From contig NW_001799333.1 in the NCBI RefSeq assembly GCF_000165425.1, forward strand, positions 1-64,000: 64,000 bases of DNA, in the 5' to 3' direction. The stretch comes from Paramecium tetraurelia. Lineage: Eukaryota; Ciliophora; Oligohymenophorea; Peniculida; Parameciidae. Both the position numbers and the translations under genes were made by a program. Under the pieces are notes generated by a model. The model was not told the DNA's origin. It did no database searches and saw only the letters and a program-made list of their open reading frames with translations. Position 1 is the stretch's first letter; each line of letters opens with the position of its first letter. Of the stretch, positions 1 through 64,000 are shown one piece after another.

Positions 1-177
1 AAGACCAGAACAGAAAATAGGAGATGGTCCTTCATCTCATTCTTTGTCTCAAGTTCCCTAGGCTTCATATCCCTTTTGGTCATGCTTGAAGGGTTTTCAG
101 AGTACCCTGAATGGCAATAGCTGGGGTCCCCTTCCAGTTTCGGAACTCTTGAGAATTTAGTGCTGAATGGATCCTGA
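1..177 (-). CDS. Edge fragment of an unrecognised gene
   Basis: Both strands are open here in ciliate code. The minus frame is preferred because it is rich in K, E, D and P (for example MTKRDMKPRELETKNEMK), whereas the plus frame is Ser/Leu/Phe-rich, as expected of an antisense shadow, and ends in TGA at 175-177. The base composition is clearly richer in GC than the flanking AT-rich DNA, which supports a real exon. If minus, the gene runs off the left edge and its 5' end, perhaps after an intron, lies near 178. The protein was not recognised. Confidence 0.4.
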
Positions 178-957
178 TAAGAATTAATTACAAATTTAAA
201 TAAATATAATTCTAGATTTGTTTAGAATTGAAAAGGATAAAATTCTAAAATTTGTATTCATAAATTAATAAATCTTCTTTTTTGGTTAGATAAGAAAGGA
301 GAACATGCTGGTATCATGGATAATATATACACTTTTTAATATATATATAGAATAAAAAAGCACTATAGAGATAGATACGAAAAGATAAAAAATTTAAATT
401 TGATATTACACCCTTTTTACCCTTTCTTAACCTTTGATAAATATCAAAGCCAATAGGGTCTTATTAAGGCTTTATTGGTTTGAAAGTATAAGGTTTCTAA
501 AACAGTAAATTTGAACCTGAAATAATAAACATTAATTTTGAGAAAAAACCTGCAATTTAAAACAATTATTCAACAAACATTAATAATAAAGAGCAAAAAT
601 TCAAACTTGTGTCCATACTTAAAATTTAGCTATACTCCCAAAATTTATGAAACTCCCAAGATGAAGTACTTTAAACCAGAAAGCAGTGAATATGAGTCAA
701 AGCAATCATGCAAGAAGAAAAGACCAAGAAATATCACTGATATTAATCCACCTAAATATCATGTTCATCTGATTAATTTTGTATTATCCTTTGGCTACAA
801 ATATAATCTAAACATGAGAGTAGGTGGATCTAACATGTCCCTGGAATGCAACAGTTTTTCTACCATGATTTGGATTACACCCATATTTAATTATATCCTA
901 CCCTATATCTATCCTATATATAAGGAATACTCATCAGCAATAAAGAAGTGAAGACAA
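178..957. other. Gene-poor stretch with one weak ORF
   Basis: AT-rich DNA. A plus-strand open frame ends at TGA 949-951, and its best start is ATG 661. It has a basic patch (CKKKRPRN) followed by hydrophobic Ile/Tyr-rich sequence. It uses almost no TAA or TAG glutamine codons, unlike real genes here, and has no recognised domain. It may be chance or the beginning of the decayed region downstream. Confidence 0.25.
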
Positions 958-3100
958 GAGTGCAGCTATTCTTAAGATACTTCAGAGCCAAAATCAGTAA
1001 GTATTTGCGAAGAATACCAAAGAAGACCAAAATTTTATTGGGTCTGAGAGGATATTTATTTTTTTAATTCAATCATCAAACCTATCGGCATTGTGATTGG
1101 AGTTCTAGGAGAGAATATTATGAATACGAAGGTTTGACTAATTTTAAGATGTGTGAGTCAAATTAAGAATCATTTGACCATGAATTCCTTAAAGTTGGTA
1201 GTGCGTTTCACAAGGACTATGATGGGAAGAAATTCTGTAAAGAGTTACAAACAGCCTTTTCAGTTAGCTAGATTTGAAATAGCAAAATGATCGGAAGGCT
1301 GCCTAGATAGAATTTTTTTTGGCAAAAACAATATTCAGTGTTTAAGGAAGGAAATATGTTAAGGCCTAATTAATTCTAAGTGTTGAACTGGGTATTTAAT
1401 AGATAGTACTTTTAAAGAGTTTTTTTATTGTTAATTGGGCTAGGCTGCAAATCTGTGAACTTTTTCAGCACTCAATTACCAAGTATGATTTATATGCGTA
1501 TTTGTTTTGATACTTGCTCCACTATTCATAATTGCACACTGAAAGGAAATAACTACATTGACTAATCTGATATTCTGACACACAACGGCATTTAGGAAAT
1601 ACAATTTTCTCATAATTGTATGAAGTTGTAATTCCAACTTGATAATTTAGACCTATTTTACTCGATTGATTTTCAGCTTTTAATGACATTCATCAAATTA
1701 ATAAATTTCAATTCAAAGGCAGCGAAGACTTTCCTCTAATTCAAATTTTACCATAAATAAAAACTATTAAGTAGTAAAATAACATTACATGGCTATGGTC
1801 TTTTTAAATTTATTTGGAAGAATCTTAAATGGAAGTAACGATTAGATAAAAACTTCAAGAACTTCTTTTTAAATCTTTTACATAACCCAGACAATTAAGT
1901 TAGAAACTATTCTAGAGATAGACTCTAATATGAATCATAAATGGGTTCATAAAGCCATTTTGGAAAAAATATTGAGGTTGGCAAAAGAAGGAAATAGCAC
2001 TACAGCAGACATCCTAAATGTTCTGATGAAAATAAAATAGTGCTATATATCCATATTTATAAATGGTGCTAAATAAAAGGCTATTACACTAGTAGATAGT
2101 GCCATTGAAGTAGATGAAATTATTGGCTTTTTATTCAAAGCAGTAGAAAACTCATTCTATTGGAAAAGCTGCTTTGTAAAATAATAATTGGTTACAGAGT
2201 TGCTCAATATTTAAAAGGAATAGTTAATGAATAATTCATCAAAAATGGAATAGAATTTTTAGTGGGTTAGACTCAAAACATAAGTACATTAAGTGATTGG
2301 GCATTTAATTACTTCAGAATATAATTGTATGAATGCATTTATCTTTTTTAAATCGTTTACCCTTTAGCCTTGAGATATTATCAGTAATGATTAGAATTTG
2401 ATTTTGCTTAAAAAGAATGGACTTATAGATTTTGTGTTTTTGAATGGCTTATTATTATAAAAAGGAGATCAGCAACATTACAATATTGAAGTTACCAATG
2501 AGGATATAAACCTCATAATAGAATGAATAGATTACAATCAATTGATGTCTTCGTTTGAAAGTCAGACTCGTTAAATATAGCAATGATTGAAGCTAGAGCT
2601 AATTGACTGCTCCATTTATCACCAATTAAATTATGTTTCTATGACCTTCAAACCCTACAAACTAAAATCTGAAGCTAATTAAAATTGAAATCAAGCTCAT
2701 CTATTTTGTGTAATCGTACCAAAAATACATCCCTTAAAATAAGAGATTGTCATTACAACAGTAATAAGCGATGCAGGATTTAGTGCAAGCACATTACAAT
2801 CCTTCCCTGATAATGTGCTTGGTCTAAATTGATCAGTGTCCTTAGTATTTGTTGAATGTACCTTAGCATAGCAAAAAATTTTAGGTATATTAATTTATAT
2901 CATATTGAGGATAATACTGCAATCTTGAAAGCTCATTCTCATCGTTTAATTTGAGTGGCATTCAATAAGCATCTGAAGTTCAATGTCGATAAAATATTAG
3001 AAAAGAGGAAGAACATTTATCATATCTAATATTGGTACATAGCTTTAAAAGTCCTCTTCATCAAAATGTAACTCTATGCAGCAATATGTGAACTTATTTA
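958..3100 (+). pseudogene. Decayed coding region, identity unknown
   Basis: The plus strand keeps long open stretches in one frame, including about 277 codons without TGA between roughly 1276 and 2106. These alternate with in-frame TGA codons and shifts to other frames that also read like protein, such as the one holding SDWAFNYFRI. I could not rescue one protein with normal short introns. A decayed host gene, for instance a copy lost after genome duplication, or an old DNA transposon would both fit. No catalytic motif or terminal repeat was recognised. AT-rich DNA with TGA as the only stop gives long chance ORFs, so the evidence is moderate at best. Confidence 0.35.
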
Positions 3101-3821
3101 GAGCAACGAAAAGTGTAAAAATAAAGTAGGGCTAATCTGATAAACTCATTCAGAGGAAGGTTATTTAAATGATCTTTCGTAAAGAATTGATTATGAACTC
3201 CGACTGCTATTCTTCCTCCCCTAGTATGGTTTTCTTTCGTAATCTATTGAAATATGTGTAAGAAGGAGAGCATAGTATTTCTTTTCTGGTTTCTTGAAAA
3301 AAATATATGTACTCCTGTCTATTTGGTAGTTTTTAGAGTATTATATTTCGTTGAAGATACATTCCATGTGAGGACGATTAATTAATTTGGAGTTTATGAT
3401 TTTATAGTTTACAAGCATATACATTTTGGATAATTATCTTACCTTGATAATCGTGCAATTAATTCAAATTGAGAATATTTTCTTCTGTTGATCCTCTTTT
3501 AAAGCATTAAATAATCAACGTATCTTTTAATATGAAATCACCAATATACCCCCATAAGTGAGTATTCTTAGAGTTGTGTTGATATCATGATATTTGCATT
3601 CTTTACAATTTTAATTGATGGTCCAAAGTTACTAATATAAGTTTTTGGGATTTTGAATAATCTCTATGCTTTTTAAAAATTCTACTCAAGTCTTGATTTC
3701 GAATTTCTTCTCTAAATTTGTTCTCTTTTGCTCGATATAAATTCAGATTTTGTAAGTTATTAATCACTATAGTTTTGATATTTCAATCATAATTAAATTT
3801 AATTCAAAATATAATGCATGA

Positions 3822-4208
3822 ATTAACTTTAGCAATGAAGAGGAAGCCAATGCAAAGAATTTGAAAAAAGATATGGTTTTGATTGTCTAAAATTACTTTA
3901 CTAGTGAAATGGTAGCTATGAAACAGTTTTATTTAAACTCATAGAAAACTGAAGCATAAGGTTTGACAGAGTTGAATAAAATTTTAAAGAAGGCTCAAAA
4001 TAAAATGATTCATTACCTGCTATGTTTATAATTTCATAAATGGTGCCCAAATTGTAAATTAATTTGGCTAAAAGATTCTGGAGGATAGACAACATGTGGC
4101 AACCCTCCTGATTAAGATAATAATGAATTTAAGCCATCAGCAAAAAACATTCAAAATAAATATCGCTAAAACAACAGTAGAATGCATCAAACTAAAACAA
4201 TATACTGA
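3822..4208 (+). pseudogene. Gene fragment with zinc-binding Cys motif
   Basis: Open frame of about 128 codons. The first half looks alpha-helical (NEEEANAKNLKKD, TELNKILKKAQNKM), then comes a Cys cluster (HKWCPNCKLIWLKDSGG, then TTCG). A CPxC-x-W-x-G-x-CG pattern of this kind is seen in IBR/RING-like zinc modules. There is no ATG at the upstream end and the frame stops soon after the motif, while coding-like sequence resumes in another frame at about 4207-4390. It may be one exon of a gene I could not assemble or a relic. Ubiquitin-ligase relatedness is only a suggestion from the motif. Confidence 0.35.
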
Positions 4209-5038
4209 AATTAATTAAAAGTACTCTCTCTTAAAATTAATATAAATTAAAAGGCTATGAGCCCTAATTAATTTTGGATAATTTACAAATATAGTCTGCT
4301 GATATATTAAATGAGCTCCAAAACACTTGTGTTTTAGACATATAAGATTCAAAAAAAATGAATAAGATTTATTATGGAGTAAATCATTTCATGAAACATA
4401 GATATAATTGAATAATCTAGATAAAGCTAATCTTTAATCAAATAACCTTTAGATCAGAAACAAAAAATAGTACGGGTTGTTAATAATAGTAGTGAAAATA
4501 GTTTCAAACACATCAAAGATAAAAATTAAACGAATAAACAACTCTGTAAAATATCACAATTAGAAAGTAGAGGTAAAGTATCAACAATAAGTTAAAGCTG
4601 AAGAATAGCAAGATATATTAAACATAATAATAGAATTGAAAAACACTCTAAGGGTAGAAATAAACCAAAGTAACAGAGATCAATGACAAGAAAAAAAAAA
4701 ATAAAAATGAGCTGCTCTGCTTGCAGAATTAGTTGAATTATAGCTTCTTCTATTTTCATTTTAAAAATAGTTAAGAAATAGAATAAAGATTTCTTCTAAT
4801 AAAGGTTATAAACAGCAAATGAATATATTAATATTTATTAATTTTTATAGAAAGGGGGGTCTGTTGCATCAATCCTAATAAGAACTAAAAGGATTAGAGT
4901 GTTATTGTCTTGTTATTTCTTAGCGAAGAAAATTAAAAGGTTGTAAAAGAATGATCCAAAGAAATATTAAGCTTTTATTTGACAAATTGATGATACTTTG
5001 AAATTATAAATATAATTAATTGATATTATTTGTTATAA

Positions 5039-5386
5039 ATGGCAGATGCTTATCCATCCATCAAAATATAATATATTTTCTACAATTATGCTAAAAATTT
5101 TTTCGAAATATTTAAAAGGAAAACACTTAATTCAAAAGGAAGACAGCTCTATCCCACTTTTTAATATCCTACCTCCATAATTCGAAAGTGATATTAACTA
5201 TAGGATGAGAAAGAATCTATGTTTGAAGATAAAATGTTAACTCAAATGATTACTTAATATTAGGAAAATAGAATTGTGAAAATAGAATGTTTTAAATTTT
5301 TTGTTATTATTATTAATCCTTTCAGAAGATAGAAAGATTTTTTGATTTAATTAAAATTCTAAATACAATTTATTAATTTATTTTGA
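5039..5386 (+). pseudogene. Short ORF interrupted by one TGA
   Basis: A single frame runs 116 codons from ATG 5039 to TGA 5384-5386 with one TGA at 5189-5191. Both halves look like protein: the first has KIQYIFYNYAKNFFEIFK, the second DEKESMFEDKMLTQM. The DNA around the internal TGA resembles a short intron (GTGATATTAACTATAG) but is only 16 nt, and removing it would put the second half out of frame. A decayed gene is the simplest reading; chance is possible. Confidence 0.25.
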
Positions 5387-6927
5387 AAAAATTAAGTGTC
5401 AGCAAGATGGTTTGAAAATTGAAATATATAATAACTATCATTAATTGAGGAATAAATTCATGCAAAGATTCTTACTAAATTCATAATCAGGTAGAGGCAT
5501 AATAAAATAATGATTAAGAAATTTGTTTTTCTAATAATAATTTCATAAACTTTAAAATTGGGGCAATTTCATAATTTACTTGGCGATTATGTTAATAATC
5601 TACTTAAAAATAATATTTAATTATTAAAAACATAAAGATAGTTCAGTTTGATAATACTTTTAATTTAGGTGTAAATGATTATCAGATTAGATTACATATG
5701 CTCCTTTGTCTTTCAAACTCACTCTTTCCTGCTTATCATTTTATGACATCTCTAGGGTCATTGCATCCGCTTTGAGTCACCTTTCCTATCGTTTTCACCC
5801 ATAAATGGCCCTGGAGGTAAAACCTCATTTCATTTTTTTCAAACCATCATTACTAATTTGGATTTAATTTTTGTAATTATCCTATAAGACTTAAAATTTT
5901 ACGATGATTTTTCTGATTAATTTATATCTTTTTTTTGATATTATTAATATTTTCTTCTCCTAACTAAAACAGATTACAATTTATCATCAATTTCTCACAC
6001 CAATGTGAGAAAATTTTTTTGGTCATTTGGGTATTAAATCTTCATTTTAAAAAGTCTCTTTTCAAAAAGTTACAATATGTAGTCTTTCCAAATAATCAAA
6101 GGCCTTATTACGAATAATATATCATTATTAAAATTGATTATAATTTGACCTAATCTTGTCAATCGATTTCTTAAATACGAAATTAAATATTCAATAAGAA
6201 AATGAGCTGAATCATTTAATATTCAATTAAAAAGGCTATTATATACTTTTTATTCTCTATTTCTATTTCTGAATTACTTTAGATCTCCAGTATAATCCTT
6301 TTTTTGAATTTTCAATTGATGTCTAACCCAAGAAAGGAATTATTATATAAAGCGTTTCTTTAAATTTAAGCTACTTTTCCAAAAGTTCTCTTTTCAACAT
6401 TTAAGCAATAGAATGCCATGACCTTGATGACTTTCAAATATAATCTCATTATTGGTTGTAATTAACTTATAATTTCTTTATTAATTACTATTTTGTTTTT
6501 CTTCAAAACAACTATAAAGATAATCAATTTTGAATTATTTTAGATTTTCAATTCTCTTAATTTACCTTTATATGTCATCATCTAATGTGAAAGTCAAATA
6601 TTAATTTTTATCGAGATAAAATCATTAAATTAAATTTTTCTTCAAACCACTTCTACATTACATTTATCATAATTAAAACTTTCAATCAAAGAGTATATTT
6701 TTTAAATCAAAAAAACATTTCTAAATAATTGCTTTAATTAGATCAGAATTTAGACATTTCTATTAGTAATGTCTAATTCGAAAGTTTATTGTTGTAAGGA
6801 TTGTAAAGCAATCTTGAAGGAACTTTATTTTATCATTCGTTTTTAAGTTTAAAGAGTTGAAAATTTAATCTTGTTTTATATCAATTATTCATTTTATTAG
6901 AATTTTATTAATAAATTTATTTAATAA
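5387..6927. other. AT-rich stretch without a gene
   Basis: Apart from the GC-rich island at 5698-5830, I see only AT-rich sequence with short open frames and no recognisable domain, RNA gene or repeat family. Confidence 0.5.
5698..5830. other. GC-rich island, function unknown
   Basis: About 130 bp with near-even base composition set in flanks of roughly 25% GC. Such islands in this window otherwise coincide with conserved exons. No frame gives a convincing protein. No tRNA cloverleaf or recognisable snRNA, SRP or RNase P core motif was seen. It could be an exon, a small structured RNA or a regulatory element. Confidence 0.35.
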
Positions 6928-7211
6928 ATGAATGACGATTATTCGAGGACCTGTACTTTTGAAGAACTAAAATAAAGAGTTCCTGAAAAATAACCCTCAT
7001 AGAGATAAATTTCTGTTCTAATTGATTAATTTGATTGGGATTCCAAATATGGTCCTTATTCTGGTATGACGAGAGAAGAAAGGTAATGTCAATTTCATGA
7101 ATTATTAGATACAATAGAGCTGTTAATAATGGATTATATCCTCCTCCAGAAATCAAAAATTACTTGACCTCAAAGCCTCATCCTTATTCTTAATTTTATA
7201 AATTGTGTTGA
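6928..7211 (+). CDS. POLD4: DNA polymerase delta subunit 4 (p12/Cdm1)
   Basis: Smallest accessory subunit of the replicative DNA polymerase delta, which stabilises the complex in the nucleus. Two exons joined over a 26-nt intron (7083-7108, GTAATG to TAG) give about 85 residues. The C-terminal half carries the family signature: LIDQFDWDSKYGPYSG, then MTREERYNRA and NGLYPPPEIKNYL, matching the conserved QFDxxxxYGPxxGxxRxxRxxRAxxxGLxPPP core. The N-terminus is short and has no clear PCNA-binding box. It is the only intact gene recognised in the first 8.6 kb. The start is the first ATG in frame. Confidence 0.85.
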
Positions 7212-7220
7212 AAACAAAGG

Positions 7221-7835
7221 ATGAAAATGAAAATTAATTATTAATGCTTAATTTATAGAAATCTTGAAATTGTTTGTTTCTATAAACATACTTTGATCGC
7301 TTTTGCAATCTCTATCAGGTTTAACTTTAATCGTATGATAATTATTTCTATGATTAAGTTTATTCAGAAGTTTAAGATTAATGCTTATTTAACTGTCAAT
7401 TTACCTACTTATTATTGTAATTTTTATTTTTCAGATATTAGTTTAAGAGAATTTATTTCATTTAATGATATATCTCTTTATACTAGCTTCAAACTAATTT
7501 ATTATGTAAATTATGCTTTATCAATGCATAATATAACAATCTACTACTTTTATTATTAAGGCATTTTCTTTTCGTATGTTAACAATTTTTAAATATTCAA
7601 ATCGTACAAATTATATTGTTAAATGATTGATTTTCAGTGCTTTTAGTTTTTCAAATAAAAAATCAAAGAAATTATTCAATAAATTGTAAATTATATAATT
7701 ATTTGTCTGTAATAAATTCATGGAGATAATTATAAACAATTTATGGAATACTTTAGATTTTCGATTTCCCATTTCAAAGTTTATACTACCCAAAGGTATG
7801 AATTTTCTTCCTAAGTAATGAAAGTAACATTTTGA
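7221..7835 (+). CDS. Possible orphan ORF
   Basis: A 204-codon frame from ATG to TGA begins 9 bp after the POLD4 stop. The product is rich in Ile, Phe and Tyr with a more polar C-terminus (QQIHGDNYKQFMEYF). No domain or signal peptide was recognised. TGA is rare in such AT-rich DNA, so an open frame of this length can arise by chance. Confidence 0.22.
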
Positions 7836-8636
7836 TCATACATTTTAGTAAACACTAACTATTAATCCTTTGAAGTTAAATTTTAGTTTTTTTTTCTTTT
7901 TCACTAAATCGTCTAATCCTCTAATAAAATCTCTTCTTCCTAATATTTATGATTTCTTTTAATTTTAATTTATCAAACTACTTTTTAATTTTCCACTATC
8001 ATTGTAGAGTTGTCGAATTTATCAAATTTTATACTTAAGAACATAATCAATAATCTCAATTAATTGATTAAGTCAATTACTTTGACCATTATGATTAATG
8101 TGCTTTTTCTGAATCAATTTGATGTTTATTTTCTGTAAAAGTTTGAGGTTATGCATTAATTCATATTCCTATGTGGAAAATTTCTAAAACAAAAATAAAA
8201 TACATTTTGTTCATTTAAGAATCAGCTTAGAAAATCAGCAAAATTATAGAAATAGAGTGCGATATTAAAGAAAACCAAGAAACTAATGAATTATAATTAA
8301 ACATCAATTATTATTATTATTTTGTTCACTTAATCCTTGACCGAAGAAGCTCATTTTAGTTACAACTTTGCAATTTCTTATACCATTAAATTTAGTTAAT
8401 CATTTCATTATTCATCTCTAAGTTTAAAGTTTATTTTTGTGATTGTTATCAATTTTCATTTCTATTTTTAGGGCTAATAGATAGTATTAATGTTGAAATT
8501 CACGAATAATAAATTCAAACCTTAATGTCATTTTCACTCAGTGTTAGAAATCGGATTTTATTTTCAACCAATTAATTTAATCCATCATTTTCTTAGTTCG
8601 TTCCTTGATTCTAAAATATTAATTAATTTTATAATA
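7836..8636. other. AT-rich stretch without a gene
   Basis: No coding frame, RNA gene or repeat that I can support. Confidence 0.5.
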
Positions 8637-9413
8637 ATGAGAACCTCTGAAAGTGAAAAAATTACCTGCACAGCATTAAAACACTTAAAAAACTAAAAAT
8701 TATATGAAATACTCTTGCTCAAAGAGAGAGTGGCTCTCTTATAAAAAGAATCAGAAACCATATAGTAAAGAGCGAATCCTCTTAAGTCTAAACTACTCAA
8801 AAATGTAGAGGAATCAAAAAGGCTCTATGAAGATATAAAATAGAAAGTATTTTTACTAATTATAAGGAATAAGAATATAAATAATTCATTTAAAGTTAAA
8901 AGGAAAAAGAATATAATGAAAAAAGATAGAAAAGGAACTTTATTCAGTTTGTTTCAAATGAAGCATTAAAGTTTGCTCGAGAGCATGCCTAATAGGAAAA
9001 AAAAGAATAAGCCTATCAAATAAAATTGCTTCATCAATAAGATAAACTAAAAATAAAAATGAATAAGGATTAGCTAATTCATGAAAAATAAATAAATAAG
9101 TAATTCAATGTTTATTATAAATAGATTATAAGTGATAAACTCGGAAAAGCAGGCTTAGTAGAGAATAAAAGAATTTTAGGATAATAGGTAATAAAAATTT
9201 TAGAATATAACTTCCATTGAAAAGTCTTTGATATAATAAGAATTAGATAGTAAAGATCAAGAATTAAAAGCCCTTGAAGAATTGGAAATGAGATATTTAC
9301 AAAAATTGTAATAAAGCAAATCTTAATAGCTCTAATTTAAAAATTAAATCAAGGATGCAATGGAACTTAAGGTTGAGGATTATAAAAAGAAATACCCAAA
9401 AATAGGGAAATGA
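8637..9413 (+). CDS. Coiled-coil protein, unknown function
   Basis: About 240 residues, very rich in K, E and Q with heptad-like spacing almost throughout, so a long helical coiled coil. Two short introns keep the frame: 8847-8866 (20 nt, ending AAG) and 9158-9179 (22 nt, GTAGAG to TAG). The C-terminus reads VEDYKKKYPKIGK. No catalytic domain. It resembles the general style of ciliary or basal-body coiled-coil proteins, but I cannot assign a family. It ends 83 bp before glutamine synthetase on the same strand. Confidence 0.65.
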
Positions 9414-9496
9414 GGGTGAATCAAAATCTGTATAAATATAAATTAAGGATAACAATTTTCATATTTAATTAAAGTTCCAATTATTTCAAATTTTTA

Positions 9497-10777
9497 ATGA
9501 CAGAAACCATCGAAAATCTACGTGACTTTAACTATTACTAGCTGTCAAAGGATGTGAATACTAGTTATGTATTAGCTGAATACATTTGGATTGATGGAAC
9601 AGGAGAATAATTAAGATCAAAGACAAAAGTAATTCACACGTGTAAAAATATTTTAGGTTTATTAAACTCAAATAAAAAGACTTGAAGATTTGGAGTGGTG
9701 GACATATGATGGGTCATCAACAGATTAAGCAGTGACTAGGTTTTCAGAAATATATTTAAAACCAGTTCGAGTAGTAAAGGATCCTTTTAGAGGAGATCCT
9801 CATATTCTTGTATTGTGTGAAACATACCTCCCAGATAAAAAGACACCAGCAAGATATAACTTTAGGTATTTTCAAGCTGAAATTAATTGTTTAGATGGAT
9901 TGCAAATTAAATTATGGAGAAAGCCAGAGATCATAAACCATGGTTTGGAATTGAATAAGAATATTTCTTATTAAAAAGGACAGGAACAACACATTTATGG
10001 CCTTTAGGATGGCCAACAGGAGGATTTCCTTATCCATAAGGCAGATACTATTGCTCAATTGGTGAAAGGAATAATTTTGGAAGAGCTTTAGCCGAGGCTC
10101 ATCTAAGAGCATGCTTGAATGCTGGATTAAAAATTGCTGGATTAAACGCTGAAGTTGCACCATCATAATGGGAATTTTAAATTGGAATTGCTGAAGGCAT
10201 TGAAATAGGAGATCATATGTGGTTGGCAAGATATATTTTAGAAAGAATTGGGGAAGAATTTGGAATTGATATCAACTATGATCCTAAACCAATATTAGGT
10301 GATTGGAATGGAAGTGGGGCTCATTGCAATTATTCGACGGTTACAACTAGATCTGAAGGAGGATATAGATATATTGTAGATAAATTAATGCCTATTCTTA
10401 AAGAAAATCATCTTGAAATGATTAAGTTATACGGATAAAAGAACGAGCTTAGATTAACAGGTAGACATGAGACAGGAAAATATGATTAATTCACTTGGGG
10501 AGATGGAGCAAGAGGATGTTCTGTTAGAGTACCAATAATCACAAAAGAATAAGGATAAGGGTATTTTTAGTTTATAACCATGTTTAGATATTTTGAAGAT
10601 AGAAGACCAGCAGCTAATATTGATCCATATTTAGTTTCTGCAGCTCTAGTTGATGTGACTTGTTTAAACAGTGAGCATCTTAAATAATTGAATTCAATTT
10701 TTGAAGACTCGCTAAAGCCATTAGGATAACAAATATTTTAATAATAGAAGGAAATATTCTAGCAATAAAAAGAATGA
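9497..10777 (+). CDS. GLUL: Glutamine synthetase, eukaryotic type II
   Basis: Makes glutamine from glutamate, ammonia and ATP. Introns at 9629-9656 (28 nt) and 9866-9894 (29 nt) restore one frame of about 400 residues. Family landmarks appear in order: WWTYDGSSTDQA, PWFGIEQEY, GRYYCSIG, AEVAPSQWEFQIG, GDHMWLARYIL, NGSGAHCNYST, GRHETGKYDQFTWG and RRPAANIDPY. These include the metal-binding Glu and His residues and the ATP-binding region. The C-terminus is a glutamine-rich tail (QQIFQQQKEIFQQQKE), longer than usual. The length suits cytosolic GS-II. Confidence 0.96.
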
Positions 10778-11368
10778 AAATATCGTTATTTTGTGTTCAA
10801 TTTTAAAATATTTTAGTTGTATAAATTTATTTTCTTACATTTTATTACACTATTTTAAGAATCCATATGAAAAATACATCTTTGCAAAAAATACCAAAAT
10901 ATTAAATCAAAAAAAATAAATCAAAATTTACATCTTTTATTAATAGTCTATGAGTATAAGCTTAAAGTATTATAGATGGCACAATAATTGAGGACATTCT
11001 AGTAAAACTATTAAAACTAAAAACACTTGTGGTTGTATTTTTTTATAAAAATATTTTGTGAAAAAGAAAATTTTTGATGTATTATCTTAAATAATAAAAT
11101 TTACTCCATAAAGTAGTAAATTATTAACGAAATATTCAGAATTTAATTTGAAATGATAATTAATTGATTCGTCCTTTGTAAAAATTATGAAAAAACTGTA
11201 AAATTTTGCTTAGCATTCTTTATAAGAAGTGAATTTGAAATTTATTATAGAAAGAGGCGAAGTTTAAAAAAGAATGCGAAGTCTAGAGTTTGGAATAATT
11301 TTAGTTGTTAAAATTGATCCCTATTGAGAGTGTGGAATTTTTTTTTAATTATTTTCGTATTTAAAATT
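10778..11368. other. Intergenic, AT-rich
   Basis: No gene seen between glutamine synthetase and the next gene. Homopolymer-rich, low-GC DNA. Confidence 0.55.
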
Positions 11369-12297
11369 ATGAATATGTAATGTACATTAAACAACGAGAT
11401 TCTCCGTTGCTAAACGCCTTCAACGGATGAAACAAATTATGATATAATAGAATAGCAATACTATTTGACTTAAATAATTGAATTAATATTTGTGGAGAAC
11501 TACACATATAAAGAATTGTAAAAGTACTTTACTTACACATTCTAATATATAGAATAATATGATTTCTTTTATGATTAGATCTCCAAATCTGTTAGGATTT
11601 ACATGGAAGTATAGAATAAGTTTTAAACTAGAAAATTGTTTACCATATAAAGTAATTTTCTTTTATTACAAAACCTATTGATATCAAGCATCTCAAAGAT
11701 TATGTCTCTATAATCAAAGAGTTGGAAAAATCCTTTAAGGTTACGTAATTAAAGCATAAAGAATTGTAAGAACTAGTGAAATCATTTTCACACAAAGAAA
11801 AAAAATGTTAATCAATTCATTGTTTCAGACTTATGAAATTTTCTTTTACAAATATCGTTTTGAAGAATAAAGAAGTAAATGTAAGAATCTGATGTAAAAT
11901 ATAGGACTTTTTGACTTCATTGAAATAAGTTTTAGATAAAAGGTTTTATTCATAAACTTTAAAATATTCTAAAACAAAGGATCGATTATAGTTATTTATA
12001 TAGCTCATAAATGAAAAATAATAGGATTGCTTAAGTTCTTTTGAAGATACTAAAAAATGGAGATCTTCTTTTAGAGTAAATAAAAACAACAATGAAGATG
12101 ATTTTGTAATTGTTGAAAGTAGTTCTGGGACTCGAAAAAAAGTTTAATAAGAAAGTAATGTAAAACTTAATGAATATAAATAATTTGAATAAAACCTAGA
12201 AAAATATTTCTAGTCTAAAGCAGATATAGAAAAAATGGAAATAAATGTTTCTTAGGAGTGGGTAAATCGATTAAAACAAAAAACCAAAAAAAAATGA
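11369..12297 (+). CDS. Hypothetical protein, helical
   Basis: About 290 residues after removing introns 11609-11631 (23 nt) and 11881-11904 (24 nt). The middle reads SVRIYMEKIVYHIKQF, then LKDYVSIIKELEKSF. A helical region follows and the C-terminus is lysine-rich (NRLKQKTKKK). The order of beta-like and helical segments faintly recalls sorting-nexin-type proteins, but I see no PX signature. No membrane segment or signal peptide. The start is the first ATG of the open frame. Function unknown. Confidence 0.6.
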
Positions 12298-12475
12298 ATG
12301 TGCTTTAGATAAACATATTGTATATTTTTATTAAGAAATCTTTTGGATTAACGATGATCTGGATTGTTTATAACTAATAATTCATATTACATATATAACA
12401 AAAGATTTCTTATGATCTATTTTTCTATGTGTTAGAGTTTTTTTCATAAAATTAAATCTTTTATTAAATAATCAA

Positions 12476-12789
12476 ATGGCAAGAGGTACACCAGCAATAG
12501 GTAAAAGACATTAAAAGACTCACACTTTCTGCAAGAGATGTGGCAGATAAACATTCCACATTTAAAAAAATAGATGCGCATCATGTGGATATCCAGCTGC
12601 AAGATTGAGACTTTGTATTAATGAATAAATACAATATTAGACAGCGGGTGGGGAGAAAAGGTTGCTAGACGTAGATCAACCGGAACAGGAAGAATGAGAT
12701 ATTTGAAATCGATTGCCAGAAGAGCAAAGAATGGTTTTAGAGCAGGAACTTAAGCATAACCAAAAGTTAAAAATACACAGAAAAAGTGA
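12476..12789 (+). CDS. RPL37: Ribosomal protein L37 (eL37)
   Basis: Zinc-finger protein of the large ribosomal subunit. The N-terminus [11 protein letters not shown] and the Cys pairs CKRCG and CASCG form the C4 zinc site. After a 26-nt intron (12615-12640) the conserved [10 protein letters not shown] and FKNGFREG-like block follows (NGFRAGTQ). Total about 95 residues, the family's usual size. The start is the conserved Met. It lies 178 bp after the preceding gene. Confidence 0.97.
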
Positions 12790-12999
12790 TTCATCAGGCT
12801 ATTATTACAAAATAGTACATTAAATTTTCACACAATCCTTCATCACTATATTATCATTACGTAATAAATTAGCATTTATTTGTATAAAAATGCGAATCAA
12901 CTTTTCAAATTCATTTTAATCTTTTTTCTGACTTATTGCTCTTCAATTTATTAGCATTCTTATTCCTACATTCTATCTGTCTAATATTCAGCTATAATT

Positions 13000-13557
13000 T
13001 CAAGCCTAAAATAATAAAAGAAATAAATGTTACAATTCATCTTCATTGCAATCATCATCTAAAATTGAAATAATTTTGATTTTCTTTATTAAACTGGTAA
13101 TGGATTTTAAAACCATGCTGATTTGATCTTGCCAGTCCTGAGATATAAATATCCTCGGTTTTTAATTGATATCTTTTGAAATAGAGATTTTGAATCCATA
13201 TCCATGGAAAGGAGTTAATACATTTGGTTCGATGTTGATTGTATTAACATTTTTGTACACATTAGAGAAATCATCAAACTTATATTAAGTTAAAAATCCG
13301 CTATTTAATTCAAGAGTCGTGTCTTGCTTTTAACTATTTAAATGGATTTCTATGCTATTTCTTTTCAAAATTAATTAAATTGCTTCCTTTTGATTAAAAT
13401 CGTTTAAGTATTCCGAGATTTCTGAATCAACCTCCAACACATCTAGGTGTCTTCTGTTTTCCATGTATTTTCTTATCAATTCCATTTGTTAAACTTCATC
13501 CAACTGTATGATTGGGCATTCGATAGTAAAAAATGAATCTTTAAAAAAAACAATCAT
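13000..13557 (-). CDS. Hypothetical protein, 185 aa
   Basis: Single-exon minus-strand gene. The frame is uninterrupted from ATG (13555-13557) to TGA (13000-13002) with normal use of TAA as glutamine. It begins MIVFFKDSFFTIECPIIQL and includes an acidic patch near the C-terminus (ILDDDCNEDELQ). It looks soluble, with mixed alpha and beta content and no signal peptide. No family recognised. Confidence 0.6.
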
Positions 13558-13663
13558 TTTAAATTTTTGTATGACTCTTAATTAGGAAATCGTGTAATAA
13601 ACTTAAATCTCTATTCGTTTAATTTATTTTTTAAAAGGCTTTAAACTTGTATATAATTATAGA

Positions 13664-14071
13664 ATGTTTAATTCAAAGACTAATTTGTCCAAAGATGCGT
13701 TGAGCTTTTAAAGTTTAATCTATAGATCAGGGGACAATGTTTAAGGCATCTTATAGTGAATAGAATTGGTGTGGACTTATTCAAATGAAGTAGAGTTGAA
13801 ATAACAAAAAAAAGAGGGCTTTTTAGTATCAACATCCTCAAACTATTCATAGTTGCTTAATAATAAAATTCCTAATATTTTTTAAATTACAATATACCTT
13901 CATTTGAAAAGTAGCAATGTAAATTCTAATCAATAGAATGGCATGTTTTAAGTGCCCTTAAAAATTATTCTGTTTATTTAATTACATAATTCATTTATAA
14001 ATATTATAGTTTATGTAAAATAACATTAGAAATCAAATAATATTTATTTCTTAGCATATCAATTCATTTGA
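13664..14071 (+). pseudogene. ORF with one in-frame TGA
   Basis: From ATG 13664 a frame of 135 codons ends at TGA 14069-14071 and carries one TGA at 13757-13759. The parts on either side look protein-like before (NLSKDALSFQSLIYRSGD) and after (VWTYSNEVELKQQKKEG). No intron with normal ends and length removes the stop while holding the frame. Either a relic or chance. The rest of 13558-14335 holds nothing I can support. Confidence 0.25.
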
Positions 14072-14335
14072 GTAGATTAAATATCAATAGAAAAAAGTAC
14101 GATTTCCCATAAAAATGAAACAAGAACTAGTTTTTATATTTATATAAAAGTCAAAGTTCAGTGCTGTTATGCATATCCTATCTTTCTAAACTATCTAAAC
14201 AACAAAAATCGCTAATCCTAGGATGAGCTTAAATAAAAGATAAATAATGGAAGAATATAAAATAAATACAGCAATTCTATATAGTTAATATTTTCAGAAA
14301 AATTTATTAAATAGATAAATTTAAAGGTAAATAAA

Positions 14336-17237
14336 ATGAATTAATATTTTGAAGAAACATAATTATGTCTAAATTATTAGAATCCCTATTCCTAAACAAT
14401 ATCCAAACCTTAATATATATTTAGGTAACCATCCTCTATTCAAAATTATCAGAAAGATATATATCTTAATAGAAAACTATAAACACTATTAACAGATTGG
14501 GAATATAACATGATGATTTTTTAATCAGCTTTGTGTTCAACTCACCCAAAGTTATCTAAATTTATTCAGATTATTAAATATACGCTAAATAATTGTAGAG
14601 TATTTGAGTGCATTGCCTAAAATTTTATCATTTATTCAAAATCCTTCATAATTACTACTAGTGAACTTATGGCATTTATTTAATTACAATCTAAAATATC
14701 GTTAAATGGATATATAGCAATTTGAAAAAGAACTTGTACCAAAACTTTAATTCAAAGCTTCCTCAAGAATTAGTATTGAAAAAGTTTTACAAAATATATT
14801 CAAATTCTTTGATCTAAACAATGAAGGGTATTGGAAGAAGCAAGACTTTTTGAAAGCAATTCCAAAAGCAGATGTTACCATTCCAGATTAAGAAGTATAA
14901 AGTTATAATAGTATTAGTTTGGATAATAGCTTTGGATAAATTACTCTGTTGATGAAGAAGTATATTATAAAGATTTTATCAATAAAGTGGTTGGTAAACA
15001 ATAAATGGAAGAATAGGCAGATTCAAGAATTGTATAAACAGGAAGTCCATTAGAATAGTTAAGATTAAAATTACAATAGAAAGGGGCATTAGGCATTTTG
15101 AACTTAGCGATTTGCTTGCCAAATTAGGTATTAATTATTTAATGGTGAGTATATGAGTACTTCAAACTTGATTAATTAAATTAAGAGTCAATATTTGAAT
15201 CAATCAAGATAAGGAGTAGTTTCTTATGTATTTTCCACATTTGAATTGTGAGAAATCAGTCCACAATAATTGATCAATAGATTTAAATGCTGATCGACAT
15301 CCTGAAAATAAAATATTAAATAGATCTCCTAATGATGTAAGAGAAGATTTTTTATCTGGATTGAGTGTATATCTTCAACTTAGAAGAATTAGAATGTTAA
15401 CCATATAAGATTTTTTTGATTTCTATTCATATTTTGGATTTTATGTGGCCAATAACGAGATCTTTAAGACTATATTAGCCTAGGTTTTGGATCTAAATTA
15501 ACTTTAATAATAATTTCCCTAATATGGCACTCCACCAAAAAGTGTAAAATAGTAATAATTAAATGATTCTCCAGAATAATAGAACTTAATTGATAATTCT
15601 AAAAATTATGTAATAGTTGAATTTTTCACCTTCTAAAGATATACCTGTAAAATCTTATCAATAACAGTATTTACAATAAAAGGAACGATAATCTGTTTCA
15701 AAATCGGTTAAATCTCATTAATTTAACACATCATAAATATCATCTACATCTAGATAGGTTAATTTAATAGTATATTGATATCAAGAGGAGAAAGTGGGTT
15801 CACATCATTTTATAGAGTGAGTAAGATCTAAGATGCTGACATGATGGGATGTTAAATTTAACAAAATTTATAAAAGCTATTAGAGATCATAAAATAGAAG
15901 TTACAGATCCTGAAATTACTAGATTTATAGGGTTTCAAGTTTGTATTAAGAGGTGAAATGCCATAACAAAGAACTCAATTAATCAAATAACTATTTGAAA
16001 ATTATCAAACAAACGATTATGTGACATTATCAACTTTAAGAAATAAATTTCATCTTTAGGTACCACCTAGATATAAAAAATGGTAACAAAAGCGATGTGG
16101 AAATCATGTAAGACTTTTTTGAACCATTACAATAGTTATAAAATATCAATGGAGGATTTGGTCATGAAAATATTACAAAAGAAGAACTATTAGAATTCTT
16201 TAGTAATTATAGTGCTTCAATACCTGATGAAAAATATTTCGAGTAGATAATTGTGAATGTCTTCAGATTGCTATAAGATGAAAGTAAGAATCATCAAGCT
16301 GGTAGTAAACAAGTTTTTTTTAATCAGATCATAAAAGAAGTTATTTATAAGATCATCATAGTTATGTTTTACAAAGAGGAATTGTTTCTGCAAACGCACC
16401 ATTTGGAACATTTACCCAACAAGAATAATTAGCTTAATCAAGACCTTATGTTGGTTATAATTAACCAGCATCATTTAATATATTTAAACCATTGGATGAT
16501 GTCAAAAAAAAAAGGCTAATCAAAATGGATCTCAAATTTAATAAATTCCACTTTCCTAATCTTAGATTTCATTATAATCTCAGTAATAATATGAAAATCA
16601 AAAAAAAAAAGTTGGATGGTGCTAACATTTTGAGAAACAAAATCTCTTAAAGAGGATTAAGAGGTTTAATAAATATTTAGTATAGATTTTAGTTGTATGA
16701 TAAATCTCATTTGAATGCTCTATCATATTAGGAATGGAAGAATTGCTTTAAGTAATGGAGATTGGAAGTTAGTGATTAAATTTTAGATGAAGTTTTCTAA
16801 TAATTTTAAACAAATGGAATGATGAACTATAGAGGATTCGTTAAATAGATGTAAGGTACAATGAGTTTAAGGAAGTTTAACTCTGTCCAAGAAGCTTTTG
16901 AATCTCTTCCTAAGGCTACCATTGATATAGTTAAACGTAATTTAAGTTTCAGGATTTATAGAATAATTCAATGCAAAAGATCATCCTGATGCTAGAGCCA
17001 ACAGAAAAAGGGAGGATGATGTGTTATGTGAATTTATTGACACTTATGAATAATATCATATTGTTTATGTAAGAGGTTTTTTTATATTCTTAGACAGGTG
17101 GAGATTATGTCAAAAATTCCAATATAACTTTTGAAGAGGTTATTGGATATCACTATAATTTAAATTTGTTGTTTAAAGATGATATTTAATTTTAATAGTA
17201 TGTTTAATCGGTGTGGAATTTAAGGAGGTAATTCTGA
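14336..17237 (+). CDS. EF-hand protein, calcyphosine-like repeats
   Basis: Large multi-exon gene; several 20-25-nt introns are clear (for example GTATAAAG to TAG near 14897 and GTAAGAGG to TAG near 17070), but not every exon join is certain. EF-hand-like segments recur: KFFDLNNEGYWKKQDFLKAI, then FTKFIKAIRDHKIEVTDPEI, ENITKEELLEFFSNYSASIP and TFEEVIGYHYNLNLLFKDD. The pattern of an F-x-Y-Y-x-S-x-I-x-D-D element followed by a Trp-containing helix (YVQSVWNLRR) matches calcyphosine-type ciliary EF-hand proteins. A Ca2+-sensing role in cilia or cortex is inferred. Some loops lack the full set of Asp ligands. The C-terminus is certain; the start is the first ATG of the open region. Confidence 0.7.
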
Positions 17238-17326
17238 TTTTAATATAAATGAATATATCATAATATAATCACACAGAACTAATTAGATGTATTTAATATA
17301 TTTTTGATATATATTATTTATTTTGA

Positions 17327-18610
17327 TCAACTTAATAGCCATAATTTAATTGTTTGGTCTACTGAACATGTGGCGAATATAAATTTATTTATTTCACATT
17401 TTAATATGAATTTGTCATGAGCATTTTCTATTTTCTTTTTTTGTTTCTATTCTTTCAAGTTCCAAACCTACATCAATATGGAATAAATACTCTAATAGTC
17501 TTGTCATCAGATACTGAAAGCATATGAACTCCATCTGGATGAAAAGAGACTCCATTGACCCAATTATCATGGCCAGATAATGTAAACAGATTCGTTCCTA
17601 AAATAGTATTCCAAATTTTAATTTCCTTGTCTCTTGACACTGAAACTAATAAGTTAATCGTTTAAATATTTTGCTGTTATTGTTGAGTAAGTATTTGCTT
17701 AGCCCCATGTTCTGGGATATACTTGACTTATTCAACTACATGTTCATGTCCACTCAATTAATGTAAAACTTATCCACTATCTATCACCCAAATATAAATC
17801 ATTTAATCTTAAGAACAGGAGGCTATTTGTTTTTCATCATTGCTAAATACAGCACATCTGACCCATTCTTAATGTTCAGAGAATGTTTTCTTGCAAAATC
17901 CTGTTGCCACTTCCCATAATTTGATATTTTTATCTCTGCTGGCGCTCAATATGAAGTCTCCATGGTCAGAAAATTACACTGTTGATACACTATGTTCGTG
18001 ACCTATGAGTGTTTTTACACACGTATGATTTTTCAATTCCCATATTTTTATTGATAAATCCTTATTATCAAATGTAATTATACACTACTAGCACTACAAA
18101 TGTACTTTCCAGTAGGATCAAATGCCAAACAATTTACATTACTTGTATGTCCTTTTAAGGTTTTTTCGAAATGACCACTTTCGTAATCCCATAATTTAAT
18201 ACTGCCATCATCGCTTGCTGAACCAAGAATTTAGTATTAAGGATGAAAAGCCACACAATTCACTCCTGCTCTATGTCCTTCTAATTTAAATTTCTCAATC
18301 GGTGTTAATCTTTATTCATCATCAGCTATATCTTAACTTTATTTGTTGTACATTTATTAAATTGTATTTTGCCAGCTTAAGCTTATGCTAATTATTCATT
18401 CAATTGTTCTACTTGCTATTCCAAAGTTATTACTCTTTTTGACAACCTTACAATAGAATTCCATTTTTTTTCCAATAAATCAGCTTCGATTTATCCATCC
18501 TTAACAGCAGCTTCAGTTTTAAACAATTGTGCACTCTATTGATAGCTTATCAATAAATATTGATGTATTGCCTAATTTAATTCATCCCTTTGTCTAGCAG
18601 TCAACACCAT
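17327..18610 (-). CDS. PAFAH1B1: LIS1 dynein regulator, WD40
   Basis: Dynein-binding protein needed for nuclear and organelle positioning and, in ciliates, probably ciliary motility. The N-terminal LisH region [19 protein letters not shown] and the LLEKKW coiled-coil segment match metazoan LIS1 closely. Seven WD repeats follow, with GH and W[DN] dipeptides ([46 protein letters not shown]). Three introns are placed: 18326-18351 (26 nt), 18061-18083 (23 nt) and 17468-17490 (23 nt). The end reads [11 protein letters not shown]. About 400 residues, the usual length. It converges on the EF-hand gene with 89 bp between stops. Confidence 0.93.
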
Positions 18611-18891
18611 AATAATAATTAAATTAATAATAATTTCAAATGGGATTCATTTCCATTTGATTTCTATATAGGCATCTCAAACCTCCAACCAATTCTGATT
18701 AATTATTCAAAAACATAATAAATATACACCCAAAATGCTATAAAATCCATCTCACCACTTTTTTTAATAAATACTTATCAAGAATGTGACTTTCAGATCT
18801 CCTCTGATGTTAGATAACATTTGATTAATCTTAATAATATAAATTGGTTAATAATATATTGGATGGTATACATAATATATGATATTGTAAC

Positions 18892-19449
18892 TCATTCTTT
18901 CTTGCTTGCTTCTTCAAAGTTTTACCCTTACACTAATACAGGAATATCATCTTCATCTTTTTGATCAGCCTCAGCAATTTTTTCAACTTTTTCCTTAATA
19001 TTTTTTTAAATTGTGTACCTTAGACTAATTTTCTTTCATTAATTCTTAAAGAAGACCCATTTAGTTTGGACCAATATGATTCAAAATCTCTGGCATCAAC
19101 TCTGCAAACTTTTTAGTTTCTGGATTTCCAAAAATGGCAAATGTATTGCTTCCAATAGCTGCTTGGACTTCTGGTTTTGAAAAGTGAATAATTGTATTAT
19201 CATCTTTGAAAAAGTTGACTTCATCAATATTCCCTAATTGTTGTACTCCAAATTTCTTGATAACTTATTTAAGCTTCTTATCGTCATTTATCTATAATGA
19301 TTATTTCCATTACGTACTTAAGTTTAGTGAACATTTTTATGCTTTCTTCTGGCCAAAGTGCTGCCCATTTTTGTTTGTCCAAATTTTTCAGCTAATTTCT
19401 TTCTGTTCTCTTCAAGTTCTGCCTTGATTTATTCCTTATTGTTGGACAT
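18892..19449 (-). CDS. BTF3: Nascent polypeptide-associated complex beta (BTF3)
   Basis: Ribosome-associated chaperone subunit that pairs with NAC alpha. The ribosome-binding motif ARRKHKNVH corresponds to the family's RRKxK. The NAC domain continues DDKKLKQVIKKFGVQQLG, then EVNFFKDD, with IHFSKPEVQAA and NTFAIFGNPETK. Introns at 19292-19317 (26 nt) and 18994-19018 (25 nt, ending AAG) give about 168 residues. The tail is acidic. Confidence 0.95.
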
Positions 19450-19666
19450 TGTTTGTTTTTATTTAAATTTAAAGATTTAATTTTTTAATGACTCTCTATA
19501 TATACCCTCATTTATAATAACTATTTTATATATGCAATTATTATGCCTTGATTATTATTCATTATGTATTCTTCTACTCTTACAAACACAAAATCAAGTG
19601 AGTAATATTTATTAAACTTATATAATATAACTATACAATAACATTTTATTTTTTAATTATCATAAA

Positions 19667-20039
19667 ATGGCAACAGGTAATCTTAACAATTATGCATAGG
19701 TGGATAAATTCTTAGGTATAATGGTGGTACCTGCTACGCTATGTGTTAAGATGTATTTTCATGGTATAACCCATCAATCTAAATCTGTTGGAAGGGATGC
19801 GATTATGCTACTGGCAGAGTAAATGATCCTGTTTTGAGAAAAGAAGCTGAAGACATGTGCAAAAGATATACTGCTGAAGCCATGTGGACAAAAAAAGGAG
19901 AATTAGGTATCATAATTATTTGCAATTCAAATTTATAGATCACATCGAAGATTTAAGAATTCATGCTGATATGTTTCCAGAAAATCCAAGAAATATATAT
20001 AGAGCTTGTTTGGCTGGGGTTCGTAGATAAAAATATTGA
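19667..20039 (+). CDS. Small twin-CX3C protein
   Basis: About 105 residues from three exons (introns 19677-19699, 23 nt, and 19907-19938, 32 nt). CYAMC and CWKGC are separated by 13 residues, a twin CX3C arrangement typical of disulfide-linked helical hairpins of the mitochondrial intermembrane space such as small Tims. The rest, CDYATGRVNDPVLRKEA and HADMFPENPRNIYRACL, is well ordered and looks conserved, with relatively few low-complexity stretches. No signal peptide. A mitochondrial location is inferred only from the Cys pattern, and the sequence around it is not that of a known Tim. Confidence 0.7.
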
Positions 20040-20093
20040 ATCATTATAACAATATAAAAAATAATAATAGTATCATAAGATAAATAATAATTA

Positions 20094-20508
20094 ATGTTTT
20101 CTCATCAATCACTTAATTCCAAAGATAGTTTAGATGAATTTCTACCTATGTTTCACAACAAAGATAATAACAAAGCCATCTTGTATCAATAAGAATAGAA
20201 CATAATCAAATACTTAAAACAAATAGGCCTTGTCATGAAAACTGATCCACTAAAAAAATAACAAGAACACTTCTAGTAATATTTTATAATACTCTTTTAT
20301 TAGAAAATCGAAAATATTTGAAGTCTTCGTATCGAAAACTGAAAATGATGGTTCGGATGAAGAGGAAAGAATCTTATCAACCAATGAAGTAAGCCCCTCA
20401 GAAGTGAATCAAAATGAATTTTGCATTTTTAACAATCCACTAATTTAAAAAGGAAGGAAGCTAGAGTTAGAAAGAAAGCATTCGTTTGAGAACTTGGATC
20501 TTTAGTGA
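20094..20508 (+). CDS. Hypothetical protein, acidic
   Basis: Two exons over a 28-nt intron (20276-20303) encode about 128 residues. The first part is helical (EQNIIKYLKQIGLVMK), the second acidic and Ser-rich (KTENDGSDEEERILS), ending KHSFENLDLQ. No domain, signal peptide or membrane segment. It lies 54 bp after the twin-CX3C gene on the same strand. Confidence 0.55.
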
Positions 20509-20609
20509 AGCCTTATGACTCTTATATAATTAAATGCTTATACAATTTAGATATAATATCGTTTTATTATTATTTGATTTCAAAATAAGTTACTTGTAAC
20601 AATAATATA

Positions 20610-22215
20610 ATGGTTCAGCTAATTAAATTCAAATATCAGTCACATCCCTTCAGTTTTTAATTAACTATAGTATTGTTTCTAAACAATTTTATTAAAGAAC
20701 CCTATTTAAATCTTCCTTAGAAATCTATAAAATAGTTGCAAATATTCTAACAAAAAATAAAGAATTCTAATCTCTATCTCATATTAAGAAGAGTGACAGG
20801 CCTTTCAATATTCATATATCTACTTTCAATATTGTAAATGAAAATAAATTGATTAAATCAGTGAGTTTTATTGTTTAATAAGCAAAATTAATAATATTAT
20901 GCAGAAGGAATCCTTAACAGATAGTTATTTTTTCTTTTCATTTAGTTTTAACCATGATTTTAGTTAAACATCTAGTACTTATTACATAAACTGTATAAAT
21001 TTTATATATAAGGTTTCCAATATAATCAATATTTTAAATCATAAATTTAATGTAAATATTCTTTAATTAGAGACTAAGTTCAGAATAAAAATCTTCTTTT
21101 TATTCTTCATAATTCTTATTTTGTTACAAAGCAATTGGGAGTATGATCTTAAAAAAATTTAACCTCTATTCATTAGCTTTTAATAATTATTGAAGTAACA
21201 AAATTTTAAGAATTGACAACAAGTATTCAATTTGTCCAGAAATAGAAGCTGTATTTAAATTAACATAAGAACAGACTTCTGCATACTAGTTTCAGTTATT
21301 ATTGTTATTTGAATTTATTTCTGAGTTTTAGAAATCCTTAAATACTAATTACTTCCTCATAAATGTATTCTATTATATGAAGTCTAGTTAATCTATATAT
21401 TTGAGTTAAATTGCTTTAATGATTAGCAATTCTAAATAAAATATTCGAATAATATCTTTACTGATAAAGAAAAATCTGTATTTAAATTATAATAATTATT
21501 TGAATAGTTTTTACTCCCCTTTAATAAGATGTCTTTAGAGGTTTTACGTTTGCTGATCAATTGGTATGCAGTAATTTATTCATTACTCATATGAAATATA
21601 TAAAAATTAATATATAAAAAATTGATAATTAGAGGAATGTATAATTTAGATTCTTAAATTTCTAACATTTAAATTTAATCTATTCAGTTGTGTTCATAAT
21701 CATATGATTTTGTCTCAATTTCATCAAGATGAAATAGAACAAGATTCTGGAATTTTATTATCAAAGCATGTAATAATTGTCTAATATATTTTCTTTTTGG
21801 ATTTATATTCTATATTTAATTCTGAGCTACTATATAGTTCTTTGCATTACACGACTTTATATTTATAGAATTCAATTCATTTTATGAATTAAAGTTAAAT
21901 AACTTAGAAATTTTTCATTTCATACGTGGTTCATTATATTTTTTTTGTGGAGACTGGTTTTATTGATTTTATTATTTAAGAAACAATAATTTGTTTGAGA
22001 ATAGAAACAAAATTAAATACAAATATAATTTCAGTTATCCTCTGTGTTATGAGATTCTGAAAGTTGTTAGGTAGTGTTCATAGTTATTGCTATTATAATT
22101 TTAAAATTAGTTTGACATTCACTCTTTTCTTTTAACTATCTGGAATCAGATTAAGATTGTAGATTCTTATAAAATAGGGTTTCAGAAATGATAATAAATG
22201 TGAGTTATCTTTTTG
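20610..22215 (+). CDS. Putative membrane protein, structure uncertain
   Basis: Starts MVQLIKFKYQSHPFSFQ. A 28-nt intron (20834-20861, ending CAG) joins to a second exon with hydrophobic stretches (IKIFFLFFIILILLQ). A third coding block (IDNKYSICPEIEAVF, then FQLLLLFEFISEFQKSL) is reached only through a 16-nt gap near 21193, shorter than any other intron here. Beyond 21550 the reading frame is broken by TGA codons that I could not remove. The 3' limit is therefore approximate. It may be a multi-pass protein gene with unusual introns or a gene in decay. No family recognised. Confidence 0.4.
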
Positions 22216-22526
22216 AACTTTATCCTTAACTAGCGTGTGGAATATTATTGCTTACAAATCCTTTATACCTAACTATTATCATTCTTACAATGTTAAGTAT
22301 CATATTATTTTTGCCATAGATTAAGATTTGGTTAAATTATTATTATGTTGATCATGTATTTCATTTTGGAGATTTCAGTTAATAAAAAATAAGTTGAATT
22401 GAGAATGATAAAATGAAAAGTCGAAAGGTGGAGATTGGTTACTTTGATATTGGCAATTTGATGTTGGACAATGTGAACTTAGGATGTAAATGAATAAGGC
22501 ATTATTAAAATATATTTTGATTTTAT
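22216..22526. other. Intergenic
   Basis: AT-rich, no coding or RNA feature seen. Confidence 0.5.
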
Positions 22527-22910
22527 TCAAGCAACAATGCTGCAACCGGTAGCTTTAATTCTTGAATCTTATCCAGCTGGTATGTAGAATGAAACCTTAA
22601 CAGTTCTGGTTTAATCACCTTTCTAAACCTTACCATAAATGCTGTAGTTGAATCCAGAAACGACTTATGTATCGACTTATGTTGTCTATTTCCACACAAA
22701 ACCATTGAGTCCACATAGTTCTAAACACGTTAAACACAGTTCAATACCTTAAAATTCTTCTTTGGCCATGGCTGCAGCTCTTCTGTATTTCATAACATCG
22801 CTTTCTTATTTGTTTGAACTTGTATTTTTCTTACCAACTGCAGGGTCTTATTGATCTAATCTAGCTGAAATTGTAATCAAGAATAAGGTGAAAATAACCA
22901 ACTTAAGCAT
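22527..22910 (-). CDS. Secreted cystatin-like protein
   Basis: 127 residues without introns. The hydrophobic N-terminus MLKLVIFTLFLITISARL is a signal peptide. The body holds TQVVSGFNYSIYGKV, which fits the QxVxG protease-binding loop of cystatins followed by the typical N-Y-x-(L/I) strand, and VKVSFYIPA further on. Cysteines are ELCLTCLELC and one near the end. Cystatins inhibit papain-type cysteine proteases; that activity is inferred. The N-terminal region (MKYRRAAAMAKEEF) is compatible with the cystatin helix. The gene is head to head with the SulP transporter, 19 bp between start codons. Confidence 0.65.
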
Positions 22911-22929
22911 GTGTATGTTAATAATATTA

Positions 22930-24755
22930 ATGTCTTAATAACCTTTAATTGAAATTCCAACGCTGACTTAAAATGATAACAACCAATAATAAGCGCAGAA
23001 AAATAAACCAAGCAAAGTTTCAAAATAATAGAGCTTAGATCATTTATCTGTTCATAGTTTTAAAAGTGGATTAACATATATAAGAGATTCTTGGAAGAGT
23101 GGAATGGCTTAAGCAATATTAAATATGCCATTTCATTTAACAATAGGAAGCAGTTCAGGTTGTAATGCTTCTGTTGGCATTACTACAGCATTCATAGCTG
23201 CATTCACAAATGGGTTTTTTAGTGGAAGTATATAATTAAGATTTATTAGGTAATCACTCTATCTATATGCCATCTTGGGTAGTTATTGGATTAAACTATT
23301 AATTAGTGAAGACTTATGGTGTTGAAGTTATGCCTTGGATCACAATAATAGTAGGAATCTAAATTTATATAGCAGGACTATTAAAGTGGCATCATTTATC
23401 AGATTTCATTCCAGTTTATGTTATTGAAGGATTTTTGCTGGGTATTGCAAGTTTATTTTTCTTTTCTTATAGTGATTACATGTTTGGATTAACTGATAAT
23501 CATTCTAATAGGGGAGTGGAACTTTATTCTTCTTACTATGACATGTTAAAGTCTTTTATAGAGAGAGGAGATATAAATTATTTGATTGGAGCATGGTGTG
23601 TTTTCCTCTTTTTGTAGATGGGTAGGATACTCTTTAGATAATTTCCATGGATATTTATAACAACTTTGACTGGATTAACCTTGGGAATAGTATATCCAAC
23701 TGAAAAATGTTTGAGATCTGCATATGGAGAAGTCACAATCTATTTTGATTTTATCGAATATGATGGCCCTAAATTTCATCCAGACTTTTAAGTGGTTAGT
23801 CATCTTATAACTGAAGCTATTCCAATTACACTTTTTATTTTGATATAAAATCAGTTCTGTGCAAGGGCAGGTTAATCTTTAAGTGGAGTTAAATGCGATT
23901 ATGATCAGGAAATCTAATGCGTTTCAACGGCAAATATTTTAAGTGGCATTTTTGGTGGATTACCTTGTTGTGCATCTTCAAGAATGTACATTCTGGATAT
24001 CAAATTACGTAAAACAAATCAATGGTCCTCCATTCTTAACGCCTTTTCAATACTTTTCTTCTATGGAGTTTTTAGTAAGGTTTTCATGGATATACCCTTC
24101 TACATTATAAGTGGTCAATTGTTGTACATGATTATCAATATACCACCATGGCATTATTATGTTAACTTATATAGAACCTAGAGAAAATTAATCTTATTCT
24201 ATATTTTTTGTATTGCTTGGTTATGCGTTAATTATGGAGCCATTTAAAGCACTCTAATTGGAAGCATGCATGCTCTTATCATATTTGCTCAAAAAATGAG
24301 CTTGCCTTCTGCAGAAGTAATGACCAATCAAAAGGATGGAGTTTATTAGATAAATTTAAGAGACACCAATCTTCACGAATTTGAGGAGGAATGCAATGAC
24401 ATACCTCCAAATATAGAAGGAACCTATACTGTCTATAGGTTTAACGGAGCCTTGAATTATATCAACATTAAAGGACATATTGATTAAATCAAAGAATTGG
24501 CAAAGACTGATATTTTCATTCTCAGTTTTAGATATGTTTGTGTAATCGATTTTTAAGCTGTTGATAGCTTGGCCATTATTATAGATAATATGAGAAGTAT
24601 TATATTGTTTAAAGATAGAAAATAGCACTTAAGTTTTTGTAACTGGATTGCATCCTGGAATGTTGGAATAATTGAGTGAGAATAGTATATTTAAAGAGTA
24701 TTTTATTAACGAAAACCACATGTTCCATCAAATAGATAAATTACCTCATTAGTGA
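22930..24755 (+). CDS. SulP/SLC26 anion transporter with STAS domain
   Basis: Membrane anion transporter or exchanger of the SLC26/SulP family. About 590 residues after removing introns 23228-23249 and 24597-24618 (22 nt each). Multiple hydrophobic segments run from residue ~75 onward (AQAILNMPFHLTIGSSSG, WVVIGLNYQL, YVIEGFLLGIASLFFF). The conserved CSTANILSGIFGGLPCC-type motif appears as STANILSGIFGGLPCCASS. The C-terminal STAS-like domain has FILSFRYVCVIDFQAVDSL and VFVTGLHPGMLEQL. Substrate cannot be told from sequence; sulfate, oxalate or bicarbonate are family options. The start ATG is the most upstream in the frame. Confidence 0.9.
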
Positions 24756-24898
24756 AAATCAATTGTTATTAAGTTTATAAAAATATTAATAAGCAGATAA
24801 AGATTGATTTATAATCTTAATATGAATATATCTTCACATTCTTTAATGACTTTATTATATACTTCTTACTGTGACATAATCCTAATTTTCAGTTTTTC

Positions 24899-27800
24899 TA
24901 TTTCTTTGTCTTGTAGTTGATTTTCCTTCTTAATCTACTTGCTAAAGTATCATCCATTTTATCCTCGGTAATAATATCTTCTCTGAAAAGTTCAACCCTT
25001 TGACAGAAATTTTCAGGAATGACTAATTTGACAAGAGCCAAAAATATAATGCTACCTATTCCAAATCCGATGCAAAGTATATGTTGTTAAACAGTTAAAT
25101 GAGACACCTTAACAAATTTACCACCATATTAAATTAAGATGCATTAGATTATCAAAGTGAATGTCTAGACACCCCAAAATAGAGGATTGTTGCATGCATT
25201 AGTAAAAGGGTTGATAGTTTTGTAATCGAGTTATCTGCATGTAATTGAATTAAAAACTTGCATAACGACAAAAGTTTAGAAAAATATACTCATTTACACT
25301 ACATTCTTATGGAACTTAATTGATAACATTTATATATTACTTTTTATCCTTCTAACTCTTAAGGCATTGACAAATCCATATATTTTGGAAGAACAAACAA
25401 GATGCCACACAGAACAGCAATCTGATAGACAGATCCTCCTACGATGGTTCTATTCATGGTTGGAGATACAATTTTATCCTCTCTCTTGTATGGTTGTCTT
25501 TCAAGCACTGTGATATTGGGAGGTTCAGTTGCTAATGCTAAGGAAGCAAAGGTGTCCATAATAAGATTAACCCAGAGCATTTCAATAGTATTTAATGGAG
25601 ATTCTTTTAGAACAACAGCACCCAAAAAGGACATGAATAAAGCCACAAGGTTTACAGTTAATTGAAATTGGATAAATTTCCTAATACAGTCGTAAATATT
25701 TCTGCCCCATTTCATAGCTAAATTTACAAATAATAAATACCTGTGATTATGGAACTGAAATTATCATCTAATAAGATAATATCAGCAGCCATCCTTGGCA
25801 ACATCAGAACCAGTGATACCCATAGCAAATCCTACATCTGCTTTTTTTAAGGCTGGTGCATCATTAGTACCATCACCAGTGACTGCAATAACATTACCTT
25901 CAGCAATCAATCCAGTAACCAAAATGTATTTATCTTCAGGTGATGCTCTTGCCATAACCTTCATGTCTCTGGCAACCACTTTAAAATTTTCTTTATTTCC
26001 TACTTCTTTGATTTCATTTCCATCCTTGTCTTTACTTGTTTTGAGTCCTCCTACAAATTCTCTGAAAAACTTGCCCTCCATTACTTCATATTGTCCCGGT
26101 TGTTTGTTACTTTGAAGAATTCCGCATTCTTTAGCTATGGCTGTGGCAGTCAATATATTATCACCAGTAACCATTCTAACAGTAACTCCAGATGAATGAC
26201 ATTATTTGATTGAATTTGGTACATCTGGTCTTATTGGATCTTTGATTCCTGCAATTGCAACTAGTACTAAATCTTTATCTAAATCATCCTCTTAGATTGA
26301 TTAGGTGTATTTAGTAAGTTAAGGAATTTATCCTAATACACTTGAATTTTAAGAATGAGGATCGAGATCTCTATAAGCAATGGCTATTGTTCTTAAGGAT
26401 TCTGAGGCAAATTTTTAGATTACATCATTATAGATTTAATTTCTTGCATTCTAGTCTAATAATTATTCAACACCATTAGCTCCTACCATTTTGATGCATT
26501 GATTTAATACAATTTCAGAAGCACCCTTAGTATACACTCTAACAAATTGAGTTTTTGGATTATATACTGCAGTACTCATCTTCTTTCTCTTGCTATTGAA
26601 TGGGATTTATCTAAGGATTTTATCACTAGGTCTATATTATGAAAAGTTGTAGTTGAAATTATCGGCACACTCTAACAAAGCACATTCAGTCTTATTACCA
26701 ATTTAAATCCACTTATTTGTTACTTTATCCTTTTATGGGAATGCATTTGAATTGTAGCATATACTTTCACACATCAATTCAACGGTATTCTTATTCAGTT
26801 TAGATTTAATCGTATGGACATCATTCTATATAGTATTCCTTTCAACATACAAGGCAGTTACTTGCATGATATTTTGGGTTAATGTGCCGGTCTTATCACT
26901 ACATATGTTATTGGCTCCACCCATTATTTCACAAGATGATAGATTCTTAACCAAATTTTATTCATCTTTCATTTTTCCAACTGAATATGCCAATGCTATT
27001 GTAACAGCCAAGGGTAAACCTTCAGGTACAGCCACAACAATAATGGTTACAGAAATCATAAATGATTCCACTATCACTTATAAGGTCTTAAGACTTTTGA
27101 ATTGTATCTGACCTAAATAGATGTCATATCCAAGATGTCCCATTAAAGCAAAGAATGTAAAGATTGATACAATAACTCCCAATTTTCCTATATCTGAAGC
27201 CACTCCTTCTAATTTCTATTATAATGGAGTTGGTGGATTGTCTTGAATCAACAATTTTTTTAACTGTCCAGAGATTGTATTCTAACCAACAGCTAGAACT
27301 AGCATTTAGGCTGTTCCATCTAAGCATTTAGTTCCTGATATTAAAAATGGACTAGTGTGACCTCTGGCAGCATCTTGATTCAAATTATTATTGTTTTTAT
27401 TGTGCCATTTCTTGATATGGTAATTTTTTTATTTCATCACTTTCTCCAGTCATTGCTGACTCATCCATTTTAACTGCACTTCCTTATATCATCAAACCTA
27501 TTATAATAATACACTTATTCTGTTACCATCTACAACAAATAGATCCCCTAAATTAAATAATAGAATGTCTCCAACAACGAGATCTTTGGTTGCAATTTCA
27601 GTTACCTTATTTCCTCTTATTACTTGACATTTCCCATCATCCAATCTTCTTCTCAACTACCTGAATTGTTTTTCTTTCAAATAATTATTTCCTGCAGTGA
27701 TCGAAATGATCAAAAATATTGCAAAGAAAATAGTTGCTCTATTTTTATTAATAATTCACTTACCCTTCTGTCCAACCTGTTGCCAATCCTTCATTTATTA

Positions 27801-28164
27801 TTCCAATTACTGTTGACACAAGTGCTGCTAGCAATAAAATTCTAAGCATCGTGTCCTCCAGGCATTCCATGATCAATTCACAAAGGGTTGTTGGTTCTTT
27901 CTCCACTGGAATATTGTCGCCAAAACTTTCTCTATTCCTTTACACATCTGCTTCTGTCCCAAGTCCTTACTAAAACTCTCAGGGTATTGATACTTTTATA
28001 TCAGAATTCAACTTCCGAGCCAAACCATAGTCATCTCCAAGAGATTTTACTTTGTTCATACTCTGCCCATCATTTATTTTGTTTAAGATAAACAAATCAG
28101 TAAGATCTTCAACGCTCAAAAGAGAAAGCCTTCCTTCTATATCCTACTGCTGTTAATATTTCAT
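24899..28164 (-). CDS. Plasma-membrane-type Ca2+ ATPase
   Basis: P-type (P2B-like) calcium pump that exports Ca2+ from the cytosol. Domains in order: a short N-terminus (SVEDLTDLF), TM1-2 ([18 protein letters not shown]), actuator ([18 protein letters not shown]), phosphorylation site SDKTGTLT near 26885-26910, nucleotide-binding region, [20 protein letters not shown] near 25790-25890, and TM5-10 ([19 protein letters not shown]). Several 23-29-nt introns are visible, for example GTATCAATACC to TAG near 27975. The C-terminus is short and basic ([14 protein letters not shown]), so a long calmodulin-binding tail is absent or minimal. About 1,050 residues. Ca2+ handling suits a cell with ciliary and trichocyst signalling. 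Confidence 0.93.
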
Positions 28165-28900
28165 GAATAAATTTAATTATGTTTGTTACTTAATTTTATG
28201 TTTGTTCTTTATTTCAAATCTTTGCATAATTTTCCCTAACTCACCTACAAATCAATTTATAAATATCTCCCATTCTATAGATATTTATACACATAAACTA
28301 ATGATGTAAATTATATTTGATGAAAAATCAATATTGCAGTTACTTAATACATCAAAATAAAACACATAATATCAATTATGAAGTAAAAACTAACACTAAA
28401 CTGGTTGAATACCTATGATGCATTGTAATTTCATACCAAACTTTGATAAACTTATTTATAAATTTTATAAAATTAAGCTATTTGTAGAAGTCAAATGTAT
28501 CTCTATTTTAAGGTTAAGTTCTAGATTAAATTTATTGGATCCATACTTATTATAGAATTGTATTTTAATACAACATCATGTCCTAAGTTTTAATCAATTT
28601 AGACATGATTTTAATTATATTCAAAGAATCGATAACCAAATGTTCTAATTAAATAAATAATTAAATTATTAGTTTTTTCAACACTTCATTTGAAATATGA
28701 AATGAGATCTCGAAAATACAAATAATTAACCCTTTGTACTTTGTGCTATTTCTGGAAAATTACATGTATAAAAATCGAATAGTTAAAATTAGTTTTGACT
28801 AAAATTTATTAAAGAGAATAATAGATTTATTCTTCATCGAAAATGTAAAGAATTCTAATTTATAAATTATTATATTATTTTGTCAAATATACTTTATAAA
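28165..28900. other. Intergenic, AT-rich
   Basis: About 735 bp between two minus-strand genes. No coding frame, RNA gene or repeat seen. Confidence 0.5.
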
Positions 28901-29800
28901 TCACTCTAAAAGGACTAATAAGAGTGCGAATGCTCCAAGAATGAGTTGATTGCTATCCATATCATTGCTAACCAAATCGTCGCAAGCAAGGCATTTATTG
29001 TCAGATGTCCACTTGTAATTACCAAATGTTCTTTAATAACAAGTAGTTTGGGTATAAGCTGATGTGTCAGCAGCGTCAGCACAAGCACCATTAGCCCAAG
29101 CACATAATGTGAAAGAGGTATCACTTGTAAAAACAAAATTACATGCCTACTCAATGGGGAGATCAGAGCATTTAATAGAACGACAAGCACTTCCCTCATA
29201 GGTACATGAACCAGAGTTATTGCATAGGTTTGTGAAATTGCTAAGATCTGCACATGAACTGCCTGACTTCACAGATTTGCATGTATTATCATTAGCCCAA
29301 GCACATTAACTTGTTTGTGTATCAAATCCTGTGCATGTTTAAGATGTTGTAAATGATGAACAAGTGACAAATTGATAGGCAGCACACGATCCTGATTATG
29401 CTGTACAAAATTAATTCTCTGGACATTCCTCAACACTGTAGTCAGCGCAAGTTGAAAAGCTTGCACATTAATTGCTTTTATTCCAATAGCATCCATTTAT
29501 ATTACGGCAAAGAGCAACAGTTGTGCCATCAGAACATGAAGGAGTCCAATCATCACAAGCTCCATCCTTCCATTTACAAGAACTAAATGCATCGCAAGTG
29601 ATTTAAGTATTCAAATCTGAGCACTCTAAATTGAACTCTTGGCATTCACTATCAGATGAATTCCAAAGACAATAAGATAATGCAGCTCCACAATCGGTTT
29701 AAGTGAGTTCTGTACATTCACAATGTTTGGCAGCATCAACTGTCAGAGCTGCTGTTGTTAAGCCTATCATGCATATAGAGATCAATAATTTACCAATCAT
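28901..29800 (-). CDS. Cys-rich surface protein, probably GPI-anchored
   Basis: 299 residues in one exon. The N-terminal signal peptide is MIGKLLISICMIGLTTAAL; the C-terminus is a hydrophobic stretch (LILGAFALLLVLLE) preceded by small polar residues, as in GPI-anchored proteins. Between them about 30 cysteines lie in irregular repeats with C-x-W motifs (SYCLWNSSDSEC, SSCKWKDGAC, GCYWNKSNQC, QCAWANDNTC). This layout is like the variable or small surface antigens of Paramecium, though much shorter than the large i-antigens. Expression may be regulated with other surface proteins, which the sequence cannot show. Confidence 0.75.
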
Positions 29801-30951
29801 ATTTATTACTAAATAATATTTTCATATACCCCGTTATAAAGAGCGACAGGTAAATTAAAATGTCAATATCAATTAATTTTTATTGAAATAAATCAAATTT
29901 TTACATAATACATAAATTATGCAAATTTTTTCATTATTTTTTTTAAATTTTTTTTCAATAACTTAAAGAATGCCATAATAATATTTTAAAGTATATTTCT
30001 TATAATTACAGTATTATTGATGATTCAACATCATCTAAACTACTTGAAAAAAAGAGTCAAAAACTTTAGGATTAATGCTTAAATCTTGGTTTTTTTTTAG
30101 TTTTTATACCCTTTTATATTAATATTTGAAGGGTTTCAGAAGAAAGAAAAGAGAATACAATAAGGATCATTCATCTAGATCAAACCCAAATTTTATATTT
30201 TTTAAAGCTTGGAGACTATTTAAATTCAGAATCTATCATTTTTTCAAAAATTTGCAACCTTTGCTTACTTGAGTATTGTAACAAACATGAGCTTAGACAA
30301 GGCTAATTTACTCAAAAATAGCAATTAAGTGTGTAAGATTATCAATATGAGAAAATTAATCGAACTGAAAATTATATCCATTGAATACTCGAAAATAAAA
30401 TTTAAATTCTCTAATTAATAATTCATTATTAATAACATGAAATGTCTAGAATTAATATATTCATTAATAAAATTTATGAGATGCTTTATTAATAATGAAT
30501 ATATTAATTATTTAAGGTCTATATTTTATCTATAGTTACTTATAATCAAACCTTAAATTCTTACCCCCTTATGGTTTCTTATGTTTGAATATCATTCTAT
30601 ATATTATTGATTCATTATCAGGCTGCATTTTTAATTGTTTTATATTATTAGTTGTTGCAAATACATTGCAATGAATACTTACTTGAATTCTTCATTTTAA
30701 ATCATTGATTAAATTATGATGAATCATCATGCGTTTCTTACTTTAATGTAATGGTATTAATAAAAAATTCATTGGAATTATTTTTTATTTCGTCTTAAAG
30801 TAATTAATCGAGTGAGAATTGTGTTGAGGAATTCTATTAATTATGAAAAAGAAGATTAGAAAATTTTGATATTTATTTAAGATTGAGTGATATTGCTTGA
30901 GGGAATTGCAGAATCGTAATCTATTTGAAAAGGTAGAATAAATAACTGAGG
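29801..30951. other. Long intergenic region
   Basis: About 1.15 kb, the largest gap in the gene-dense part. Very AT-rich with poly-T runs. It holds the inverted repeat at 30450-30509 and nothing else that I can support. Confidence 0.5.
30450..30509. repeat. Inverted repeat, stem-loop
   Basis: The left arm AATTAATATATTCATTAATA (from 30450) is complementary to the right arm ending TTAATGAATATATTAATT-like sequence at about 30485-30509, which has a 3-base expansion. The spacer is about 13-15 bases. It could be a hairpin, a relic of a small inverted-repeat element, or chance in AT-rich DNA. Confidence 0.5.
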
Positions 30952-32110
30952 ATGGTTTTATAAAATAAATAATAGTAACATATCGTTTTTTTAATATTAA
31001 TGTTTATAATCGCAGGAATTTTATTTGTAAGTGTTTTTGGGCAGTTAGGCTATGATGGTTATACGGAATGGCAATCTGGGATTGACAGAACCATCAATAG
31101 ACAAAGTAAATTTGTTGAACCTGTTTATCCATTGCAGATGTTCACAAGAGTGCAATTTCCAAGATAATTCAGCAGGTTAGTATAATGGCTATTTGAATAG
31201 ACGGCCATAAGTTTTATTGATGCACGAAGAAATAGAGTGGAATAAAAATAGGAATATCAATTATTAAACTTTTGTTTCCGATGTGACTGTAAAAGGGTTC
31301 TATATCAACTATTTAATTAATGGCCCAGCAATTATTCCAGTGTTAAGAGTAAGATGGGTGGCTTTTGTAGATTCAGAAGCAGAAGTTCAATACGTTAATT
31401 ATCAATTTGAAGATTTGATTAGATTGAGACAAGGTTTTGGAACTAGATTCCAAGATTTCATGGTTCAATATTATTTGAAATATCCAACACCAAGAGTAGT
31501 AGCATTCATTGTAGGTGCAGAAATGGAAGTTTATGACTCATTAACAACAACTATATAAATTTAGTTGGGTAAACCAACAGGAAGTGCCACTCCTGTAAGA
31601 ATATTGACAAGAGATAGATGTCATATTAATACTCTTAGAATAGCATACTTTATTTCTTCAGATTATTCTACTATAATGGGAACTTTGGGTAGTTCAGACA
31701 ATTACTTTAATTAGTTTTTGGATAATGAAAATAGAATGAAATTAAGAGTACAAAGATTTGAGAGAGAAGTACCTTCTACTTTTATTTTCGAATCTCATTA
31801 GAATGTATTGGCCTAGGGAATCACAGGATTCGATGTGCATAGTAGAGCGGGTAATTTCTACGTTAAGGTTGGAGGTGAATATATTGATAAGAAATCATCT
31901 ACTTATCATTGTGCATATGGAACACGTAATCATTTTAATTCTATTTTAGGTGGTGACACTGTACTCTAATACATGGAAGTCAGTTATATTTTACATCCCC
32001 CAGCATTACCTCCATATCAAATGCTTGTTGAAGAGAGTGCTACAGACAAATAAGAGGAGGAGACTAAAACAGAAGAATAATAACTGCTAAATGAATCATT
32101 AATACCATGA
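30952..32110 (+). CDS. Membrane protein with H-type lectin domain
   Basis: About 375 residues over one 25-nt intron (31176-31200). The N-terminus is a single membrane segment (HIVFLILMFIIAGILFVSVF), so type II or a signal anchor. Residues around 80-140 match the H-type lectin fold: RPQVLLMHEEIEWNKNRNIN, then VTVKGFYINYLING and VLRVRWVAF, compare the family's PxVxxGLxxLD...VTxxGFxL...W. A second similar block may follow (VLAQGITGFDVHSRAGNFYV, then YMEVSYILHPP). The C-terminus is acidic (TDKQEEETKTEEQQ). H-type lectins bind GalNAc-type sugars; that specificity is inferred. The gene ends 27 bp before the next start. Confidence 0.6.
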
Positions 32111-32137
32111 CATATATATTTTATATAAATTAAAATA

Positions 32138-34175
32138 ATGTAAATAGAGCAACCACAGATTAAAAAGTAATATGAAAAGGCTCATGTTTCTTTGCATCAT
32201 AAACAAATTCCATATTTACCATCCACCATCACAGCTCTCTCAAATAATCCTATGTAGCAATTATTGCTGGTTGGTAAAGAAAATGGAGTGATTGAAATCT
32301 ATTCTTATCCAACATACACTCAAATTTCAATTTGTTGTTCCATCAATAGTTAAATTCGTTCACTCTTTTGGATTGATGAAGAACGTACTTATGTAAATAA
32401 TATATCTAGATTTCATTTGTGCATATTTAAGTGGTCAAATTTCATTGTTTAATATTCACGATTATAAACCTCTAAATAATTTTTAATTGCCAGATAATAT
32501 TAATATCTATGAATCCATACCCACCATTGACTCATACTTTTTATGTGCTTGCAGTGATGGTTCCATCAGAAAATTCGATTATTAAAACAATAAAATATAT
32601 CAAATTCAACAATCACAACAATTAGATTGCCAATGTTTATCGATTGCTATTAATAAAGAATATGTTTATGCATCTTTCTCTAATGGGTCTATCAGATAAT
32701 TAACCTAAAAGACATTATTGCAATAACAAACATGGCAACTCAATATAAGCAGTTCCAAAATTGCCAAAGCTAATGTTATTATCCCTTGGAAATTATGTAT
32801 TTGCAATAATAATCTCTTTATTGGATCATCAAATGGCAGTGTGATTATTTATGAGACCTAATTTAACACTGAAATCCAACAAATACAAACACACATGTCA
32901 GATATTCTTACTTTATATCCAAATCTAAATAATGTTTATGTGAGTGGAGTAGATAGCAAAATTGTTTGTTTATCATATAATGGATCACAATATTAAATAA
33001 CCTAACAAATAAGAGGACAATCTCATGATGTTTATGCCTTTGAAATCATTAAGAATAATATCCTTATATCTGGAGGTCTTAATACTGATATTTGTTATTA
33101 TAAATTAGATGGCAATGGTTAATTACTTTAATAGAATTAGTTTACACATATTTTCACTATTCCTAGAAGTGAACAATTTATTTGCAATCATTAATATATT
33201 GCAATTAATAAATATGATTCTATAGATTTGTTATCTTATGATATTGAATCTGATCCTATCTATTGGTGTGAATTCAAACTCTAGAAACCAGCTCATTTTA
33301 TTAAATTGACTAAAAATTTATTGTGTTATGGTTAGAGTGATTAAACTGTTGCCATGAGTGAAGTTGATAAGCAATTTAAAAAATATAAAGTTTATCCGCA
33401 TTTCAAATGTATGGAGTTTGATCACACTTAAAAGTCATTTTATAGTATTGACAAAGATGATAAACTATTTAAACATAAATTTAATGGACAATCTCAATTT
33501 ATAGCTTAATTAATTCATGGATAACCAAAATTAATGAAATTTGTTAATAAAAGAATACTAATAATCACATATCCTTACTTACAAAAGTTCATTTCTGTAA
33601 ATGTCGTTAACAATACTGTTGAGTAAATTGACTGTAGATCTAATCAAAATTATGTAACGAATATTTTGATAATCAATGGCAAATGTATGAAAATACTTGT
33701 CACTTATGCTTCTCACATTTTTGCAATTTACAACTACGATTTCAAAGAATAATTATGGCAAATGAATTCATATTCTAAAGAACATATGATGCATTCTCCT
33801 CTTAATGTTTCTCTTTTAAAGGATCCAATAAGAGGAGCAATCACTGATAATTAAGATAGCAAAAGAATGTTATTATTTACTAAGTAAGAATTGCTATTTA
33901 ATTATAATAGTAATCATTTCATTAGACTTCATCAAAGAGGAGTACCACCTAAAGAAGTAAAGGAGTAAGAATTCAGTAAGATGCTGTAACCAGAGAAGAA
34001 GGATTCTGGATAAAAATTGGATATCGTTGACAATTATGCATTGATTTATCACAATTATGTGATCTTGAATTGCTTGAATGTCAGCAATTAGAATTACATC
34101 TTATTGGAATGGGATAAATAAGCCACCTTTTCTTAAATTCAAGGTGCATTTGATGGAAAAAAATATAAGCGTTGA
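32138..34175 (+). CDS. UTP4: WD-repeat protein, UTP4/cirhin-like
   Basis: About 670 residues. An intron near 32388-32412 (25 nt, GTACTTAT to TAG) restores the frame into HFICAYLSGQISLFN. The first repeats (TALSNNPMQQLLLVGKENG, VIEIYSYP, then RSLFWIDEE) follow the UTP4 pattern of position-one strand plus RSI-x-x-L-x-W. Further blades include YFLCACSDGSIRKFDYQNNK and LFIGSSNGSVIIYE. The C-terminus, ILLEWDKQATFSQIQGAFDG then KKYKR, recalls the family's ending (E-x-P-W ... LP-x-x-F-x-x-K-x-Y-G). UTP4 is part of the t-UTP/UtpA complex in pre-18S rRNA processing. Assignment rests on general layout and the two ends. Confidence 0.6.
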
Positions 34176-34231
34176 TGTATTTTATTTTATGTATATTAAT
34201 AATAATAATTTAAAAAAAAAGTTATAGTCAG

Positions 34232-34664
34232 ATGTTTCAAACTAAAACAAAATAAAAAAGCTTTAGAGAATTACATACTGTGTAAGAGAGACAAGCGATA
34301 TTTAAGGATAAGATAAGTCATTACCCAGATATGATTCCTGTGATTTTAGAGAAACATCCAAAATCTAAAATCTAACATTTGAATAAACAATTGTACTTTC
34401 TACCTTAAAATATTGATATTTAGTCACTAAAAGCTTTCGGATGATTCAATTCCGCGATACAATAAAAAGCACTTTACAGATTTCATCTAAGTAATCTCTA
34501 TACTTTCATATTGGAAATCAAGTGTTACCTGAAGGTATAATAATTGAAAGATTTTCTTAGATATCAAATTGGCAGATATTTATGAGAAGAAGAAGGATTC
34601 AGAAGATGGATTCTTATATATAACTTTCTCTGATTTAGAAGTCTTTGGATTCAATTCTAATTGA
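34232..34664 (+). CDS. ATG8: ATG8/GABARAP-like, frame problem
   Basis: Ubiquitin-like autophagy protein. The N-terminal part reads YPDMIPVILEKHPKSKI, then QHLNKQLYFLPQNIDI, matching Y-P-x-x-I-P-V-I-x-E-K and the HLDKKKFLVP core. After an irregular stretch, FRDTIKSTLQISSKQSLYFH follows, and beyond a 26-nt intron (34535-34560) the diagnostic DIYEKKKDSEDGFLYITFS and EVFG ending occur. The Gly in VFG is followed by FNSN, so the precursor needs ATG4-type cleavage. Between about 34430 and 34452 the frame is off by two bases and several residues look inserted; no GT-AG intron fits. A non-standard intron, a retained internal eliminated sequence, a sequence error, or decay would explain it. Confidence 0.75.
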
Positions 34665-34959
34665 AATGATAATTAAGAGTTGTTTCATTTTTTCAGTATA
34701 ATAGTTTTATAAAGTTATTAATTATTCATCTCTTGTGAATGATTATTTTCTTCGAATATTTCTTATGTAATTTATTTTTGGTAATCCTATTACTTAATCC
34801 ATTTGAAAATGTCACTTCTAAAAGAAAATTTCAATATTTTGATTTTGTATTGATTACATTTTCTTAAATAAAATAGATTTTAATGACTTAAATACATTAT
34901 AACTTAATCGATCGAATTTTTTATTAATAAATCTTGCTAATTAAGTTTTTAATTGATTC

Positions 34960-36684
34960 ATGATCAGCAAACTAATTATATGGTTTAAAAATCTCAGAAT
35001 GAGTAACTAGATAATAATACTCAACTTCTTTATTATTTTATTTGCTGTGTTTGCAACAATAGCGACAGCATATGTTTAATAAGCAATATTTTTCACATAC
35101 ATTTAGGAATTTGAATCAGCATTATCATTGAAATAGGAAAAAGCTATTGTAAATAACATCTCTAGAAAACTAAGTCTTTACATTCAATTGAAAAATTACC
35201 AAAGTAAAGATTGACGCAATAATTTATAGCAATTTTAAATTTATAGCACTCTCAATAGATGGTATATCAATTTACACAATTCTAATCAGATTACTAGATT
35301 CATATAAATTAGTTTTAAGATTGTATCGAGGAAGAGGAAATTCAACAAGATTATATTGTTTATAATTCAGACATCATCTGCTAAACGTTATAAACAAAAT
35401 AATATGATAGTCAAGGAATGCTACTCAATAAAACTCTTGCATTACTAACTCCTTTCACTTAATTATTTACAGGTGGAGAAGAAAATAAAATATCATTTAT
35501 TGATGTACCAAATAATTAAATATTTGCTCTATTCCCAAAAATGTACAAGTACAAAAATTTTGTTCCTAAGAATAGACCTTGGTAAGCTTCAATTATATTT
35601 CAGGTATAAGAACCATATTGCCCAATATTAAATTTAACCCAGTTAAGATTATTATTACTCTCCAATCTACCTCTCAGCTCGAAATTTCATGCCATATTTC
35701 GCCTTAACCTATTCCTTGATTATTAACTAAACTTTATTTGGAATTACAACCTAATTATAGGAAGTATCTGATAAGAACATCCAGAATATACCTTTGAGTA
35801 TTTTTTTGGTCAATTCCAATGGGGACATTATTTTATCTACTTTGCCTACTATTTCTTAAATTAATTTACTTATTACAATAACTAATCAAACTTATACTGG
35901 ATTTAATAAAACAGATTGGGAATTAATATAAGTTAATTCTAAATAGAAAACATCATAAGAAAGCTCTTTCTATCTTGAGAACAAACTATACAACAGAATT
36001 GTCTTTGTGAATGCCGTCAGCTTTGAAAAAGAAAATCTCACTTTAATAGTGTAATATTATAAAATATTTTCAAGTTTTAAAAATGTGACCTACGAAATAG
36101 AAAGTGGTTAAAAAATTCAAGATCAAGTTGATAATATGAAGATAGAAATGATCAAAGATTTATAAATTTATTTAGGAATCTCTATATTCTTAGTAATATT
36201 AACCACTACCTTAATAAGATATATATCAGCTCCTTTATTAAATTTGATTAAAGTGATTAATATTCATATAAGAAAAATTGGAAATAATTTAAATTCAGAA
36301 TTATTTAAAATGAGTTTTAAAAGTTAAAAGCAAACAGATGTCTTTTCATCACTTACATATCAATTCTTAGGTTTGAAAGAGTTGTAGAGCAAAAGATCAG
36401 AAAGAAAAAATTAAATTTGCCAATAAATTGAAGATATAAAATACAGTTTTTAATATTAAGAAATAGATTGTTCTTCAATTAAAGAATCAATCTTACTTCT
36501 CCCTAGTTAAGACTTAGAAGATTTTCGTTAAAATAATTCATTATTGAAACCTCTTCTTTTAAGAAGTTTTTCATAAAAAAAGATGTGGGTTAGTACTGAA
36601 GATTAAACATTATATAGATAAATCCTCATAAAATAGATATTTTAGCAACTCTTTTAAAAGAATAGTTCTCTCAAGAACTTTTGA
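34960..36684 (+). CDS. Two-TM membrane protein with Cache-like domain
   Basis: The N-terminal membrane segment is IIILNFFIILFAVFATIATA. An intron near 35203-35228 (26 nt) keeps the frame, and the extracellular domain ends with FVPKNRPWQASII, close to the PRxRPWY motif of dCache sensor domains. A second intron region near 35605-35720 was not fully resolved. A second membrane segment is IYLGISIFLVILTTTLIRYI. The cytoplasmic part begins APLLNLIKVINIHIRKIG, HAMP-like in position. No kinase or cyclase domain is visible. Likely a small-molecule sensor of a ciliate-expanded family; this is inference. Confidence 0.6.
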
Positions 36685-37225
36685 AAATCTTTATGATGAA
36701 TCAATCTATTATTATAAAAATACTACAATATATTATTATATCCAAGAATATTATTAGATGAGTTTTAATATTATAAAATTAAAAGAAATTCAAGTATTGA
36801 CCAATTAATATGATAAAAACGGATTATTCTATTAAGTGTGGTATTTTTATTGGAATTTTTTCGCTCTTATTTTTATTTCATCGTCTGTTAGTTTGGAAGG
36901 TGTTAATATTTTTAGTGGAATTCTTATATAATAATTATAGAAAATATCCATGTAATAATTAAATATTATACTTAAAACAAATTAAATAATATACCATTTT
37001 GATCCTAACTGCATTCTATCAAAATTTAGTTAAATTAGATCAAAATATCAGTAGTTATCAAAATATACGAAAAAATAGTTGAAGATCCTCTTTATGATCC
37101 TCAATATAAATATTTTAGAGTTATTATATTAAATTAGAAAAAATCTAATTCATTTATACAATTTGTTATAAAAATTATAGTATAAAGTAGAATTTATAAT
37201 TATTTCAATTAATTTTAAGGATTGA
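36560..37225 (+). other. Open frame, possible 3' part of preceding gene
   Basis: A second frame overlaps the end of the Cache-like gene and stays open to TGA 37223-37225, with coding-like composition (SRTFENLYDESIYYYKN, later FSQIRSKYQQLSKYTKKQLK). If an intron lies just before 36684 the gene would extend to 37225; I could not place it. Otherwise this stretch is non-coding. Confidence 0.35.
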
Positions 37226-37345
37226 AATCTTAGATAATTAATACATTCAAATTGTAAAAGAGGGTCTTTAAATAAAATGTAATCCTACTTCTAGAGAAAA
37301 GTATTGAGAATTAAATAAGAATGCTTCTATAAATTGTTTGATGTT

Positions 37346-37654
37346 TCACTTTTTTTAATTCTTTAACTTGTTTGTCTCGCCTTCCAAGGTCTTTAGAAAA
37401 TTATTAGATGTTTCAATTAGTTTTTTCAAAATAGTCTCGCTTTCTTTGATCATCCTATTAAAATCCTGGATTGCCAATTCTTTATCTCTTAATTGGCCTC
37501 CTTAAATTTATTATTTTTATTTTAGAGATGCTAATTCTTATTACATTTAAGTAACAACAACTCGTTCTTCTTAAAGATCATTTGATAATTCTTCCCTTTC
37601 TTCTTATAATTTCTATAGTTAAGATTTCAGCTATGTAATAGCAGTGCCATCCAT
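37346..37654 (-). CDS. SSNA1: SSNA1/NA14/DIP13 microtubule protein
   Basis: 102-residue coiled-coil protein in one exon. The C-terminal half GGQLRDKELAIQDFNRMIKE, then SETILKKLIETSNNFLKTLE, aligns with the conserved SSNA1 block (R-x-x-F-x-x-x-I-x-E-x-E-x-x-x-x-K-I-x-E-x-S-x-x-L-L). The length and all-helical character also fit. SSNA1 forms fibrils that attach to and remodel microtubules at basal bodies, axonemes and midbodies. Divergent from the next coiled-coil gene with 81 bp between start codons. Confidence 0.85.
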
Positions 37655-37735
37655 GAATTGGTATATAATTTAATTTATTGATCTGTTAAATATATGAGAA
37701 AATCATAAAGTTCATTACTGTTTAAATCTTCCTTA

Positions 37736-38672
37736 ATGAGTCAAAGATAAACACTTCCTGATCTCATTTAAAAAATTGGAATGAGATTTGCTACTTAATA
37801 TGAATTAACTACTCAGAATAATATACAATCTAATCCAGGTTAACTAGAACTCATTAGAATTCAAGAAAAATATAAATGGAAATGTGAAGAACTCGATAGA
37901 ACAAGGCAGTCCATAGAAAGAGAACATAAAACTTTAGATGACAGAAAAAATGTAAGGCTTTTGGTATATTTAAGCAATTAAAAAGGGGAGAGAAGGAAAT
38001 GAGAATATTAACTAACTTGATTGAAGAAAAGCTCATTTAATTGCATTCGCAAGAACAATAATTTCGTGAACGAGTGTAATCTTTTGAATAAAAAGAAAAA
38101 GATCGAGAATAACAGTTTATTTTACTTCAACAATAATTAGAAGAATAATCAAATTAATTGAATATCGAAAAAAATAAGCTATTAATGAGAGAAAAAACTA
38201 TAAAAGAAAAAGAATATCTCATAGAGTTGAAGTCAAAGGAAATTGAATAGTATCTGTCTAGATTAAAGTATTACACTTCAAATACAAATTAGAAAGAGAG
38301 TAAGCTTTTAACTTTAATATAGATTATTACCATTAATAAATTGACAATATCAATCTACATTTGTAAACAATTCTTGAACATGAAATGTCGATTAAGAATA
38401 TCGAATAATAAATGTCTTTACAGGTCAATTCATTAGAGAAAGCAGAGTAAAACTTATTTGAAAAACTCTAAAAGTGCAAATAATCTGAATAGATTTTCGA
38501 TTAATAAGAATTAAAAATATAAGTTAGTGAAGATTTAATCAATCGTAAATTAGAATGGGATCAAAAACAAATCGTCTCTGCTAAAAATTCTAAAGCATCA
38601 TAATTTAATTTCGAAAATTCGAGAATGGAAATTTCTCATTTTGTTTATTCTGCTCTATCTTAAAATCATTGA
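37736..38672 (+). CDS. Coiled-coil protein, possibly basal body
   Basis: About 295 residues after two 23-nt introns (near 37950 and 38301). Almost all helical and Q/E/K-rich (KYKWKCEELDRTRQSIEREH, then ILEHEMSIKNIEQQMSLQ, ELKIQVSEDLINRKLEWD). No catalytic domain. A cytoskeletal role is suggested only by coiled-coil content and by sharing its upstream region with SSNA1. Its stop lies 32 bp from the stop of the converging importin-like gene. Confidence 0.65.
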
Positions 38673-38704
38673 TTACTTTTAAAAAATGAAAATTATAATA
38701 AAAA

Positions 38705-40132
38705 TCACTTGATTATTTCGAAAATGTTCTCGCATAAATTATATATCTCTTCATCTTCATGTTAGGATAATTCAGCTAAGAATTGTTCTCCATTTTATTA
38801 TATGAATATAGGGATAGCTTCAATGTTCTTTTGTAAGATCCCTTCTACTATTCTTAAGATATCAACGATAATATCTGTATTATCCATATTTTTGTCCAAT
38901 AAATTAATCAATTGTTATATCGGTTAGAATAATTATATCAATTGTTTTAATTCGCTTTAATTTAAACCACTAATGATCTAATAATAAAAGGAATAATAAT
39001 AAATGCTACCATAAATCTCCTTATTAGCTTCTTATAATTGGTCATTAAATTAAAATAACTACACGATATTAGTCTTAAGAATACTATAAATTATTTTTGG
39101 GTTTTCAACGATCATATTTGTAAAAATACTCAACACTTTGTTAATTGGCTTATACTAATATTTCTCTTATTTTCCAGTAATCAAAGTCTAATTAACTTTA
39201 AGAATTAGGAAATTTAAGACATTGTTTTCTATTGGTTCATATCGATTTCTGTCAAAATATGACATTATCTTTATTAATGATAATATTTCATTTAAGTAAA
39301 GATCTGAATATGTTTTATTCTAACAGAGATTATTTATGAAATTCAGATCTAATAAGTTTTTATCTTTCAAACATATTTTATATATTAGTTACAAGATTCC
39401 TACTATTGATTCATTGCTTAATAAATGAGGAAATAATTCCCAACATAATTTAATCATCTAAATTTAGTTAAAATTTGACATTAGGGGCTGAGTTCTTGAG
39501 ATATTGATAATAATTTAAGCTAGATCTTCCATTAATTCATTTTTGGTTTAATAGATTGCTTTGAATATTGCTTAAGGTATTTCATAAATTAAAATGGCAT
39601 CCCTGCATTAATAACAGTCTGCTGCTAAGTTTGAAAATATAAACAGAACAGTTTATTTAAGCTCTTCATATTATGTATCATGGAAAAGCTTCAACAAATC
39701 AGGTATATATTTTAATATAGGTTTGCACGTTGAATGATTTGGCAATGTAAACGCTAATAATATTTGTAAACAAGCTCTCTTATATAAAAATATTTTATAT
39801 ACATCTAATACTGGATATCCTTAGTTGATAATGTCAAATATCATTTCAACATCAGAAGATGTCTGATAATTCTTATCACAATCGCTTTCATTAAAAGTAT
39901 CCGCTAATTCTGATATTTTCTAAATCTTTTATATAGTTTCATTAAGTTAAACATCATTTGGACATTATTTTTAGTGATATGCAATATAATATATTTCTGA
40001 TAAGTTAGTTGTAGTATTAGAAAATGGCAAGTATTGTGTTTTTGAGATTCTCTTACATTTGAAAACTTCTTCTCGTTTTTGTTTTCTTATATTGATGGAA
40101 AATTCTTCCCTCTTTTTCTATATAATATTCAT
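38705..40132 (-). CDS. Divergent importin alpha (ARM repeats)
   Basis: 475 residues, no introns. The N-terminus is an importin-beta-binding-like basic helix (KKREEFSINIRKQKREEVFK). Armadillo-type repeats follow: IPDLLKLFHDTQYEELKQTV, then FIFSNLAADCYQCRDAI, GILQLIYKICLKDKNLLD, and more weakly to the end (IDIIVDILRIVEG-like). Importin alpha carries classical nuclear-localisation cargo. The conserved Trp/Asn ladder (W-x-x-x-N) of cargo-binding grooves is poorly kept: several repeats lack the Trp. A specialised nuclear adaptor, perhaps for one of the two ciliate nuclei, is a speculation. Confidence 0.7.
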
Positions 40133-40216
40133 TATTAAGTTTTATGAAAAAGAATAAATTATACCCTTTAATAATAGGTCTGAAAACACTAAATTAAACA
40201 TATAATTAGATTAAAA

Positions 40217-40711
40217 TCAATTTATTTGATCTAACTTTAACTAGTAGTTAAGATTTTTTGATATTCTTTGAGACTAAGTTAACAAAGTCAAGCATTTTTT
40301 TTTCTTCTCTATTTTAAATTTATTCTAGTAATTATAATTAGATTAATTTACTTTAATTTATTTAATATCAATTTTTGTATTTAATTCATTATTTTGTTAA
40401 AAGTATAAAAGGATTTGATCTAAATTACCTGAATATTATTAATAGAGATCGTTGAATATTTTAGTGTTCTTCTCATTCCATTGAATCTTTTTATTTTTTT
40501 TGTTTCTACCTGCAACTTACTTTTCTATTTTAATGTTCTTGACTAAGGCTTGCAAAGTATCTCCTTAACAATGTTATTAGGGTTGAGGCTAATGAGATAT
40601 ATGGACTTCTTCCTTTCGAGATTCTTAATTGGAGTATCTTTTTTCAAATAACTTCTAAAAATCAAATCCTTCTTGTTAGATTTCAAGATCTGCACTATCT
40701 TAATTTATCAT
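40217..40711 (-). CDS. Hypothetical basic protein
   Basis: 164 residues, single exon. Begins MINQDSADLEIQQEGFDF. A basic stretch with a Trp (RNKKNKKIQWNEKNTKIFND) is followed by helical sequence and a lysine cluster (KIEKKKK). The W-x-E-x-x-T-x-x-F pattern is faintly SANT/Myb-like, as in TFIIIB B'', but the rest of that domain is not recognisable. Lies 84 bp upstream of the importin-like gene on the same strand. Confidence 0.5.
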
Positions 40712-40844
40712 TTATAAATATATTATATTAATATTGAAATTTGAATGAGAAGTATTTTTTAGATGACATGGGTTGAATGAGTTTATATTTCTAATCTCAG
40801 AATAGAAGTCACATTAATAAATATGTATAGAATCTAATTGCATT

Positions 40845-42099
40845 TCAAATGTTATCACCAGCTGCAACTCTGAGTGCTAATTGTTCTCTAAGAACTCTAA
40901 GATGTTTATTGACCAAACCAATTAAGTCGGATACTAATTGCTTATTGTTATCTCTAGCACTTCTTGCTTGTTGATAATCATAAGCAGCCTCTTCGCATTC
41001 AACAAATCTCTATTGTCTAGTGTCTTAGTAATAGTCCAATCTTTATTAGATTGTAGAAATGGAGTTTTAAGCTTGTTAAATGGAGTCGTTCAAACTAAAT
41101 AATATATAATAAGAGTAACCTTTATAAAGTTGCTTATGTGTTGGCTAAAATAGATTCAGCAGATTGCAAATCTCTGTTCAATAAATGCTTGTGTTTCTCA
41201 TAGGCTTAAACTCTTTTGTCTTCAGCAAATCTTTCTAAGTTAGTACTGTCATCGATCTTGGCTAATAAATCACTGCAGAGTTGAATTATTCTAAGGGTTT
41301 AATACATAATTAATATACTTTTCAACTGATCCTTCATCAGCTGTAGATTCAGACTTATTCATGATGGTTAACAACACTTTGAAAATGCTTGCATAAGCTT
41401 TGGTGAATCTATGAGTTTATCTGATTTTATTAATTGATCCACCTAAACTTGAACTTACTTAAGCTAAAATATTTGGGGCAATTCTGATAGCATTTTTGCC
41501 ACTCCTCTTGACTTCTGCAAGAGAGGGTCTTTAGAGTCCATCTTTAATGATGGCTTAAGCTTCCCTGATGATTTTAGAGGCTTCAAAATGCTCAGCAATC
41601 TTAGCTTCATACACTTCTTTTTATTCTTTTCTCTCTTCATCCAGTTCTTCGATCTCTTATTTGTATTCTAAACATAAAAAGGTCAAATATTACATTTAAC
41701 TTCTGCCAATTTAGCCTTTTCAACACCTTATTAGATTGATCTGGCAGGAATGAGATTACCTTCTAGTTTTGCCTCAAGTTGTAGAATTGAATATTAGCTA
41801 TTAGCAATGTCTTTATCAAGTGAACCAATGTCTGAGTCACATTAATCCTAATATAGTCTATTGTTTGCATCATCCTCCTTCTAATCATCTTAATAACGTC
41901 CTTCTAACTTTTCAAGTACATTGATTAAGTGATCTAAACTATCTGATGTTTCCATCTCCAGTTATATAGTGTGTATCAAATAACGACCAAATTCACTTTG
42001 TTCCAATTATGTCAATTTGGCAATAACTTCACCTTCCTCTGAAAGGGATGCTGCACTCAATCCTAAAAGCAAGGCACAAATAAAAAGTGATTTAATCAT
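40845..42099 (-). CDS. Trichocyst matrix protein
   Basis: Secretory-granule protein that crystallises inside trichocysts and is released on Ca2+-triggered exocytosis. Signal peptide MIKSLFICALLLGLSAASL, then the family opening EFGRYLIHTIQLEMETSDSL and LDHLINVLEKLEG. Long E/K-rich helices follow, with few cysteines (DQCDSDIGSLDKDIANSQ) and the conserved RPSLAEVKRSGKNAI segment in the second half. At least two introns (a 26-nt one near 41669-41694; another near 41100). The end is VLREQLALRVAAGDNI. About 385 residues, in the family range; propeptide processing is expected. Its ATG overlaps the stop of the phosphatase gene upstream. Confidence 0.88.
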
Positions 42100-43705
42100 A
42101 ATAAAACGGATTATAATTAGTATTCATTAAATTCACATTTTAATAGTTCTTGAGGGTCATCATATTCTGAAAAACGATTCAATTTCATTTGCTACATATT
42201 TAATTCTCTCACATCCTTAACGTTCTTAAATTACATCAAATACTACAATAACGATTTCAATTCCTAATTGATTTAAAAAATGATATTACTTCATCTGATT
42301 TATTGTCTATGTATGGAATGATTGGGACACCATTTTAAATCTAATACAGATAAGAATGAGGAGCATTATCAATTAGCAACATATCACTTAGTTTTCTCGT
42401 TGTAAAAATACGAAGATCCTTTATAAAATGTCCATCATCTGTGGGTATGCAATGTTCTCTATAGAATCTGTGACTGATCCACTTTTTCTATGGATCCAAA
42501 TAATCTATCACTGCATTAGCATAATGTGATTAGGAAGCAGTAAACACAATCAATTCGAAATTTCTACTTAATGTCTACAATAAATGAGAAGTATAAGGTC
42601 TAATATTCAATGATGCCTAAATTTATATTGATTCTATACTTCCATCTTCTCCCCTTCATGATTTATGTTGAGTAAAACATCCCCAGGTATAAAACTATTT
42701 GAGTTACAATGGACTAAAGTTTCATCCAGATCAAATAAAAGAGTCTTTTTGTCAGTTGCTGGCAACATTATAGCTTTTTTAACTGGAGGCACTTTAAGCT
42801 TCTTAGCGATAATAATTCCCTTAAATTGTTGGATGAAATTGTACTTGCATGTTATGGATTAGATGTTCCTTTGCTGAATTTGGACCCTTCATTTTAAAAG
42901 CTTTGATTAGTGAAGTAATATAATATAACTTTAGGCCTGGGTTTTTGTACTCTTATTATTGTTATTGTTATTGTTGTTATTGTTATTATTAATACTATTA
43001 TGATTAATATTGTTATTGTGATTAATATTGTTATTAGGATTAATATTATTATTATTATTACTACTATTACTATTATTGTTACTATTACTCTGGAGCAGTG
43101 TAATTTTTATTATTTCTTTGAGTTACAACTGAATCCAAATATGATGTTGGTATACTACTTTGTTACTTATAGATATTAAAATCACCTTCTTTTGGAGTTG
43201 GGGTAGTCAATGCTGACAAACCTCGGGAAGGCACAACTGAAGCCTTTCTAGTTAGATTCATTGAACTTTAAACTGATTGTTATTATTATTATGGTTATTG
43301 AAGATGATTATATCTTTCTTGACTGATCTATTTATTCTGAACAGGAGTCATTGACAGTAGCTACGGACTTTAGGTCTTCTTACGCTATTCTAATTGCTCA
43401 ATCCTGCATTCCATATACGTTTTAGATGATTGAAATCTTGATGCATCATTGTAGATTGCCATTTTCTCATTGGGTAGTTATTTCTCTGATTTTATGACTT
43501 CTCTTTTAAAGAAAAAGTCTTGGGTGGGTGTATCTGAATGAATTCTTGCAGAAGAATTCTCCTTATTATCTTTGCCCTTGACACCTAAGGGTGTTTTGCC
43601 TTTAAAATCACCATTAGAGGGCTTTCTGGCTAAGTTTAAAAATGATTTTTGCTCTATAGAGTCTGTTAAGGAAATCTCCCTGTAAGAACTGTCTTTTCGT
43701 AGCAT
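42096..43705 (-). CDS. CTD/NIF-type phosphatase with polyQ tract
   Basis: HAD-superfamily protein Ser/Thr phosphatase of the SCP/NIF/dullard group. The first ~170 residues are Ser/Thr-rich and disordered; a polyglutamine tract follows (about 42953-43090); the catalytic domain is C-terminal: LLFDLDETLVHCNSN (motif DxDxT), NIRPYTSHLLQTLS, FELIVFTASQSHYANAVID, YLDPQKKWISHRFYREHC, LLIDNAPHSYLYQIQNGVPI. Introns of 25, 23 and 26 nt lie near 42840, 42620 and 42213. The post-domain helix ends RELNMQQMKLNRFSEYDD. Targets of the group include the RNA polymerase II C-terminal repeat. The stop codon overlaps the start of the next gene by 4 bases (ATGA). Confidence 0.88.
42953..43090 (-). repeat. Polyglutamine tract in reassigned codons
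   Basis: About 45 codons inside the phosphatase gene, nearly all glutamine, written as a mixture of TAA, TAG and CAA with a few Tyr and Ser codons (QQYQSQQQYQSQQ). On the plus strand it looks like a TTA/TTG triplet microsatellite. Confidence 0.85.
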
Positions 43706-44066
43706 ATGAAGAAATAAAAACTCGTTAATAATTAATAATTAAATATTTAGTTTTATTTTAATATCAAATTTATTTATTTTCATTATACTCTGTATTCATG
43801 AGTTATAAACAAAGGTATTAATGATTGTTCATTTCCATATAGACAACTCAGAATTCAAAAGCTTTCATAATTTAATATGATTTCAATGATCTATAAACTT
43901 TATAACTTTATTGCTTCATTAATAGTATTATAATTTATCCATTAATACAAACATAAGTTCAATACAACTCAAAGATAATCAAAATATCAAACAATCTACA
44001 GCTTTGTAATAGCAACTTTAGATTATTATAGTACTAATTATATAATTTTTAAATATCAATATTTAT
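43706..44066. other. Intergenic
   Basis: AT-rich; nothing recognised. Confidence 0.5.
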
Positions 44067-45006
44067 TCAAAATGTTTATTCTATGCTATTACTGCTACTA
44101 TTATCGTCAAGCCATTCTACTCTCTTTCCATTCTTCCAGATTCCTATTCTACTTTCACCTTTTTTATTGTAATAAGTTCCTTCCCCTTCTTAATAACCAT
44201 TTATCCATGCACCTATGTATTTTTTTCCCTTCCAAACAAATGTACCTTCTCCATGTTATTTTCCATTTAAAAAATTCCCTTCGTAGTATCTGCCATCGTC
44301 CCATTTCATTATTCCAAATCCATCAATCTTCCCCTCTTTCCAATCTCCAGTGTAGTATTTATTGTTTTTCCAAGTATAAGTTCCTTTGCTTTTTTACTAT
44401 TTCAATTTCTTACCTTTACCATGCATCATTCCGTTTTAAAACTCGCCTTCATAAAACTCTCCGTCATTGATAGTCAACTTCCCTGTTCCTTATTTAACTC
44501 CTCTGAAAAATTCGCCCTCATAACATTCATCTAAGAAATTTAGTTTATCAATTAACTTTTTGAATTGATCTCTTTCCCAATACCATGCTATTTGTCCTCT
44601 AGCCATTGTCCTTCGTAGTATAAGCCATCATGACTCTAGTACTTTCCAAAACCGCTTGCTTTGTCTTCCAACCATTCGCCATCATAGACACTTCCTTCTG
44701 CATTCACTAATAATCCCTTTCCATCTGCCATATCATTCACAAAATCCCCCTCATAATATGAACCTACATTATCATATTTATACCATCTGGCCATACTTAT
44801 CTACCCTTCCCACTTCGAATTCCATTTATCAAATCGCCCTCATAAATTGCACCTGTCTCCATATGCAACTATCTCTCCTCTTAATAAATTTCTTTATTTG
44901 TTATTATATCTTCTTAAAGTGCTTATTTGATAGTCTCTGTAATTATTGCAGATTCATTTACTATATTTTTAGCCTGCTATTAACATACTCCTGAACAAAT
45001 ACCCAT
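44067..45006 (-). CDS. MORN-repeat protein
   Basis: About 295 residues after introns of 20 nt near 44773 and about 26 nt near 44545. Roughly ten MORN repeats of the Y-x-G-x-(W/F)-x-x-G-x-x-x-G-x-G type: AIYEGDLINGIRSGKGRQ, SYYEGDFVNDMADGKGLL, LYYEGQWLEDKQHGIGKE, FYEGEFQNGMMHGKGK, YYTGDWKEGKIDGFGIMKW. The N-terminus MGICSGVC carries Gly2 and Cys residues that could be myristoylated and palmitoylated, which with MORN repeats suggests a membrane or cortical location. It is head to head with the TPR gene, 25 bp between start codons. Confidence 0.9.
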
Positions 45007-45031
45007 ATTTTTATAATAAATTATTATTAAA

Positions 45032-46530
45032 ATGGCCCACTTAGTCGAAATGAAAATTTTAGTAAATTAAGAGCAATTATCACTTTATCTTCCTAAAATT
45101 AAAGAAGCCCTGAATCTTCGCAAAGAAGTAACTGTTACTTGGAGAAAGACCTAACAAGATATAGATGAAGAAACTTTTAACAATTGTAGGCCGATTAAGG
45201 ATGAAAACTAATATCGAATTTTAGAAAATATAACAAGGAGAATCTCTCCTTAAAATAGTCTGTATAATGAAATGTATGAATTAATTTGATAAAAGCTTAT
45301 TGACTATGATGAAGTATGATGTAGAATTAAAAGATTATTAAAAATTTTAATTGAATATCAAAAAAATAAATCGCTCATCTCTCAAGGAGAATTTGAAATT
45401 ACAAAACTAATAAGTTGAAATTCTGAAGACCATTAAGAGACAACTCAAAGCAGTAGTCTAAATTGAAGAAAAGTTAACTTTGATTACACTGCTCGAACAG
45501 GAAAACATGCTATCAAAGGAGGAACTTAAATTACTATTTGTATTTTCCATATTCTTTATTCTAGCGACAAATTAAGCCTTAATTAAGTGAAGACAGAACA
45601 ACCTTCATTTGGTTCTTAGAAAAAATTCAAAGTTATGAAAAGCAGAATAAAATATTACTCGGCGAGATTTATGAACATTACATTTAAGAATAAGACTTTG
45701 AAAAGGCTAAAACATACTTTTTACAAATGATTAACTAAACTGAATCTGAGTTAAATTATGAAGAGATTGAGTAAGCATACTAATACATTAAAAGAGATAA
45801 TGAATAAATTTTATAAGAGATCAAAGAAATAGAGGAAATTCTTAATAATAATTTAGATTAGGAAGATATCAATTTATTCTAAAAATTAATAAAATTAAAA
45901 ACAAATTTAGGTACTCCTATCACAGAAATGTTGATTAATTATCAAATATTATCCTAAAAATTAATTTCAGGCAAAGAATTTGAGTTTGCTATTTAAACAA
46001 TACAAACTTGTATGGACTAAATTAAATTAGAAGTGTTAGTAAATTATCATTCCAAACTAATCTTTTATGAATCAATCTTTTATGAATTACTTGGAGACTG
46101 TTATAGATTGTAAGAGTAACCTTAATTAGCTATTGATGCTTATGAAGATTCCATTTCTCTAAAAAAAGAGATTAAACATAAAACTGATCCTAAATGGGTA
46201 ATTTACATTAACCTGCATATTGCTGCGCTGCATTTTTAAATCGGAGATTATCAAATGGCTTTGGAAATCTACTTAAAAGCATTAAGCCTTGAGGAAGCTG
46301 ATGTAAAAGAAAAAAATTAGTTCTAATCTCTCGGATCAATTCAATATAATATTGCTACTGTTTATTTTAATTTAGGAAAAAGAGATTTGGCTGAGGATTT
46401 TTGTGAATAAGCCATATTAAACATGACTTCAAAAATTGAAGAAGAAGACTCTATGGTAAAGAAAGCAATAACTCTAAAAGAAAAAATCAAATAAATAAAA
46501 AAATCTGGAAAGAGCCCACGAAAAGTGTGA
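45032..46530 (+). CDS. TPR-repeat protein
   Basis: About 480 residues after introns of 22 nt near 45270 and 25 nt near 45541. The N-terminal half is helical (KTQQDIDEETFNNC, KIQSYEKQNKILLGEIYEHY). Tetratricopeptide repeats lie in the C-terminal third: YELLGDCYRLQEQPQLAIDA, INLHIAALHFQIGDYQMALE and YNIATVYFNLGKRDLAEDF. TPRs are protein-binding scaffolds; the partner is unknown. The C-terminus is basic (KKSGKSPRKV). Confidence 0.75.
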
Positions 46531-46803
46531 ATTTATTTTATTGATTTGATATGATAGTCTTTATTAAAGTTAAATTTATTATTTTATTGAGTATATATAT
46601 TAAAAGGTTATAATTTAATCCTTTTAAATTAAAAAGAAATACATACTTCTTGGCTGTCACATATCATTACTGTCCTACAAGATTTTAAAAGATATTTGGT
46701 TTTTAAAGTAAGCTATCAATGGGCAATCTCTTTTATTAATTTTCATTATAGATCCATCAATACAAAAGATTAACATATAATTAGATAATGTATATTGAAT
46801 TTA

Positions 46804-47734
46804 TCACAACTTGGCCTTAAGTCTTTGCATGTAATTAAATACGTTTTCAACCAGTTTGTCTCCTGACCAAATTCTATGTAAATTTAATAATTCTTATTCA
46901 TTTGATGTTTTCAATTGCTATAATAAATATATAGAACATATGATATACATCATATACTGCTCTTTTAATCAATTTTTTTCCATGAAAGATAGCAGTTTGA
47001 TCTTGTTACTCCAATTACTAACAAATTTATCTTGCCTGCTTAATCATTTCATCTTAGGTTTTAAATATTTCTTAAGCATATCCATAATGGATTGCTTCTT
47101 TGGCTGACAGCTTTTATCCTCTGAATAATAAACTAAAAGTTTTTCCTTATCCAAATAATCTTGGAAAAGTATAACTAGAAAACATCTCAACACCCTACAA
47201 TGAACATTTATTAAAATACTTATCCAAATAATAACATTGGTGCAAAGAAGTAAGCATCTTCTGTGACATATACTTAATCAAATAAGGATAACAATGGGAA
47301 AATAAATCCAATAACCCCTCCTTAACAACAAGCAATAATTGGTTTAGTTAAGTTTAGAAAAGAACTTGTAAAGTCCCTTAGCATATTAGTTAAGCCTAGA
47401 GATGCTTATTTTCTATCCTATGATACTTAGATTATATACTTCATCATTCAATCCTGGCCATGCATCAAAATTTCTCAAATCATTACCTGAACTAAATGAT
47501 TTTCCATTACTTTTTACTAAAATTAAATATATCTAGACTAAATCAACAAAATACATTGGGATCTTTATCAGCTTATAATACATATTCTTGAAACATCACA
47601 TACATCCCAACTGTAAAAGCATTGTGGAATTCTGGACGATTAAATGTGATTTCTAAGGTGTGTCCAACTACTTCTGTGAGAATGTGCTCTTTAATCTTTT
47701 GTTTTGAGATGATCTCCTAAATAATTTATGACAT
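46804..47734 (-). CDS. ECI2: Peroxisomal enoyl-CoA isomerase/hydratase
   Basis: Crotonase-fold enzyme of fatty-acid beta-oxidation, probably delta3-delta2-enoyl-CoA isomerase. Landmarks: TFNRPEFHNAFTVGMYVMF, then the oxyanion-hole region KSNGKSFSSGNDLRNFD, and the second one KPIIACCQGGVIGFIFPLL. After that comes DAYFFAPMLLFGQGVEMFSS. Several 22-25-nt introns are removed (for example near 47530, 47430 and 47220); the join near 46935 was not fixed to the base. The protein ends RLKAKL; the final AKL is a type-1 peroxisome targeting signal. Start ATG gives MSQIIQEIISKQK. About 275 residues. Confidence 0.85.
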
Positions 47735-47962
47735 ATATATATTAATAAACTATTTTTATGAAACTCATAAAAACATATCTTCTTAGAAAAGTTTCAAGCT
47801 TATAAAAAGAATGATTGAATATTAATAAAAATTAATTAATTTTATTGGATAATCATATTGTATGGTAACATCATCTTGCTCAAAAAATGCAATGAAAATT
47901 TGATTTATTAACAAATAAATATATATATATGCCTTAAAATCTTATAATGAATAAAAAAATAA

Positions 47963-49251
47963 TCATTTTTTTAATTTTTGAGCTCTCCTTTTCTCTCTGA
48001 GTTATCTTAATCTATCTATCTCTCCAGGAATATCTATCTTTTCCCCTAATTTATTTAGTTCTTCGAGAATCATAATTCTCATTTATTCAAAACTAATAGT
48101 GTCATCATTTTCGAATGTAAAGTCTGCGTGCCCTTTATAAGGAGCTTCCTCAGTTTTTTCTCTAATTTCTTTAAAATAAGGATGATTTAATGCCTGATTT
48201 AATCATTTATCATACTTCTTGAGCAGTGATTCTTTTATGAGGATTGATCACAAGCATTTTATCCAATAAATCAATTGCTAGAGGATTGGAATAATCAATT
48301 AATTTCTTGATTGATTGTGGTGGGACACTTGGTAGGGACTGGACAAACTCCATAGCGTTTTTATTCTTGATGAATTGATCCAGGTCTTCTTGAATTGGTT
48401 TGCCAAGTATTTCGAAGATCATTTTTACCATTTAAACATAAGTCTTGCCTTTAAAGAGAACCTGATAGTCTTAATTTAAGGATTTACCTTTCCTTCATTT
48501 AGCATTTCGGCAAAAGTGCAGCCCAATGACCAAATGTCAATGGGAAAAGAATATTGCTAAGAGGAAACCATAATTTCTGGTGCTCTGTAGTATCCTATGG
48601 ATGATTTAGGTAGTGTATACTTGTAACAACATATTCTGTGAAATTTTATGCTTTTTTATTATCTTCTTCTTCGTATTCTTCGATTTATCGGGAGAGGCCA
48701 AAATCACACAGACTTATTGAGCAGTCATCTTTGGCTAATATATTGGATGGTTTGATATCTCTGTGTATGATGGATGCTGAATGTAGATATGCCACTGCCT
48801 TGGTTAATTGATACCTAAAATAGAATTGGTTCGAATACATGATGAATTGCACATGATCATCAGAGAGATCTTTTGGGTTTTTAAGAACTCTGTGAAGATC
48901 GGCCTAAAAATATTCTTATACCAAATAGACAGTTCCGAAATAGTCACTCTCTTATGATACATTATCGTAGATGGCAGCTTTGATTGCAACAATATTGGGA
49001 TGAGCCATAGCTCTTAATATTCGTATTTCTCTCAGCATTCTCTTGGCATCTATAATATCCTCTAATGGGTTGAGTTTCTTAATTGCAACTTTGGTGTTGG
49101 TTTGGGTATCCAAGGCTAACAAAACTGTTCCATATGATCCTGCTCCCAATAATTTAATTCCTTAATATCGAGTGGAAATAGTGAATGGGATGTCATTGAA
49201 GGTCTTCGTGACGAGTTACAAATTCTATGAATTTTATGAAATATGTTTCAT
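47963..49251 (-). CDS. MAP kinase, ERK type (TEY)
   Basis: Ser/Thr protein kinase. N-lobe glycine loop [15 protein letters not shown] and catalytic lysine VAIKKLNP; helix [19 protein letters not shown]; catalytic loop [21 protein letters not shown] as CDFGLSR; activation loop with the dual-phosphorylation motif TEY ([15 protein letters not shown], read over a 26-nt intron near 48610); [18 protein letters not shown]. The MAPK insert and helices follow ([20 protein letters not shown]). Several short introns. The C-terminal extension is about 60 residues and basic at the end ([14 protein letters not shown]). About 390 residues. Subtype (ERK1/2 or MAPK15) is not settled. Confidence 0.9.
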
Positions 49252-49526
49252 TATTAATTGATTTATTTATTGTATTCAACTTAAATACATTTATAAACTG
49301 ATGTATCCCTATTAAATGTCATCATTTAAGAATTAATGCGACGGAGTAATTGTGTAACTGCAAATTTATCAATTTATTTAAATAAAATCAGCATCAGTTT
49401 TTTGCCATTTATAAATTAACAAATAAAACTAGTGGAATTATTGGTAAATACATAATATTTCATCTTGAATTTGATTATGTAATCAAAATTATTAATAGTA
49501 TTTTTAATATAATTAATAAACAGTCA

Positions 49527-50712
49527 ATGAGTGAAACTAGTCTGAATTCATATTCCGACAGAGAAATAGAGTCTTCTTTGAAAGATTTGTTGGAGAGAAT
49601 CTTAATTTAATTGGAGAAGTACATTGAAACAAAAAGCGATCTGAATGAAATCGAGAAGGAATTGAAGGATTATGAGAACATAACTCAATTAGCCAATATA
49701 ATCAAAGTTGTTTTCACCAATCTAATCTTGAAAATTGACAAAAAAGTCCAGTAAACATCATTATCATCTAAGAAAGTTGGAGAAGAATTTGGATCCAAAT
49801 TCCTCCTTTAAAAGCATAAGAACTGAAGATGAATACGAGAAACTTGAACAAACAGTCATCAAATATGAGGGCGAGATTAGAAATCACATACGAGTAGATA
49901 TCACATTTAATCTTCAAATTAGCTTGAATAGCAATTGAAATTGTATACAGAATCAATCCAAACCAAATTAGATGAAAGTGAGGCTACAAGAAATGAGTTA
50001 CTTGAAACAACCAAGAAGGTTATGAATGTAATACATGTGTCAATATTGTCCATTAGAATCTGAAGAGAGAAAATCAAAAATATTATGAAGAAAACGTGAA
50101 ATTGCAGTCTGACATCACTTATTATAAGCAGCGAATTCAATAACTAGAAAATGATTAATCCAAAAAGACTATAGAATACGATCAAGGAGATCAAGAAATT
50201 TAGAAACTTCATAAAAATAGCTAATAAATTAAAGCACTAATAAAAACAAAGCCTAATAGTAAGGAAACCAATAAAACTAGTTCCTATTCGGAACATAAAT
50301 TAAGTAGTCAACTCTAAGAAAGCACTGATTACCCAACTCAATCTCAAGGATCTTTGAAATAAAATTATTTTAATATCCTTCAATATGGGTAAAATCACCA
50401 ATAGTAACAATTGTAATAATAAATTTAATAATAACAACACGAATATTAAAAATCATTTCATGGCAAACATAATTCAATCTCTTCTATTAATGACATCATT
50501 CAGTAACAAATAATTATTAAAGATAAGAAAGGAAACTTAATTAGTTAAAATGCATCCAAAAAGAATTCATAAAATTCCCAAGTGCAACAAAAAACAATTT
50601 AATGTATTAGATAATTTTTATTTTAGAAACTATATTAACTCAACCTAGAAGCAGAAGTGGAAGTGCTCGACGCAATTTAAATTAGAAGTAGAAAACTTCC
50701 ATTCTATAATGA
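49527..50712 (+). CDS. Coiled-coil protein with disordered tail
   Basis: About 340 residues over three or four introns (a 29-nt one near 49892-49920 and a 23-nt one near 50601-50623 are clear; another near 50020). The N-terminal two thirds are coiled coil (DREIESSLKDLLERILIQLE, EDEYEKLEQTVIKYEGEIRN, ENQKYYEENVKLQSDITYYK). The C-terminal third is Q/N/S-rich with an Arg/Ser end (QPRSRSGSARRNLN). No family recognised. Confidence 0.6.
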
Positions 50713-50880
50713 AATTAGTTTTTAAATCGATTTTTTTTTTCGTCCAAATCTAAATCAATATTTTAATGTGTATCTAAATATACTTAAAATTTTATTTCTT
50801 ATAAACATAATTATGCTGAATATTAATTCAAATATACATAAATATTTTTAATTATTTATCTGTTAATTGGAATATTGAAA

Positions 50881-51520
50881 ATGTATTAGTATACTTAGGT
50901 ATGATAAAGATTGTATTTAGAGAATAATTTAACCTACAATTAGAATGCCTGTATAGACCTAATAGTCGATCATTATTCCATTAGATAAATCGAATTAATT
51001 GCAATCTACTAGAAGAGTGTCATAGAACTTTGATTAATAAGCCTCAAATGTTTCACCAATAAGATTAATCAAGAATAAGGTTTCTGTAAGTCCAAATGTC
51101 ATCAAATATTCTTAATAACCCCAAACCTTCACAATGACGCCATAAAAGATTCCCTATAATTAACGTCAAAATTAGACTCCAACCAAGCATCAAGCTGTGT
51201 AATCAAGAACCCTCACTCCAAATGTATTATCACAACAGAGGTAGAGTGTTGCCAATAATCAATATATTTAATCAAATAGGATTCATACAGACATTGGTTT
51301 TTCAACTCCTCTGAATAACAATTAAAAGGAGAAAGAGAACAACAACGAATTCTCAAACGATAAACTAGCAACACAATATCAAAATTTATAAGAATAATTG
51401 ATACAATCTGAATTTAAAATAAGCTAACTAGAACAAAAGAGTAGAAAATTACAAGAATAGAGAAAGAAATTATAATAACAATTCTTACAAAAGTCACCAA
51501 AGTTAGCATCCTAATTATGA
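50881..51520 (+). CDS. Q/N-rich protein with C-terminal coiled coil
   Basis: About 205 residues over a 22-nt intron (50899-50920). The first ~130 residues are low-complexity, rich in Q, N, S, T and P (for example FTMTPQKIPYNQRQNQTPTK), with several TP motifs that could be proline-directed kinase sites. The last 60 form a coiled coil (YQNLQEQLIQSEFKISQLEQ). The stop is followed after 49 bp by another coiled-coil gene on the same strand, and the composition suggests a related function. Confidence 0.6.
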
Positions 51521-51569
51521 TTACTTTACAATAAATAATAGTTATTATAAATTCTATTATTAATTATTA

Positions 51570-52808
51570 ATGAGGCAATCTGTGAGTTTTTAAGATATAA
51601 CTACTTTATAACTCAAAATAAGTACGCTATAATAGCAAGTCAATTAATTGACAATAGAAAACAGCTCCTTGCAATAGCAATTGACATTTTTATAAAAGCA
51701 ACTCTCCCTATCTAAATAGTCAGAAGAAGCATCGTAATAAAAGATAAAATAATATGAGCAGCTATTATAAGAGTAGAATCTGTAATTTTAAGAAGCTCTA
51801 GCTAAGTCCTCCGAAATTCCAAAGCAATTACAGGAATAGCTGAAAGTGGTTTTGGATGAGAAAGATAGCCTATTGAATGATTTCAAGGAATAAACATGGA
51901 TTTACAAAAAAACCATAAACAACTATGAATCTCTAACTGCTTAGGTGCAAACTGTGTTTTCAGACAAACAATAAAGAAAACTCAAAGTTACAGGGCTTAT
52001 GGAGCAATTATTATCGCAATAATATAAAATCACAAATTGGAAATTGAATCCATAAATTTAATATGAGAAGCAAGAGTTTGAAGTATTCGAGATTAAAATT
52101 GGAAAACACATGAATAAGATTCTGGATAAAAAATTGTTCTTTTTAGCAAATGAGGGATTGCAGATTGATAGCCTTGGGAAAATGCAAGCATTGGTCTCAC
52201 TTAAACCTAATGTAGTAGCAGATCTTCAAGTGGGGTACATTATTGAAGTATAGACTACCGATGATCAATCCTTAAAATCCAAATATTTGCTAAGGAGAGA
52301 ACCAAAACAAGAAACCTTATCATAAGGATACCAGAAGAAGTAAGAGGCAATACAATAATCTATGAATAATATGTTGTGTTCAGCTTTATTAGAAAGATTA
52401 AGAAAAAGATAACCAATTTATGATGAATTTAAAGATTATGGAATCTAAAGATAATTTATGTTGAAGGCTACAAGTAATATTGATTGTATATTAGATTTAA
52501 AACTGTATTATTATTGTGAAATGATAGAGGAAGGAGAATTCTAGAAGTTCAATGGGGGAAATATTGAGCCTGTGATTAATTCTGAATTAGAGGACTTTAT
52601 TAATTTTTTCACTTTTGATTCCTTTTAGGATATAGATGAAAAATTAGTAGTTAGTCATATGCAAAGATTTGGATGTTATTTCCATGATATGATAGTATCC
52701 ACCTTTATAGGAGTGTTCTCTCAGTATGATTAAGGAAAACAGGAGGTGGTGTACACAATCAAGAATTTAGAAAAGGCTCTTGGATTTTCATCATAAACCA
52801 TAAAATGA
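51570..52808 (+). CDS. Coiled-coil protein with conserved C-terminal half
   Basis: 412 residues in one long exon. Residues 1-~180 are coiled coil (LKISTLQQQVNQLTIENSSL, LLNDFKEQTWIYKKTINNYE). Residues ~200-412 look globular, with moderate complexity (KKLFFLANEGLQIDSLGKMQ, LKPNVVADLQVGYIIEVQ, MQRFGCYFHDMIVSTFIGVF). I do not recognise the globular part. Its stop lies 26 bp from the stop of the converging stomatin-like gene. Confidence 0.65.
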
Positions 52809-52834
52809 AGTTAATAAATTATATTAGAATAATT

Positions 52835-53754
52835 TCATAATCCCATCATCACAACTTTTTTACTTGGACCTTTAGCAATCAATTAAAGAGTTTCAAGCAT
52901 TCTGATTTACATTGCAGCTTGACTTGATAATATGTCTGAGGTTTCTCGCTGGAATTTGGCAGCCTCTACATCAGCTTAAGCAGAAATGATCTTAGCCTCA
53001 GTCATCTTTTTTGTTGTTCCTGCCAATGCCAATGCTTGTCTCAAGTCCTCACTTAATCTTTGATCTTTAATGAATAACTTCTCTACATAGACACCTGTTG
53101 TTATTAACTATCAATAATACCCCACTCATTCACAATGGCTTCCACATATTCTTCAATCTCATGAGATATTTGAATACGATCAACTAACAATTCTTAAAGA
53201 GTGTGTTCCCCACAGACCGTACGCATGACTGATTGAGTAACTTCAAGCATTGCTCCATCAAGATTGTTTAATCTATAAATGCATTTGATTGGATCAACTA
53301 TTCTATAATATAAAACTGTGTCAATCTCTGAAGTAATATTATCTTTTGTAAGGATAACTGATCTGTTAACTTGTCCAGAACTTAAATATATAATTCATTT
53401 TTACTGTGTCTTCATATCTACCATTGAAATTTGGCCTGAACACCTATGTATATTGAATTAAGTTACTGATTGACAAAATGCATACCAGGTGGCAATTGTC
53501 TTTCAAAACGTCCGAATTCTTACAACAATCCAACATACCCTTGGCTAATTTGCTAATAAGGGTATGGACAACAAAAACAGCAAGGAATCCAAGCTCTGCA
53601 TGTACCCCAAAAATTTCCGCAACAATTTAAACAATTTTCATAGGTAGTTTTTTTCGATCTACCTGTTGTAAGCTAATCTCTTAAATAACATAGTAAATTA
53701 CTATTTTCCACTACCAAAAGTTCTTGACCTGGGAAGAGACTTTTCTGCTTGCAT
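52835..53754 (-). CDS. Stomatin-like SPFH protein
   Basis: Membrane-associated scaffold of the band-7/SPFH family. After introns of about 28, 23, 24 and 26 nt the product is about 270 residues. The N-terminus is unusually Cys-rich (CLNCCGNFWGTC, then WIPCCFCCPYPY), probably palmitoylated and taking the place of the usual hydrophobic hairpin. The SPFH core follows: YVGLLQEFGRFERQLPPGMH, VNRSVILTKDNITSEIDTVL, YRIVDPIKCIYRLNN, MRTVCGEHTLQELL, EAIVNEWGVYVEKLFIKDQR, then the helical tail ALALAGTTKKMTEAKIISAQ. Such proteins organise cholesterol-rich membrane and channels. Confidence 0.88.
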
Positions 53755-54078
53755 TTATTTATTAAAATTAATAGTTATGTAATAAACAATAAATTGATAA
53801 CTAACCTAAGTATTTAGATTAATATGGAATCAAGTGTTATAAATAATAAATCTATCCTGTAATTTGTATCCTATAATGTAAAATTAAGATTATTATATTA
53901 AGAATACAATTTAGAGAACTAAAAAAATGCTGATAATTGAAATAATTTTCATTACTATAATATTATACTCTCTATTTATTGAACTTTTCATTTATGCTGT
54001 TAATTTAGAAAGATTCCTTATTCATATTTCGATGTTAATAATAATAAAAGAGATATAATATTTTATTTTTAACAAATT
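53755..54078. other. Intergenic
   Basis: AT-rich; nothing recognised. Confidence 0.5.
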
Positions 54079-55640
54079 TCATTCCAAATTTAACTAAACA
54101 ACAAATTAAGATATAAATTCAAAGTTTTATTTCATTTTTTGAAGGTGACTTATCTATACTTCTCTTATTTGACAATGCACGAATGAAACATATTTAAATC
54201 TATCACATTAGTTATTATGATGATTCTCATCTTTCATTGTATATTCCATTACAATTAAAACAGATTTGTCTGATTTAGCTCCTGAAAGTGATTCAAAATT
54301 ATAGTCTGTCATATGTCTTTCTTATGTAACCAACTAATTCAACTCTACTTCCTCACTAAATTTAGTATGAATCTAATTACTGTAGCAATTCAGAAGGATC
54401 ATCAGATATTATTAAATCTATTGTATTATTTCTGTATTAAGAAATATATTCTCTAATCACTCCATAACCATTGTATTCCTATCCAAAGTACGATCGGAAT
54501 GTAGTACTCTTAGCTTTCACAATTTATTCTATGTTTTCAATTGCATTTTAAAATAAGAACGAGTTGAATAAAGTATAATCATACAAAGTATGGCTACCTA
54601 CAATGATGACTATCAATAATCTCTCCTGTGCTTCTTAAGCTATATCTGTTAGTTTGATATTTTCTTCAAAATTGAACAGATCCTTATTAAAATAGTAAAC
54701 AATGGGAAAATCATTGTGATAAACCTAAGAAACTGATTTTGCTGGGTGAATTATCAAATAGGGCAACACAAAATGGGTGCTCTTGGATTTCTATACTCCC
54801 ATATAAAAAGAAGAGCTATGGTTTTTCCCAAAACAAAATGGGATTGTCTAATTCTTATTTTCTTCTGAAATCAGTAAATTTGGCTGCTTCTTCTGATTCT
54901 AATCACAAATGTTTATACATTTTCCATATATATTAAGGTAATACTCTTAATTAATATAATAATTACTTCCTCCTCACACCGATAACAAGTCCCTGTAATG
55001 TGCATACATTCAGAACATTTCTCCTCACATTATTTACATGCCTTTAAATTTTTATCCATATAGTATCCTTTTTCACACAGTACTTCATCATTCCTTCTAT
55101 TTTATTAAAGTTCCTTGTGTGTGTCTTTATTTTCATGAGGCTCAGTTCCATTAACTGTTTGATTTTTTATTTATGATTCACTTACAATAGTTTGATTTAA
55201 TTCACTCTTATTTACATTTTGCTGGGGAATATCCTCTTCTTAATGTAATTATTCATTTTATAATTCTTAATCCTCCTTATGATCAGTACCTTCATCTTTT
55301 TTTCTTTCTTCATCTATTTCAATCAATTTAGGCCCATCTAAATTAGATTCATCTTTTGTATTGTACTACTCTTTTGGTACTTTAAATAGAGATATTTCTT
55401 ACTTGTAATATTTACTTTTGTTTCCTCTTTCGGAATTACCTTCTTTTACTCTTTTGCCTAATCCGATACATAAATCAAAATTCCTCCAAATAAGATTATG
55501 AGAATGATAATCCAAACAATTATTAATTTGCTATTAGATGTATTCTTTCTCCTATTCTATTTTATATTAACAACATCTAATTCACCATCGTCTTCAACAA
55601 TATCTACGGATTATTAATCTGATATAGGTTTATAATTCAT
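54079..55640 (-). CDS. Single-pass membrane protein, Cys-rich stalk
   Basis: The first ~35 residues are acidic cytosolic (VDIVEDDGELDVVNIKQ), then one membrane segment (LIIVWIIILIILFGGILIYV), then a spacer rich in K, E and N. A furin-like or EGF-like Cys cluster follows (KGYYMDKNLKACKQCEEKC, then SECMHITGTCYRCEEE) and a distal globular part (PIVYYFNKDLFNFEENI, RLLIVIIVGSHTLYDYTLF, SYFGQEYNGYGVIREYI). Some exon joins, in particular near 54900-54960 and 55300-55430, are uncertain; a 25-nt intron near 54373 is clear. Function unknown; type II orientation inferred. Confidence 0.55.
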
Positions 55641-56150
55641 TTCCTTAATCAAATTTATATAAAATTAAACAAATTACTTTTAATCATTAACATAATTACA
55701 TAATTAGGTCTTTAGAATATATTTCTCAGATTCAATTTTATATCACTTTTATCATATATTCATCTATGTTATCCTAAGATTTTCTATCAATTTGTTTCAT
55801 TATCAATTACTTTATTAATTATAGTCTCTAAGTTTCAGTTAGATAGAGAATAATGATTGATAATTTTAATTGTAGTGATTTATTCTATGTTTTACATCCA
55901 CCATAAAATTTTAATTAGATTAGTGATCCTTGATTAAAGATTCAGTTTATAAAAGTATATTCATTTAGCACACTTGAATTAAATTTCAGAGAAATGCTTT
56001 TGAGTATCTTTTTAGCACAAGAAATTGAAAATAAATCTTAATATAAATAGATTTTTTATTTAAATTCTTATGTTAAAGTAATTACAAGAGTAATTTATAT
56101 TATCTCTCTATATTATAAAAAGTATATTATCGTTTTTATTATTAATAATT
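55641..56150. other. Intergenic between divergent genes
   Basis: About 510 bp, AT-rich. It separates a minus-strand membrane protein gene from a plus-strand secreted protein gene, so promoters for both should lie here. No motif identified. Confidence 0.5.
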
Positions 56151-56448
56151 ATGAAATTTTGTGTTTTCATTTTGCTCTTAGGTTTAGTTATTTGTGATTA
56201 GCTACATGCATAAAGCAATTTAAGATATGAATATTAATTTGCTCCATGGAGGTTAGATTGTACAAATAAATGTCAAAGTGCTGGAGGTGTTGTTTGCGGA
56301 TATGAAACATATGTTTGTTGCAGATCAGTATGATCTACTACTATAAAATTAGGGAAAATGCTTAAAACAATGGAAGTCTGAGACATGTGATACTTGGGAT
56401 AAAATTCACATTCTAAATTGTGTACCAGGGCCAAGTAGCAAATAATGA
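56151..56448 (+). CDS. Small secreted Cys-rich protein
   Basis: About 90 residues over a 25-nt intron (56328-56352). Signal peptide MKFCVFILLLGLVICD. The mature part has eight cysteines (DCTNKCQSAGGVVCGYET, then VCCRSGKC, ETC and NC), including an adjacent CC pair, which suggests a compact disulfide-knotted fold. No family was recognised. Possible roles such as an extracellular signal, an inhibitor or an antimicrobial peptide are speculative. Confidence 0.6.
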
Positions 56449-56877
56449 CTTATAAAATTTATCATTTTATAATATGCATTTACAGATGGATAAGAAATTG
56501 TTCTAATCAGATTAAAAATTAATTATTTAGAATTTGTTTAGAAAATTATTAATCCAATAACTAATACTGTTTAATATACTATAAATGTAATATTTGTTGA
56601 TAACATGTTAAACTTGTCTCACTAACTATGATTTTTTACATTATGGTATTATGTAGACTAATCCTGCAAAACATTTTGATTTTCATCAAATAAAACTTGC
56701 ACTAATACACTAATTCACTATAATAAGTGGTGTATATATCTAAGAAAATACTACTACATCATATAAGTTATTCAAATAAATAACTTATTGATTAGATATA
56801 AATATTGTTATATAATAGAATTTAATAAAAATCTTGATAAGCTCATTCTGTCATATATACTAAAATATAATATATGA
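56449..56877. other. Intergenic
   Basis: AT-rich between converging genes; nothing recognised. Confidence 0.5.
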
Positions 56878-57555
56878 TCAATATGGCAATATTCTAATCA
56901 ATCCTTCTCCATCCTCGACATAATTACTTACCAAGGATTTCATGATGTTATCATTTATTTGCATTCCTGGTTCAAGTCGACTTCCAATGCCATATTTATC
57001 TGTTCTTGTATCGATCATACAATCTTTGTTAGCTGGGTCTTAATTAAATTATTAAATTAACTAATCTTAAATATCATAAATTACTTCCTCTACTGTGATT
57101 TGAGTCTTATTGATGTAATATGTGCAAACATTTTTTTTTCCAAATAGATGGATATAGGCCATATTGACTAATGATTATTTTAAATTGCTACCTGAGGATA
57201 TATCTTTCATGTAAACAGTCCTTACGTCTTTAAGTAAAATAGAATGGCTAAGCATATTTTGACTGTCAGAACTTTCGAAAGCAAAAAAGTTAGGAGATGA
57301 TTAGGGTTAATTTTGTAATTCGCCTTTTGGTTATTCTGCTTTTTTTTTATTAACAAAATTGATTAGATCTTGAATGGTTTTATGACCATATTTTGTCGTG
57401 TCATCAGTTTTTGAATTTCCCAAATAAAATGTGAAGGGTATCCCATAAACATGTTTTTTTTGTTTTACAGCATATTTATTCACAGCTTCCGCTTACTCTT
57501 TTAAGCGATTTGCTACGATATCATTTTTAACTAGTTGATTTTTATTCACACTCAT
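56878..57555 (-). CDS. Hypothetical protein, 225 aa
   Basis: Single exon, uninterrupted. Begins MSVNKNQLVKNDIVANRLKE. A lysine-rich segment (KYAVKQKKHVYGIPFTFYLG), a basic linker, and a C-terminal globular part (SRLEPGMQINDNIMKSLVSN, then EGLIRILPY). No signal peptide or membrane segment. Not recognised. Its first 35 bases lie inside the tail of the upstream same-strand ORF. Confidence 0.6.
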
Positions 57556-57994
57556 TATTTTTATATTTTTATTATTCATTAATTATGTAAAATTAGTTAT
57601 AATCATTTTTTTCATCATCTTTTAAATTTATAGTTCTATTTTAAGACCCGTTTAAGAAATGAGATATCCTCTAATTAATTATTACGTATTTGGATTTTAA
57701 TAATTCTCTTCTATTTCCGAATATATACAGGTTAATCAAATCCTAGTCTAAGTTCTATCTTCCGAGATTAGTTTATTTTGATTTTGCTTATAATTATGGT
57801 TACCATCGCTCTTTCAATTTTGGTTTGGTATTTCCATTTTGCTGTAAGTTTAGTTGATTTATAAAGATACATTTTTTTTGAATGCTATTGATATTCTTGG
57901 CAATCCATTCATAATTTGATTTTGCTGAAGTTCCAACTGAATTTAATTTTAGATATGTAAGTTTATTTACAATGATTGATTGCGGGTTGCGCAT
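57521..57994 (-). CDS. Hypothetical protein overlapping next gene
   Basis: 157-codon ORF. The N-terminal half is balanced in composition (SVGTSAKSNYEWIAKNINSI, then GNTKPKLKERW). The C-terminal third (NDYNQFYIINEQQKYKNNEC) looks like translated intergenic sequence: with TAA and TAG read as glutamine the frame meets no TGA until it is 35 bases into the next gene. Either the overlap is real or an intron or an earlier end is missed. Not recognised. Confidence 0.4.
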
Positions 57995-58164
57995 GAGGCA
58001 AGTCTTAAATTAAATTCAAATTTATTCTTTATGGTTCAATTAATTGTTATTTAATCCAATCTATTTTTTTCTGCTTCTTAGAATTCTTGTCAATTCTTCT
58101 TAGGAGCTTTGAATAATCGATTAAATTTTGTTAATTGTAAATAATCAAATTATGATATATATTT

Positions 58165-59016
58165 TCATTCTATTTTTGTTTTTTTTTCAGATTACTATGA
58201 TACATCTTCATTCTGCTTGAAATTGATAACACTCCACAAAGTATATATTTAATTTATAAAAGATTTTGATAAGTTTAAAATTTACTCATCATTTAAATCT
58301 TAAACTTATTCTAATTCTATTTCAAGTTCGTAATCTCTTAAACTCTACGTTTTGAAAATCTATTCTAAATTTTTTTGTATGTTTGAACTTTATGATGCAG
58401 AAATCTAATCAAGAATCTTTTGAAATTCAAGATCAGAGTATTTCTTTAAAGAACCAACATTTGAAAGTGCAAATTCAAATTTGTCTTCTTTTACTAATAA
58501 TGTCTACTTTAATCTTATAAAATTTGCATATTTTTTTCTAGTAGACATTTGATCAAGCAATTCTTTAAGATCTGTTGATAGTATTTTTTCTTAATTCAGC
58601 GATATTCGAAATTGAATCTTATTATCTACTATATCAATATGTTCTTTTTAATTCCTTTATTTCTCAATCTATATACCAGATACTTAATCGTTGATTATCT
58701 GAAATGAATTTCGTTTTTGTTTATCCATTATAAAGTCTATTCGTTTTACGAATACTTAATTTTCCTTTTATTTTAAATAATCATAAGCATTATTATACTA
58801 CTTTAAGTCTATTTTAGACTCAAATTGATATCTCAAATTATTGTTATCTAGTTATTCCATACCTTTGATAGACTCCAAATAATCATTTTACTATACACCT
58901 ATTCCTTTAAATTTTCCCATTTTAGCCTCTAATTCAAATATATTTTAACCCTATCTGCTTACTATTTTATTTTTAATAATTTTGGATATCTATCTGATTA
59001 GTTATTCCTTGTTCAT
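58165..59016 (-). CDS. mRNA capping RNA triphosphatase (Cet1/TTM type)
   Basis: Removes the gamma-phosphate of nascent RNA as the first step of mRNA capping. 283 residues, single exon. Tunnel-fold motifs: FELEAKMGKF (the Glu-x-Glu-x-Lys metal motif), RYQFESKIDL, RKKYANFIRLKQTLLVKED, DNKIQFRISLNQEK and the second metal motif YELEIELEQV. This is the fungal/protist metal-dependent class and not the cysteine phosphatase used by animals and plants. Ciliates are known to use this class. Length fits the catalytic core alone. Confidence 0.85.
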
Positions 59017-59093
59017 TTTAAGAATAATGTGAATGTGAATATGAATATGAATATTAATTAATATATATATTATTAATAATAAATCAAAATGAT

Positions 59094-59975
59094 CTAAAAT
59101 TTTTATCTATCTTAATGCATGCATCTTCCAATAATTTTAACAAGGCTTCAGTTGTAGCTTCTCTCTCCCTTCTTTCAAAATTGATATCTTGTTGCAATTT
59201 GCCATGAACATCCTCAATCATTCTAAATATCTTTCCTTAAGTTTCTTCTCTAACCTTCTTTTCAATTAATAATTAATCTGAAAACTTATTAATTTCTGAG
59301 TCGATCTATTCAGACAAGGATTCTGCTGATTCTTCTCTAATTTATAGATATACAAATAACATACCTTGATTGTCTCTCTTGGTCTAATTGATTTTTTACA
59401 ACTTAAATTTATTACAAGACCTCTGCTATTTTTGCTTGACTTCTATCTTCATATTGATGAGTGTTTCTGGTGATTGTTAAGGTGATTTGTGCAAATCGTT
59501 CATCAATTTGCTTTTACAACTTGGTTTCTGCTTATCCTCTAGCATTTTTTTCTTACTCAAAAGAAAGAGCAACATTGTCAGATAAAATTCTAAAATCTTT
59601 CTCCTTCTTATCATCAAATGCCTATAGATACTTAGATATTTATACCTCTCTTTCAGATTTTTAATTATGTGCATGATCTTACAATTTTAGCACTTAATCT
59701 TTAAGTACCTTAAATTTCTACTCGTCCTTTGGTTTTTCCTATGATAAGACATCCTCGATTATTTTAATTCTCTCTTCTAATACTTCTCTCTTTTCCAATT
59801 TATCTTTATCAATTCCATTCTGAATGTGATTCCACTTATCAGATAATAACTTGATTCTTTGTCTTGATGGTGAATCCAAGTCTTAGCTGAGATAATTGAC
59901 CGTTGATCTTTGGGGACTTGATATTTATGATCTGGATAATTTTGATGTTGTAAGTTTTGATGTCGAAAGGAGCAT
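59094..59975 (-). CDS. SF-assemblin / beta-giardin family protein
   Basis: Filament protein of basal-body rootlets (striated fibres). About 275 residues after introns 59622-59645 (24 nt) and 59337-59364 (28 nt). A Ser/Thr/Pro-rich head (SSPQRSTVNYLSQDLDSPSR) is followed by RIKLLSDKWNHIQNGIDKDK and a long segmented coiled coil with the family's 29-residue periodicity (QAETKLQKQIDERFAQITLT, EESAESLSEQIDSEINKFSD, MIEDVHGKLQQDINFERRER). The end is KLLEDACIKIDKNF. Head phosphorylation by SP/TP kinases regulates assembly in relatives. Confidence 0.9.
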
Positions 59976-60563
59976 ATTAAAATGATATTTTCTAAAATAA
60001 ATTTATTTACGATTTATTTCATTACACTACATATAAATTGCTAAATTCAATTAATTTAACAAATCCAACTTCATCCCTCAGTCCTAGCTATTTGAGACCG
60101 AATTATACATGTAGCAACCTTATTAAATCAATTTAAGAACCTACTTTGATTTTGGAAATCTTTATTTAGGGAGTTCATCCAAATTCTACGAGAAATCGCA
60201 ACATCCACATTAAACTAAGTTATGATTTGGTTTTCAGATTAGTTTTCCAATAAGCATAGAACAAATAAAGATTTAACGTTATTTTTTGGAGTTATTGTTA
60301 AAATTGTTCTCCTTCAATTAATCACAAATAGGAAATTAAATTGGCCTTAATACTTTGATTATAATCAGAAATTGATTAAATGATATGTTTCAATAAAAGA
60401 TCTTTTCCTTCCCAATTTGATTACAAAAATATGAAATTTCATTATTGATCAACTTTATTATTTTTGGACAGATCTTAAATGAAGTATTAATTAATGAGGA
60501 TTCAATATGTCGAATTGCAATTTGTTTGCAGTGAAATAATAATAAATTTATTTAACAAAAAAA
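59976..60563. other. Region with ambiguous open frames
   Basis: Two plus-strand frames are open for about 125 and 78 codons (one contains DQFSNKHRTNKDLTLFFG), but both lack a start and end without joining. I cannot support a gene. The promoters of the flanking divergent genes should lie here. Confidence 0.4.
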
Positions 60564-62540
60564 ATGCTGTAATTCAAGAGTTTAGAAGAACAAATTCAAT
60601 ACCAAGAAAAGAATATTGAGTACTTGTAACAACAAAACTTTGATTTGCAAAACCATATCTCCTAATTCTCTCAATTTTAATAGTTAGGAATTACCATTGA
60701 GGCATTTCAATCTTTGTAGAATAATAGCAAAGAGCAATCACAACAAATTAAACAATTGCAAAAAGAGAATGGCAATCTACTTAAATAGATTCAAAACAAT
60801 CAAGTGAAATATTATGATAAAACATTATCAAAACTGTAATAAGAAAATGTGAAATTGAAGAATGAGATCAGATAATTACGTCAAAGGATTTCATCGCCAT
60901 CCAAACTTGATAAGTCAATTGTTTAGTACAGCACACCTTAAAAGTTACTTAATCCTAGTGCTATACTCAAATCCACAAAAGATCATCCAAAAGATGTGTC
61001 AAGTTTGCTATTTATTAAGGGGTCTCAAAACTTTAAGTCTCCTTATGTCGATATCATTAAAGGAAAATACGAAAACATCAAAGTAATCAAATAGCTGAAA
61101 TCAGGATTAGAGCAATCTTATTTCGACACATATCACTTTGACGTTGTAAGTCAAGATCTCTAATACTCACTCCAATAATTGGATAGATAGCACAGTATCC
61201 ATTAGGGCAAAGGGCTTCTGCTATCCAATTAATTATGTTTGATCTTTGGGGCTTCGAGAACAAATAAAAAGCATTTCCTCATCTAATACCTAGATACTTT
61301 ACTAGGTTAAGTAAAGCAACAGTTCGAAATCTTTTAACAGAATGAGGATTATTAATAATTGATTGTGAAGATTGTATATGAAGAATTATTTAATGGTTCA
61401 GCCAAGCATCCAAGTGAAAGTGAAATACTATTCAATAAAGAGTAAAATAAGAGAGATAATGAAAACAAATTCAGAGAGATTGAATTGTCGATCTCAAAAT
61501 TGAGATTAATCATTCTCAACAAACTCAAAATGACGATAAAGGATAATAGTAAGAAGTATGTGAAAATAAGAAAACTGTATATAGAAACGGAGTTGTAATT
61601 CAATAAGGAAACTCAATTAAATAAGTTTATAGTTTTTACATCCAATTAAAATTTGAATCAAAAATAGTTTTAAAATGCAGAGGAAGGCTTAAATGAAACT
61701 CTGGCCATGAAGGACAAAGGAAGGGAATTGACATAGATTCTAAGATGGCCATAATTACAAATTTCTTTAGTGTTATGTGTTCATCCCACAATTCCAGACT
61801 ATTCTTTTACTATAAATACATTTTAGCTATGCAAATTTATTAGGAATTTAAAACTAGTATCTGATTCTCCTTAAGGTTCTGATAAATTTTAATAAATTTT
61901 GGAGAATAACAATGTAAAATAATTAAATATCGATAGAAATCTCTTGAATAAAAGATAAAAAAATTGAGAGATAAAATCAAGAACTTGGAATCTGAAAATT
62001 ACAGAGTTAAAAAGTAAAGTGTAATCTTAGAAGCAGAGAATGAGGAGGCAGTTGATAAGAATAGAAAATTGAAATAGCAGTTGATAAATTTAACAGGTTC
62101 TCTGTAGCAACTGCAAATGAATTTTTAACAGTAGATTTCTGCAAAGAAATCCTTATCTTTATCTAAAACCAAAAGTGCCATTGTAGCTGATAGTAAAACA
62201 ATACAAACTCTTGAGAAGGCTTCAAAAAGCATATCGGTTTTATTGTCTTAGGGCAGCAAGAGTGATTTGAGTGTGAGTCCTTCCAAAGTTCATAAGACTG
62301 TACCTTCAGATTTACTAATTGTATCATTATGAGAGTTATAAAATATAGCCGAATTTCTAGGAGGATCCTGATGACGAAGAAGAATACTAGGAGGAAGGAG
62401 AGGATGGTTAGGAGGACGAAGACTAGGTGGATGATGAGGATGATTAGAATGCAGATTCATAGTAGCCATCTGAAGTGGATGAATCAGAAGGGTAAGATAT
62501 ACAATAGCCTAGGAAAGAGTCGTCGATATCTATGATATGA
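60564..62540 (+). CDS. Degenerate kinesin-like protein without P-loop
   Basis: About 640 residues. The N-terminal ~140 residues are coiled coil (EEQIQYQEKNIEYLQQQNFD, KLKNEIRQLRQRI). A kinesin-motor-like domain follows in the order expected: YFDTYHFDVVSQDLQYSLQQ (like Y-x-F-D-x-V), then CLIFGASRTNKKHFLIQYL where kinesins have YGxTGSGKT, then LNKFIVFTSNQN, and ISLVLCVHPTIPDYSFTINT, QLCKFIRNLK like the motor's last strand and helix. The P-loop Lys/Thr and the DLAGSE switch II are missing, so ATP hydrolysis is unlikely. A 23-nt intron near 61913-61935 leads into a second coiled coil (KIKKLRDKIKNLESENYRVK). A 28-nt intron near 62320-62347 leads to a very acidic tail (EDPDDEEEYQEEGEDG). Comparable to non-motor kinesins. 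Confidence 0.65.
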
Positions 62541-62575
62541 GTGATGTGTATTCGTTTTTTGAATATTTTAATTAA

Positions 62576-63719
62576 ATGAAGATCATTTTGTTGGTTTTCT
62601 TGATTGGGGCTACATTTGCTAGAGACGAAGGCTTTTTTGCTTAATTAAGGAATAGTGATTTTGGAAAGACCATCATCTAAACACTTTAAGTTTAATTGTC
62701 TCAAGATCATCCAGCAGACGCAGTTGTTCATCTCTTGAAATAGATGAAAGATGATCTAAACAATGAATAAAGAGTTGAGGATGAAGGGATAACTGGACAA
62801 TTGAAAACATGTTAAGATGCTTCAAGTGCTGCAGCTGCTGTATTAACTATTGCCAAGGAACGTAAAGCTACATCAGAGGAAAGACTACCCTTACTCTAAT
62901 AAGAATAAAATGATAAGAAACAATAATTGTTTGATAAGTAAGGAGAGGAATAGAGAAACTTGGATAGAATATCAGTATTATAAGAAGCTAGAAATGTTTA
63001 AAGAGTAATTAATTATAAAATAACATTAGCAAGAATTTGAGTAAAGAAGAGATGAGTTGGTGGGTTTAGTTTCTGCACTTCAAGAAGCAAAGAAAATCTT
63101 GTCTTAAGGAATCGGAGCTTTGAAAAAGAATAGTTTTGCTGAACTTAAGAATCATCATCAAAACTTTTTAAAATATTTCCCAAATAAGAAAGGTTTCCAT
63201 AGTATGGTTAATGTGCTATTGACTGTTTTATAAGAAGAAGGTACACAAGAGAATGCTGCTTAGAAGGTTGTGAAAATCATTGATACTCTTGTTGACAGCA
63301 TCTTTTAGGTTCAAAAAGAGGAAATGAGAGCAGATGATGCTAGAGAATTAGACTTCTTAACATAAAAAGAGAGATTGCTTTTGGCTAATAGGAGGTTGTC
63401 TGGCAGTGTGGCTGATTTGAATGCAGCTAATGAGAGAATTGGATAAAAAATATTAGAAATCAAGAATGACATCTCAATTCAAGATTCTGTATTTATTATT
63501 TACGATTTAAGATTATTTTCAATAAGTCTACTGAATAGGCCGATTGGGATTAGACTTGCAGTGATACTGATAAGGCACACAGATAACAAACTGAATAAAG
63601 GTAATTTAATTAAATATAAAAGAAATGCTTAATTAGAAATAATTGTAGAATGCATTGATATCTTTGAGACCAGATTCGATATGGAAACAAAAAGCTACAT
63701 ATAACGCCTTAGATTCTGA
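62576..63719 (+). CDS. Trichocyst matrix protein
   Basis: About 355 residues over introns 63005-63029 (25 nt) plus a 23-nt one near 63491 and a 22-nt one near 63602. Signal peptide MKIILLVFLIGATFAR, then the family opening SDFGKTIIQTLQVQLS and HLLKQMKDDLNNEQ. Rod-like helices follow, with TCQDASSAAAAVLTIAKERK, RNLDRISVLQEARNV, KNSFAELKNHHQNFLKYF and LTQKERLLLANRRLSGSVAD. Cysteines are few (DWDQTCSDTDKAH). Proproteins of this family are cleaved and pack into the trichocyst crystal. Lies 35 bp after the kinesin-like gene and 66 bp before another member. Confidence 0.88.
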
Positions 63720-63785
63720 ATCAAATATAATTGACACAATATAAAAGCAATAAAAACGGATTTCTAATAATATTTATTATTCTAA

Positions 63786-64000
63786 ATGAAGTTTTCTATT
63801 GTAATACTAATGCTTCTAGTCGTGGGGAATATGGCTTCCGATTTTGATCAGTAGGTTGAAGAATTGTAGAACTCCAACTTTGGTTAGACAATATTACAAA
63901 CAATTTTGATGGAATTGTAAACAGGTGACCCAGTGATTTCAAACCTAATTAATATGATCTAGGGTCTGGAAACAACCTTAGAGAATGAATAAGAAAGAGA
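63786..64000 (+). CDS. Trichocyst matrix protein, 5' part
   Basis: Starts with a signal peptide (MKFSIVILMLLVVGNMA) and the family opening NSNFGQTILQTILMELQTG, closely like the preceding gene, then NLINMIQGLETTLENEQER. The gene runs off the right edge. It forms a tandem pair with the upstream member. Confidence 0.85.

Follow-up and report, generated by a model that had tools for sequence, protein, structure and literature searches.

Under the ciliate code, in which TAA and TAG are read as glutamine and TGA is the stop, a three-exon gene encoding 660 amino acids is located at 60507–62540 on the plus strand of the window, i.e., the whole 64,000-nucleotide stretch of DNA that was analyzed. The window is AT-rich (GC 0.22–0.33), and TAA and TAG occur as sense codons in its genes; in combination with introns as short as 23–28 nt, these features point to Paramecium. 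The coding region is interrupted by two introns of the form GTA...TAG, one of 23 nt (61914–61936) and one of 28 nt (62321–62348), both on the plus strand, and splicing them out restores the frame exactly, leaving a single frame to the stop at 62540. In the first-pass annotation, the gene had been given as one span from 60564 to 62540. The frame has its first ATG at 60507, downstream of an in-frame TGA at 60495–60497, and both introns need to be removed, such that neither that start nor that unspliced span is retained here. No in-frame TGA is found among the 660 codons, where about 13 would be expected from the base composition, and the two other forward frames contain 21 and 30. Because of this deficit, 60507–62540 is a gene rather than a chance open frame, and the gene is real and intact. 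If its product is related to kinesins, one could imagine that a kinesin gene died recently or that this copy is mis-assembled, which would account for the absence of catalytic motifs described below. The stop-free frame and the exact restoration of frame by two short introns are hard to reconcile with this explanation, which we consider very improbable.

The neighbor upstream is a divergently transcribed gene on the minus strand (59084–60074; 28-nt intron at 59337–59364; 320 amino acids when spliced), which matches SF-assemblin at 22.3 bits (E = 9.7e-05), below the Pfam cut-off of 30.6. It had been suggested from the sequence that the candidate might serve as a basal-body scaffold; nothing in the candidate supports this idea, and only this neighbor resembles SF-assemblin, at that sub-threshold score. 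Downstream on the plus strand are two tandem genes with signal-peptide-like starts (62576–63719 and 63786–64000), which we take to be trichocyst matrix protein-like; the only piece of them that was scanned, 62817–63719, has no Pfam match at E 0.01. Elsewhere in the window, Pfam matches above cut-off were obtained for a sulfate permease (22973–24679), a P-type cation ATPase (25782–27440), an H-type lectin (31025–32110), an importin-beta-binding domain (38705–40201) and an alpha-kinase (51570–52808).

The 660-residue protein has a layered organization, with all features encoded on the plus strand. A heptad-patterned stretch occupies residues 1–135 (60507–60911), with its best windows at residues 15–56 and 99–126. 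It is followed by a kinesin-like head at residues 163–447 (60993–61847), with approximate limits taken from the profile alignments and block tests, and by a second heptad-patterned stretch at residues ~463–546 (61893–62167), the DNA of which is interrupted by intron 1. The coiled coils proposed earlier on both sides of the head are thus represented by heptad patterning on both sides, as obtained by our own simple count rather than by a coiled-coil program. About 210 residues lie downstream of the head, including the second heptad stretch, a basic and serine-rich region (residues 536–600, net charge +6) and, next to it, an acidic tail. The long acidic tail was correctly recognized from the outset: the last 60 residues (601–660; 62358–62537) contain 27 D/E and 2 K/R, a net charge of −25. 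The head of ~285 residues has a net charge of +8, residues 327–376 alone account for +8, and the region from alpha4 to alpha5 has a net charge of 0.

The stretches on which a kinesin-like reading was originally based can all be read in a single frame under the ciliate code, i.e., YHFDVV at 61131–61148, FGASRTNKKHFL at 61245–61280 and VHPTIPDYSFTINTFQLCKFI at 61779–61841. The motifs of a working motor are missing, as had been noticed for the P-loop and DLAGSE. Kinesins carry a P-loop of the form GQTxxGK[ST] and a switch II of the form DxxGxE (PMC5076506). A pattern scan of the 660-residue protein returned no match to GxxxxGK[ST], GQTxxGK[ST] or DxxGxE, nor to Nxx[ST][ST]R[SA]H, SxRxH or RxRP. 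When the candidate was aligned with eight kinesins by MAFFT, to which its identity is 10–17%, FGASRTNKKH was placed unaided on YGQTxxGKTH and LIVKIVYEELFN on the EIYN motif of beta4, while the candidate has gaps in ~36 alignment columns past beta4, in the beta5/L8 region. GASRTNKK therefore stands at the place of the P-loop in this alignment, where the second glycine is replaced by N and the serine/threonine by K. The P-loop position corresponds to FGASRTNKKHFL (residues 247–258), where kinesins have YGQTxxGKTxxM. Switch I would fall on LSISK (residues 327–331; 61485–61499) and switch II on YIETEL (residues 358–363; 61578–61595), both in an uncertain register within an alignment block that is not significant. 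If the head is derived from a kinesin, kinesin-style ATP use would hardly be possible, since the P-loop residues are replaced and the two switches are unrecognizable.

The head is not recognized by the libraries that were searched. With the 486-amino-acid open frame at 60507–61967, which runs into intron 1, as the query in place of the spliced protein, no match to PF00225 (the kinesin superfamily) was found in Pfam at an E limit of 10, where the HMMER filters drop most matches above ~0.1, and no kinesin match was found among PDB sequences or in NCBIfam. Our own HMM of 16 kinesins gave 0.0 bits, with its sole domain placed in the N-terminal coil. No homologue of the candidate was found in viral contigs, in genome contigs or in 7 genomes with kinesin loci. 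A further search covered 343 genomes from the same order as G001, chosen because endosymbiont assemblies may contain ciliate host DNA; it returned no homologue, and an empty answer there shows nothing. The single weak match in the 7 genomes with kinesin loci, in L016 (E 0.02), is adaptin-like by eye and was discarded as chance. Since no relative was found, the absence of the motor motifs can be called neither a loss nor a conserved feature.

The scans also brought up kinesins in unexpected assemblies. Contigs with kinesin genes are present in L001, L004, L005 and L009 (MAGs labelled Rickettsiales and Desulfosporosinus), and the in-frame TAA/TAG codons of these kinesins are often at glutamate positions, as in the peritrich code; these contigs are eukaryote contamination. 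The genome of L007 (G006, labelled Verrucomicrobiaceae H1_MAG_00039) has 41 kinesin-family matches at E <=0.1, and such a number in one "bacterial" MAG indicates that this genome is partly eukaryotic. No kinesins were found in the scans of viral contigs.

We then have to weigh whether the candidate is a kinesin at all. It could be a ciliate protein with coiled coils and a domain unrelated to kinesins, the likeness being due to chance and to an eye for patterns, and the silence of the libraries and of our own HMM is what one would expect in that case. So is the local alignment to a kinesin profile, which does not stand out from chance, as 39 of 200 shuffles score equally well. The end-to-end comparison points the other way. 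Two profiles were used, one of 16 kinesins with all ciliate TAA/TAG read as Q (for the local test, the end-to-end test with 4000 shuffles and the comparison of 44 segments) and a second one of 15 kinesins with five rows translated by table 30 (TAA/TAG = E; for the comparison of 170 segments, the hhalign comparison of 470 entries, and the block and ORF tests). With residues 151–480 forced end to end on the 16-kinesin profile by our own dynamic-programming script, the score of the candidate was reached by 9 of 4000 shuffles at gap costs of 8/0.7, by 1 of 4000 at 6/0.5 and by 21 of 4000 at 11/1. The register depends on gap cost: of the three printed alignments, the one at 6/0.5 alone places FGASRTNKKHFL on the P-loop, and in those at 8/0.7 and 11/1 nothing is matched to the P-loop and the N-terminal half slips.

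The candidate was also compared with other segments. With the 16-kinesin profile, it has the highest Z of 44 segments, 41 of which are controls. Among 170 segments with the 15-kinesin profile, its rank by Z is 7th at two of the three gap settings, the six above it all being kinesin-bearing; at the strict one it drops to 12th. In both comparisons, the reversed candidate scored below its own shuffles. Ten stretches supplied the control ORFs from G004; ciliate genes are present in some of these stretches, and others are probably bacterial. In a profile–profile comparison, one of the checks proposed at the outset, the best match by hhalign against 7 kinesins is at the expected place with alpha5-beta8-alpha6 in register, but P is only 0.099. 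With the larger profile, the local mode gave this match again with P = 0.049 (4 of 300 shuffles as good; 18th of 470 entries), and the global mode placed the candidate 48th of 470 (19 of 300 shuffles as good).

The signal is concentrated in two blocks. At gap costs of 6/0.5, and with block limits that were picked after viewing the alignment, none of 2000 shuffles attains the score of the alpha5-beta8-alpha6 block (residues 406–449; 61722–61853), the best kinesin match in the protein, and 5 of 2000 attain that of the block from beta3 through the P-loop and alpha2 to beta4. For the larger stretch from beta1 to beta4, 17 of 2000 shuffles do as well, compared with 179 of 2000 for everything from the N-terminus to alpha4; from switch I to alpha4 there is no signal (532 of 2000). 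When the profile itself was rearranged as a control, an equally high score was obtained with 8 of 103 circularly shifted versions and with 8 of 300 versions in which its 8 blocks were permuted. As a check on the post hoc limits, the two blocks were searched for in 2564 ORFs, with the candidate included. Taken singly, the blocks place it 7th and 18th, with four kinesin ORFs and two others above it in the former case. For both blocks in the right order, it ranks 5th with a score of 23.7; above it are three kinesin ORFs and an ORF that was judged by eye to be UvrB-like, and two ORFs with no known kinesin come close at 22.7, one of them inside the window.

These results cut both ways. Other ORFs that equal the candidate on single blocks, the two that nearly equal it on both blocks in order, and the middle of the head without signal are all compatible with a fortuitous likeness. 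Against this stand the correct order of two blocks within one open frame, ranked 5th of 2564 ORFs, and an end-to-end score above nearly all shuffles of a protein whose reversal falls below its own. With other ORFs as the yardstick, the support for a kinesin-like order is moderate: the claimed succession of strands and helices is borne out within the two blocks and not between them. We regard an unrelated domain as a serious possibility, at somewhat less than an even chance. Judged from sequence comparison, the head is probably kinesin-derived, which is short of proof.

Structure prediction, another of the checks proposed at the outset, gave two models that are too poor for a decision on the fold (pLDDT 34.7 and 37.6). 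A single-sequence AlphaFold model has a mean pLDDT of 34.7, i.e., very low confidence; it runs through helix, strands, the P-loop position, helix, strand, several strands and helices, an order that is kinesin-like around the P-loop position and in the C-terminal helices, with beta8 missing. No kinesin was among the matches listed by Foldseek for this model (best 50). A second model, fed with eight kinesin rows, reached a pLDDT of 37.6, and its best 50 Foldseek matches are kinesin-family at TM <=0.37; this outcome is circular, as a kinesin alignment was the input, and it is given no weight.

A degenerate kinesin head, as first suggested, is the best explanation found, at a moderate level of support and with no library recognizing the head, and descent from a kinesin motor is inferred as part of that explanation. 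The head would be what remains of a kinesin motor after decay of its nucleotide pocket, with the P-loop, switch I and switch II unrecognizable and the two blocks described above still readable. By eye, RNLKLVSDSPQGSDKFQQIL after alpha6, followed by a coil, resembles the neck linker and neck coil of N-terminal kinesins, and not the end of a kinesin-14. The coils might dimerize the protein with itself or with a working kinesin. The head might hold on to microtubules in an ATP-independent manner and act passively, as a foothold or a brake; the contact may be made by the basic residues 327–376, and the acidic tail could fold onto the head or onto a partner and so keep the protein off the lattice.

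Alternatively, a kinesin-derived head may have left microtubules altogether and act purely as a structural or cargo scaffold. The neutral alpha4-alpha5 region, which disfavors microtubule binding there, and the gapped columns after beta4 would suit a scaffold, but the basic stretch with its predicted charge would be unexpected in one; we hold this possibility to be quite unlikely. Taken together, our preferred reading is that the gene encodes a non-catalytic kinesin relative, a coiled-coil dimer that serves as a passive microtubule foothold or as the partner of an active kinesin, with a probability of roughly 0.46, just short of even. A bolder version would see in it a ciliate pseudo-kinesin lineage, in which a head with no nucleotide pocket between two coils is a permanent, ATP-independent microtubule tether, and an acidic tail imitating the acidic C-terminus of tubulin is its switch. 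This version is improbable.

Dead kinesin heads reveal which parts of the motor are needed for holding on to microtubules once the use of fuel has been abandoned. If the preferred reading is true, the candidate would add one more independent loss, at a great distance from yeast and animals and in cells whose microtubule arrays are very elaborate, and it would be a warning that family searches may overlook such proteins. What would be new is a dead kinesin in a ciliate that is decayed beyond the family models, whose head is central and whose tail is acidic. No ciliate pseudo-kinesin was found among titles and the beginnings of abstracts, a search with most subscription journals outside its scope and hence no proof of absence.

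In Vik1 and Cik1, the head is C-terminal and a coiled coil lies ahead of it. The motor domains of VAB-8 and the KIF26 proteins are still recognizable as kinesins. Vik1 and Cik1 are partners of the kinesin-14 Kar3 and have a motor homology domain without the elements needed for ATP binding and hydrolysis, and the Cik1 head acts as a foothold that prevents Kar3 from diffusing away (PMC4338441). The candidate resembles them in a head with no ATP-binding motifs and in a coil before the head. It differs in that its head is central, with another coil and then the acidic tail behind it. The yeast proteins had been named as the precedent, which is sound in that such proteins are known, but too narrow: in animals, VAB-8, KIF26A and KIF26B are described as having a kinesin motor domain with no functional P-loop and no motility in vitro, with a pausing role for VAB-8 (PMC12646758). 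Because non-catalytic kinesins are thus known outside yeast, a "pseudo-motor" alone would not be new. The candidate shares with these animal proteins the lack of a functional P-loop, and unlike them it is not recognized by Pfam. An orphan group in the kinesin tree, pseudoKinesin-21, is described as currently unique to fungal taxa (PMC5076506); it is set beside the candidate for its orphan placement, by that description and not by sequence. If the candidate is kinesin-derived, the foothold of Cik1 and the pausing of VAB-8 would by analogy be the closest functional models for it.
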